DNA of 64,000 nucleotides from Maylandia zebra (taxonomy: Eukaryota; Chordata; Actinopteri; Cichliformes; Cichlidae). The notes beneath the pieces were generated by a model, which worked only from the letters and a program-made list of their open reading frames with translations, was not told where the DNA came from and searched no databases. The position numbers and the translations under genes were made by a program. This document shows positions 1 through 64,000 of this stretch, in pieces (the stretch's first letter is position 1; every line of letters begins with the position of its first letter). The stretch is from positions 18,448,056 to 18,512,055 of the forward strand of contig NC_135187.1 of the NCBI RefSeq assembly GCF_041146795.1. Reading direction: 5' to 3'.

Positions 1-1379
1 CTGAGCAAATAGATTGTGTTGAAAAATGTGTTTCATTTCAAAGACTAAAAATATGCAGCGCAGACACTTGTTACCACAGTGTTCCTCTGAGGTATATTAA
101 ACACTGATGACACACCCTTAAGACTCTAAACTTGTCTGCCTTTTATTACACATAATGCACTGCCTGTATTATGACTTTAAACCAGTTTGTTCACTTCTGT
201 GAAAAAAGGAAAAGAAAGAGGGGCCTGCAGTTTGTAATTACACACAGGGGGGAAAAAAGGAAAATAAAAACATACCTTGGGATGCTTTAACACAGCTTAA
301 TTAAAAATTACATTTTTATTACAAAATGAAAATAAAAATGGACCATTCGTGTAAAAGGAAACCATGTTATTTTGTTTACACCACAGTGGCTTTGGACAGT
401 GTATTTATTTTAACGCCTCCCAATATTTCAATATATTTATACTCTTGGACTTATAGAAAATACAAGTATATAGAAAACAAAACAGAAAACCGATGCGGGG
501 AACACCCAATAACACGTTCTAGGTTCTGCTGAATCTCCCGAACAATTTCCTCAAATCTGAGGAAATGCGCAGACTTCACAATGGCACAAATTATAATCTA
601 ATCTGAAAGTAAAACAAAGGCTCATGCGGGGAACATGGCCAACAGCAAGTTCAGAACTCAAAACACTTATACATTCTTTAAAAGATTAACTTCCACACTG
701 TGAGATGAGCATTCATCTCAGTAGGTCCACATGAGCTGGTGAGCTGGGCGAGAAAAAAAATTGAAAATAAAAAAGATAGTAATCTCCTTAAACTGTATAA
801 ATGTTGAGGGACAAGTGGAGTGAGTAATCTTAAAAGATCCAGTGGCAGAAATCAAAAGGCAAAGGTGAGAACCGGTTAAAACAAACAAGCAAACAAAAAA
901 AAATGGAAAGGGAAAACTTGGTTTGATCAGCTTGTTTGTGTTGCGGTGTGCACCAAATACAAATGAACAAAAATAATGATTGCAAAAAGCAGCAAAAAGA
1001 GGCAGAAGCACTTAAGTCGAAACCATTGTGGAAAGAGATATCGTATCTAGCTAAATGCAATGTATCAGACAATACACTTGGACCTGCTTTCCCACAAGGC
1101 TTTGCATTTCTGTGGAAAAATATGGACCACTGACGAAGTACTGAAGTCAAACGAAGCACTAATAATGAAGGCTACATTAATAAACCACCCTCTGTTACAG
1201 GTAAGCTTCTATGTAAGATTATACATCATTCATTTACAATGCTTGATCAACCTCTCAGATGACTGTTAACACAAACGTGGTCATTATTAATGAGCTTATT
1301 TTCTTCTTTTAAATGCATTATTTTATTTTTATTTATTTTTTTGCACTTTTTCAGGTTCCACTTTCACGCACTTCTGAGC
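1..1379. other. adnp2 3' UTR and downstream flank
   Basis: This A/T-rich stretch lies downstream of the adnp2 stop codon (adnp2 is on the minus strand). Short open frames here are low-complexity and look like chance. Several TTTATT words on the plus strand (AATAAA on the minus strand) occur near 140, 314 and 1320-1350 and could be polyadenylation signals. The sequence does not say which is used. I see no other gene. Confidence 0.5.
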
Positions 1380-4300
1380 TCATTCCATCTGCTCCCCACC
1401 TGTGACTTTTTCATTTCCACTTTCGTCCATCGGTTCTGGTGCGTCTTCGCCGCTTTCCATCTCCTCTGTCGTGTCAGCTGCTGATTCGGCAGGCTGCTGC
1501 TCCGGGATGACCAGGTTGTGCTTGAGTTTGCTCAGTTCGGCCATGTTGAAGCCGAGGAGGATGCCTGCAGTGTTCCTCTTGAGACTCTTCATGCACTTGC
1601 TGCGTTTCTTGCTGAAGAGCGCCGCCAGCTCCGCCTTGGTAAGAGACAGCCTCTTGCACAGCTCTTCGGTCTCTGCTTTGGTCGCGTACGGGTTCACGTT
1701 GAAGTATTTGGATATGAAGTCTCTACGCTCCTCGCTGCAGCGGCGCTCCGTTGGGGTGGGCTCCAGCAGCAGCTTGACCGCCATGTCGCTCTGAACTTCG
1801 GGCTCTGGCGGAGGCAACAACTTCTCCTGCTCTCGCTTCTTGCGCATGGCTGCCCTGTGTTCTCGCTCTCGTTTGTTGGCCTCGAGGACCTCCCGCCACG
1901 CAGCTTCCAGTCTCCTCTTCGACTGCAGCTCTGCTTCGGTTTCCGGAGGCTCTGTGGGGCGCACGATAGGAATCAAGCGAGCTGGAGCAACCCGAGCTGG
2001 AGCCACACGAGCTGGAGTCACGCGAGCTGGAGTCAATGTCTGTTTCATAGTCAGCCCTTGTGGTACTTGAAGGAAGTAGAGACCGGAAGCCTGATTGACC
2101 TGCTGAGCTGGTTTTGGTGGCGGCTGGGGTGCTGCAGCAGGTGTGGGTGGTTGTTGTGGCTTGGGTGAACAACGACATCGCTGAATGTGGAGCATCACAG
2201 CCTGCTGGGTGACCTTTCCTGTGTACACGCCGTTGCAGTATATGCACTTGAAAGCCTCCGTCTTGAGAATAGCGTGGATAGTGGGTGCTACAAAGTGCTT
2301 CTGTTTCAGGTGCTGCAAGTAGTCTGACTCCTGCTGAAACTTTTCATCACAAAAGGGACAGTAGGAGCTGTTGACTTTGACGGGTACGGAGCAGATTTCC
2401 GGGTGGTTGCTGGGCTGCAACTTAAAGAAAATCAGATCTAGGGAACTTGTGACCAAGGCGAGCTTGACCTCTGCGTCACCAAGGATCTCTCTTGGCGCAG
2501 AGGTGTGAACGTCAAAATAAGGGAACAGGATCCCTCCAGCACCCTTTGAGTAGACTCTGTACTTCTGCCTCAGGAAATCACAGTATGCCTTGCTTGTAGG
2601 ATTGTGCTGCTTTACATGTTCGATGAGCTGTTTGATTGAGAAGAACAAGGCTGAGCAGTACAAGCAATTCAAGCCATGCAGCAGGTGCTGGAAGACGCTC
2701 TTTTCTGATAGTAGAATTTTGCAGGTTAGACATTTCACAGTTTTGTCAGGCATTTTTTTCAGGAATGCAGCTCGCGCAGCTACACTTTCTGACTTGGACG
2801 AGGAAGATTTTGTCTGGTGGGCGACCTCGGTGTGCATGTCAAAGACATTGGAAGGGAAGAGTTCATTGCAGAGGGGACAGGTTATCCATTTCTTAGTTTG
2901 TGGCGTGGAATTTATTTGTTCAACTGACTTGAGGGCAGTACTTGTGCTGTGAGAGACTGGCACTGCTACTTGCAGGGGAGCAAAAGTGTACGTGGGCATT
3001 CCGTTCACCTTGTTGCCAGTCGGGATCAGGTGACTCAGCAGAGACTGTGAAGTCAACATAGTACCTTGTAGGCCGATTTGGTTTGTTGCTAAACTGTGTG
3101 TAACTGCAGCAGGCTTGGGTACAGTCCCAGGTCCAGCTGCTACGTTCGCCTGCAGTCCCGACTGAAGGAGGATCTGCTGCGCTTGTGGGGTCTGTTGTGC
3201 AGGAGCAGGAGCTGAAGGAGGCGCTGAAGCGGGAGTTAAGGTCACTGGCGCCTGTTTTAGAGCAAGATTCGAAACTGTGGGAAGGTGGACCATAGGCGGT
3301 CCTTGGGGCAAAGCACTTCGGAGGGCTATCGTGGCACCGGGCTGAAGCAAACCTTTAGCCTCAGCACTAGCTAGCTGCACTAGCGCTGAGGCCTGAGGTG
3401 GCAGGAAAGCTTGGTTTGTTCCAGGGCCACAGATCAGAGTGGTACTGTTTGCAGTCCCTTGTACTTGCTGTAATGTCACTACAGTCCCAGCAGGTTGGCC
3501 GTTACTTGGCAAGACCAAAGATTTACTATTGAGCATTTGAGGTTGCTGTGGTTTGGGAGCAATACTTGGGAATGTCACAAACACACCATTCCCATTAGGA
3601 GTCGGTTTAACAATGTAGTTCTTATTCTCATAAATCAGAACCTGCACTTGTGTGCTTACTGTATAATGTGATGGCTCGATGAGCATGTGATGCAACATTT
3701 GGTCTAGAGTTCCAGTGTTCACCTTGCACATCTTGCAGCAATACACTTTGACAGATGAATTCCCCTGAAGGTGCAACCTGTAACCGATGTACTGCTCTGC
3801 CAAACTCTCCATGTGCTTCAGAATAATGTGCTTCTTCATTGCAAAGATAGAAGATGTGGGAAACGCACATCTTCGACACTGATACCTCTCGTTTCCACGA
3901 TGGGTGGGTAAAGATGTTTCCCTCTGCAGCGGTATCTGGGTGTTTGACACAGGGAGTTTGGCGTGGAAGAACAGCATGTGCTTCTTCACAACCTTGGGGT
4001 GGCCGATGAAGACGCACTGTGAGCAGGGTGTCAGCGCACAGAAGGACTGGACGTAACCGTGGCAGCGGGAGACATGGCTCCTGAAGTTGTAGATGTTTTG
4101 TGAAGAGTACTTGCACAGGCTGCAGCACAGAGATCGAGACCGATACGGCCACTGAGGACGGAGAAAAGACAATGAAAGCGTAAGAGGAGGCAAAAAAAAG
4201 TGCTTTTAAAGAATCCACAGCATGAGAAAATTTTTTTTTTTTTTTTTTTTAAATATCAGGTTTACCTTCTTTTGCATTCTGCTGTAGTATCCTTCCGCAA

Positions 4301-7300
4301 AATCCATCCACTCAGTTTCCTGAAAAGCATCATCTTCATCCGAGTTTTTCTCAGAGTTTTCATTTATTTCCTGCACAGAACACACATATTTCAAATAAAA
4401 GTAAAAACACTGTGTGAAACTCCAACTTATCAACTTCCATTTACAGCTGTGTTTAGCGAAGGTTAATTCAGTCTAATGCACTTATGCCAATTCATTATTA
4501 CCCTGCTCACTTACCCAACACCACAGACATCTCTTGACAGTTATCAGGCCACATCACATCACATCACCCAACCCCACCTGTTGCCATGACAACAACAGAA
4601 TAACCTAGATATGGTGTCCCCAACCACCAACCCTTCACTTCAGCCTGCATCTCATGTAAAACAAAGTAATACAGACTTTAAAGGAATTTAACTGTATTTA
4701 TTTAAAAAATAAATAAATAAATAAATAAAAATAAAGCAGACAGAACACAGCTATGACAGATTGTAAGCCTCATGTTCTACACATCTTCCTCCCAGCAACA
4801 AAGACAATCTTTACAGTCACTCGAGGTTTTAAGGTGATAAAGATCATTGTCACAAACTGAGCATCTGAAGTGGGAAATGTAGGTTCAGGGCCTCTCACTG
4901 AGGGGGTTTTGGCCTTCCCTCCAGTGGAAAACCACAAGAACGGTCATATAAATATTTTTTCAACTGACTTTTTAAAATTTTTTAAAGCAGGCTTTTATTA
5001 CTTAAATATTTTACTCATCAAATTGCTAAAAAAAAACAAACACCAAAATTAAATGATTTGGTTTTAAGGTTAAAACTCAAACTCTTTTTCCTCATCTACA
5101 AGCAGACCAATCATGCTCATTTGCATCCTCAAAGACCTTTTTTTTACAAAGTTTGTTCTCGAGTTCAAGCGAATCCTTTCAAGTCATTTTAGAGGCAGTT
5201 CCCTCAAGACATGTCTGAGGTATCGTGTTCACAAGAATAGGACCGATGGGCAGACGGAAACCTGAAAACATGACACCTCCAGCCAGGCCACTGCCACCAG
5301 CTGCAGCAGTTTCTGAGGCCTAAAAACTCTTTAAGAGCTTCTCTGTCCTAAAGCAGCTGTCATTACTTTTTAATAGTTAAAACCTAATTTATAGAATTAC
5401 ACCAGGAACCAAAAATTATATCAGAGTTTGTGTCAGAAAATTGGGTGGCCCTGAGGTGCCAAACACACTGCAACTTAAAACAAAAAACAAAAAAAACAAA
5501 AACCCAGCAAATAGAAAAAACGCTGCAAAAGAACACAAAACATAACAGAAGTGTTTCTGTGGAGCCAAAAAAAAAAAATAAAGATGGAAAAGCTGCAGAC
5601 TTGGCAAGCTAACAGTAAACGGCTAATAGCTTCTTTTTCTTCCTCCTAGCATTATTCCCGCTCTGCGAGGTCCGCTTTTCTGCAAAGCCACCTCCATCTT
5701 CTTCACATAGTCTTTAATTCGGTCCATCCATCACCTTTTTGGTCTGCCCCTTGGTCGCTGAGTCTTAGTGCTGTTCTTGTCAACAAGTTTTTGTCACTTC
5801 TGACCACGCGTCCATACCATCGCACTCGTGCTACTTGCTCTTCTCCGTGATTGGTGCGATGCCCAGCCGCTTTCGGATGTTAATGTTCATGAGGTGGTCC
5901 CACCGTGTCACGCCCAGGCACCACCAGTAAACGGCTAATAGCAAACATGATTATATGAATCATCCAATTAAAACACACATTACCTGCACCTTTTCACTTC
6001 CGTAGATGCTCTGTCAAAGTAAAGCACTTCTTTTGTGTTTTTTGAGATTTTGTTTTATCTAATCCCGTTCTATTTTTTGTGCTTTTGCAGTTTTTTCCCC
6101 ATTTGCTGTTTTTTTTATAAAGTTGCAGTGCATTGCATCGTCAGAGCAGAGACAAGCAGAGCTACTGAGCTACAAGTGATTCCTTGTGTCAAGGGAGCAG
6201 CTGAAGCTAGTTTTGTAAACTGTTACTGCAATAATGGATGCAATTAATAGTTAATACAGTATCTTGATTTTTAACTGTCTAGCCTAGTCAGTGAAAAATG
6301 CCCAACTTGTTTAGTATTTAACAAAGCATCATACAGTCTCCCTGTGAGTGCTACTCTTATGTAAATGTGAGATCATGATGATTGGATCCATTTGCACTTT
6401 ACAGTAGAGCAGGGCGATATGGCCAAAAATATTTATCACGATATATATTTGAAAATTTGCGATAACGATATAATTGACGATATAATTGATGCGAGACAAA
6501 ATACAACTCCACAACATTACTAGCGCAAAAAGACAACCTTCCATTTATTTTCACTTAAACAGGAAGCTGGTTTTTATGTACATTAAAGCTTTAGAAAAAT
6601 GTAACAGTGCAAATGCAAATTCCTTGCTGAAAGTTTAACCAAAAGGCATTTCCAGTAGAAATGGGCTGACATATCATGAGCATAACCACGTATAATATGG
6701 TTATATGGTTAAAAAGAGGTGCTTTGCAACATTAAACTGCAGTGTGCAGTACGTATTTTTCGGACCATAAGGTGCACGGGATTATAAGGGACATTAAGCG
6801 AAACAAAGCAGTCAGATAAATCAAACTTTATTAAACTCATTCTTCTTGCTTCCTCCACTTCTGTACCATTGATTCATTAATGTTGAATTCTCTGGCAGCT
6901 GCTCTATTCCCATGTTGTTGCAGTATATTAATGACTAACCTCGTATTGTGGATGGATTATCTCAGTTGTTCTCCTGACTGAAGATTGGTCCTTTTACAGC
7001 ATCCTGCCATGCGATTGCATTTGTCTCTAACTATCAGGAACTTTAACGTTAACTTTTATAAGTGGGAAAGTGTTAGTGTTCGTCCTCCAGCTTCACTGTT
7101 TATGTTATGCTAACATAGCTTTGTCGCTAGCGGTCACGTAGCACATCATTATATACCAGCTAGCCCAACTTCAGTAACCCTACAAACGTCACTGCTGTTT
7201 AGTTTCCTGTCTTCATTTATGTTGGAAGTGATAGCAGAGCTGTACGTTTGATTTTTTTCAGAAATCTCTCAGTCAGAACATGCAATATCATGCTTAGGTA

Positions 7301-9954
7301 ACTAGCGAAACTAGCGAGCTAACTTCCGCTAGCTTCCTGCTAACTTCTAACTCCGTTAAATGTAATAACTTTTGTTTTCATGGATGCCTGGAAGTTAAAC
7401 TTCATAGTTACACCTGGTAAAGCAGCAATGCTGATCGTTTTATTAAAGATGAAAGAATTTAGACAGTTTTTAACTCTCAGTGATGCTGCAGTGTTCGTTT
7501 GACCTGAAGCATACGGAGTTTAGGACCCAGATTACTCCCAGATTTAAGAGCATCTTAGTCCGACAAATACGACAATAACGACGGCCGCTTGCATGTTCTG
7601 TAAAAAAAATGTGCTTTGTCGTGTATCTGACGGACAAACACCAAACCAGTTCCACATCACTGAAGTTGCACCATTTTTACAAACCAATTCTGGTTCATCT
7701 GTTTCACTCAACAATCGGCCATGTGCGCATGAACACAAAGGCACTGCGCATGCGCGTTTTACTCATATTCTATCGCGATATTTCATTTTCCTATCGTTGC
7801 CTAACATTATACCGGTATTACCGTGAACGGTATAACATGGCCCAGCCCTACTTTACAGTGTAAAGCTGTAAAGCAGAATCAGTGATGAGTTTGTGTGGAT
7901 GCAGCAGAATGGGATGAGTGTTTGGGATTAAAAACCCCATTTGCAAAATATTTTGAGAAGTTGGGACTAAACAACACCCTGTAAACATGTGAGAACTTAG
8001 GAGGCAAACAGCTTCATATTTTCCTCATTCTTGCTTGATGCAATATTACCACCTCTTTTTCAACGACGAGTACAAGATCTCTGCAGTGGGTGACATTTCT
8101 GGAGCGCAGGCAGGCCATTTTAGCTCCTGAACTCATACTGCAGAGTCATGCTGTTGGAATATATACCTAATGTAGGTTGGCATCATCTTAGTGAAATAAG
8201 CAAGAACTTCTCTGAAAAATGCTGTAACCCAAACCTTCTGTACTGTCTGCTGTTTGTTTTGGCTCTCTGATAAGCAACAAGGTCAGCCTAGTTGCGTGTT
8301 GACAGTACTTCCTTATGTGAAGAGGATATGAAACTATAGCTGTAACGTTTGACGTGTTTTCAGGCGAGAATGTAGCTGTGTAAACCTCAAATATCTGCTC
8401 AGTTTATCAAGACACCACATATTTTCAAAAGCGCTCCGACGTTCTCGGAGACGTCTGTTACCCACTAGCTCGATAGCGAGCCGGGGACAAGGATCACTAG
8501 AGCCAGTGAGAACACCGGACTCCCGGCAAATCGTTTTCAAACCCACCGCCATCTTTCGCTACTCAGGTTAAACATATATGAGTCACTTAGATAACTTAAA
8601 AATATTATTCTTTGGCTTTTTTCAGTATTTTATTTGTTCCTGAGTAAATCGGCTGAGTTTATTAAACTTCACCAAAACAATCTGCACAATTCATTAAAAT
8701 TTAATAAACTACCATCTTATTTTTAGTTAGCACATACCTTAAACACTTAAAGCTGTAGGCTAATGATAGTTATATAAGAGCAGATGCATGCTGGTGCAAT
8801 AAGCATCCGTTTTACGTCCAATGGATGCATGATCTGATTAGTCGACTAATCGCAAAAATAATCGGTGACTAGTCGACTATCAAAATAATCGTTTGTGGCA
8901 GCCCTAGTTCAGAGACATCAGGACAACATAAGACTGAGATTCAGACACATCGTAGATCTACTCGACTTTAACAGCTGTATTGTTTCAGAGACGTCAGTAT
9001 ATTATGTAAGTATTATCCATCACTGACAGAGAATGAAAATAAACAAAATATGTGAAAGCGGAATTTGACAGCTGTGTGCACCAATCTCTGTGCACAAACT
9101 ACTGTTTATTATCAGTTTGTGTCCTGTGTGTGTGTCCTGTGTGTGTGTCATGTAATGAGCAACAACAGAGCCTGTCCCACCAACACTCCACCTTAACTTC
9201 CATTAAAATATCGACAACAGAAAAATGCAAGATTCAGCTCTCAACATTCAGAGGTGACCAGCTTCACACAGCAGAGGTGGGCAACCCTTACCATCAAAAG
9301 AAACATTTTTGACCCTCCCTAAATATAACAGCAATGCTACGTGCTTGTTTGTTTTATTTTTCTTTTTGCTAGTTTGTCATCCAGATCAAGCTCACCGAAT
9401 CTGCTAATACAGTGTAAGACTCTCCACTTTCCTCTGATTGCACCGTATTTGAATTACTGTGCAGAGGTTTGGGGCAATACTTACAAATGTTCGCTATCAT
9501 CAATCTTTATATTACAAAAAAGGGCCATAAGGATAATCCATAAAACTGGTTACAGAGATCATACAAATCCACTATTCTTAAAATCAAAAATTCTAAAATT
9601 CACAGATCTGGTTCATTTTCTCACAGCACAAATTATATATAAAGCAATAAATAACCTGCTTCCTGACAATATTCTAAAAATGTTTTCTAAAAGGGAACGG
9701 GGATACAATTTGAGGGGGGAATTAAATTTAAAACATCCTCGTATCCGTACAACATTAAAAAGTTTTTGCATCTCTGTGTGTGGAGTGAAGCTGTGGAACA
9801 GACTAAGTATAGATATGAAGCAATGTCCGAGCATGGCACAGTTTAAAAAGCGGTTTAAGGATATGGTTTTTACAGGGTACAGGTAGAGATTTGATAGGGT
9901 GTTCTTGTCTAATATTTTCATGTGTGTGCGCATGCACGGGTTTGTTGGTATGGG

Positions 9955-10028
<74 letters not shown>

Positions 10029-11292
10029 TGTAGGTTGTGTATCCTTGAGGTGTTAATGGGGTTATTGAAAATGTGTATATGTGCGTATGTGCGTATATAC
10101 GTATGTATGGATAGATAGAAACATATATGTGTATATATTAAAAAAAAATTTTTTACACATAACATATAATGTAATTGCAAGGAGGTATTTCTGTAGTCTA
10201 TTGATACTAGATAGTGGAAAAGGGGTGGGATTAAATAAGCTTATGCTTCTTCCTGCTCCTTTTTGAACATGGACGTTATTTGGAGTTGTGGTTGCTCGTT
10301 TTCCTTTTGTTTGCTTTGTTCATTTGTCTCTTTTAATTCTATTTTTTTATACTTTTTCAACATGTTCAAAATAAAGATTCAATCAATCAATCAATCAATC
10401 AATCAAATGTTTCCTCTTTTGGGTTGGAGTCCATAACAAACAGTGGGAAGGGACTTTGAACCCATTTATTTTTCTACATCCATGCCAGGTCCAGCAAAAC
10501 GTAAGGTGGTGCAGGCTCTGATTTAACTGATTCATTTTTTTGTTTTTTAAAAGGCAGAACATTTTTACAACTGGAAAATGTAAAACATTACTCACAAATA
10601 CAAGAACTAAAAATGAAAAATAACTACTCCATAATAAAGTCATTTTTTTCCTCCTCTCTCTTTCTTTTGTCTTAGCTGCAGGGAGAGGGAGCCACACGTT
10701 TGCCAACCTCGGCTCAAAGCCTAGGCAGGGCACTAACAGCTGTGAGCCAACCCCCTGTGTCTCTGGCATTTCTAATAAATCAATGAGTGAAGAAAATCCA
10801 CTGAGCACTCCGTCCTCTCTGATCCCGGGCCTCCTTAGGGCAACTATCGCAGCCACAACCAGCGCAAAACCCTTAAGACGCCACATTTTTACGACAATGT
10901 AGATGATGAAACACCCAAATGCTGCGGTTTTTACACTGAGGGCCACTATTCTTTTTGAAGAGACTTCTTCTTATACCCAGCCATGTTGCTGAACGGTCAC
11001 CAATTAAACTAATTAGGTATGTTATGCTTTTATGTTATTTTCAAACAAACATGGGCTAACGCATTTCTGAAAATCAGCATGTTCTGCTTTCTTTCTACTT
11101 GAGTTGCTGTTACTAGAGCACAACAGAGTAAACAACACTCAAGCCCAGAGATCTGTCAGATTATTCTCCACGACAGAAACCTACCTTCAGCAGGTTCTGA
11201 CAGTCTTCCAGGCCGATCTCACTCAAGATGCTCTTCACTGCCTTCCTCGCTTTGCGGATCTTTTCGATATTTCCAACTGGGACCTGATACAT
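1380..11292 (-). CDS. adnp2: ADNP homeobox protein 2 (zinc-finger/homeobox nuclear protein)
   Basis: Three coding exons are 11185-11292 (ATG at 11290-11292), 4266-4370 and 1380-4151 (stop TGA 1380-1382). All junctions are GT-AG and phase 0. They predict 994 aa, against about 1,131 in human ADNP2. Exon 1 encodes [17 protein letters not shown], the family N-terminus. The last exon carries a series of C2H2-type fingers: CSLC, CSQC, CRRC and CKMC near residues 80-220, then [24 protein letters not shown] and [28 protein letters not shown] in the middle matches ADNP2 rather than ADNP. A divergent homeodomain ([17 protein letters not shown]...) follows at about residues 885-945, then an acidic tail. 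Known family role: nuclear chromatin/transcription regulator; DNA targets cannot be read here. A putative splice acceptor puts the 5' edge of the first coding exon at 11307. Intron 2 (4371-11184) is full of transposons. Teleost a/b paralogue is not resolved. Confidence 0.95.
1978..2037 (-). repeat. Four tandem 15-bp coding repeats in adnp2
   Basis: Four consecutive 15-bp units, all beginning CGAGCTGGAG on the plus strand, encode a run of (T/A)PARV-type pentapeptides between the last zinc finger and the homeodomain. The 15-bp period keeps frame, so copy-number changes alter protein length without breaking it. Confidence 0.85.
4690..4735. repeat. (AAAT)n microsatellite
   Basis: A simple run of AAAT units lies in adnp2 intron 2, in the A/T-rich tract 4690-4735. 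No gene is associated. Confidence 0.8.
5613..5942 (-). mobile_element. 5'-truncated LINE 3' fragment with 18-bp target-site duplication
   Basis: The 18-bp word CAGTAAACGGCTAATAGC occurs at 5613-5630 and again at 5925-5942, exactly bracketing a 294-bp insert. Read on the minus strand, the insert gives a decayed peptide with [13 protein letters not shown] and GRPKK-like remnants. I recognise these as the C-terminal tail of RTE/BovB-like LINE reverse transcriptases. It ends in an A/G-rich tail next to the left duplication, as target-primed reverse transcription would leave. In-frame stops make it dead. Clade assignment is from memory. Confidence 0.75.
6397..7858. mobile_element. hAT-type DNA transposon with perfect 8-bp TSD, no transposase
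   Basis: CTTTACAG flanks the element at 6397-6404 and 7851-7858. The element (6405-7850, 1446 bp) begins TAGAGCAGGGCGATATGGCC and its other end, reverse-complemented, begins TAGGGCTGGGCCATG, so the terminal repeats are imperfect but clear. Eight-base duplications and CAGGGCTGGGC-like ends are typical of the hAT superfamily. Open frames inside are short and none resembles a hAT transposase, so it is non-autonomous. It carries an unrelated insertion (next entry). It lies in adnp2 intron 2. Confidence 0.85.
6750..6960 (-). mobile_element. Pogo/Tigger-like transposase remnant nested in the hAT element
   Basis: On the minus strand, about 6840-6920 translates as [20 protein letters not shown] followed by a stop. 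This is the psq-type helix-turn-helix found at the N-terminus of pogo-like (Tc1/mariner superfamily) transposases. The neighbouring text near 6755-6800 (TTTTTCGGACCATAAGG...) resembles terminal sequence I associate with such elements in fish. Only one helix-turn-helix exon-like piece survives. Borders are approximate. Confidence 0.55.
7915..8240. repeat. Degenerate interspersed repeat (family seen again at 33271-33480)
   Basis: GAAGTTGGGACTAAACAACACCCTGTAAAC and the following text (split here only for description) match, from memory, the internal part of a repeat abundant in fish genomes; the copy at 33271-33480 looks like the end of the same family. No coding potential is visible. Superfamily is unassigned. 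Confidence 0.4.
8560..8905. mobile_element. One end of a hAT-like element
   Basis: The stretch ends with repeated TAGTCGACTA motifs and GGCAGCCCTA at 8896-8905, a terminal structure I know from fish hAT elements. The partner end and a matching duplication were not found to the left, so this is a truncated copy. The left border is a guess. Confidence 0.5.
9341..10406 (+). mobile_element. LINE (L2/CR1-type) 3' end
   Basis: The 9341-9886 frame encodes [31 protein letters not shown] and VKLWNRLS, conserved in the C-terminal part of jockey-superfamily (L2/CR1-like) reverse transcriptases. It is 5' truncated, lacking the catalytic RT region. After it come an untranslated region, a long TA microsatellite, AATAAAG near 10370 and a tail of repeated ATCA units to 10406, which is how such LINEs end. 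It is on the plus strand in adnp2 intron 2, opposite to the gene. Confidence 0.8.
9957..10023. repeat. (TA)n microsatellite
   Basis: About 33 uninterrupted TA units lie inside the LINE 3' region. It could extrude a cruciform and is likely length-polymorphic. Confidence 0.95.
10407..11184. other. adnp2 intron, no recognisable element
   Basis: This is unique-looking intronic sequence between the LINE tail and the first coding exon of adnp2. I see no gene or clear repeat. Confidence 0.4.
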
Positions 11293-12115
11293 GATTCCTC
11301 ACAAGCCCTTATAAAGGAAAATAAGTTTTCAACTGGTTACAAAGCATTCGCGCTCTTCTATTAATTATAAAATAATTATCAAAATATGCTTTTATTGCAT
11401 TTATAGTGCAAACATACATCATATTTCTCAGCCTACAAAATTACCATTGTTTTTTAATTGTAGCATCATTAAATTAGTAAAAATATTTTCTGTAGCCCCA
11501 AAACAAGTGAATAGTATGGTGAAAAGGTGAACATGGCACACACTGGGCAGAATAACAAAGGTTAGCTGAGGTCAGGTAATGTATGCAGTATTACATCAAT
11601 AATTTATAACCCTATTATGCCAATAAATAAAACACATAAACAGTAAATGAAGATGGAATAACGGACGGGGTAATAATGATGTAGTTAAATAATCCACTGC
11701 AGCATAGTGACAACCTGCCTGTATTTAGTACTGATTGATGAGAATCACAGCATGGCTGAATATGGGTATAATGTCTGCACAGGCTCTGTGGTAACACAAA
11801 TAAAAGCCGTAACAGTTAGTGTGCATCAGCTGATATCACTCTCAGCATCTGTGCAAAAACACCAGCCGTTCGCCAGTGAGCACTACAAAAAAAGTTATTT
11901 TCAGTCAGTTAAAAGTGCGAGATTTAGATCACCTGTAAACTAAAAGCCTGTCCCCCTCACACATGCCATCCATGCTAACACTACAATGTGTCTGCTGGCC
12001 GTACTGAAGTCCTAAAAAAGCCCGGGGAGGCACGCTGACAACAAGCCGGTGACTAAGACGGCGAGGGCGCATCCGCCTACACGAGGATGCCCACAGCCTC
12101 CTCGCACATATTTAC

Positions 12116-12470
12116 CTCGTCCAATTTTCAGCGTAGATTAACGTTAGTTGTCGCTGTGCCACCACCGACAGAGCTAAGGGTTTTCCCACTTCCACCGGCC
12201 CGCAACTGTGTGTATCAGTGAGCTGCGTCTACTGGCGGTGCTGCGCGCAGACGCTCCCCCGAGCGGCATTCGCTGTCCGTGCACACCGCTCTACGAACAC
12301 CCTGCTTAAATATGAAACGTGATGTTTGCGAAACCACTCCGGAGACAAGTTATCTTTTTTCTTTTTTGGTCCAGCTTTTGTCCCTTTCTTCCCCCCTATT
12401 GAGGAAAAAATGGCGCTTAAGTTCAGGATCTGACGTAGCTGCCTCATTTGCATACAGCACAAACTGACCA
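12116..12470 (-). promoter_or_regulatory. Putative adnp2 5' noncoding exon and CpG-rich promoter
   Basis: Sequence from about 12010 to 12560 is clearly richer in G+C and CpG than its surroundings. On the minus strand a good donor (GAG|GTAAAT) ends a possible noncoding exon at 12116. It would join a putative acceptor (TTTATAAG) at 11307, just upstream of the adnp2 ATG. The transcription start is not visible. The link is an inference from spacing and splice signals. Confidence 0.45.
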
Positions 12471-13169
12471 ATGGGAGCGCTCGCCTGCTAAAACCCGAAT
12501 AACTTTTTATTCTCTCACTGGAACCCTCAGCCCGGCTCCCGGTTGCCCAGGTGACGCACTCTGTGGTTCACTTTCTGAATTTCATGCCACATCTGACCTG
12601 GTGAGCCCACATTTACCATTCCCATCTAATAGCTAGGTAGGGGGCGTGGCTCCTGCGACCCCCCCCCCAACAGCAGCAAGTCACGTGATACATGCTCAAG
12701 CCCAACCAATGAGGTGTCGAGAAAATGAGCTAAATGGGTGGTCTTTGACGTGTGATGTCATATCATGCTACTTTCCGTACCCAATTACTTTGAGCCACCA
12801 TTTTGATTGAGGGAGAAAGCGAAATGAGTAGGTTAGATGTCTTTAGGCTAGCAAAAGATTAAGTGTTAGGATTTTTTATTGTGTTTTACAGTTACAACTT
12901 GACAAAATGGCTAGTTACCATCATGTGGTAATTTATACCAACTGCGAAATCTTGTTACATATATTTTATAGATAGTTGTAGCTAACTGTAAAAGTTGATT
13001 AGAGCAATTTCCAGGTTAACAATTTTACCTTCAGCTTTTCCCGCCTACAGGTAATTCAAGCACAGCTTGAGCGCTGCGTTAACCACCTATCTGACTGTCG
13101 CCTGCATGCTAACCTTAACAACCAAGGTCAGTTTAGGCAAAAACTGGATGAAATATAAACATCAATAAT

Positions 13170-13900
13170 CTCTTCAACATGTCTGTGAAGGTTCTCAGTC
13201 ATCCAGGTCATCGTAGTCAAAGGAGCTTACAAAGAAAAGCATCTGGACTTCTTTAAGTTACTTGAAGACGTTTCACCTCTCATCCGAGAAGCTTCTTCAG
13301 TTCTAAGGTCAAATGGTGGAGAGTCCCAGATATAAACCTAGTGGCAGTAACCCCCCACAGAGGGACAAAAGGACTCCCTGATGATCCTCTAATCGCCTGA
13401 GCCAAGGTGTGAAACTGGGTGTGGGTCCCAATCAGCCAGAGTTTCGGGTGAGTTCATTGTGAAACCTGGCCCCACCTTATCATGCGAATTCCTGAGATCA
13501 GATGGCCCAGGATGTGAGTGGGCGTTAAGGCGTCTGGGAAGGGATCTCAAAACTGGATTATAGATGGCAGACAGTTGGTGTCTTAAACCACCGCCTCTGT
13601 TCAAAGATGGTCGCTCACAGTGGACATAGATGGCTTCTTTCACTCCTCTTTCAAACCATCTGTCCTCTCTTTCCAAAATGTGAACATTGGCATCCTCGAA
13701 AGAGTGTCCTTTATCCTTAAGATGCAGATGGACTGCTGAGTCTTGTCCTGTGGAGGTGGCTCTTCTGTGTTGTGCCATGCGCTTGTGAAGTGGCTGTTTG
13801 GTCTCTCCGATGTAGAGGTCTGGGCATTCCTCGCTGCACTGTACAGCCAAGAAAAGAAGTCCAGACGCTTTTCTTTGCAAGCTCCTTTGAATCTCTTCAA
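13170..13900 (-). mobile_element. Penelope-like element fragment with GIY-YIG endonuclease
   Basis: The minus-strand frame 13389-13880 encodes AVQCSEECPDLYIGETKQPL and HKRMAQHRRATSTGQDSAVH. This is the GIY-YIG core with downstream Arg and His residues, as in the C-terminal endonuclease domain of Penelope-like retroelements. The reverse transcriptase part is absent. Downstream (to about 13170) is the matching untranslated tail with an imperfect palindrome-like stretch. A 5'-truncated, inactive copy is most likely. It lies between adnp2 and azin1. Confidence 0.7.
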
Positions 13901-13929
13901 CAGTCTCTTCTTTGTAATGGCCTGATAAC

Positions 13930-16900
13930 CAACACTTGCATTGCCTGATTTAGGCTCACACCCAAGTCAGATACTGCAAACAGAATGGACACACGAAGTG
14001 CCATACTTACACATATAATGACTGTACTCCAATATGTATCTCTAAGGCTAACAGCTAAGTTAGATTAGCATTGTCTCCAACCCAAAGTTAGCGAAGACAA
14101 AGATTTCCATTCTTTTTCTTTGCGATTTCCTTTGCTCATACCAACAAAAGGGTGTTCACTTTAGACCAATTAGCAATGGTCCAATCAGAGTTGCTCTATT
14201 TGTGCAGTCAAAGAGTGGATGATGTGAATCGCTCAAGCATATAATTTCAGATCGATCGAGTCTGTGGTAACCTTGAATTTAAGCTATTTTCTCTGCATTG
14301 CTGTGTGTATTTTCCCCTTGCAGACCATTTAGGTGCAAGATTTTATTCATTTATTTTTTATTACAATCAGATCCACTGCTGTCAAGCACAATGCCCAATT
14401 CATCAATACACACTCCAAACACAATGGAAAGCACTGTGCATGATCCATCTGCTGATCTATTCATCTTTTAAACCAATTAAAATGCAAGCAACACTTCTCT
14501 AATGAACACTTGAGGCACATGAGACACTTGATAGGAGCTGTAATGATCCCCGTTAGACAAATACATCCCTCAGATTAACTCGATTCTGACGTGCAACATC
14601 GAGGAAATAATTCAGCATCTTTAATTCACTCTGAAGTGTATTTATTCTGAGGAAATAACTTTGCACAAAACACATCAATATTTCCTTCGTGCCCCAGTGC
14701 TTCTTATGGTCTGCACTTAAAACATCTTTCTTATAAATATGTAATTATCAAAATTACACCCTGTTTTGTATATTGTCATGGATCTTACTGGAAGCTTCAG
14801 AGAACACTAAGAGGTCCGAGCTGGGTGTCTCATTCACTGACAGGGCATGCAAGGTAATTTACAAACAGTGAGGGCAGGGGTTTATCCATTTTATCCAGTG
14901 TACTCTCAGCGCAGCTGTGGCCGCACTGGCATTCTGATCTGAAGGATCAGCTCTTAATTTGATCTAAGTGCTGAAAATGAACCACACTGCTTGAACACAT
15001 ACGCAAATGTTGCAATGTATGGTGGAAACACAACACTGTACAGGTTGAACTCAACTGTAATTTTTGTAATGTTTAGGATGAAATCCCGCAAGCGGGTCAG
15101 TTTTCATTATAACAGGACCCACAGCAGCAAGTGATTAAAAGCTCCTTTCTGTCTAAAGATGCAATGCAGTGTGATAAACTGCTGGAGTGCTTCTAGTGGA
15201 CAGCCAGCAAATGGTTATTACCCTTCCCCTCAAATATATTTGCACTGTCAGTTTAGTGCTGAAAAGATAGCATTTCTCCAATGGGAAAGCTAGGATCCAT
15301 AACTAACTTCAATAGACCTAAATTACTTTACCAGCATACTATTAGGATACGCAGACCACTAAAAAATATGAATAAAACTGTTAATTCTAGTTGGACAAAA
15401 TCTAACTAGGCATGGTCCATGAGTATTAACAGCCAAAATTTTAGCTTTTTTCCTTTTTGAGAGCCTTTTAATTGATGCGGAGGTCCAATGACATCACCCC
15501 ATTTTAATTTGGTAAATACTGCAAAACTAATGCCATTTTAACCTAAATTTTAATTAACAAGCAAACAAACTGAAGTAACACCAGGGAAAAAAAAAAACTA
15601 ACCAAAAAAGTAATAAAGTATTTGATCAACATGAGCAAGGGAAGGCTTGGACTGAGACCCAGGTGACGACGTAGGAATATTTGCAACTTCCCACATCTTG
15701 CACTGGACAAATAGTCCACATATTATTTTAGCTTAAAAAAAAACAAAAAAAAAAAACCCACAAACTTTTTTTTTTTAAAAACACCAATAACTAAAAAAAT
15801 AAATGTAAGAATAATACTGGTTGGTGCAGCACATTCTTGGCCGTTTAACACATCAACTTATTTCAGTTTTTAGTTCAAGTCTACTTTTGTTAACTAGCAT
15901 TCAATTTTTGTTAACTTTATTAACCACAAGATTCGTGTTAGGTGTTTGTAGTTTTTACAGAGTAAAAATGAGGTGATGTCACTAGATCTGTGAATCACTT
16001 AAAGGCCGGGTTTCTCTATAACTAGGCTGTTGTAGTAGTTTTCTTCAGATTTAAAGAGTCTGTATATCCAAGTAAAGTTATTGTCTTCAAAATAACCCTA
16101 GCTGTGGGATGCAGCAAATTGCTAAAGCTCCAAATTATGCTGGCTTACAGGAACAATGTTGTATTTCCAGTCCCTCCACCCACCAATGCCAAAAACCACA
16201 CAAACACCAGATGAAATGATTTCAGTCAGAAATGTATATTAAATTAATCACTTATTACTTTAACGAGCACAATGTACAGTCAAAGAACAGGCTATGGTCC
16301 ATTAGTGCCTTAGACAAGCAAATTAATACATTAGTCACTCATGACACACAGGGGCGAGAGTTGATTTAAAAAAAACAAAACAAAAACAAAAAAAAAAACC
16401 AAAAAAACAAAACCTGATGCTTCAGGTCATCTTTAACATGAGTGAACATGTAGCTGTAGAGGAGACTGTGCAGGAAGTCCCTCGACTTCAGAGGCATGAA
16501 AGGTCTGTCCATGTTATTTATCATTTGCACTGCCCCAGAGAGGTCTGTGTACAACTAGCATCTCTCACTTTAAAGATACAGACATGTACATCCATATCTG
16601 ACACATACAAATCATTTGTGTTTGAGCATGTGTCAAAAGAAGAAAAAAATAAAAAATAAAAATTGAGAGAGAGAGAAACCCCCCTCCTTCCTTTGTTGGT
16701 TTTCAGAGCCAGCAAAGGAGCTAGTGAACAAGGTCCAAATCCCCTCGACAAGTGTCACAGTATTTTTCCTTTAACCCACATAAGATTTTGTGCCTTTTAA
16801 ACCAGATTAACCTCTGAGAGAAAGGAGTGCACTGAATACAGTGTCCCTGTATCCAAGCTACAGCTCAGCACAGAGGGAATCTCCTACAGTAATTCCATCA

Positions 16901-17764
16901 GGGCTTTCGAGTAAAAGGAAACCACTGAGGTCACAAATGGAAATCACAGCACACGTAATCCATGTATCATTTAGAAAACAAAAAAACAAACAAAAACCCA
17001 ATAACTTATCACAAAAACACTTAAATGGGCCATTGCAATAATACCTGGGCAATAAACACACAAGGATGGAGCTTTAAATTTGCCCAAATTATATCTGAAT
17101 CCAATAAATATTAAAAACAAAAACAAGATGCATTGAGTGAATTGCAATACAGAAAAATACATCATTGTCATTATTTCATTTAAGCAGCGCCAAGTGAGGA
17201 GTCCGAGGTGCAGAGTCCTCACGTGGCAGTGATTCTTTTAAACACTTCAAAAATTGCCTACAGACCAAATATACTGTTCTCAGACACAGGAGCTACACAA
17301 CTATTGATAGGTAATCAATACAAAGCATGTGATTCAATGGATCTAAATCAATTGTACATTTTGTAAACTGAATTTTAATTAGGAAACAAAACCACCCCAA
17401 ACATATGGGGGGGGAGGGGGTCCCATCTCCAAAGAGTCATCCATTTTGTTGCATAATGTCATAAAAGCTTGGGCAAGAGTTCTTTTAGCAAACAGATTAA
17501 AGTCGCAAAGAGTCAAAACTAGGGTCATCTTCCAGGAAAAAATTTGAACTGAGGTATCAAATAACCAACCGTGTGTCATTGCTGGAGGTACAAAAGTGAA
17601 ATTCTGGAAGAAATTACAGGACACTGCTGTTTTCCAAAGCGGCTGGAATGTTGACCACATTTAACCCCTCATCCCAAACACCACACTGACCTCTCCTCTC
17701 ACACAGTGAAAGCAGAGGTAAGGCAGATCTGTGCAATAAAATATGGGACAGAGGCCGAGGGTAC
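13930..17764. other. Intergenic region and azin1 3' UTR
   Basis: There is no supported gene. The right part (perhaps 17370-17764) should be the azin1 3' UTR: a minus-strand ATTAAA lies near 17372, but the polyadenylation site is not certain. The rest contains A-rich runs (15721-15790, 16370-16410) and unique-looking sequence without long frames. Confidence 0.4.
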
Positions 17765-20204
17765 TTAGGGACTGTACGGGAGAAACGAGAAGTTCTTCAT
17801 GGCGCCACCCAGTGTCACGCCGGCCTCCTGCATTTCGTACCTGAGGACAACAGTGTGACGATCAATTCTCTTAATGTCTTGTTGCTACATTTTCATGAGT
17901 GGCAGACACCAACGCACTCACCAGTCAGAGGTGGAGACTGTGTAGTAGATTGGCAGTGGGGGGGCAGTGGAGAGGCAGCTTAGGTCCTCTAGGCCGCACA
18001 CCCCCATGTTGGAGAACAGAAGCCAGTCTCCCACACTGAGCTCTGGTAGTAGGCAGCGCTCCACCACCTGGTCTAAGGGGTCCAGTGAGGGCCCCCAAAG
18101 GCTGCTGGCATACATTGCCTCCTCAGCACACAACACACGCTGGGGGGCAACAAAACCCATCAAAACAGGCAAAAAACAGACAACAGTAACCATGTGCGTG
18201 CTATCACATGATCTATTCAGTCATGAATTGAGTTTAGTCTCCTCTACTAACCTTGTGTACTGACGGGGCAGGGATGGAGTTTCCCAGCAGCTTGCGGCCA
18301 AATGGACCATAAACACCCTCATTCATGTAGTACAGGAACTCAGTATCCTCATTGTTCTCACCTGAGTGAATACATTAGATAACCATTTTAGAAATCTAAA
18401 ACAAGAGTTACTTCAACTAGTTTGGTTCTGATTGTATGAAAAGTTAAATAATCACAACCTCAGAGAGTAAAGTAACTCACCTTGAGCTAGGCTGTCCCAG
18501 TGGCGAGTCACCACCTTCTTGCCCATAATGTTGACAGCCAGGCTGAAGGCGGAGGCCACGTAGAAGCTGCCCGGCTGGGCCAAGACCTGCACACCAGAAA
18601 GCTGGGGGAAGTAGGCATCCAGCAGTGGCCTGACTGCAGTTTCAACCTGCATACAGTGAACAGACAGATCAGATATTTTCAGATTAAAAAACAAAAAGAC
18701 AAAAATAAAGGACTGGATCATAGGAATAAATGCTTTTGCTTATTAGCTAATAATAAGCTTCTTGCTAATAAAGCAGTTAAAAAGAAGATTGAAGCATTTC
18801 TAAATGAGTCACTTCAGTTCACTACTTGCCTGTTTCAGCTGAAACTCTGAGCCAGTAAATCCACCACCAATGTCAAGGATGTTCATGTTAAACCCCACTT
18901 CCACCTGAGTAGATACAGACAGTTGTCATATCAGATAAAGTCATTTCAAGACAGAATACTGGGGGGTGGGGAATCAAGTTAATATATGTCTACTACTAGA
19001 GTTATGATTTCATAATTAGGACAGCACTCACCCCCATGTCAAACACACAGCGGGCATCTGACAGTGCATGGGTGTAGGCCTGTTGCAGGTCCTGGCAGGA
19101 GCTGGGGATGTGGAAGGTTACCCCCACCACCTCGACTCCCAGCTCCTTGGCTGCTTCCAGCAGGTGCCGGCAGCTCTTGAGAGAGGAGCCGAAGGTCATG
19201 CTGGTCTCAGCCGCGTGGGCCTCTGTGGTCAACTGCAGCAGCAACCTGGAAGGGGTGGGAGGGGGGGTCAGATGCATTTTAAATTAGACCATGGATCTTC
19301 TTTTGGACTTTGCGTTTATTAAAAAAAAAAAAAAAGTTTGCTCATTTACTTTGCATTAGGATGCAGACGGGCAATCTTGGACAACTCTGCCTCATTTTCA
19401 CACACAAGATGCTGGATGTTGTTCTTGGCAGCATACTTGATGTGTGCCAGTTGCTTGAACACACTTGAGAGGATGATGCTTTCCGGTGGTACACCATGAT
19501 CCAGCACCAGGCTCATTTCAGCCTGCAGGTAATAGGATGCACAAAAATAATAAATAAAATAAATAATTAAATAATACCACACACTCATTAAAACAATCAA
19601 AAGCAGTACTAAATGCGTTGCATAAGTTGAAAGGATAACAGTCATCAGCTGACTACCAATCAATGATGCTTGTAATGTAATTTCCCTTAAAAAAAAAAAA
19701 TGAAGTGCTTACATAAGAGGATGAAGCACTTTGCAGCTTAAAAATAATTACTGACTGAGTCAAAACTACATGAAAAAGCTTACCTTGTTGGCGCAAATGA
19801 AGCCCAGGCCCAAGGATGCCAGCAATTCAATGACTGCAGGGCTGCTGTTGCACTTGACTGGGTAGTAGGGCTGCACATGTGGCACCAGGCTCTGCCAGCA
19901 CAAATGCTGTCGCATCAGTGCACCGAGATCACCCACCACAAAAGCACTTTTCTCCACCTGAGAAATCAGAAAGAAGGTAGGGTGCAGGTAAACAAATTTA
20001 TCAAACATGTATAACTACAAATCCCATCAGATTAAGTAACTCACTGATGCAAAATAGAATTCAGGGATAGCCTCAAGAGAGTGTTATAGAAGCTGAACTG
20101 ACCAGAGCCTGTTCACAGATGTGTGCATCAATGACATCTTCCAGAGTCACTCCTCCCTCCAGTAGTTCAATGATGTAGCTGGGTTGGTCAGTGAGTCCTT
20201 TCAT
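17765..20204 (-). CDS. azin1: Antizyme inhibitor 1 (catalytically dead ornithine decarboxylase homologue)
   Basis: Nine coding exons are 20103-20204, 19784-19957, 19350-19522, 19032-19245, 18830-18904, 18481-18646, 18252-18361, 17922-18139 and 17765-17840. They give 435 aa (human about 448) with phases consistent throughout. The start [15 protein letters not shown] matches the MKG start of AZIN1. ODC-fold landmarks are [19 protein letters not shown] (PLP-lysine region), an antizyme-binding-like segment [12 protein letters not shown] (exon 19350-19522), LDIGGGFTG and SSLWGPS. The tail [19 protein letters not shown] is AZIN1-specific and unlike ODC or AZIN2. The ODC catalytic Cys (WGPTCD in ODC) is Leu here (WGPSLDPLD). 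Known role: binds antizyme and frees ODC, raising polyamines. The intron after 18830 has a GC donor. Translational control by the leader is described separately. Confidence 0.95.
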
Positions 20205-20205
20205 C

Positions 20206-20235
20206 TCAACCGTATTCCGTTAATCCGACAATCAT
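20206..20235 (-). promoter_or_regulatory. Short AUG uORF ending one base before the azin1 start
   Basis: In the last leader exon (20205-20300), ATG at 20233-20235 opens a nine-codon frame (MIVGLTEYG). Its TGA (20206-20208) is followed by a single G and then the main ATG, giving TGAGATG. A ribosome that reads it would terminate right beside the main start. Whether it is translated is not known from sequence. Confidence 0.6.
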
Positions 20236-20558
20236 AAAGAGCAGATAAACAAGTCAGGGGGTCACGACTGAGCCAATGGGTCCTGCCGGTATGCAACAAA
20301 CTGGAGAGAAGAGGGAAGAGACCAAAAAAAACCAAACAAACAAAAAAACAAAAAAAAAAACAAAAAAACCACACACACACAGAAGAAGAAAGGAATATAT
20401 GACTATGGCCTTTAAAAAAACCCAAACAAAACAGCTTTGTGTGCAGAATTGAGTCCTTCTCCCACACACACCTTCACTATAAAAATGCATGCATCTTTGT
20501 GTATAAGACACACATAGCTACTCACATGGACAAGTCAGGAGATGGACCTGTCCCTTTA

Positions 20559-21490
20559 TCAGCTAGGATCCCAAGGTGGCTCAGCGTTGAAGTTAAAGTG
20601 CTCCCGGTAAAGAGCCGCCCCTAGGCCCTCTGGGTAGCGTTCATACACCTGTGCAGAGACAGGGGAGCCCTGAAGTACAAGCACTCAGTATTAGATATAG
20701 ATCCAGAGGAAAGACACTTTCAGGAAACATGTAGCACAGCGTTCTTAAGGAGGCTCAACAATCCTGATTGTTGCTTTTGATGTTTAGGTCTTATCTATTG
20801 AATATTTGTCATGGGTCAAAACCTGAATGACACAACACCCCTATCGGTTCAGTTACACCCGACTTAATGCCTGTAACTGAACTACTACCCCTGTCGTTAG
20901 TGTTTTTATGGCTGCTGGTACTCCTTACGCGATAGACGTCCAAATAAAACACGCGCATGCGCTGTAGTACTCACAACAGTGTCACAACTTGACAAATTGA
21001 GTATTATTTCAATGCGCAGACAAAGCATAACCCCTAACTAGAGCAAACTGATGTAATACGTTACATTTGACTAGTTAAAAGATATTTGTATTGCTCAAAG
21101 GAAACGCCATTGTGACAAAACACACTGCTGAAAGGTTCATGGAAACGACAGAACCGCTAACTGACGACGGAAGGAGCTTACGTTAGAGCTGGGTGTCCTT
21201 AAAATTTCAATAACAAGCCGCTAAATGACACAATAAACGAATAAAAGCTACATAGTGGTGCCGTGACTGCGTCACAATTTCTTAATACATTGAGTTGAAC
21301 ACGAAAACACCCGGAAAACACATATTTCAATATGTGGCTCGGTCATGTGCAGCAAGAAGGCAGAAAGACGAGCCCGCCATGTTACGTCCGCCCGCTGAAC
21401 CCAAAGAACTCAATCGAAGTACTTCGCTGTACTTACGTGAGATAACGGCCAGAAGGTTTTGGAAAATCGTCTTCTCTTTTTCGGCGGAAT
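20559..21490 (-). promoter_or_regulatory. azin1 upstream conserved coding region (uCC), AUU-initiated, PPW arrest motif
   Basis: Exon 1 (ends 21437, donor GTAAGT) and exon 2 (20526-20648, acceptor CTGCACAG) join to give one 47-codon frame. It begins ATT at 21488-21490, starts IPPKKRRRFSK, passes through VYERYPEGLGAALYREH and ends NAEPPWDPS then TGA (20559-20561). A TAG closes the frame upstream, and I see no AUG or other near-cognate start before the ATT. Known biology of vertebrate AZIN1: high polyamines stall ribosomes at this PPW. Queued ribosomes then raise initiation at the weak AUU, lowering AZIN1 synthesis. All key parts are present here. About 129 leader bases separate its stop from the main ATG. 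Confidence 0.88.
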
Positions 21491-21492
21491 TT

Positions 21493-21546
21493 TTAAAGAG
21501 TAGTGGGCACAATGATATAAGAAAGAAAGACGGCTGTTTTTGCCAT
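21493..21546 (-). promoter_or_regulatory. AUG uORF ending two bases before the uCC AUU
   Basis: ATG at 21544-21546 opens a 17-codon frame (MAKTAVFLSYIIVPTTL). Its TAA at 21493-21495 is followed by two A bases and then the ATT start of the uCC. It counts only if transcription starts upstream of 21546, which the sequence suggests but does not prove. Confidence 0.45.
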
Positions 21547-21649
21547 ATGTCTAGGCGAAGAACGCGCGTCGCTCGAGTAGTGTCTTCTCTGCCTGAGAGT
21601 GGGGTGGAGATAGACTGGAAAAGGAGGCTGGGGAAGAGGAAAAGGTAAT

Positions 21650-22920
21650 CAACGGCTCGTGGGCGTGGCTTGAACGTTCAGTTTGACCAATTAACGCTCT
21701 GCATTCGTGAGCGCATACCAAATACGCATTTCCGAAAATTATACAGGCTGCAGTACATCTGTGATGTTTTTTCAGGTTGCATAACCATAAACTTTCCAAA
21801 CAAGGCCACCCAGTAAATGAGCTCAAGAATACAACTGCTCCGTTTGTCAGGGAACAGCTCACACGCACTTTTGTGGTTGCTACAGAGCTATAGCTGCTAT
21901 ATTTTATATTTAGGAAAATATGTATAGGAAAATACTATGTATAGGGCATAAACGCTATGTAAAATAATAAACAGAATGTCAAAACAATATTTTCTAGAAA
22001 GCAGTAATTGTTTTTAAATGTCACATTTGTCAAAAGATATCAGCAATCAGCATCTGTCTAATTTCCAGAGATAAATAGTATTGCTCAGGCGTGGCTGAAA
22101 CTTTGCACCTGCTTTGTGTTTAGTTCAGCAGTTCGCTGTGAATGAACAACGAACACAACAGATTAAAATAACATATTTTCTTGATTTCTGTTGAATGCAG
22201 TATTTAAACGCTCTGTGAGTGTGCCAGTAAGGGTCTGCTGTCTGCATCAAACTTGTGAGAAAAAGGAAGAAAATACCTGAACATTACCACAGCAAGTTTT
22301 TATCACATTAGTGGAAAAACACACAGACCAGATGAAAATAGCTATCTGTGCGGAGTGTATACTTTTATATCTATGGTTTTCATTTACTGATTATCTTCCA
22401 GTATTCTGTTTAGCCAAAGAGAAAACTTCTGGTCTTATTAGCATTACGACTAAACACAAATGCGCTGTAAAATGTAAGCAACCGTCTTTGCATATAAAAA
22501 TCACATGGACAAGGCAGGAGATGTCCGACTATTAGTTATAGAATTCCAAAATGGAATTATTTCTAAACATATTAATGCAAATATAAATTATACTTATAGC
22601 CATGCTGGTCAATTTCCAAAGTACATTAAAAAACAATATGCAATAAATATGCCATCACTGTGGATTCTTTGCACCTGTTGGCAAATACCTTCAGATTATT
22701 TGCTATCTTTATGAAAGTCAATGGTGACAAAACAAAGCACATTAAATTTACAATAGTATAATAGTAAAATAGTGTGCTTTGGATTTCTGTTAATTGCAGC
22801 ATTTCTGCCTGTAACCAATTTCAATTTGTTTGATCTTTTTCTTTGGTGTAGTGGTTTAAATACTTATCTGTAAAGAAAAGAAACTAACAGGCTGAATGGT
22901 GAACCACAGCTGAATAATAT
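21650..22920. other. azin1 upstream flank, no gene seen
   Basis: This holds the likely azin1 promoter side (about 21550-21750, more CpG) and then A/T-rich unique-looking sequence. Short frames such as 22311-22535 look like chance. Confidence 0.4.
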
Positions 22921-22939
22921 ATTATCAAGTCCAAGTTAT

Positions 22940-23553
22940 GTTTAGTCAGTTTTTTTCAGTATTTTGTATTATTTTGTATTAATTGTTGTCTGTTGTGGCT
23001 GTATTGACAGTGTGCATGTAAAGATCTATGCTGTTGCATGCTGGGGGAGCAGGCTGAGGGTCGCAGATGCCAACAGACTTAATAAACTGATCCGTAAGGC
23101 CAGCAATGTTGTGGGGATGGAGCTGGACTCCCTCAAGGTGGTGTCGGAGAGGCGGATGCTGTCCAAGATAAAGACAATGTTGGATAACACCTCCCACCCA
23201 CTCCATGACATGTTGGTCAGTCACAGGAGCTCGTTCAGTGAGAGACTGAGATTACCGAAAAGCACCACTGAACGACACAGGAAATCATTCCTGCCTGTGG
23301 CCATCTCCCTGTACAACGCATCCACTTAACACACTGTTTGCTGCTACAACTACACATGTTTCTTTTCCAAATATTTATTTATAAGTGACTTATGTATGTA
23401 TGTATGTATATATATGTATATATTGTACTATTCTTAGTTAGCGTATTGTCTGTCTTGTCTTAATGTTGGTTTAAAATGGAGCACTGTAACAAAAAATAAT
23501 TTCCCCCAGGGATCAATAAAGTATTCTGATTCTGATTCTGATTCTGATTCTGA
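22940..23553 (+). mobile_element. LINE 3' end with (ATTCTG)n tail
   Basis: The frame at 22964-23329 encodes CWGSRLRVADANRLNKLIRK, VSERRMLSKI, HPLHDMLVSHRSSFSERLRL and the ending SLYNAST. This is the C-terminal segment of a very common fish jockey-superfamily (Rex1/L2-like) reverse transcriptase. It is followed by AATAAAG and five hexamer repeats ending at about 23553, the element's 3' tail. The 5' part including RT is missing. The left border is approximate. Confidence 0.8.
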
Positions 23554-24628
23554 AGATGGATGCATCCCCACTTCAGAATAAATCTAACTATGGGTTACCT
23601 GAAGCTGAACGTGAACCTGAGGCCAAACATCAGAGAATGTATGCATGGGAATAAGGCCCGCACTTGTTAAACTTGATTAAAAGGGTATCTAATTAAGTCA
23701 TACCCACTCAACCTGCCCTGTCTTTAGGTAGCCACCTGAGTCTTTTCCTAAAGCTTTGCTTGGTCACTCACACTTTTATGACACTGAGAACACAAAACAT
23801 GCAAACAAAACACGCTCCCCGTTTCAGTTGTACACGTTTTGGTATTGGTGCTTTCGTCACGTGATGAAATAAGATGTGAGAGTTCTTCAGAATGTTCTGT
23901 TCTTTGATCCTCAAGATCTGTCACGGTCATCATAGCCTTATTTTAGCTGCGATAATTTCAGCTTAAAAGGGATGTAAAATTAATTTCAACAAACACACAG
24001 TTCAGTATGACGCTAAAGCACTGGAACACTGCAAAGATAAGTGCGGAAACACAGCCTGCAGGCACTTTAGTCGTATGACTTTCTGTTGCACCCAACCAAC
24101 GTGTTGCACGTCTTCACCCGTGTGTTTGTAAACAGCGTAGAGGTCCTAGAGCGCTTATCTTTGCTTTATGACACTGCAGTAGACACAATGTTCACAAAAC
24201 AGCATGACCCAGAAATGCTTAACCAAACAACATGGAAACTGTTTTGCACATATTGCAGAAACAGCTAAACAAATGACTGTACTTCTGAAAAATTACTCTA
24301 AAGCTTACTCTAAAACTTCAAAGTCTATTTGGGCAATTTGGACAAGAAAACCATCAACTGAAGTATAAAAGTATGTGCTTCAAGTTTCATATCGGGGCCC
24401 ATGGGGTCAGGAGTAAATTAGATCTAGTCACTGTTTGTAGCAAATAAATTCAATTTGCCACCATAACTAACAAATATTTTCAAAGTTAACACACTTTCCA
24501 TTGTGTGAAGACTGCAGTAAGAAATCTGCAGGGATGTTTCATGTGCTCACTGCAGTTTAAGTAGTGTTACTAGAAATATTAAGACAGAAATGGCAGTATC
24601 ACATTTTAAAGGGCCCGATGACTAAAAT

Positions 24629-24890
24629 GCACTCACTGGCCACTGTGTTAGGTACACTTGCTCAACTGCTCATTAAAACAAATATCTAATCAGCCAGTCA
24701 CATGGCTGGAAATCAGTGCATTTAGGTCAAGATGACCCACCGAAGTTTAAATTGAGCATCACAATGGTGGGAAGAAAAGGTGATTTAAGTGACTTTGAAC
24801 GTGGCATTGCTGCGGGTGTAAAATGGGCTGATCTGAGTATTTCAGAAACTCTACTGGGATTTTCCAATGCAACAATCTCTGTAAGTGCAG
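24629..24890 (+). mobile_element. Tc1-like transposon fragment
   Basis: It begins with CACTCACTGGCCACT, the same terminal repeat as the longer copy at 40768. The frame MVGRKGDLSDFERGIAAGVK continues with SISETLLGF, the helix-turn-helix end of a Tc1-like transposase. It stops after the first DNA-binding helices; the catalytic DDE part is absent. Confidence 0.75.
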
Positions 24891-25639
24891 AACAAAAAAA
24901 GAAGCATCAAGCCTGAAAAACACACATTTAGAGCAGAGGAAAAGTATTGAGTCTTTACTGGACTGTGTGCAGAAAAAGAAAAAACAAATTTCAACCTGTT
25001 TACCTCGCTTACCTTTTTACGCGGTACCTTTTTATGCCTTAACCTGCATAATTTGTGTCCACTACATTAATGTATTTGTGATTCAAAAGTTCAGTTTCTT
25101 CCTTTCTGTACCGACCTCTTGTGGTAAGATGTAATCATGGAACTGCTGTGCTGTCTTACTTGTCAGTTACTGCCTTTAGGTGGCACTGAATGTCTATGAG
25201 ACAGCAATCCTCAGGTATTGGTAATGTGTCAGCAACCTCTATCTCTATACAGTACACTGCATACTTAACCTTTTTGGACCTTTTTATGTTGCTAGGCATA
25301 TAGGCAGGATAATGGCATCACATCGAATTTTAAGTGTTAAATATACACAGTGACTGATTTTTATGTAAACAAAAAAAAAATTGTTTATTTGTTTACATGA
25401 AAATCTAAATAACCTGCTACTAAATAACCCTTTTGAAGTAACTCTCAGCAGTTATTTGGACATGAAATAGTTGGTAGACATGTTATTAACCCTATGAGAA
25501 AACTGTTACTTTTATTCAGGTACAGTGCCATCATAAGGCTACAGGAAACACTTTTATTCAAACACAATTTCTTATCAAAATGGCTTTAAAAGAGATCTGT
25601 GGCAGTATGTCATAGCTCAGCTGTACAGACTAAAGATCA

Positions 25640-26117
25640 AGTGTACAGGTGTAAAGAATAAATAAGACATAGTTATGCTTGATTTAGAGAGACTAGAACA
25701 AAGCTGTTGTTTTGTTAGTATATCCCCGTGCAACAGCTTTGTTCTAGCAGACAGTTTCCTGCACAACGTTTATTTGTACAAGCACTTTATACAGCATTTC
25801 ACTGCAGGCTTTCCAGCCCACTCTCTCGCTCTAGATCTGTGCTGGAATAATTTGCAAGTGCACGTTAGCGAGGCCCCTTCACTGTCCACTTTTAAATCGC
25901 GTCTTAAAACCCACTTTTATTCTTTGCCTTTTAACCTCAGCGAGACTTAGTTTCTCTTGTAATGAAATTAGTTATTTAATTAATTATTTTACTTTTTCTT
26001 TTATTTGGCTTTTATTTATATCTTATGCATTTTATTATATAGTTCCTATGTACAGCACTTTGTGTCAGCTGTGTTTTTTTAAAAGTACTTTATAAATAAA
26101 GGTGATGATGATGATGT
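25640..26117 (+). mobile_element. LINE 3' end with GATGATG tail
   Basis: The frame at 25675-25950 ends with CWNNLQVHVSEAPSLSTFKS and RLKTHFYSL, the extreme C-terminus of jockey-type LINE ORF2 proteins. The following region closes with TTTATAAATAAAG and GATGATGATGATG at about 26100-26117, a simple-repeat tail. It is 5' truncated. It abuts the coding remnant that follows. Confidence 0.65.
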
Positions 26118-27246
26118 GGTTCTTCGCTACATTAGCAGTTGTAGTGAGCAGAACTGGTACAAAGTTTGCAATGTTGTTGAGTAGAACTTTTAAAGGATTT
26201 TTCTTTTTGATTTCTGTCAGGATTGTCTGGACCATGTCATCTCTGATGCCACGGGAGAAGATGGCCTGGGTTTCTATTGATGTGATAGTTTTGGAGACTC
26301 GATCCAAAGGGATCAAGGAGGGGGAGGAGGGGGAGGAGGACGCTCCCAGAAGCCGTGCAGGATGCAGGGAACTACCCCTATTACCACTTCCTGTGCGGTG
26401 AGCAGTTTGGAGCAATGCTCCTGCTTCTTCCCTTTAAGGATTTCAATGTAATTTCTGACCATGTTGAGGAGTTTAGGTGTTCTGTAGAATAAGTTCAAGT
26501 TAAAAAGTTAAAAGAATGATCTTTTCAACATATTTAAAGCATCACAGAAATATTGAAACACTGTAGCTGGACCGTTAACAAACGTATGTCAGATGTAACT
26601 CACTGAAATTTAGGAGGTATGGCCTCTGGAAATTTAAGGAGCATCCAGGCTTGAAACTCTATGTCCCTCATTTTATTAATAATGCTCACTACCCTGAAAC
26701 AGGAAACACATTAACAGTGCAGTTTTGTTTAGATATTATGTGAACATAATGAAAAAAACAAATCTCCAAATTACTACAAGTCTTGTGAGTTTTCTCTCAC
26801 CAGTTTCAGTAGAGTTTTGGCTTCTTTTTAGTCAAAACCCTCAAGTTCAAACTCCCAAAGCCTTAAAAAGAAAACAAAACAGAGGTTTTCTCTCTGCATT
26901 TACACTTTAACACAAACAGACTGTCAGGTGTGACGGGGATGGTCTGTAGGTATCAGTGTAACTCACTGCTCTCTGCTCTGCTCTCTTTGCTCTTCTCCAC
27001 CAACAGATCTCTCAGATTTTCAATAGTGATGTGTGATGGGATTTGATTCCCCTGCTGAAGTCTAAGGAACACCATCATCGTTGGAATCTAAAAATAAAAG
27101 GAGCCATTTCATCAACACCACTCTCAGGTCCTCAGATATTACCTGATATTTTATGTCAACTGTGGGTCTTACCTGAGCCCTGTAGTGTGGAAGATGCCAG
27201 CAGATCTTCACAGCCATGTTGTAAATGGGTGTATTGAACAACACCT
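26118..27246 (-). pseudogene. Decayed multi-exon coding remnant, family not recognised
   Basis: On the minus strand several exon-like blocks keep good splice signals. Block 1 runs from about 27246 and encodes VLFNTPIYNMAVKICWHLP, ending CAG|GTAAGA. Block 2, after TTTTTAG, encodes IPTMMVFLRLQQGNQIPS and ENLRDLLVEKSKES. Block 3 (about 26800-26870) can be read LWEFELEGFD, stop, KEAKTLLKL. Block 4 (about 26600-26700) encodes IINKMRDIEFQAWMLLKFPE. Block 5 (to 26490) encodes LLNMVRNYIEILKGKKQEHC and QEVVIGVVPCILHGFWE. Continuity breaks at a proline-coding CCT/CCCCCT run near 26310-26330 and resumes in another frame with ITSIETQAIFSRGIRDDMVQ. An in-frame stop, a frame jump and phase conflicts suggest a pseudogene. 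I do not recognise the family. Confidence 0.5.
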
Positions 27247-28248
27247 GTCAAAGAAATAAGAAGTTCCTTATTGCTACTTAAGTCGATTCTCAGTTTGTCA
27301 GCTTAAAAACCACATCAAATTCTTCAATTTGTTGAAATGCAGTACAAGCAAAAACTGTCAAATACCCTGATGGGTTTGTAGATTCTTCTACTTGCTTCCA
27401 TTGAAATGTTGTTGTTGTATCACAGTCGGGAATAAAAACTGTCAAATACACTCCAAAAATTGTGTAATGTAAAATGTCTCCGGACTGGTTGTTTGCTGCT
27501 CTTTGAGTTCAGCAGGAGGAGGTGAACCCACAGCTGGGAGTGGTTCCATGGTGTCTTGGAGGATCTTACTTCAGGTTCATGATCATAATTATATTCTTTC
27601 TGGTCTAAACCTCAGACAAGAGCTGGTCAGATGAATTGAGTCAGCTTTCTGAAGTTCTGCTACAGAAAGGAAACAAGGACAGCAACACCTCCACCTTTAT
27701 CTGACAACACATCTTTGACGATTTGTCTTCTCAGTATCATAATAATTATATTGTCAGAATATTTTGGGTTGCTAAAAACAACTAAAAGCATAAAATTCCG
27801 TTTTCAAAATTCAGTACTGATGTCCCACATTATGAAAAGTTAGCCCAAACGGTGTACAATGGGTTTCTTTTCTGTTGACCAACATAAAAACTTTTCCAAA
27901 AAGCAATTAAAGAGATTAAACAAAGATATTTTGAAGGCATTTTGGAATTACCTGATTTAGCAGAGCTACTTACCCACTGTAGCTCAGTTCATGGACTTGA
28001 ATTAGGAGGGACAAGAAAAGTGAATTCAACTGACTCCAATTTACTGACATCTAATGGTGAGATTTTACATACTGTAACTTTAATGATAGTTGAAAATAGC
28101 CCAGGCGCACGGCTGCTAGGTGAGTACACAGTTTGTGTAATATGTGAATAAAAATAAATATAAGCTTTACCCTCTTTTCCAACCAAAAGTTCCCAGTAGA
28201 GTTTTTGACCTTCAGCTGTTTTCTTTCCGTTTTTGTTTTTAATATCTT
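27247..28248. other. Intergenic sequence next to the coding remnant
   Basis: I see no reliable exon. A minus-strand peptide near 27690-27720 (VLSDKGGGVAVL) faintly resembles retroelement reverse transcriptase text but is too short to call. Confidence 0.3.
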
Positions 28249-28266
28249 ACACACACACACACACAC

Positions 28267-28344
<78 letters not shown>
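28249..28344. repeat. (CA)n microsatellite
   Basis: Ninety-six bases of CA dinucleotides are broken only by one G near 28271. It lies upstream of atp6v1c1. Confidence 0.97.
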
Positions 28345-28346
<2 letters not shown>

Positions 28347-28599
28347 AAAACATTTATGACTCGCACTCTCACCTCTTATTATTTTAAGTAGCTTAGTATA
28401 ATGTATCTGTTACTTTAGCAATTTTCTCCCACTTCCCCATTAGGTTGATCTCTTTTACTATTTATTTATTACCATCAACTATTTGCTCAGTGTTAGTTTG
28501 ATAAGTATTTTTTAAATATAAGGTAAATTTTACTTTTAATGAATTATACTTTATGCTTAAGTCTCCTTGTTCCTAGTACAACCTGCTTAAGACACGTGA

Positions 28600-28777
28600 C
28601 AGCCGTTTGCGCACGCGCAGATTTCCTCCTCTGATCAGCTGACTTTGAGTGAGATGCTCTGTTGAAGGAGCCCCGTGTGTCTAAAACCCGCTGTTGTCTG
28701 CGCTATGTGCAGGAAACTGCGTGTGTTTGGCTGAAATATACCGAGTGGACTGCGCGCTGAAGCCGTTAAACGCGTCG
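28600..28777 (+). promoter_or_regulatory. atp6v1c1 promoter and noncoding first exon
   Basis: CpG density rises sharply from about 28600 to 28830. A donor TCG|GTGAGT closes a likely noncoding exon at 28777, about 2.5 kb before the coding-exon acceptor at 31296. The transcription start is not defined by the sequence. The intron holds a SINE and a hAT MITE. Confidence 0.6.
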
Positions 28778-29639
28778 GTGAGTACCGCGGTGCTTCGGTT
28801 AGTGACGTCGTGACACCGTGAGGCTACATTGATAAACAAGCTGCTGGTAGCAGCAGTAAGCTAACACTGCATGAAACGGGTTTATTCTGCTGTCACTGAT
28901 TTTTTCTTCTTTCCTTTCCCTGATACCGAATCAAAGAGCGGCGGTTTCTATTCATGTGGCATTCTGTGTGTTTAATCAAGAGGAGGGTCGCTATTTAGCG
29001 GTCTGCATCAACAAGAAGTTGATCATATGACAGTCAGTCAGCAGACATGGAGACTTGTCTGTCTCTCCTGTGTAGCTGTGATGAAATCAGCCACTTCTGT
29101 ATATCTGTGGGACTCTTTAAAACCAGTGGGAAATAATGAGGAAGTTCAAGATTCAGAACCAAATAAGAATCAAAAGAGGAAGAAAGAGGATTTTTACATG
29201 ACTCATTCAGTGTTAGTTTGACGTGTGTGTCTGTCTAATGCAAAGTGATCGGAAAGCACTGAGATTTTTCTTAATCAAAAGATGTGAGAACACAGTTTAA
29301 AGCAGGGTCTGTTGTGGATAGCCACACCATTGAACTGAACTCAGTTCTGTTCAATATTAATTTGATCTTTTGTATTTGATCTGTATTTCTTAAACTTTGT
29401 ACCGATAATGTTTGCTCACATCTTCTGAGCGTGCCTCCTTAACTTTTAGAGAAGAATACAAATCTAGCAGTGATACTGACTTAAAGTTCTCTGCCTGTAA
29501 TGAATCAAGAAGCTAACTGTACGTCCAGAGAAACAGAATCAACTTTTTGGGATTTTCTTATCTGGATTATTGAGAATGCATTTTAACAATCTTAGTTACA
29601 ACATCAACAACATGGTTCATTTTTAGCAAAGACTGCACA

Positions 29640-29892
29640 ACACTAGGTGGCTGTAGCTCAGGAGGTAGACCAGGTGTTCTAATAATCAGAAAGCTGGATG
29701 TTTGAGCTCTGACTGCTCCAGTCTGCATGCCTTAGCAAGATACTGAACCCCAAGCTTCTCTCTGATGCATCCATCAGAGTGTGAATGTCAGATAGGAACC
29801 ATTTAGGTTGGAAAAAGGGCTTGTGTGAATGAGGCATGTATAGAGCGCTCAAGTAAAGTAGGAAAGCACTATATAAAAGCCAATACATTTAC
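29640..29892 (+). mobile_element. tRNA-derived SINE
   Basis: The head GGCTGTAGCTCAGGAGGTAGA resembles a tRNA A box, and GGATGTTTGAGCTCTG a decayed B box. The body runs into GAGCGCTCAAGTAAAGTAGG and ends AAAGCACTATATAAAAGCC, the tail shared with the copies at 37165 and 55240. A diverged copy in atp6v1c1 intron 1. Confidence 0.7.
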
Positions 29893-30114
29893 TTTTCATT
29901 GAGCACATAGCTGCTAACTCCTTTGTAATCTCAAACCCTTTGGCTATCCTGTGTTGTGGACAAAAAGTTAAAATTGTCCGCTTCGTATTTTTAACTGAGG
30001 CTCCAGATTTCCAGCAATATGCTCGAATTATCTTGGTCTGGTTCACCTGGAGAGGGTTATATTCTCAAATCTTTCTTTTTCTCAAGGCACATTAGGTCAG
30101 CTGTCTTCCACACA

Positions 30115-30450
30115 CTCTAGTACAGCGGTCCCCAACCCCCGAGCCTCGGACTGGTACCGGTCCGTGAGTCGTTTGGTACCGGGCCACGAGAGTTGAGGCT
30201 CAGGTGTGAAATGTATAGTTTTCAGGGTTTTTATTGGTTTTCAGCGTTATTTTGTTATCGTTTTTATCGTTTACTCTGTTTTCCTTGGTCTCTTCACGTG
30301 TGTTATGAATAAATTTTCTTTTTTTCATTACCGGTACTAGTTTTATTTTGTTGTATTTATCCGCGACACCTTAAAGGCCGGTCCTTGAAAATATTGTCGG
30401 GCATAAACCGGTCCGTGGCGCAAAAAAGGTTGGGGACCGCTGCTCTAGTA
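30115..30450. mobile_element. hAT MITE with perfect 8-bp TSD
   Basis: The 320-bp element (30123-30442) has exact inverted ends, CAGCGGTCCCCAACC at the left and its complement at the right. It is flanked by CTCTAGTA at 30115-30122 and 30443-30450. Its length, lack of coding capacity and eight-base duplication identify a hAT-type miniature element. It is in atp6v1c1 intron 1. Confidence 0.92.
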
Positions 30451-31345
30451 AACTCCATCAGAAGCTGGATAACTTGTGTTTTTGCGATTTTTGTGGGAAA
30501 TCACACAGCTGGTCTTCACTTCCTGGATGAGCTTGGTTAAGAAAGTCCTTGTTGCTTTTGCAGCTTTGTTGGCTAAATGTCAGACGTCCGTCCCTGCTAT
30601 GCATCAGTCAAGTTCTTGTATTTTTCAGTGTGTTTAGTCTCATAATTGCGATTTAGACTGTAATCCTTAAACAACAATTTGCTCTCCACAAACAAACACA
30701 CAGCTTTACCTCTGACTTCAGTCCATGTCTTATTAAAAACTCTACACTCATCTTTCAGGACTAGCAAACTCACATTTCTCATAAATGTTGGTTCCAAAGG
30801 AACATTTACAGTCATGCTTGCATAAACATACCTATGTACATTAAAAAAGAAAATAAAGACAGCAAATTTGTATTGCGTATCTCCACAAAATCAGAAAAAA
30901 TTGTAAGCTATTATCTCATTACAGCTTATGGTGAGGAATTTATCAAAGAATGTTTTGAGACTGAAAACAGGACAAGCTGCATGATGTATACTTATTTACA
31001 TTTTAATTCCAATTTCCCACCAACCTAAAATGGGCCAATCAGGAAAAACCAATGGCTTGGATATGGCCGTACATTGGGCCCAGGTCTGGTCTAAAGGTAA
31101 AAGTAAAAGGTAAAAGCCATGCATTCATATGTTAATTAAGTAAAGATGCAAAATGAATAACCTGCCTCCAAAGCATTAGATAAGTATTATTATATTATCA
31201 GATTAGGATTTTACTGTAGCATTTCAGGTAGTGCTGCCCATTCACTAAATCGAAAACATAACATGAAAAAATTAAATCTTGTTTTTTCACCTTCAGTAAC
31301 TTCCTTACATCAGCGGCACGGGGGACAAAATTCCTGCCAGCAGCC

Positions 31346-34300
31346 ATGACAGAATTCTGGTTGATCTCGGCTCCCGGGGAGAAGACCTGCCAGCAGACCT
31401 GGGACAAGCTGATGGTGGCCACTACGCGCACCAACAACCTCTCCACTAACAACAAGTTCAACATCCCTGACCTCAAGGTGAAAAAACCCCAAAACACAGC
31501 AGTCCTCTGTGGCTAAGGCCTCAGTGATGAATGCATAGGTGGACACCAGCGTGGCCATTATTTGCCTTTTTGCTTATGTTTTCTGGTCTACCTCTAACAG
31601 GTTGGGACTCTGGATGTCTTAGTTGGCCTGTCAGATGAGCTGGCTAAACTAGACACTTTTGTGGAAAGGTAAAGTTTACTGAAACATGACAGAGTTTTGT
31701 GTAATGTGTTTGTCAGGCAGCGGAAGAGTTGTGAGCTCAGTTTTATAAAGAGTGAAAGAAACCTTTAGATAGAATCATGCTAATTGCTGTTTCGTTTTTC
31801 TGTTCTCTCTGCTCGTTTTCTATTCACTACTCATCCTGAAATCGGATGCAGTGTGGTAAAGAAGGTTGCTCAGTACATGGCCGATGTTCTGGAGGACAGC
31901 CGAGACAAAGTCCAGGAGAACCTGTTGGCCAATGGAGGTAACCTCTGCTTACGTAATCAGGCAGCTTCTTAGAAAAAACAAGTCTATTTGCTTTACAGCT
32001 ATTAAAGTATATGGAAATGGAGATTGATGCTGATGTCTTTGATCTTGTTTCTACTTGATACAGTTGACCTGGTCACCTATGTCACCAGATTTCAGTGGGA
32101 TATGGCGAAATATCCGATCAAACAGTCTCTGAAAAACATCTCGGAGATCATTTCCAAGGTAAAATCAACTCTCTTTGTAAATTAATTATTAATGCATTGT
32201 GTTGTATATTGCTGAAGTCCTGGTTGATGAGTTGAGATTTCATCTATTGTATTAAGACATAAATTGTCCCAGAGTACACTGACTATATCAGATTTTTCCA
32301 GCTGCACTGATCAGCGATGATGTATTCACCCATACCTGCTTGGTTTTCTAGCAAGTGACTCAGATAGACAACGACCTGAAGGCCAGAGCTTCGGCTTACA
32401 ACAATCTAAAGGGAAACCTGCAGAATCTGGAGAGGAAGAATGCGTGAGTAAAACAGCCGTCACTAGCACAGACGTTTGTGGACACAGTGGACGAGTAGCT
32501 GTTGTTGTTGTACTTGTTTCAAGTCTGCTTGGAGTCCATCTGTGCATGGTTGAAGAGTTGTGTGTGATTACAAGGAATTTAAAGGGCACATAGTCATCTG
32601 TGCTGAGCCTCGTAATGAAATGTGTGTCCCTCAGACTACAGCGCACCCTTGCATAAATATGGGCCTATGTTGGCCCAGAGCGCTCATGCAAAAGAAATTA
32701 TTCATCTCACAAGAGTTACTTTTGGTTAAGTGAAAGTTAACAACAAAAACAAAAACCATGCTTTTTTTTCCATTCATTGTGTTTCATTGATATTGTGGAA
32801 TTGGGTGCTCTGCATTACAAGCTTTCACACATGGACACTATATATTTATTTTTTAATTTTTAAAAAAAAAGCTGGATTTAGAGTTGCACTGAAAATTTGT
32901 ATGTTATGTGCATTTTTGTCACATGTATAGGATGTTTTTCTCATCACTGTAGAGTAAAACAATATTTTAGGTTGTTGCCTGAGCATAATGTGAAAACATC
33001 TTAGCTTTAATAATGTTAACAATACTGTTAGTATGTAACTTTATTCAACGTCTGTTTTCTTGTGCTCTGTGTATATGCATGTGTCTTTCTTCTAGGGGGA
33101 GCTTGATGACCAGAAGTCTGGCTGACATAGTGAAGAAAGAGGACTTTGTGCTGGACTCAGAGTACCTGATTACCATGCTGGTGGTCGTCCCAAAGTAAGT
33201 GCACCAGCGTCATTGTATGCAGTGTGTGTGTCTTGTGAATACTTATTTTTTGAGCGCTTCTATTCATGGTGCAATCCCAGTTCCGAAAATGTTGGGACGC
33301 TGTGTAAAATGTGAATAAAAACAGAATGCAATGATTTGTAAATCTCATAATTCCCACATTTTATTCACAGTAGAACACAGAAAACATCAAATGTTTAAAC
33401 TATGAAAATGTACCATTTTAATATAAAATAAGTCATTTTGAATTTGATGCTAACAAGTGTCAAAAACAAGGCCATGTCTAAAAAAACTACTGTGTCGCAT
33501 GACCTTGACAAGGAGGCATGTCAAAGGATATTGCGTCCATGTTTTGCAAGGCCAATATACCCATAACTCAGAGCAAAAAAAGTTCAAGGTGAACTGAGGC
33601 CAAAACAACAAATAAAAACTTTTAAGGAACACTGCTACCTAATCCTTACGTGAAGCAAAACCAAACAAAAAGTGTGCTAAACTCACAAGCCAGAAACGAA
33701 GAGGGAGTTCAGCCCTTCTGCTTTAGTGATACACTCACACAGTGAGTGAGTTAAGGTATGTACAAAATATAAACACCAGCTAACAGTCACAGGGTCTAGC
33801 AGAACTAATGTGTCTCCACAAAAAACATGCACAAAACTACCAAAGGTTTGGAGGCCGAGGGCAGGACCAGAACGCTGCTGCTGTCATTTCTGTTAGGAAA
33901 GTGCTGCTGGGAGTAGGATTTTTATGTTATTTTATTTTTTCAAATACCAGATGTTGATAGGGACCAATCAGCAGCTGGCATGTCACCTGGCCCAGCCATG
34001 GATTCAGCCAATCAGACGGAAACCTGCATAGAGAGGCTCAAAGATCCTCAGAGGTTGAGAGGTCACTCTCCTATATATAAAGCAGTGCCGAGAAACAACA
34101 CTAACCACATTCACGTGTGGAGTCTTTGCATTTGTAGATGGCGCAATAAACTGTTTTCACAGATGGTGATTTCTGGAAGTGTTCCTGAGCCCACGCAGTG
34201 ATTTTAATGACAGAATCGCATGTTTTTAATGCAGTGCTGCCTGAGACACTGAAGATCACGTGCATCCAATAATGATTTTCAACCTTTTTGCGCACAGAGA

Positions 34301-37300
34301 TTTATCTTCTTTCAGTCATTGTTGATATTATGTATTGCAGGTGATATGTTTAAAGAAAGTCCTCACAATTGTATGTTGAGAAAACAGTTTCTTTTAACCA
34401 CCACTTACATCTAATTTTCCAGCCGTTTGTTGCCTTTTTTTTTTTTTTTTTTAGATATGCTTTGATGCCATCAACCTGAAAATTAGCTCAGATTTTAATT
34501 AAATTGTCCATTTTGTCATTGTAAACATTTGATGTTTTGCATGTCCTACTGTAAATTGTGGGGTTTATGAGATTTGCATAATAATTGCATAAGGTTTTTA
34601 ATATTTTACACAGGGCTCCAATGTTTTTGGAATCTGAGTTGTAGACAGTGCGAAGACGTTTTGTGATCATTAATTTATGAGCAAGTAATTTCATAATTGT
34701 ACAGAATTTGGCTGTGGTAAAGGTTAAATTTTTAATTTTGGTCTGAGAATGGTTTTTATCAAAATAAAATAAAAGTCAAAGATGTTATTTTCTAATTTCC
34801 ACCCTCATCAGGACGAGCTACGCTGACTGGCAGAAGACATACGAAACGCTGGCTGAAATGGTCGTACCACGCTCCACCAAGTAAGTCCTCCCTAGACGCT
34901 GCTAAATACAAAAGGTACAAGAAAGGTCTGCTTTTAAATATATTTGTGCATGTCATGAATTGCACATGGCTGTTCCATGTTATTATGATAACAGTTGAGG
35001 TAGACCAGAATTTTTACTTCCTGTGTCTTCTTCTGAGTTTAACTTTGCGCTTGACTCTGATTAAAACTGGAACCATCTCACGTGTGAACTGTAAAAAATT
35101 ATTTGACCCGTATTAGAATAGAAGACGTTACGTGGTTGACCTGTAGAAGGCAATTGACCCTGTGTCAACATGGCCAGGTGATTTAGGACATTGTGTTTAG
35201 ACTTTCTGGGCAAATGTGACCTCAACATCCTGATGATCCAAATCTGGAGCTGTCTCAGCAGGAAGACACTTTGCATAGTTTGATTAAACAGAGTTTATTC
35301 TTAGCTGAAAATATTCTCCAGTGTTGATTTCTATGGTCACCAGTGAGGGATGTTTCACTTTATAGTATAATTATAGTTATAGTAAATCCAACTTAACAGG
35401 TATCAACAGTTCTTTTCCTTTTTTTTAAACTCCTCTAAACTGGCATGGTGGTAAGACAAGCCAAAGTGTATCAGTTTTTCCAACCTTCTCAGCGTCTGGT
35501 TTAACATGAATTTCTGTATTTTTCTCACTTCAGTCATTTTTATTTTCTGACAAACTGAACTGTTTTTATTAAAGTGTAGTCCAACTTAAGTGAGTGCAAA
35601 CATGTGTGGACTGTTGTACTATTACTATTACTATTTTAAACAGTCCAATTTGCAACGTTGCAAAGGTCAGCAGCTGAAGAAAGTAAATTACTGTTAAATA
35701 AAATAAACGTAAAAATTTTGTTTTATTGAAATTTATTATTTTTATACTAAAAAGTTTGATTTGCATTTGAAATGTATTTTTATTATATTACATAATGTTT
35801 ATTTTAAACATTAAATTTACATTTAAATATAAATGTATTGCATCTCTGTGTGGTTGCATTGTTGCTCCACAAATACAAATACTCTGCTGTATTGATATAT
35901 TTTCCCACACCTCTTGTGCATTCTGTCCTCATCTCCAGGCTGCTGTTTGAAGACAGCGACAGCGGTCTGTTCAGTGTCACCCTCTTCAGGAAAGCTGTAG
36001 ATGACTTCAAACACAAGGCTAGAGAAAACAAGTAAACTCTTCCACTTCTGTTTACTCAAAAGAATATGAGCTTTTCAGAGTTAATGTCTAAAGCTTATGT
36101 TGCGTGTTGCACTTGATACACTCCAGCCAATCCAGCTTTGTGTTTTCTCTGAATGACAAATGTTTCCTTTAGTTATAAATGCTCCATAAATAGATAAGTG
36201 GCTCATGAGGATTTAAGTAGGGTGTGTGTGTGTGTGTGTGTGTGTGGGGGGTAGGTGCTTGATTATACTCATCTCTGTGAAAGCTGATAGCCATCTCTCT
36301 GCTGTGTGTCCTGGCTCAGGTTTACAGTGCGGGACTTCCAGTACAATGAGGAGGAGATGAAGGCAGACAAAGAAGAGATGACACGCTTGTCCACCGACAA
36401 GAAGAAACAGTTTGTATGCCTGCTGCTTACTTCAGTAACAATGTGTGTAGTTAGTGGAGCTCGCGCTGTACAGAAAGAATTGCTTTTGTAGTACATCTGT
36501 ACATCCTTTTGCAGCTGCTGTTTATAGTTAACTAGTAATCAGAAAGTAAGCATGCCGTTTCATTTTCATATTGCTGTGGTATTTATCACCCTTACTTTTA
36601 AGAATGGTAAAAATTGATGATATGTTGTTGCATTTAATCTAGGGCCCTTTGGTACGATGGCTGAAGGTGAATTTCAGTGAGGCCTTCATTGCGTGGATTC
36701 ACATAAAAGCTCTACGCGTGTTTGTGGAGTCGGTGCTCAGGTGAGTTGTCTTGCAGGAGATTATGAATTTATTAATGTACAGATGTGCATCCTTTACCAT
36801 CAGGCTCTCAAATTCATGGTTACCTTGTATTTCATAGATATGGGCTGCCAGTCAACTTCCAGGCTATGCTGCTTCAGCCCAACAAGAAGAACATGAAGAA
36901 ACTCAGAGAGGTGCTGTACGACCTGTACAAGCACCTGGACAGCAGTGCTGCAATCATTGACGTGAGTCTCAGCAGCACATTTGTTCATTACTTACCTGTT
37001 TGTTTGTTTTTTTTTGGCAGTGTTAAATGAAGTAATCTGAGGACTGTGTTATACAGTAAAGTAAGAATCCACCACAGATTATGACCTCGAGTCTAAATGA
37101 CCTTTATACTAAAAACACAAACTGGATAAAGGATGAATGCTGGTTTCCAGTTTGCGTCACAGTTGTTTTTGGAGTGGCTACAGGAGGTAGAGCAGGTCAG
37201 CTACTAATCTTAAGGTTGGTAGTTTGATCCCGGGCTACTCCAGTCTACATGCCAAAATAACATTGGGTAAGGTACTAAAACTCAATTCATTCATCCCAGA

Positions 37301-37783
37301 GTGAATGTGTGTGTGAGTAGGTAAATGAGATGTGTTGCGTTGAGTGCTCACGTAGAGTAGAAAAGAGCATCCATGCTTCCATGCTAGCTGCAGGTGACTG
37401 CAGCAACCACTTGCCAACTGGTTGGGGAATGCACATTTTTCCCAGCGGCCTTCGGTTGCGTGGTGGAGGAGAGATAACTGACTGATCGCTGACCGGTTTC
37501 TAGGCCTGCATGATGCATTCATTAGTACTAGTTAACTGGTTTCAAAGTAAATGCCAGCAACAACTGGCCAAGGGAAAAAGAGTTGCTGATTGGTCTTTAT
37601 TTAAGTGAGGAAAAAATATTTTTCCAAAGAGAACGATAATGTATTGTCATATTCTCTTGTATAATTACTGTTCTCTGCCTTCAGGCCTCCATGGACATCC
37701 CGGGGCTGAACTTGAGCCAGCAAGAGTACTACCCCTATGTTTACTACAAGATCGACTGCAACCTGTTGGATTTCAAGGTCTAG
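31346..37783 (+). CDS. atp6v1c1: V-type H+-ATPase V1 subunit C 1
   Basis: Twelve coding exons are 31346-31477, 31601-31668, 31852-31937, 32064-32158, 32352-32443, 33096-33194, 34812-34880, 35939-36031, 36320-36413, 36643-36740, 36838-36961 and 37685-37783. All are GT-AG with matching phases. They predict 382 aa, the human length. [99 protein letters not shown] and [20 protein letters not shown] are near-identical to vertebrate ATP6V1C1. Subunit C links the V1 and V0 peripheral stalks and is released during reversible V-ATPase disassembly. The least conserved part is [15 protein letters not shown]. The ATG (31346) has context GCCATGA. The acceptor at 31296 leaves a short 5' UTR in this exon. 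Teleost a/b is not resolved. Confidence 0.97.
33271..33480. repeat. Interspersed repeat fragment in atp6v1c1 intron
   Basis: CCCAGTTCCGAAAATGTTGG and the following GGACGCTGTGTAAAATGTG, then AATGATTTGTAAATCTCATA, match from memory the end of a repeat common in fish genomes. Non-coding. Superfamily not assigned. Confidence 0.5.
36222..36245. repeat. (GT)n microsatellite
   Basis: Twelve GT units lie in the intron between coding exons 8 and 9 of atp6v1c1. Confidence 0.9.
37165..37375 (+). mobile_element. tRNA-derived SINE, diverged copy
   Basis: GGAGTGGCTACAGGAGGTAG and GGTAGTTTGATCCCGGGCTA correspond to decayed A- and B-box regions. The end TTGAGTGCTCACGTAGAGTA resembles the tail of the SINE at 29640. 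It is in the last intron of atp6v1c1. Confidence 0.6.
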
Positions 37784-38632
37784 ATACATTATCATCACGT
37801 GCAGGAGTGTTCTGATGTGACACTTTCACATCCACAAACCTTAAATTATTTTTACTCTAGACTTTTTTTGTGTTCTTCCTTCTTTTCCTGTGTTTTATGT
37901 TCCTAGTACATTCCTGGGTCTCCTCCCTTATAAGTTGTTAGGAATCAGAGTGCTGATTAGCGACTGTACTTAGGATCTGTTTTAGAGGTAAACTGGTCTC
38001 TAATCACAACTTCTGTTCCAACATACTTAAATGAGAGCTAACTTTTTTGTTGTCTTTTTCTGTTTGTGCCACACTACTTAAGTAAACAGCTTCCTCCATC
38101 TCAATAGTTGGTATTCCCTCATTGCTTCAAATGCTATGTAAAATACAGTGTTTTTACTGTCACTACTTCCATACCCTACTTGTTAAAATTAACATGAAAG
38201 GTATATGTGGGGTAAGTGGGAATAAAAATAAATAAATAAATCAGTGTGCGTGTTAACTACAGTATTTATTTCAAGCCTCCAAAATCAGTGAATATGTTTG
38301 TTCAGTTTTTTAAAAGTGACGTGTTTATAGCTCCCTGTAAGGAATGCCTGTTTGTAAGTAGATGTTGACAGTTGTTTCTGCTTCTCAAGCTAAAACCTGT
38401 GAAACACTGAAACTGGTCATTTTACGGTACAAAGAAGCAATATGTTCGCTGATCTTATGCTCCTGTGATTTCTGTATATCAAGCCGTTTGAGAACAATGA
38501 ATAATGTGTATATGTGCAAATACTGTATTGTCAGTATATCTATAAATTAAAACACATATTTAAATAAATGTGAAATTAAATACTCTATGAAAGATCCTTG
38601 ACTTTGGCTTTTTATGCTGTGTAAACCTGCTC

Positions 38633-38638
38633 AATAAA
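38633..38638 (+). terminator. Probable atp6v1c1 polyadenylation signal
   Basis: AATAAA lies 850 bases past the stop codon, followed by GTAATGGGGG. No other gene intervenes. The cleavage site is not determined. Confidence 0.55.
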
Positions 38639-38639
38639 G

Positions 38640-39400
38640 TAATGGGGGAAAAAAAGATAAAGGCTAAGTTGTTAAGGGGTGTGACGATTTATGAGGAAAT
38701 AACATCTCTCTGAAATAAAGGTGTGGTTTTAGGTACTACAATGACCATTTTAAGGTTACTGTTGATACAAGATACACTAACAAAAAGCGTATCTTAAAGA
38801 TAAAACATACACTAATCAGTTAGACAAAAACAACCATGTGCAAAATGACCAGACTCTTCAAAGAGATGCAAAACAAAGATAAATGAATGCAAATTGATTC
38901 CAGTGACAATGCTGAGGGATATCAGGAGGGTGTGAGGTTTTGTCTTATATCTTATTCCAAAGTTCATCTTATTTTTCTCTTTGTCCATGTATATGCATGT
39001 GTTTTTACACAAAGATGCACATCAAGCTCATAATGATTCACATGTTTGTTTTTTCTCATTATTTGGCTTTTTGTGTCTTTTACAAAATACCTACTCTACA
39101 TATTCAGTGTTTCTTAATAAGAAGGAGCATATTATTCATTTTCTGTTACCAAACACAGCTATCCATCCACACACGCATTTGTGGGCATGTTTACTCTGAT
39201 CATAAAGTATTTTAAGCCATTTAAAGCTTCATTATTATCAAATGCAGATCCCCTATAAAAAGTTATTTATTGGCGCCTTATTAAATATGAAAACTGGCAT
39301 CCACGTTTTGTTGTTGATTGTGAAGATTTAACTCGATAAATTTCATTAAACACAGAAAGAGCAGTTTTGTTTGGCACACACGTTTCCATGTTGATGATGA
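38640..39400. other. Intergenic region between atp6v1c1 and baalc
   Basis: A/T-rich sequence without a supported gene. Frames at 38940-39215 are A/T-rich and look like chance. From about 39410 base composition becomes more GC-rich, as the baalc promoter/5' UTR begins. Confidence 0.4.
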
Positions 39401-39693
39401 GGATGCTGGCCGTAGTGATGATGCTGACAATAGCAGCTGTTGATTTCCCTTGTGGCCAATCAGCAGCCACTTTAAGCTCCGCCCTCTCCGGGTGACGCAG
39501 GTAGCTCGTGCTGGTCAGCTGGCTCTGCTGTTTGAGGAGAGCAGCAGCTTCAGAGCCTCCGACTGATGATGGAAACACGGATGGAGCTTTAGTAGAGAGC
39601 CAGGGAGGAGATGCTGCGGATGCTGTGAGACAAAGCGAGCCGTGTTTAAGCCCGCGTCAGCCTCAGCTACACCTGCCGTGGATGATTATCTCG

Positions 39694-41899
39694 ATGGGTT
39701 GTGGAGGGAGTCGGGCGGACGCGATCATCGAGCCGAGGTACCATGAAAGCTGGACAAGAGAAACAGAATCGACATGGCTTACTAACACGGATGTAGAGAC
39801 CCCTCTTCCAGTAGCAAACAGTAAGAGCCTCGTCATCTCTAAAATAATGAAGAGAAAGATCTTCCATTAAGATGCAAATCCAAATGCATTCTCTTTAGGT
39901 GCCATATATGCTGACAGGGTGCAGCCACAAGCTAAACAAACCACTCACACCACAACTTGACCGAGCTGACACAGCCATCGCAGCCATCTCTACTATCTTG
40001 TTTTCACGTTTGAAAGAGTGCCACATTTCAAACACTAACCACTGTCCTGTAGGTAAACCTCTGGAAGCCAACATAAGGGAGAAGAGGATGGTGAACACGG
40101 GCACCCAGTGTGGGAAGCAGGCCCTCACCACCAGCAGCTCCAACCACCAGAGGAGACCCAGACGCTCTTTTAGTGATGTAGGTGTCACTGGTAGCAGGTA
40201 CTGGCATGTGTGAGTCCTAAAACATCTTTGCACACATGGTCATGAGCAGGATTTGAGCACCACCAGTAATGCCACACACCAAACCTGCAAAATCACCGTC
40301 ATCGTCATTAAAGTGTAACTATATTCATCATTAGCTTTTAACATGTTTACATAGAGTGCAGCTAGAGAAGCTTAATCAGCTCGAGCCATCCACATGCCAT
40401 TTATGCAAGGGCCTCACAGCATTTAAAATGTCATAAAAGCTTTGTTTGCAATTTTACATAACAATAATGTTCATAGATGATTTACAAGACAGCTATAAGA
40501 AAATAATTAAACAGTAATACAAAAATGTAAGATATTCCTAATATTTCTGATTTAACTTATTCTAGTGAGATTTTTTGCATTAGTTTATCGTACATACCAG
40601 AAACTCTTTGAGCTAATTGTTTTGTTTTTGCTGTGGGAAATTTTGTAAAGACACTTAAATATAGTTCACACATACTGTCTCACTTACTGCTCATTCATTA
40701 TATTACAAAATGTCAGTTCATCTGACCTTCGTCAGGTATAAAATTAACATCCCTCCATTATCATTTGTACACTCACTGGCCACTTTATTAAGCACACCTG
40801 TTCAGCTGCTCATTAATGCAATCAGCCAATCACATGGCAGTAACTTAATGAATTCAGACATGTAGACAGTCAAGGCGGCCTGCTAAAGTTCAAACTGAGC
40901 ACCAGAATGGAGAAGCAAGGTGATATAGGCGACATCGATTGTGACGTCATTGTTGTCAACATGAAGGTATGGATCCATCTTGCCTTGTATCAAAAGTTTA
41001 GGCACCATGGTGTGGGGGATATTTTCTTGGCACACTGTGAACCCACAGTACCAACAGACCATTGTTTAAATGTCATAGCCCACCCAAGTATTGTTGCTGA
41101 CCATGCCCATCTTTTTATGACCACAGTTTACCCATCTTCTGATGGCTTCTTATAACATATCACGTCACAAAGCTCAGATGATCTCAAACTGGTTTCTTGA
41201 AGAAGACAATGAGTTCAGTGTATTCAAATGACCTCCAGAGTCAGCAGATTTTAATCCAATAGAGCACCTTTGGGATGTGGTGGAACTAGATATTCACATC
41301 ATGGATGTGAAACAGACAAATCTGCAGCAGCTGCGTGATGCTGTCGTGTCAGTATCGACCAAAATCCTCCGAGGAATGTTTTCAGCACCTTGTTGAATCT
41401 GTGCCTTGAAGAATTACGACAGTTCTGAACGGGGCACTAGCAAAGTGTACCTAATAAAGTGATTGGTGAGTTTATCTTTTTAAAAAGGAAAAGTAATAAC
41501 AGAAACTCTCTTTTTTGTGAGGTTTAAATTGAAAATATTTTTGTTGTTCTCAAAACTGAAATAAGCTTTAAAAAAAGATCTGAAAAATTATTTTATCTTA
41601 CCAATTATATTTCAGTTTTTCTAAATGACAGTTAAAAATATGTATTAATAATTTAACCTTCCACACATGGAAGAACCTCAGTGACTCACCTCTCAATTGG
41701 CCATCTTTGCCCACTCGCTGTTTGTCTAGTGCGGTGACATTTAAATGAAGTGGGATTCCAAATCTTTTCACAGCAATCTACTCGTGACTCCAAAAGGAGG
41801 TCATCAAAGGAGGCCAGCGCTTTGTCTAAGGATGGGCAGCCGGTAAGCGCCAACAGCAGTGACGATCCAGAACCTGAAAACGCCTCTGACGAAAGATGA
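39694..41899 (+). CDS. baalc: BAALC-type N-myristoylated/palmitoylated neural protein
   Basis: The favoured model has three exons: 39694-39820, 40053-40177 and 41774-41899 (stop TGA 41897-41899), 125 aa. Exon 1 gives MGCGGSRADAIIEPRYHESW then TRETESTWLT, almost identical to BAALC. Gly2 and Cys3 are the known lipid-modification sites that anchor it to membranes. Exon 2 gives KRMVNTGTQCGKQALTTSS, aligning with the TQC region of human BAALC. Exon 3 gives STRDSKRRSSKEAS, resembling the human KRDAKRMPAKE stretch, then an acidic end. Exon 2 stops at donor GAT|GTAGGT. Without that splice the frame runs on to ...GSRYWHV and a stop at 40211-40213, a possible shorter isoform. Exon 1 is very secure, exon 2 good, exon 3 less so. 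A 125-130 aa product compares with 145 in human. Confidence 0.85.
40768..41474 (+). mobile_element. Internally deleted Tc1-like transposon
   Basis: The terminal repeats CACTCACTGGCCACTTTATT and, at the right, the complement of AAACTCACCAATCACTTTAT are flanked by TA at 40768-40769 and 41473-41474, the Tc1/mariner target. At about 707 bp it is well under a full 1.3-1.6 kb. The helix-turn-helix region has lost its middle, joining near 40950 to the C-terminal half of the transposase, in which PESADFNPIEHLWDVVELDI is readable across a frame break. It is inactive and sits in baalc intron 2, sense to the gene. Confidence 0.88.
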
Positions 41900-43985
41900 A
41901 CCTCCACGAGGAGGAAGACGGCTGTAGGTGCGAGTGCCTCTCCAGAGAACAAGATGGAGATTTGAAGACGTGCGTGGCTGATTTTATTTATTTATTTTTA
42001 TTTTCTATTTTTTTGCAAGATCCTGGCTGTTGTTTGCAGTGATTTACGACACAAGCACCTGCAAACGTCTCCATCCAAAGACCTGTGGATGCTGCATCTT
42101 CGTTGTGCCATTGCAAATGCATGTGCAAAGAAGAGAGTGGGTAGCGAGCAATGTTCACACTTTACACCATGCTTCTCTCCCATGCTTATGGTGCCAGTCA
42201 GGGAATGTGTCACTGTTTTCAGCCAGTGTGAAGAAAAAAAAACAAAACAAAAAAGAAGAAAAGAAAAAAGAGCAGATTGTCCCATATGCACATGATAATT
42301 ACAAGCAGTGTGTTCTGTGTGAGGCCTTCCTAAGAATTTGCTTCAGTTCTTTGTGCAAGTATACTCCTTTTGTTGTGAATGATTATCAGTAGTATGGGAA
42401 CTAATACCGATGCTGTTTAACCTCAGTCAATTCTGTAAGTAATTTTAATTTAAAAGAACCAGAAGTGCTGTTTAGAAGCTGAGACTTGGAGGCGTGAAGC
42501 TCGAAGGCTAAAGACTGCCTTTTCCAGCCTTTCGCAAGACATACAAACACATCCGCATGTGCCTACAATTAATCTTGATTCAAAGTGCTGTTGTGTTCTC
42601 TTTCAGAGTTTGATTTTTAAAGTTTGCTTTATACTGTTGTGTTCAATACTTCTACTTTACTCTCTGTTACGTTGTAAAATGCACACTTTATATTTAGTAT
42701 TGTAACATGTAAATTTTTTTGGCTTAATACCGGTCTGCATGTATAGATCGGTGCTATGTTAATTTAATCAAAGTCTCTGCCCAAACTTGATCAATAGCAA
42801 GCCATTAAAAAATCAATTAAAAAAAGCCTATCCAACATATGTAAATACAAGCATACTCAGGAGGATTTTCAGGATGGGGCATCTGGCAAATTAGATCATA
42901 TGACCAGCAGATGGCGTAGTTGACCAGCTGAGGTCTTAATATCTAAACACAAAGAGGTTTGAAAGTGGTAACAACCACATTAAGAAAAGCTCTGACTTAC
43001 CGGAGGCTGTCGGCTTTACATGATTGTATGAAGGACAATCTGTTGGTCATATAAATAAATTTAAGAATCTGAATTAAAATGGTGTGCATGTGATAATGAT
43101 CGCTTGTCAAGAGTTTTTAATGACTTTACTTAGATGATGTGATGAAATGTGTACAGACCGTGCCATATTTGTGATGGCAAAACAAACCTCAACGTGTATG
43201 TTTCAAAATTACTTTTTTCTTCTTTGCATTAAAATATTTGCTGGCTTTGTAATGTATGAAATCCAGGGGGAAAACAAGTGATCTGAGCATTTATTTCTCA
43301 TTACACGAATTAAAAGAAATCAACCTTTTCTGTTTCCTATTGTGATTAGACTGGAAAAGCATCCGTTTTGCACTGAGCTATAAACTGTTTCAATTATAAG
43401 ATAAAGTTTCAAAAGCGTTACTGACTACATTTCCCAATGTAAAATTGGCTTAATTGTAATTATGTGTAATGGTCTCTTTACCTTTAAGAGAGTAATTCAT
43501 TAGTTTTGCCCAAGCATTATGTAGCCAACTCTGACAATCTCTGATGAGTGAGCAAATCATTTTATAAAACAGTTTTCTGTCATGAGTTTCTTTGTACTTT
43601 GCTTCCAAGAAAACAGACTTCATTTTAATTTTATTTTTAAAGTGGTCATGAGCAATAGTTCTTCTCTAGGTGATCTGAAGGTCTTTCAAATGTTTTCTTT
43701 TGACATTGGGTGCTTATTCGATTATTTTTAATCCAGTCCTTGTACTTGACCATTTTCAGAGGAATGTGGGTTTTTTTTGCTGTTGTTTCTTTTTTTTCTT
43801 CTTTTTTTTGGTGGCCTTTTTGTGCCTGTTAAGCAGTCTGTTAGGCCACTAAGGCCACTTGTCAGGTCCTGTGTCAGCTGGTCCATCACTGGTAATGGTA
43901 AAGAAATAAGTTCTTCATAAGGAAGGGAAACAGGAACGGAAGGCTGAGGCATGCCAAACTACATAAGAACTGAACTCAAAATCAG
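41900..43985. other. baalc 3' UTR and intergenic sequence
   Basis: The baalc 3' UTR probably occupies part of this A/T-rich stretch. An AATAAA-containing word near 43050 is one candidate signal. No further gene is supported; the minus-strand frame 43728-43952 is basic low-complexity text from a T/C tract. Confidence 0.4.
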
Positions 43986-44310
43986 TGACAAAAGGTCTTG
44001 TGGAGTGATGAATCCAAATTTGAAATTTTGGTTAAGATTGTCAGTATATATGGAGGAGGTCAGGACAGGGGTAAAACACTGAGATTTTGATCTACTTTGC
44101 AGTACCAGCTAGAAAGAATCTAATTGACAGTGGCTTCATTTTTCTGCATGACAATGACCCCAAACACATGGATAGAAAAACACACAATAGCACACCATCA
44201 GTCAAGTTCAAGCTGTGTTGAAGACTAAAGGCAGCCATACTGAATATTGACTTTGAAGCTGGTTAGAATTGCACAAACTCTGTTTTTGACTGAAATCCTG
44301 TACTTCCAAG
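43986..44310 (+). mobile_element. Tc1-like transposase fragment
   Basis: CTTGTGGAGTGATGAATCCA encodes LWSDESKFEI, and further on SGFIFLHDNDPKHMDRKTHN. These carry the first and second Asp of the Tc1 DDE catalytic triad. The text between is shortened and frames are broken. No terminal repeats were found. It lies upstream of spire1. Confidence 0.7.
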
Positions 44311-44856
44311 TATGTTTGCAAATGTTTCAAGAAATATCTGCGCCCAATTCCCATTTCCTTGAAAAATAGTTATAGGAGTAAGTACGGTACAGTCCACCAC
44401 ATGATTTGTTGACCTTTGTGACACACCTTTTTAAAACAAAAGCCCAAATCAGGTGTGTCGACTCATACTGTATGCTTAGTATTTTTTTAATAAAATATAT
44501 TTGATAGTTTTATTTTATATAATTTAAAATGATAATTTATTGATTTATATTTTTGATCAAAAAAATATGACCCTTGATTACACACCGGAAGTTCTGTGAG
44601 TTATAAAAGACAGGAGTTTTGGCATGTTGCTGATGTTGATTGGTAATTAAACGTTCAGGCTTTAGGACCGCGCGGATCACGTTCTCGGTTGGCTGTGGCT
44701 CGGTGTGAACCGTTGGTGCTCCACGGCCACGGTACAGATAACACCTGGCTGACGGACGAGGCTACATCTTATCATGTAGCTGGGCAGCTCTGGGACGTTA
44801 CCCGACAAACCTGTTCGTTTTCCCCTTTACGTTATGCGGACAAAAATGATTTGAGG

Positions 44857-47800
44857 ATGGCCAAACGACCGGGGACTGAGGATGGGATGGTGACTTCGCC
44901 CACCGTTCTCCGGAATTTCGCCGCCGATTTGAGCATCGGAGACGTGAACATGGACTGCAGCGACGGAGCCGAGGAGCTCTCTTTAGAAGAAATCCTGGCT
45001 TTGTACAGCCAGCCGATAAACGAGGAGCAGGCATGGGCAGTGTGTTACCAGTGTTGTCGGACTTTAGCGCAGAAACACCGGAGGAGAAGCTCCAAGTCTG
45101 CTGTTGTCTCATCAGCCGAGCACCCGAGAAGGATTGAGGGACCCGGGAATGTGAGGCTCGGGAGAGACGGGACTGTCAAACTGCACTTTGAAGACAACGC
45201 AGGTAACTAAATCAACCAACCAAGACCGGGCAGGTGTCCGCTTTAGCTTTGTGTGCTATGAGTAACTGCACAGGTTAAACGAGGGAGACTGGCTTTGAAC
45301 AGGCAGCCGTCAACAACGACAACAAAAAGCATTTTCCTCCACATCCCTGACAGGCCAAACGAATGGAGCATCCCTACGAAGAGGCCATGTTGTTGTAGCT
45401 GCCTGCTTTTAGCCATGTGGCGATTTTGTTTACAGGCGCCTATTAATAATACATCATAGATCACCGCATAGCTGCTGGGGGGAAGACCACGAAAGCTTGT
45501 ATGATGAATTATTTACGTTGCGGGTTTGTTCTCATAACAGCGGCTGATATTTACATCACAAACATGATTCATATTAAAGCTCTGTTTAGACTGGTTTGTG
45601 AACAGGGCTGCCTCACAGCCACTCTCCCCTGGAGTACAGCGGTCAGTTAGTCAGCAAACACAAATCACGTGACCTGTTCAAATTGCAGAGCACCTTTTTG
45701 GGTGCCAGACTGCGGTGAAACAAAACACTCCCTACAAGCACGAGGCCGGAGACAGATGAGTCATAGCTGCTCTTTGTTGTGACATTTTGGGGTGAATTGG
45801 GGACAAATTTGGGGCCAGGAGGCAGAATCCATTCAACAGCAAGGTGCCAGGTGTAGGCTGAGAGGTTCCACGCAATTTAAATCTAGCTGGATGGAAGTTT
45901 GTGTACGCACGTTGACTGTATACATCCTCTATATCCACTCTGTTTTTGTTTCCGTCATGCGATTTAGAGGATCCTTGAACTCTTTAATACAGGCTCATTT
46001 TCTATACAGATATTTTTGGGTAGTAAATAGACTTTTGTTCTGTGCTTGGCTGTACAGATAGGAAAGCAAGTTATGTTTAATTCAATTCAGATTTTTTTAT
46101 ATGGCACCAAATCACAGCAGTAATCGCCTCAAGATGCTTCACATTGTAGGGTGAAGACCTTAAAATAATACAGAGAAAACCCCACCAGTCAGATGACCCC
46201 CCACTATGAGCAAGTGCTTGGCAAAAGTGGGGGGGGGGGGAAACACCCAAACGTTTAACAGGAAGAAACCTTTGCGAGAACCAGGCGGGATGGCAGATAT
46301 CTGCCACGACCGGTTTGGGGTAAAGGGAGGAAGACACTGTAAGAGAGTCAGAGGTTAATAATAAGTAATGCAGAGAGGTGTATAAACATGGTAAAAAAAG
46401 AAACACTCAGTGCATCATGGGAAGCCCCCAGCAATCTAGGCCTATTGCAGTGTAACTAAGGGAGGATCGTCAAAATTGTACTTTTAAATATCCTAGGAAT
46501 AATAAGTAAACCAGCAGTCTGGGAGTGACACGATCTGTTTGGTTGATACGGTACAATGATGTCTTTAAGATAAGCTGGATCTAAAGTGAGAGTAGATGTC
46601 TAAGATGAAAACGCTCGACTTCTATAAGACCCACACCAGAAAAACGTATTAGAAGCCAGCAGGTCTCTGTGTACTGAAACTACAGATGAAACTGTAGTGT
46701 ATCTCTATACACAGGAGAAAGGCTTAGTCTTGTACAACAGCTCAGGTGTGGAGAAAGGTGTGTAATGCCTTTAACTGCATTCCATTAATATTTCAGAGAT
46801 GAGATTGGGTGTGTCTTTCTGCGCAGCCACATTATGTGGGGAACTGATTTGAACCTTTCTTATTTTTTCCGTCCCCCTGTCTTGAGTTGACCCCTCTGTC
46901 CAGCTCTGCCTTGTCTAGACTAACCAGTAATATTGTCTTCCTGTGACTCCGGCTCTCAGAATAAACAGATTCACTTGGTGCTGCTTAGCATCTTTGCACC
47001 ACCAAAAATGGAACAAATGTGTTGATTAGATGCACTGATTTTCAGAGTGCACATCAGTTCGAGATTATGGGGAGAGTCCTCTGCTGCTCCTCCTCGCTGG
47101 TGGCTGGAGTATTTTTGGGACAGCTTGGCCCTGTCCTGATTCCTATTAGGCCTGGTGATGAGAGAGATGTGAGACCTATTAAGCATCCAGCAGCTGAGTG
47201 GCTAGTGTACCACACCGGCATAAAATCAGGGCTTATGCAACCTGCATATGGCCTGCATGAGTCAGTGACAAGGTGGCATGATTTGGCCAGCTCCCAGACC
47301 ACCAACAATAAGCTCCTCAACCCCTCTAGTGATATTGGCCTATATTAAGATTTTGACTGCTGCTGTGGGTGGTTATCAAGAAATCTCAGCAAGCGAAGAA
47401 GTGTTTATTTTCGTGACGCACAGCAAACAGAATCGGACTAATAAGCAGCACCAAGTCTTGGCTTATTTTGCGGTGAATCGAGGCGTGATGAACATGCTGC
47501 AGTCAGATCGGTTCACATGGAGCATGGGAAAGAATACCTTTGCCTCCTCTCCTGAATGCTGCATCAGACGAGACGTTTACCCTGATTTCAGTGATCCATA
47601 CCAGCAGGAGCTTCTTTTCCTTCTAAATTTATTTGACTTGCGGGTAGTGATGGTTAAAGACTTAATTATCGTGTCTCTCTGTGAAAGCCGCGAATGCCTT
47701 TCAGCAGAACAGAGGCTATTTGAATGGACAGAATAGTCAGGCTGACACTACACTCCTCTAAATATGTCCGCTGAGATTTACTTGGCCTGCAAGGGTCCTG

Positions 47801-50764
47801 GCTGAGCCACCGCTCCTCTGCTGGGACAAACAGAGGATCCAGTGTTTCCCGAATGAGTATTCATGAGTAATTGTTGGCTGTTATTTAGTGGCCTGCAACA
47901 GAGTTGTTGCACACTATGAAACAAATGTTTTTCATGGATGTGTCCTTGAGCAGGAAGTCTAATTTTATTTGAATAGTTTATGAGTTGAAGCCTAAATGGC
48001 ACCAGTGTTAGTACGCAGAATGATTGCATCTCTGGCCAAAGTTTCTCATTTATATGCGATGACCTAATTTTACAGTCTGGACTGTTGCTCTTTCATTCTG
48101 TACTTTAAACTGTTGCCTCATTCTTACCGGTGGTTATAGGTAGCTCAACTCGCTGCCTCAGGTAACTTAATTAGGGCTGAAGTTCATAATTTTAACTTTA
48201 ACCAATAGTTAAAAATTCCTAGTCCTCCCAGCACCTGGAATTTTAAAAGTTCCTCGTTTTCTTTCTTTCATGTTGTTTATGGGTGAAAAAAAACTTTGTA
48301 ATGATTTGAAGTCATTTGGAGCAGTAGTACCCTCAACAGAGTTGTTGCACAGGCTGAAAATAACCCCTGTATCAACATCCCTGTGTTGGTGTTGTTCCCA
48401 GATCATCATAATTAATGTCACATTATCGTGATGTCATAGTTTTGCGATGTAGAAACACCATCCCGACACACACCGAACCCTGACCCCATAACTGTAACCC
48501 AAACCACATCCTAATCCCGAACTCTCCCACATTGGCTGTTATTTTCCACATCGCAAAGCTATGGGAATATGAAATATATGAAATTGTATTGAAAAGGAAA
48601 AATTTAGATGTTGGGTCAGGATGTTTTGGAGATATATTTTAATACACTGGATATTTCGAGCATTATTTTTCCATCATGTAAGATGGATATTGTGAACAGA
48701 CGTGTTTGAACACAAACTGCAGTCTTTTTCTAAACTTAAAGTAATTTTTATGCTGTTGGCATTATTGTTATATTTTTCTTCTGGATACAAAGGAACTGCT
48801 TATTTCTATTGATTTTTAGGATGCTTTGTGGACATCTTGCAGCAGTGCTGGGTGGAAAAATAATTGCCTGAAGAGATGTGGAGACCCTGATTTGCTTAGT
48901 CTTTTTTTTTTTCTTTTTTTCCCCCAAAACATGAAAGATAATGTGTAGTCATTTTTTTAAAAATTTATTAAAAACAAAACAAAACAATAATTGGTAACAT
49001 TTCACCTTTTATGCAGGTATTTATTGAAAGGTCATAAACTTTAGGTATTGATTTCTTTTATTTTTCTTTCCATTTTAAGCAATGTATCCATGGAAACAAG
49101 AGCGAGAGAATGAGAGCAACGTTTCGATGTTTGAATGAAAATACTACTACAAGCAGCCCCCAGTGGCTGGTTTTGACATCTCTGTCTGCCTCAGGCGATG
49201 TGCGAGCAGTGTGCCGTGACTTGAGAGGAAAACATAATAATTTATTAACTTGCTCTTTTTACAATCATCTTCAGTGCCGTTGAGTAATTTTGCTCGCGTC
49301 TTCTAACCTCCATTTTGGTTTGTAACACCGTGTGAAGTTTTCCTCGCTTCGAGGCGCCTTTGGATGATTTGTACAGTGCGTTCCCATTAATGATTAAGAG
49401 GGTGTGTTTGACTTGGTGATTGTTACAGGCAGCTACTTGCACAATAAGTGACATCCTCATTGTATGAGTGAATAACTCTCCTTTCTGCTGTCATTACAGA
49501 TAAATACCAGTCGGCCCCTACGTCATTAGAGGTGAGTTCACATTCAATTCAATTTAATTCAATTTATGGGTAAAGCAGCAGCACCGACTCATAACAGCAA
49601 TCACTTTAAGGCGCTTTATACTGAAAGGTAAAGACCCTACGGTAAACCCCAACAATCACACGACCCCCAGTAAGCAAGGACTTGGCAACAGTGGGAAGGA
49701 AAAACTCCCTTTTAGCAGGACGAAACCTCCAGCTGAGCCAGGCTCAGGGAGGCAGGGAGGGTCAGTCATCTGCTTTGACCAGTTGGTGGGGTGAGGAGGG
49801 GAAGATGGGACAAAAGACACACTGTGGTAGAGAAAGCCAGTAATCAGTTTTGAACACATTTTTTTTTTTTTTTTTCCTTTCAGTGATCCCAGTAGAACAT
49901 GTGGACGTTACTTAAACGTTTGAATTAAATGTTTACAGTCTTTTCATTTCACAGGAAGACTAATTTGCTTCAACGCAGACAAAACAATTTCACAATCTGT
50001 TGCCATTAGTCTGACCGTCACTGCTCCCATTACCTAGAAGGAACGCTACAAATGGGGTGGCGTGGCAGCTGTGGTGCAGCGTTGTTCACTCTGGCCCTGC
50101 AAAAAACATTCCCTCATGTCTTGTGAGTGCAAGCAGATATTAAGCATTAGCCCATTTTCACTTTACAGACTAGGAGAAATATGGGGTGGGGAGCACATCC
50201 CAGCCAGACCTGTGATGCGCTTAAACCTGAGCAAGTGGGTAAGAGCGCAATACAAGTAGCGCTCTTCAGTTTGTTCTGCAGTTATTGTTTGTGCTGCACT
50301 TAAAAAGAGCAGCTCTGTTGTTGTTCACCGAATGTTGTTGTTCATCGGTTTATTTTTAGCTCTCATCGCGTCAAACCTCATCGCCAAAACCACGTTAAAA
50401 GGACATGTGCCCAGTGTGTGTTTGTCCAGCACTATGTGCTGTATAATGTTGGGAGGAGAAGTCTTCATTATGTGTACAGAGAGGATACTTTGTGTAATTG
50501 GTCCATCAGGTCTGAGCAGTTTATGTTTGTCTTTGTTCACGTGATCTCAGGCATGCACAGTATGCAGCTGTCCCTGCATGGCTAAGTTTGAAATAGAATT
50601 TCTCTTCGTCAGCTGATGGTCAACACTGATTATCTCAGGGCTGAAGCCGACCTGTGGCAGCTTGGTTAGAAGTGAAAATGCTTAACTTGGGTTGGTTTTC
50701 TTTGCAAGTTCATGCATCTGCCATTGCATGATTGGTTTCTACAAATAAGCTGGGAAGAGGGTGT

Positions 50765-50808
<44 letters not shown>

Positions 50809-53800
50809 TCTTTTGTTTTTTTTGGTGGTGATAATATCTTTCATAATGGTTATTGTTATCAAGTTTTTCAAAGCGTGAAAGTTCCACTGAGGGAAGTGTG
50901 GTTTAAGGCTTTAAAAACTGTATTTATCAGCTTATGCACAAATGTAACCAAAAGAGCACTCGGAGAGAATCTTCTGCAAATCCCAAAGGCTCTTGTCTGA
51001 TTTTTTTTAATTTTTTTTAAAAATTTTATTTATTTATTTATTTTTTAAAGAGTGATAGCGATCTCTTTAGGGGGGAAAAAGGAGGGAAAGGTTTCGGCTC
51101 GGGTATCACGCAAATTGGTTTTGCTCTTTAAAAAAATTCCCGTCTGCATCTTGCAAGTGGAAATTAATTCTTCTATCCAACCCATCAAGGAAATTGACGC
51201 CCAAGTTTCGTTTGTTGTGTCTGTGGATATGCTCCACTTCCCCACCAGGTTTCATGAAACTCCAGTTGTTGGTTTTTGTGTAATCCTGCTGACAGACTGA
51301 AAACATGTCTCCACCCTGGGTTTTGCGCTTTGGAGGAATTACCTGTCACCTGGGCAGAGCAGTTTTCCCACGTGATGGTGACAGCGTTGATGTGTTTTAT
51401 TAGAGCTGGAATTTATTTTTTAAAATCACTGCTTTTATATGGACCAATCATCTGACTTTTCCTTTAGAAGCACTCTGAAGTTTAAATATTTTCAAATCTA
51501 AGTTTAGAAATTGTATTTTTGTAATTTCTTTTTAATTGGCGATTTGCATGAGAACCTAGCTCTTGCAGAAATAGCCAATGCCAGACACTAAAAGGGTGAA
51601 AACACAAAAGTAAAATAGAGTTAAAGTGAATTGAATTTCATTTTAACTGGGAATGATAATAGTGTTGTCAGAAAACTTTATAAAGACATTTAATTTCAGT
51701 ATAGCCAATACCTCAGTATAGCCAATACCTCAGTATAGCCAATACCTCAGTATAGCCAATACCTCAGTATAGCCAATACCTCAGTATAGCCAATACCTCA
51801 GTATAGCCAATACCTCAGTATAGCCAATACCTCAGTATAGCCAATACCTCAGTATAGCCAATACCTCAGTATAGCCAATACCTCAGTATAGCCAATACCT
51901 CAGTATAGCCAATACCTCAGTATAGCCAATACCTCAGTATAGCCAATACCTCAGTATAGCCAATACCTCAGTATAGCCAATACCTCAGTATAGCCAATAC
52001 CTCAGTATAGCCAATACCTCAGTATAGCCAATACCTCAGTATAGCCAATACCTCAGTATAGCCAATACCTCAGTATAGCCAATACCTCAGTATAGCCAAT
52101 ACCTCAGTATAGCCAATACCTCAGTATAGCCAATACCTCAGTATAGCCAATACCTCAGTATAGCCAATACCTCAGTATAGCCAATACCTCAGTATAGCCA
52201 ATACCTCAGTATAGCCAATACCTCAGTATAGCCAATACCTCAGTATAGCCAATACCTCAGTATAGCCAATACCTCAGTATAGCCAATACCTCAGTATAGC
52301 CAATACCTCAGTATAGCCAATACCTCAGTATAGCCAATACCTCAGTATAGCCAATACCTCAGTATAGCCAATACCTCAGTATAGCCAATACCTCAGTATA
52401 GCCAATACCTCAGTATAGCCAATACCTCAGTATAGCCAATACCTCAGTATAGCCAATACCTCAGTATAGCCAATACCTCAGTATAGCCAATACCTCAGTA
52501 TAGCCAATACCTCAGTATAGCCAATACCTCAGTATAGCCAATACCTCAGTATAGCCAATACCTCAGTATAGCCAATACCTCAGTATAGCCAATACCTCAG
52601 TATAGCCAATACCTCAGTATAGCCAATACCTCAGTATAGCCAATACCTCAGTATAGCCAATACCTCAGTATAGCCAATACCTCAGTATAGCCAATACCTC
52701 AGTATAGCCAATACCTCAGTATAGCCAATACCTCAGTATAGCCAATACCTCAGTATAGCCAATACCTCAGTATAGCCAATACCTCAGTATAGCCAATACC
52801 TCAGTATAGCCAATACCTCAGTATAGCCAATACCTCAGTATAGCCAATACCTCAGTATAGCCAATACCTCAGTATAGCCAATACCTCAGTATAGCCAATA
52901 CCTCAGTATAGCCAATACCTCAGTATAGCCAATACCTCAGTATAGCCAATACCTCAGTATAGCCAATACCTCAGTATAGCCAATACCTCAGTATAGCCAA
53001 TACCTCAGTATAGCCAATACCTCAGTATAGCCAATACCTCAGTATAGCCAATACCTCAGTATAGCCAATACCTCAGTATAGCCAATACCTCAGTATAGCC
53101 AATACCTCAGTATAGCCAATACCTCAGTATAGCCAATACCTCAGTATAGCCAATACCTCAGTATAGCCAATACCTCAGTATAGCCAATACCTCAGTATAG
53201 CCAATACCTCAGTATAGCCAATACCTCAGTATAGCCAATACCTCAGTATAGCCAATACCTCAGTATAGCCAATACCTCAGTATAGCCAATACCTCAGTAT
53301 AGCCAATACCTCAGTATAGCCAATACCTCAGTATAGCCAATACCTCAGTATAGCCAATACCTCAGTATAGCCAATACCTCAGTATAGCCAATACCTCAGT
53401 ATAGCCAATACCTCAGTATAGCCAATACCTCAGTATAGCCAATACCTCAGTATAGCCAATACCTCAGTATAGCCAATACCTCAGTATAGCCAATACCTCA
53501 GTATAGCCAATACCTCAGTATAGCCAATACCTCAGTATAGCCAATACCTCAGTATAGCCAATACCTCAGTATAGCCAATACCTCAGTATAGCCAATACCT
53601 CAGTATAGCCAATACCTCAGTATAGCCAATACCTCAGTATAGCCAATACCTCAGTATAGCCAATACCTCAGTATAGCCAATACCTCAGTATAGCCAATAC
53701 CTCAGTATAGCCAATACCTCAGTATAGCCAATACCTCAGTATAGCCAATACCTCAGTATAGCCAATACCTCAGTATAGCCAATACCTCAGTATAGCCAAT

Positions 53801-56800
53801 ACCTCAGTATAGCCAATACCTCAGTATAGCCAATACCTCAGTATAGCCAATACCTCAGTATAGCCAATACCTCAGTATAGCCAATACCTCAGTATAGCCA
53901 ATACCTCAGTATAGCCAATACCTCAGTATAGCCAATACCTCAGTATAGCCAATACATGTAAAATGCTTTAAATTAAACCTGCTGAGCATAAGCATGTTAG
54001 CATTGTCTGTCTGGACGGGCTGGCATGCTCAACTAGTGATCCGATCACTGCTGTAACTGCCTGCCTCTAAGAGCTGGTAACTGCGTTTCAGCTTAATTTA
54101 ATAATGTAAAGTCTTCTGACATTAATTAGAACTGTAAATTCATCCCATTGTTTTCTCCTGACCAATCTGCCTTCGGATAATTTGGGAAAATTGATTTATA
54201 TCCCTTGCACACAAAAGGTGCAAAGGTGTTTATGGCCCAATTCCTGTGCTCCTAATTCTTGACTTTACATGTTTTTGTTGTGTCTTAGTCGCTTGTGGAA
54301 GTGAGTCAGCCACTACCCCTCTCTCTTACCTCTGCTTCTAGTTTTTGGAGCAAATCACTAGCTTGTTAACACCTGCTTTACAACCAGTAAAAATGGGTGT
54401 AATGGGTAATCAGTAATGCTAGAGAAAAAAAAAAATCTTTTCCTGACATTAAAAACGGTGGCATATTTGGCTTTCTCTTCTAGTGCTCGGTCATCTTTTA
54501 GGAAAAAATGTTTGAGTTGTACTGTGCACCTTCTGTTGTAGCCTACAGGACAAGCTTAACCTAGTTTGTCCTCATCTGAAGATTAAGGTGAGATTACTGC
54601 TAGTATCCTATTACAAGGTCCAGAGGTTGCCAGATCTGCACTTTGGGGCCAAAATGATTAGTTTTCCAGTATAATGTTTGAAGTAAACCCTTGGAATTAA
54701 TATAGATTGTAGTGGGCTGAGGTTTAGCTTTAGGGATTCTCAGAAAATTGGAGTTAATGCAACCTGTCTTTAGGTCTGTTTTTCTACTGCTTAAAACATT
54801 ATACCCTTAAAGATCAGTTTAAAGTCCATGTGGGGACCATCATGTTGTGTTTTGTAGATTAAGCTTCTCAGATTGGGTAGAAATTGCATATATATGCATT
54901 TCAGCATCGTGCAGTTGTGACTTCCGCTCTGTAGCGGGTTAAGCAGGTGCTGCTATGAGGGTTCTGTAAGCGCAGGGGCTGGATGTTTCTCCCTTCACCC
55001 TTATGTATGTCACTGGAGGTTATAAGCCTTGTCCCTGCAGAGACTGCCCTTCAGTTGTGTCAGCTTTGACGAAAGAGTGCACATTTGTGGAAGAAACAGG
55101 GTTTTCTTTATGTAGATCTCAGGCACGGCCGAGGATTGTTCTGATCTGTTTTCTGCATGCTTGTTTGTAGACGCAGCTTTTGAATTCAGTCGCAGTCCCC
55201 CGGGGTGAGTCTCAGTTGGATCCCTGTATGCCCAACATGTACCAATGGCCTGTATTTATATAGCACTTTACTAGTCCCTAAGGACCCCAAAGCGCTTTAC
55301 ATATCCAGTCATCCACCCATTCACACACACATTCACACACTGGTGATGGCAAGCTACATTGTAGCCACAGCCACCCTGGGGCGCACTGACAGAGGCGAGG
55401 CTGCCGGACACTGGCGCCACCGGGCCCTCTGACCACCACCAGTAGGCAACGGGTGAAGTGTCTTGCCCAAGGACACAACCGAGACTGTCCGAGCCGGGGC
55501 TCGAACCGGCAACCTTCCGATTACAAGGCGAACTCCCAACTCTTGAGCCACGATCGCCCATTATGTTGCACCCTGCTTTTATTCAAATTGATCAATTGAT
55601 TTTTTTGGGGGGATGCTGACTGCTTTTCTTTTAAAGCGGCTGGCATTACAGTCCCTGAGGTTACATTTCTGCCTGTACAAGAAAATTCACACAGAAACTA
55701 AACCGCAGGGATCTGTTTAGCATTTAGTGCTATTCTGATCAAGGTTTTCTATTTATATCTAACACTGAAGAAGCTCTTGCTCAGTATTTATTTTTATTGT
55801 TTCTTTTTTTATGTGGTCCAGCCAGGCTTGAGAGATTAATATTTTTCTCCTGCTTGGTCTGTCAAGTCTATAAAGTTATCAGATCTTTAGCTCTTTGTGG
55901 TTTTTGGAACAAGAGGAGCTGTTTTTCTGCTGTGCCATAGAAGCTGTCTGTCAGATTTGTGGTGTTTAGAGCTACTTTAGGGATTCTGACAGCATTTAGG
56001 TCAAACTCAGTGGGAGGACTTTTCCAGCTGGTGATTAGTGTATTTCACTGCAGCCTTTAAACTCTGTAGGTTTGTGCTTTTCAGAGCATGTTTTTTTTAA
56101 TTTTTTTTTTATTTTTTAATCCACACACTGCCATTGGCTTGAAGCTGTTTGATTAAAAGCTGATTCTTTGTGTGATGTATTCAGTCTCAGCTCATGTGTA
56201 GTTTTTATCTGTATGTGCCTTTTTTCTTTCAAAAATGTTATCCTGCATTTTCAGTGTCTGCTTTTATGCCAGTTTCCTATTGAAGTGGAAATGATCATAT
56301 GTAACATCAGAGCTGACTGTTCTCAGGGCTCAGCGTTTTCCAGTTGACTTCACTGATGAATGCAAACTCAGCTGAGTTTGACCTGAAGACGTAAAGAAGC
56401 TCCGTCTTCTGTCCCACTCTGAAGTGGGAAGGTGATGCTTCAGACCGGAGGAGGCTGAGCATCCGCTCCTGCAGTGGAAGACCTCACGGTTTAACTTTGG
56501 TTATGTAACTGTCTGTGTTGCGGTGGCTTCACTCTACTGCTGCAGCAAATGCTGAAGGCGGCTTATCTGATGTCTTTGTGAAATCTACAGGCCGCAGTGA
56601 TACCCAGGGCTGTGCGATTGTGTTACCTCTGCTCCAGGAATCTGTTCGGGTAGTTGGTGTAGTCTGCAAAAGGGAAACTGTCTCCATTTCCGGTTCCACT
56701 ACAGCTTGGAGAGTAGCTGGACAGTGTTTGTAGACACGTCCATCACTTTCATGCAAATTCCAACTGCATTACTGACTATAGTAGTGACCTAAGCAATCAC

Positions 56801-59800
56801 AAGGAGGGATTTTTCTTTTCTCCAAATCAGTAATGCACGTTCTTCCCTCACGACAGGTGGCTGACAGATGGTCATGAACTGACCTTCATAGGACTGCGTG
56901 ACTGGTCATTAAAAATCATGCAACTGCTTTCAACTGGTCAGGAAATCCTAATTTCTCTCCTCAAGCCCAGTGGCTGCCAGATGGGACTTTATTTGCCCGA
57001 TCTTACATTGTCATCGTGATTGTCATTTGTCCGAGATGGTGGACAAGTTAACATCATGTGGTTACGTGTCTGCAAAAACCTCAATAAGCAAATTTCATTT
57101 CATTAATGGCCACATCAAGGGCCAGATATGCAGTTTATTGATATGCTTTAATTTTCTTATAAAAAGAAATGTTGGAGGTCACATAGAGGCTTCGTACAGG
57201 CAGTTCTGTCCACAGAAAGCTGTTCTCGCACATGCTTCTACAAGTATCACCTAACACGTTTCATAGATCCGAACTTATGGCTGTGTCAAAAAGATCATGT
57301 AGTTCACGTGCATCAGAGCCTGGTGCTGAAATTAGCCATGATAAAATCTACATTTTCAGTTTAAAGATGAACCAAAAACCTCAAATTGGCCTCTGTGACT
57401 TGGACATTTCCTCTTGTGTGATGTGGAAATGATGACGACAATATTAGACTTGAGCTTTTGCTATAGTTGAAATGTTTTTAAGCTCAGCAAGCTCAGCACC
57501 CTCTTAATCACTAGTGAAACTTTGAGTTTACTCACCTGTACCTTGAACCTTACCTTGAGGATTATTTGACTAGTACTATGTTTAATGATCAGACTAGTTG
57601 TAAATTCTGCATAAATTGGGTAGAGGTCTCAGCAGCACAGGAGCCTGACTTCTTTCTGCTTTGCTCGTGTGAGGATGTGCTGCTCTTCAGCACAAACGAC
57701 TCATTCTTTGCACATCTGCGTAAGCGCTGACTCACCGATGGTTTTCCCTCCATCTTGGTTGCTCCTTGTACTGCTTTTCAGCTTATACAACTACAAGAAC
57801 TACAACTATACAAGAGAATGTAAACAGTTGAGTTTTTTGCGATCTATTTAAAATAGTGAAAATTTGAATTGGCTACACATAAAACATACTGTAGTAGGAA
57901 GAGTTCTGTTTCGCTCAAAAACCCACATTGAACTGCACTTTGCAGAATAGGTTTCTGTGCTTTAATGTTGGTAAAACACTGTTTTTCCTCACGCTGTAGA
58001 CTGCTGGAGCACATTTTCTCACCCTTTGTTTAAAACTCCTTCTTTAACATCCTAAACCTAGTCTGCTTAGCTGGTTCAATGAAAATATGGCAAAGCTGGT
58101 TACATAGTCATGGTGTTTCCTGGCTTAAAATAGTCCTTTGGAGGCTCATTATATGCATAAACTCTATTGGTCCACATAAAGTTAAACAAAAAGTCTGTAT
58201 TTGCTTGCCTAACAATAGGCTGTGTATTTTCCAGGCTAATTTTGGTGAATTTGAGTAAGTAAAAATGACAAAACCTCACCAAAAATGCTTATATTTATAT
58301 TTGCTCTGTGGTTTATTTAACCATCAGACAACCAAGGTTAGTTGTATGACAGATTAATGACTTTTCCAAGCAAATACATGCACGCACACACTCCTCCCTA
58401 GCTGTTGAGACAAAAAAATGTGCTTACTTATGAGTTCTTTATTTTATTGTCAGACAACTACTGTCTGAGTGTGCACCTAGTACAGACCTGTTTTAACTAA
58501 TTAACTGTGGAAATACTCCCAAATTTGCTGATCTGCTTCTTTGGAAGGGAAAAGGAAAGCTGCATCTAAATCTAACTTTTTTTTTTTTTTTTTTTTTTTA
58601 ATAGTTTCATACACTAAAAATATATGTTCCAATTATTGTGAATTGTGATCTGCCTTTTTGGTTCAAGAGTGAACATGAAATCTGTGAGGTGGACAAAGGT
58701 TATTCATGAATGAGGAATTCTTTTTGTATTTTGTCACAGATTCTTAAGATAATGCCTCTGGCACAGGGAAGTAGATTCTCTATGTAAAATCCCTCATTGT
58801 TAAAAACTTTCCCCATGCAGTGATGTAATGCAGCTGGTTATTATCTTTCTTTGTGGAGGTTGAGGGAAAGTGCACTCTATTTTGAGTGGATTGGTGATTC
58901 ACAATCTTGAGGATGCTTGTAAACTTTCTGAGAAAGCCTGTCACGGAGCTCAAGCTGAATTCATTCTGTGTTACGATTTTCTTTTTCTTTGGCACCCAGA
59001 TGACTCATCCTGCTGCATTTCCTACTAGGCATTTTTAAACACTGGTCATATCCCGTGTTACCTGCTGTGGCTGCCTGGGGAATTTACTTGGAGCCTTATT
59101 CACCTAATAGTTTGCTACCACACTTATCCCGTAGCTTAAACCCCAGCAGTGGTTTTCCTGGCTGCCTTTCACAGCTGTTTACCCACATGCTTCCTCTTCC
59201 TCCACCTCACTGCCTCAATCCTCTGAATCACAAGTCTTCAGATGTGACTGTTTTCAGTTACTCACCACAATCTATATTTTCCTTATTTCCTCTCCTGTTT
59301 TCTTTTCAATAAGTCTGGCTTTTGATACTTAAGATGCCTCTTCCCCATTCCTTCTGACTTGAACTCAAAGGAACTTTCTCCATATGTCGCTGAACAGAAT
59401 TATTTAGCTGCTGTGTTGGTTGACCTGTGGCCCGTTCCCACTAAACACTGATTCTTCCATCCTTCAGCTCCCTTTGAGTTAAGGTTACCAGTTGGGGTCT
59501 GGTAACCTTAACTCCAGTCGGAGTCTGTGAGCCGTCATAGGGTGAGAGGCGAGATAAATCCTGTTCACCTAACCCTATGGACCATATGTGGCAAAATTCA
59601 TCCAAATTATCGGGAATATTGTACTTGGTGCTTAATTATTGTATTAAACAGTGATCCTTACTGTGCTAGTTGCTGTTGAACCACTGGACAATCACTGAAA
59701 CTAATTTTGTGTTTGATTAGAAAATTTGATTCAAACAGTAACTGTTGGCTAAACGTACTCTTGACCCACCACTACAGAAAATGTCCTTAACTGGACATGT

Positions 59801-62800
59801 AGTATAGTGAGACTGCTTAGCCTGGACATGAAAACACGAGGTTTCTTATGTATACGTGGTGCAGTATAAAGCTGATGATCCTTTTTGCCTGTGAATGAGA
59901 TCCCCATGTGCAGACGGTCACTCCTGAATTTCCTAGTTTCCCTGCCCACTACAGTGCATGTTGTACTACAGATGGATTAAAAGGTTGCATAATAAGACAC
60001 TAAGGAATAGGATATTTGTTTTAGCCTGGGAACAGGATTATCAACTGCACACAGAGATGATTGAGGAATGATAACGATGTAACACTATGAAAGCAATCTT
60101 TTCCCAGTGAGAATAGGTGGGTTGATTTTTGGAAATTGAGAGAATCTATTCCTGCTTTTTTTTTTTTTTTTTTTTTTTTTTTCTTTCTGGGGGGCATTTT
60201 TAAATCTTTTGATGTTTAATAGGCAAACAAATTGTATTATTGGTTATAATCCAATATGCATATCTGTGCACAGACTTTGAAGAGCAGGTGCTCACGTCAG
60301 AAAAAGCCATTATAAAATAATAAGAAAATATTGAGTTGCACACAGTAGCAGACGCTTTCCTTGCTTGCGTACTTACCGATTTATTTATATCTATGAAAAT
60401 ATTTTCATAAAGAGTCGGTGATCTTATTCAATTTCATAATGTTCCAAAATATCATACACTTAAGTAATGAAAATGATGAAAAATCGATAAAATTTACAGT
60501 GATGTGTTGTGACTCCACAAAGATATGTTGAGGACTAATGCTCATGACATTATGATCACATGGTTCTTTCTGTTGTCACACATGGGGTCCAACAGAGCTC
60601 AGGTGATTTTAAAGCAGAATAGCTTGCTTTTTATAAGTGGGCTGTTACTGCTTATGTTCGTCCGGCTGTAATCGTATCTCAACTTCATAATGCTGACAAA
60701 CGTGGACGAAGCTAGTGCAAACACGGTCGTTAACTGGCTGTCGCTAATAAAAGCAGGTCAGAGCCATGCTGCTGCTCCTCTGGGTGCTGCAACGGCACGC
60801 ATAGCTGGCTGTGAAGATAAGATGGCTGGGCCGGGCATTGTTGGGCAGAGGTTAGTTTTTGTTTAATAAAATTGGAACTTAATTATATACAGTTTCTAAA
60901 ATCCCAATGCGTTGAATTAACTGAAACTGATGCCCATTCAGAACTCTATCTTTCACCATGATCATGAGTTCAGAATTTTTTGTCTGACCCTGTGATTCCT
61001 CAGATATGTTACCAGACCCGTTTTGGCTTTTGGACTATACAAACAAAACAAACAACACAAAAAAAACCAACATTTAAGCTACAATGTGCTGCACCTTGAT
61101 GTACCAGGACATCAAATACATTGTCACAACTGTGAAAATGGATCGTACAGTATCCAAGTAAAATCCCACACTCTAGAACTGCGTGGTTTGTGTCAGTTAT
61201 TTTAGTAGTCAGTCTGATTAAATGAGTTTCTTTTCGCCTTGTTGACCTTAACATACCTAAACGTGTGCACTCCACACCCTTCTCTTCCATGTAGTACACT
61301 CCCAGACTCCAAAGACGAGTGCAGTGCTGTTTTTGGCACCAAACCAGCGCATATCCAGCCATGCCCATCAGAACTAGCTTCACTCACAGCAACGGTCTGG
61401 TTTGTTTGGGACACCTCCCTCTTTCAACAATACACATCTGGAAATAGAATATGCAGTGCAGTAATGACAGAGCATTTATTTAATGGCTCTGGTGACAAGT
61501 GGCAAACAAAATAAACACAGAAGTTATGGCAAAATTTACTGAAGTCAATTTTTGTGTTTGCTGCTGAAACTTCAGGTGAAGTGCTCTGTATCCTTAGCCT
61601 TTGAGTATCAAAGGATGTCCACGTGCGGAATAGTATTTTAATTTTTGTGGGTACTTTGCTAAATGTCTTCACTCCCACCGCGCTCTGATTGAAATCATTT
61701 GGCCCGGTCATAACGATATCTGACGTTTCCAAGGTTGTTTCAGGTTGACTGGCCAATACTTCCGACACTTGTTGACCTCAGACCGAGGGTTAGATCAGTG
61801 AACTAAGTGCGCTGATGTAAAACTAGCAGTTTTGTGTGATCTGATAGTTGTTTGAAACATCAGGAAAGAAAAAAAAAATGAAGGTCATGTCCTACTAATT
61901 AATGAGAGAAGGCAGTGATGAAATGAAATCATCTCCTGGATTATGGTAATTATTAAGTTTCTGTCGGATACACTGGCCTTTTTACTCATTCACTTTGAAG
62001 ACGTGAACTGTCCTCCGTTCAGGTGAACTGAGGTTTGTTGTAGATACGGTTGTTTATCTGAGTAAGGCAAGGGTACTATGAAATGAGGCTTGTTCCATGA
62101 GGATGTGCTGGTGTGCTTTTAATTATAGCGGAGCAGGAGGAGACAAAAAGCTGAATGTCGTCTGTCAGCTGGAAAGAACATAATGTTGGCATAGTTAACT
62201 TGGAGTAAACAGATTTCAGCAGATGGGAAAGAAATGTTTTTACCCCTCGAGCTAAGAAGAGCCACCGATTTGAACCAATACAGTGAAGACTTACAGCAGA
62301 GTATTACTGCATTTGCTTTCTGCAAATACGATACTGAGGACATATGACATTGAATACAGTATAAAGGAAGTTTGTGGAGTGACCGACGTGATTACTCATT
62401 AAACGTGGTCTGATTTCATCAAGCTGAAGTTGTCTGGCCATAGTTCGCTCCTGCTTCTGCAGTATTGGTCAGAATTTAACCAAACTTGCAATGATCACCC
62501 AAATTGTGATCATAGTCACAGTCAAGGTCATTGTTGTTGGTCTCAGTGGATTTTAATTATTAGTGTGCACAATCCCGCTAACTAGTGACAAGAAAACGTA
62601 TCCTTTTCTTTCTGTAGTTCACACATTACATGTGAATTGTGATGATTGTGAGACGCATGAGCTGCTATTCACTCACGGCGGCGTAACATCCGATTGAGCC
62701 ATGTAAGAATAAAGGAGGTGTTTATCCAGAGAATTCGCACAGTGAGCAGAAGTCATGGTTGTTGCCTCCTTGATGCTCTGCAGAACATTTTCTATTGTCA

Positions 62801-63479
62801 GGAAACATGTCCGACTGAGACTCGCGTGACATTATGAAGCATTCATGTGTGGAAATCCTTTTCATCATAACTATTCAAAACACAATTCGACTTATCGAAT
62901 GCATAAACGTTGTACTGTTCATGCCTTTAACACAATGAGTAATCACTCACATTGCGTGCTAGAAAAAGTAAGCAAACCTATGTGCTAAAGACTGATATTC
63001 TTTTTGGTGTTCCAGTTTAGGAGATGATGAAAGTTGTCAGTGTGTGCACCTTTAGAAGTGATCCTCACAATAATTAAAGTCAACACTTGCAAGTACAACT
63101 GTTTGTTTCAGAATTTATCTGTTGTTCAAGCCCCTGAGTGCCTAAAGCTACAAAATGTAAAATCAACTTGGTGGCCTGTACAAAATAATAACCTACAACC
63201 TCTTCTTTTTAGGTTATTGACTCACTGGGTGTCATGATCTACAAAGCTCTAGACTATGGCCTCAAAGAAAACGAAGAGCGCGAGCTCAGCCCGCCGCTGG
63301 AGCGCCTCATCGACATGATGACCAACACGGAGGAAACGGAGAGTGACCCCTGTCCCGACGAGGGCTACGAGGCCACAGAAGAAGAGGATGAATGCGAAGA
63401 AGAGGAGGAAGGGGACCTCGTGTCTGATGGCTCCAGCAGTACAATCAGTAGCATCCGGAGCTATCGAGACATCATCATG
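44857..63479 (+). CDS. spire1: Protein spire homologue 1, N-terminal part (KIND domain); gene continues beyond window
   Basis: Three coding exons are 44857-45202, 49500-49531 (32 bp) and 63213-63479, phases matching, 215 codons so far. The start ATG 44857 has A at -3 and G at +4. The first exon has [20 protein letters not shown] then AVCYQCC, the hallmark of the KIND domain. The third has [20 protein letters not shown] then [13 protein letters not shown], an acidic loop [19 protein letters not shown], and [22 protein letters not shown] favours SPIRE1 over SPIRE2. Known role: the KIND domain binds formin-2-type formins. The WH2 actin-binding repeats, spire box and FYVE-like domain that would follow lie outside the window. 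Introns 1 (4.3 kb) and 2 (13.7 kb) are large; intron 2 holds the 17-bp minisatellite. Confidence 0.95.
46075..46440 (+). repeat. Interspersed repeat copy, spire1 intron 1
   Basis: It starts TTCAATTCAGATTTTTTTAT and passes ATGGCACCAAATCACAGCAG, CGCCTCAAGATGCTTCACAT and AACAGGAAGAAACC. It shares its order of motifs with the copy at 49540-49860: TTCAATT start, CAAGGCGCTTTATA-like, GTAAAGACCCTA-like, GGAAAAACTCCC-like, AGGAAGAAACCTC-like. This is a common non-coding repeat in spiny-rayed fishes from memory; probably retroelement-derived. Confidence 0.65.
46441..49499. other. spire1 intron 1, remainder
   Basis: No repeat or gene is recognised with confidence. The longest frame (47278-47736) has no family resemblance. 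The stretch 47050-47850 is more GC-rich than its surroundings and could hold conserved regulatory sequence, which only comparison can show. Confidence 0.35.
49540..49862 (+). repeat. Interspersed repeat copy, spire1 intron 2
   Basis: Same family and orientation as 46075-46440. It begins nine bases after the 32-bp exon ends, with repeated TTCAATT words. It includes AAGGCGCTTTATACTGAAAG, GGGAAGGAAAAACTCCC and CAGCTGAGCCAGGCTCAGG. No coding function. Confidence 0.7.
50766..50807. repeat. Poly(T) tract
   Basis: Forty-two T residues run without interruption in spire1 intron 2. It could be the tail of an old antisense retrocopy, but no body was recognised beside it. Confidence 0.9.
51697..53955. 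repeat. 17-bp minisatellite, about 133 copies
   Basis: The unit CAGTATAGCCAATACCT is repeated in register from 51697 to 53955. The distance from the first base to the last partial unit is 2,244 = 132 x 17, followed by 15 more bases. I saw no variant unit. The period is not a multiple of three, and every frame meets a stop (TAG on plus, TGA on minus) within three units, so it is not coding. Each unit carries GCCAAT. It is in the 13.7-kb intron 2 of spire1. Confidence 0.98.
53956..63212. other. spire1 intron 2, right part
   Basis: Apart from the SINE at 55240-55562 and poly(T) runs (about 58578-58600 and 60158-60182), no gene or clear element is recognised. Minus-strand frames 61009-61383 and 61424-61768 show no family resemblance. 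Confidence 0.4.
55240..55562 (-). mobile_element. Well-preserved tRNA-derived SINE
   Basis: Read on the minus strand, it starts GGGCGATCGTGGCTCAAGAG (A box region), then GGTTGCCGGTTCGAGCCCCG with an intact B box (GGTTCGAGCCC). The body is TTGGGCAAGACACTTCACCC and the tail AGTAAAGTGCTATATAAATA near 55253. It is much less decayed than the copies at 29640 and 37165, so it inserted more recently. Located in spire1 intron 2. Confidence 0.85.
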
Positions 63480-64000
63480 GTAGGGTTTAATTTTATTAAG
63501 ATACACATGTAATCGGTTTGCAATGAGAGCTTAGTTTGTCTGCCAGATTCCTTGAGTACATAAATCTGTTCTCAACACGTGCTGCTTCTATTAACTCTAA
63601 TAATTAACTACAGTGTTCCTGCTGTAGAGCTTCATCAGTCTGATCACTTGGTCCATAATGGATTGAAATGGCAGAGCAAATTGAAATAAAGCAAAGCTAT
63701 CGCAGGCATATGAAATGTGTGGCTTTCTGTTTTGTGTGGAATAAACTGCCGTATAGTTTGTGTGCTTGCCGCATTTTTACAGCTGGCTTATTAAGAAAGC
63801 AGTGCAGCCGCATGTAATCACCCCAGCACAAACGTTTTCCCCTGATAGAAGCTGTCACACTGTAAATTCCCCAAGTAGCTTCTGAATAAGACGGGTAATT
63901 ATAGCCCTGTAAACACACTGGTATTAAGGGAATGGGGTTAGAAGGTTTCACAGCCTGTGTTATAAAGCCTTATAAAACTGATGTGGAACACAAATTTCAG
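63480..64000. other. spire1 intron 3, start
   Basis: Non-coding sequence after donor ATG|GTAGGG at 63479/63480. No element is recognised before the window ends. Confidence 0.5.

Follow-up and report, generated by a model that had tools for sequence, protein, structure and literature searches.

A putative polyamine-sensing uCC in the azin1 leader of the cichlid Maylandia zebra, with a second copy and a related frame ahead of odc1

The leader of vertebrate antizyme inhibitor 1 (AZIN1) mRNA contains an upstream frame, the uCC, which is reportedly described in Ivanov et al. 2008 (PNAS) and Ivanov et al. 2018 (Mol Cell). A frame split by an intron lies ahead of azin1 in Maylandia zebra, and it raises the question of whether this is the same element, whether it would act by the same switch and whether it has relatives in the same genome. 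The stretch of DNA analysed, referred to as the window, is 64,000 nucleotides long and lies on contig C21 of the species' own genome (962 Mb, 63 contigs), which was the genome examined.

The split frame and its gene

The frame is located on the minus strand, where 21490-21437 joined to 20648-20559 gives 144 nt and 47 codons from ATT to TGA, translated as IPPKKRRRFSKTFWPLSH before the junction and VYERYPEGLGAALYREHFNFNAEPPWDPS followed by the stop after it. The exon-1 part (21437..21490) consists of the ATT start codon (21490-21488) and codons 2-18, and ends at the donor C21437/GTAAGTA. The intron (20649..21436) is 788 nt long, is in phase 0 and has GTAAGTA...CAG boundaries; CTGCACAG directly precedes G20648, the first base of exon 2 (acceptor CAG/G20648). 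The exon-2 part (20559..20648) consists of codons 19-47 with a C-terminal EPPWDPS and is closed by TGA (20561-20559), directly after which lies a second in-frame stop, TAA (20558-20556). The modelled leader exon 2 extends over 20526..20648 (123 nt) to a donor, CCAT/GTGAGTA, that is common to a second azin1 copy, and modelled leader exon 3 begins at 20300. The junction of 21437 to 20648 is predicted from the DNA and from the second copy, with splice signals and phase kept in both.

Reading back from the ATT, the frame stays open for 20 codons up to a TAG at 21553-21551, and these codons include no ATG and no CTG, GTG, TTG, ACG, ATC, ATA, AAG or AGG, so the ATT is the first plausible start. The initial annotation had given the ATT, the splice from 21437 to 20648, the TGA and the PPWDPS end, all of which check, and its description of a frame closed upstream by TAG without an in-frame AUG is confirmed by codon reading.

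The main open reading frame that follows (17765..20204, minus strand) has nine coding exons and encodes 435 aa. Its best PDB matches are the antizyme inhibitor 1 chains 4zgz (E 2.3e-154) and 3btn (E 1.6e-152), with the best ornithine decarboxylase (ODC) chain behind both (E 9.1e-118). Four ODC motifs are replaced, with GFICANK for GFDCASK, QPGSFYV for EPGRYYV, MNEGVYG for VNDGVYG and GPSLDPLD for GPTCDGLD; given the catalytic roles of these residues, the changes fit a protein without catalysis. One intron of the main frame seems to have a GC donor (CAG/GCAAGT, at 18829-18828). Elsewhere the window contains an ADNP-family gene, seen as a 941-aa open frame at 1383-4205 on the minus strand (Pfam ADNP_N, E 4.2e-42), and a KIND domain match (E 5.4e-25) in the open frame 44647-45207 on the plus strand.

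The human uCC peptide is printed in the S5 Fig legend of PMC9648851, and 36 of 46 aligned residues are identical between this printed peptide and the window copy. The alignment score is 189, against a maximum of 33 over 2000 shuffles of the window peptide, and a chance origin of the likeness is not credible. Both peptides start with IPPKKRRRF and end with EPPWxPS, which reads EPPWEPS in human and EPPWDPS before the stop in both fish copies, and the exon-1 part alone is identical to human at 14 of 18 residues. The human frame has 52 codons, compared to 47 in the window copy; it carries six extra residues, GELSDQ, placed at the fish splice junction, and one residue fewer soon after it (VYN-YPEG, compared to VYERYPEG in the fish). 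The GELSDQ difference may reflect a shift of the splice boundary since the two lineages split. The second fish copy is identical to human at 32 of 46 residues, with the gap inside exon 1 instead of at the junction.

The likeness to the vertebrate uCC as it appears in the consulted sources extends to the AUU start, the lack of an in-frame AUG, the length of around 50 codons and the position ahead of AZIN1; a further difference is that the M. zebra genome has two azin1 gene copies. The available text of a 2015 paper (PMC4458265) reports that every vertebrate AzI mRNA available in 2008 carried a uCC some 50 codons long in which the AUU is conserved, and the fish frame is therefore a new copy of a known element. 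Its identity as the fish azin1 uCC, proposed in the initial annotation, is upheld by the human match, by the AZIN1 main frame and by the second copy with the same layout.

A second azin1 copy and the distribution of constraint

The 29-aa exon-2 part was searched against the whole genome (962 Mb, 63 contigs) and matched at two places, the window and a site on contig C11 that is 83% identical (E 5.5e-10). Upstream of the C11 match lies an ATT followed by 17 codons up to GTAAGT, and the frame reads IPPKKKKRSVPSFGFSAD, then VYNNYPEDLGAALYREPFDFNAEPPWDPS and a stop. The layout of ATT, 18 codons in all, a phase-0 intron (841 nt), 29 codons and TGA is in the same register as in the window copy; leader exon 2 is 122 nt long in the C11 copy, compared to 123 nt, and both copies have another in-frame stop (TAA or TAG) directly behind the TGA. 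Pattern scans for the PPW end in viral contigs and in genome contigs gave 0 and 0 matches, so the comparison rests on the C11 copy, the odc1 frame described below and the printed human peptide.

The two fish frames are identical at 31 of 47 residues, unevenly distributed as 24 of 29 in exon 2 and 7 of 18 in exon 1. For exon 2, dN/dS is 0.27 in frame, compared to 2.26 and 0.98 in the other two frames (values obtained after dropping the codon pairs that hold a stop, 1 of 29 and 4 of 28), and differences fall 3, 3 and 8 by codon position. Purifying selection on the exon-2 part is thus shown by the comparison. Exon 1 has a dN/dS of 0.42 and differences of 7, 7 and 8, without positional bias, so codons 9-18 have drifted between the two copies. 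The bias against non-synonymous change looked for across the frame in the initial annotation therefore stands for exon 2 and does not stand for exon 1 between the fish copies.

This imbalance bears on the possibility that the functional element is the exon-2 part, to which different first exons or start codons lead, with the ATT exon present only in some transcripts. A candidate start for such a unit, the GTG at codon 19, is present in both azin1 copies, and a review, in the portion consulted, gives murine Azin1 several transcripts by alternative splicing and putative alternative start sites. Against this, the ATT lies within the best conserved stretch 5' of the intron. When the 5' flanks of the two copies (around 2.6 kb each) were compared by blastn, the best match was a 36-nt block across the ATT (92%, E 1.7e-9), and the next best matches had E 0.020. 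The 14 of 18 exon-1 residues shared with human likewise speak against an exon-2 unit, as does the mouse uCC, in which repression was all but lost when the AUU or the last ten codons were altered (work cited in the accessible part of PMC4458265). An exon-2 unit is accordingly judged improbable, and the intact frame from ATT to TGA remains the preferred reading. The initial annotation also suggested that, with an intron placed between codons 18 and 19, some leaders could carry only one of the two parts, which is a guess.

The copies are old, since their main coding sequences are near saturation (dS 1.87; 39 of 114 four-fold sites identical). Against that background, codons for the same residue are identical at 19 of 24 positions in uCC exon 2, compared to 126 of 253 in the main coding sequence (Fisher p 0.005), and four-fold sites at 8 of 12, compared to 39 of 114 (p 0.03); the main-sequence set consists of 415 codon pairs taken from BLAST segments, a few of which may stem from intron overrun. 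The two copies do not differ at any nucleotide of codons 41-47 and the stop. With Trp left out, the remaining six codons give a Fisher p of 0.017 for a stretch chosen post hoc, which is only suggestive of nucleotide-level constraint over the stall site.

Decay of the window copy into a relic, with azin1 regulation lost, would agree with a short out-of-frame AUG uORF inside the window uCC (MNATQRA and a stop, 20621..20644, minus strand) that is absent from the C11 copy. Neither copy has a stop or frameshift inside the frame, though, and the nucleotide identity over codons 41-47 and the stop, together with the retained stop, splice sites and spacing, makes a relic highly improbable. It is equally unlikely that the frame makes a stable micropeptide working in trans and not an arrest peptide acting in cis. 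Purifying selection on exon 2 would be expected of such a product, but the two ends, the start and the C-terminal arrest region, hold most of the conservation while the middle varies and human carries six extra residues, no Pfam family is found for the uCC peptide at E 0.001, and the mammalian work, as far as the consulted excerpts go, attributes the effect to a stall within the regulated mRNA itself. What the two azin1 copies keep is the spacing and codon count, with the AUU block and the PPWDPS end fixed and codons 9-18 drifting.

Leader uORFs and the proposed switch

Besides the uCC, the modelled azin1 leader contains three further ATGs with uORFs, which the initial annotation does not mention. 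One is the uORF inside the uCC described above. Another (21493..21546, minus strand) encodes MAKTAVFLSYIIVPTTL, and its TAA is separated from the uCC ATT by 2 nt; it matters only if transcription starts upstream of 21546. Its C11 counterpart, MANIVFSSSLPTTL followed by a stop, has the same start and end (ATGGCAAA...CCCACCACTCTTTAA). A uORF ending 2 nt before an ATT occurs at 20 of the 2959 ATTs in the window (both strands, the uCC's own included). Likeness between the copies upstream of the shared end is weak, being reached by 119 of 5000 shuffles and 82 of 5000 random flank pairs, and the two copies are not independent witnesses for the arrangement. The last uORF, MIVGLTEYG and a stop (20206..20235, minus strand), has nine codons and ends 1 nt before the main ATG; its C11 counterpart, MPVGFEENG and a stop, has the same length and in part the same residues, and leaves 4 nt before the main ATG.

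A pyrimidine at position -3 is a weak AUG context under the Kozak rule. All four AUGs of the pre-ATT and pre-main-ATG uORFs in the two copies have a pyrimidine there, and the leader AUG uORFs could reduce the number of scanning ribosomes that arrive at the uCC AUU. Predicted RNA structure of the leader is unremarkable, with z 0.46 and 134 of 200 shuffles folding as well; the excerpted PMC6067879 describes a G2-quadruplex in the AZIN1 5'UTR.

AUU initiation, a polyamine- and eIF5A-dependent PPW stall and ribosome queuing are described for mammals in the consulted portions of PMC11058473, PMC11550727, PMC9082881 and PMC4458265. Splicing, translation, stalling and polyamine response of the fish frame are taken from this precedent and from the DNA, and the same switch in M. 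zebra is a sound inference from the mammalian work. At low polyamines, most 40S subunits would scan past the poor AUU and AZIN1 would be translated, whilst the few ribosomes initiating at the AUU would arrive at Pro42-Pro43-Trp44. At high polyamines, which would counteract eIF5A, ribosomes would pause at PPW, and those behind would queue back toward the AUU around 126 nt upstream, thereby raising AUU initiation. Increased AUU initiation would lower AZIN1 synthesis, and less AZIN1 would free antizyme, leading to removal of ODC. From the AUU to the PPW P-site codon the distance is 42 codons, which would correspond to about four ribosome lengths, taking a 30-nt footprint from the consulted literature. 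A review, in its accessible portion, places the AUU around 30 codons upstream in mammals, and queue length may therefore differ in fish. The reading of the window frame as the teleost azin1 uCC, belonging to one of two azin1 copies and presumably acting by the mammalian polyamine/PPW switch, is given a probability of about 0.93.

A PPW frame ahead of odc1 and other polyamine-responsive leaders

When the AZIN1 protein was searched against the genome, 27 exon-like matches were found, on C21 (the window), C11, C19 and C4. The C4 matches fall in two places around 32 kb apart on opposite strands, so the family has at least five places. By content, the C19 gene is odc1, keeping FDCASK, EPGRFYV, VNDGVYG and GPTCDGLD, and for one of its exons the best matches are ODC chains (4.8e-31, compared to 2.7e-16 for AZIN1). 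The C4 gene at 6.31-6.32 Mb is nearer to ODC than to AZIN1 chains; no uCC was found in the 9.9 kb piece upstream of it, from which exons further out would escape. The further ODC-like place (C4:6.3516-6.3525 Mb, plus strand), around 32 kb from those matches on the other strand, likewise yielded no uCC in the surrounding 10 kb and 3 kb pieces (best E 0.18), beyond which farther exons would escape.

In the odc1 leader, a predicted splice model on the minus strand (C19:17239770-17239759 joined to 17238951-17238841) gives a frame of 40 codons, MLFKNLHSRKSHTGYSAGPGLESYLKGFNFTGEPPWLLCT and a stop, with an AUG start and, after codon 4, a predicted phase-0 intron. Aligned to the window uCC it scores 62, a value reached by 0 of 5000 shuffles; among unrelated frames in 62.7 kb of the window, the highest score is 39. 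A 12-nt stretch, GAGCCACCTTGG, is identical in all three copies (window, C11 and odc1), and around it 24 of 30 nt match between window and odc1. The 29-aa whole-genome search missed this diverged frame and hence gives no proof of absence elsewhere.

The odc1 frame resembles the azin1 uCC in having GEPPW near the stop, an in-frame (predicted) phase-0 intron and a layout of exon 1, exon 2 and main-ATG exon. It differs in its AUG start, its 40 codons and its end, PPWLLCT before the stop instead of PPWDPS. It is a diverged homologue of the azin1 uCC, likely a sister element, and it raises the question of whether ODC itself is under the same eIF5A/polyamine brake as antizyme inhibitor. A PPW frame on ODC1 was found in none of the consulted portions of PMC11550727, PMC10855120, PMC9082881, PMC6067879 and PMC4383229; it may already be described in the 2008 paper on ODC-homolog uORFs.

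A broader and rather unlikely scheme would derive odc1 and both azin1 frames from one ancestral PPW sensor with matching three-exon leaders, tuned by start codon (weak-context AUG on odc1 versus AUU on azin1), with the azin1 uORF 2 nt before the AUU feeding or blocking near-cognate initiation as a second layer on queuing. If true, a single polyamine signal would brake the enzyme and its protector at different thresholds.

Two other polyamine-responsive leaders offer a comparison. The yeast HOL1 uORF (MLLLPS and a stop), polyamine- and eIF5A-dependent according to the excerpted PMC10855120, shares its Pro-Ser-stop end with the fish azin1 uCC, but is a hexapeptide and acts by termination rather than by a PPW elongation pause; Pro-Ser-stop as a second brake has already been raised in that text. 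The MAGDIS uORF of AMD1 is, in the sources consulted, likewise a polyamine-responsive arrest peptide in the leader of a polyamine gene, with the difference that it has six residues and another peptide. Set beside these systems, the window frame is a new copy of the known uCC, to which the duplicate, the AUG uORFs and, above all, the odc1 frame are the additions.
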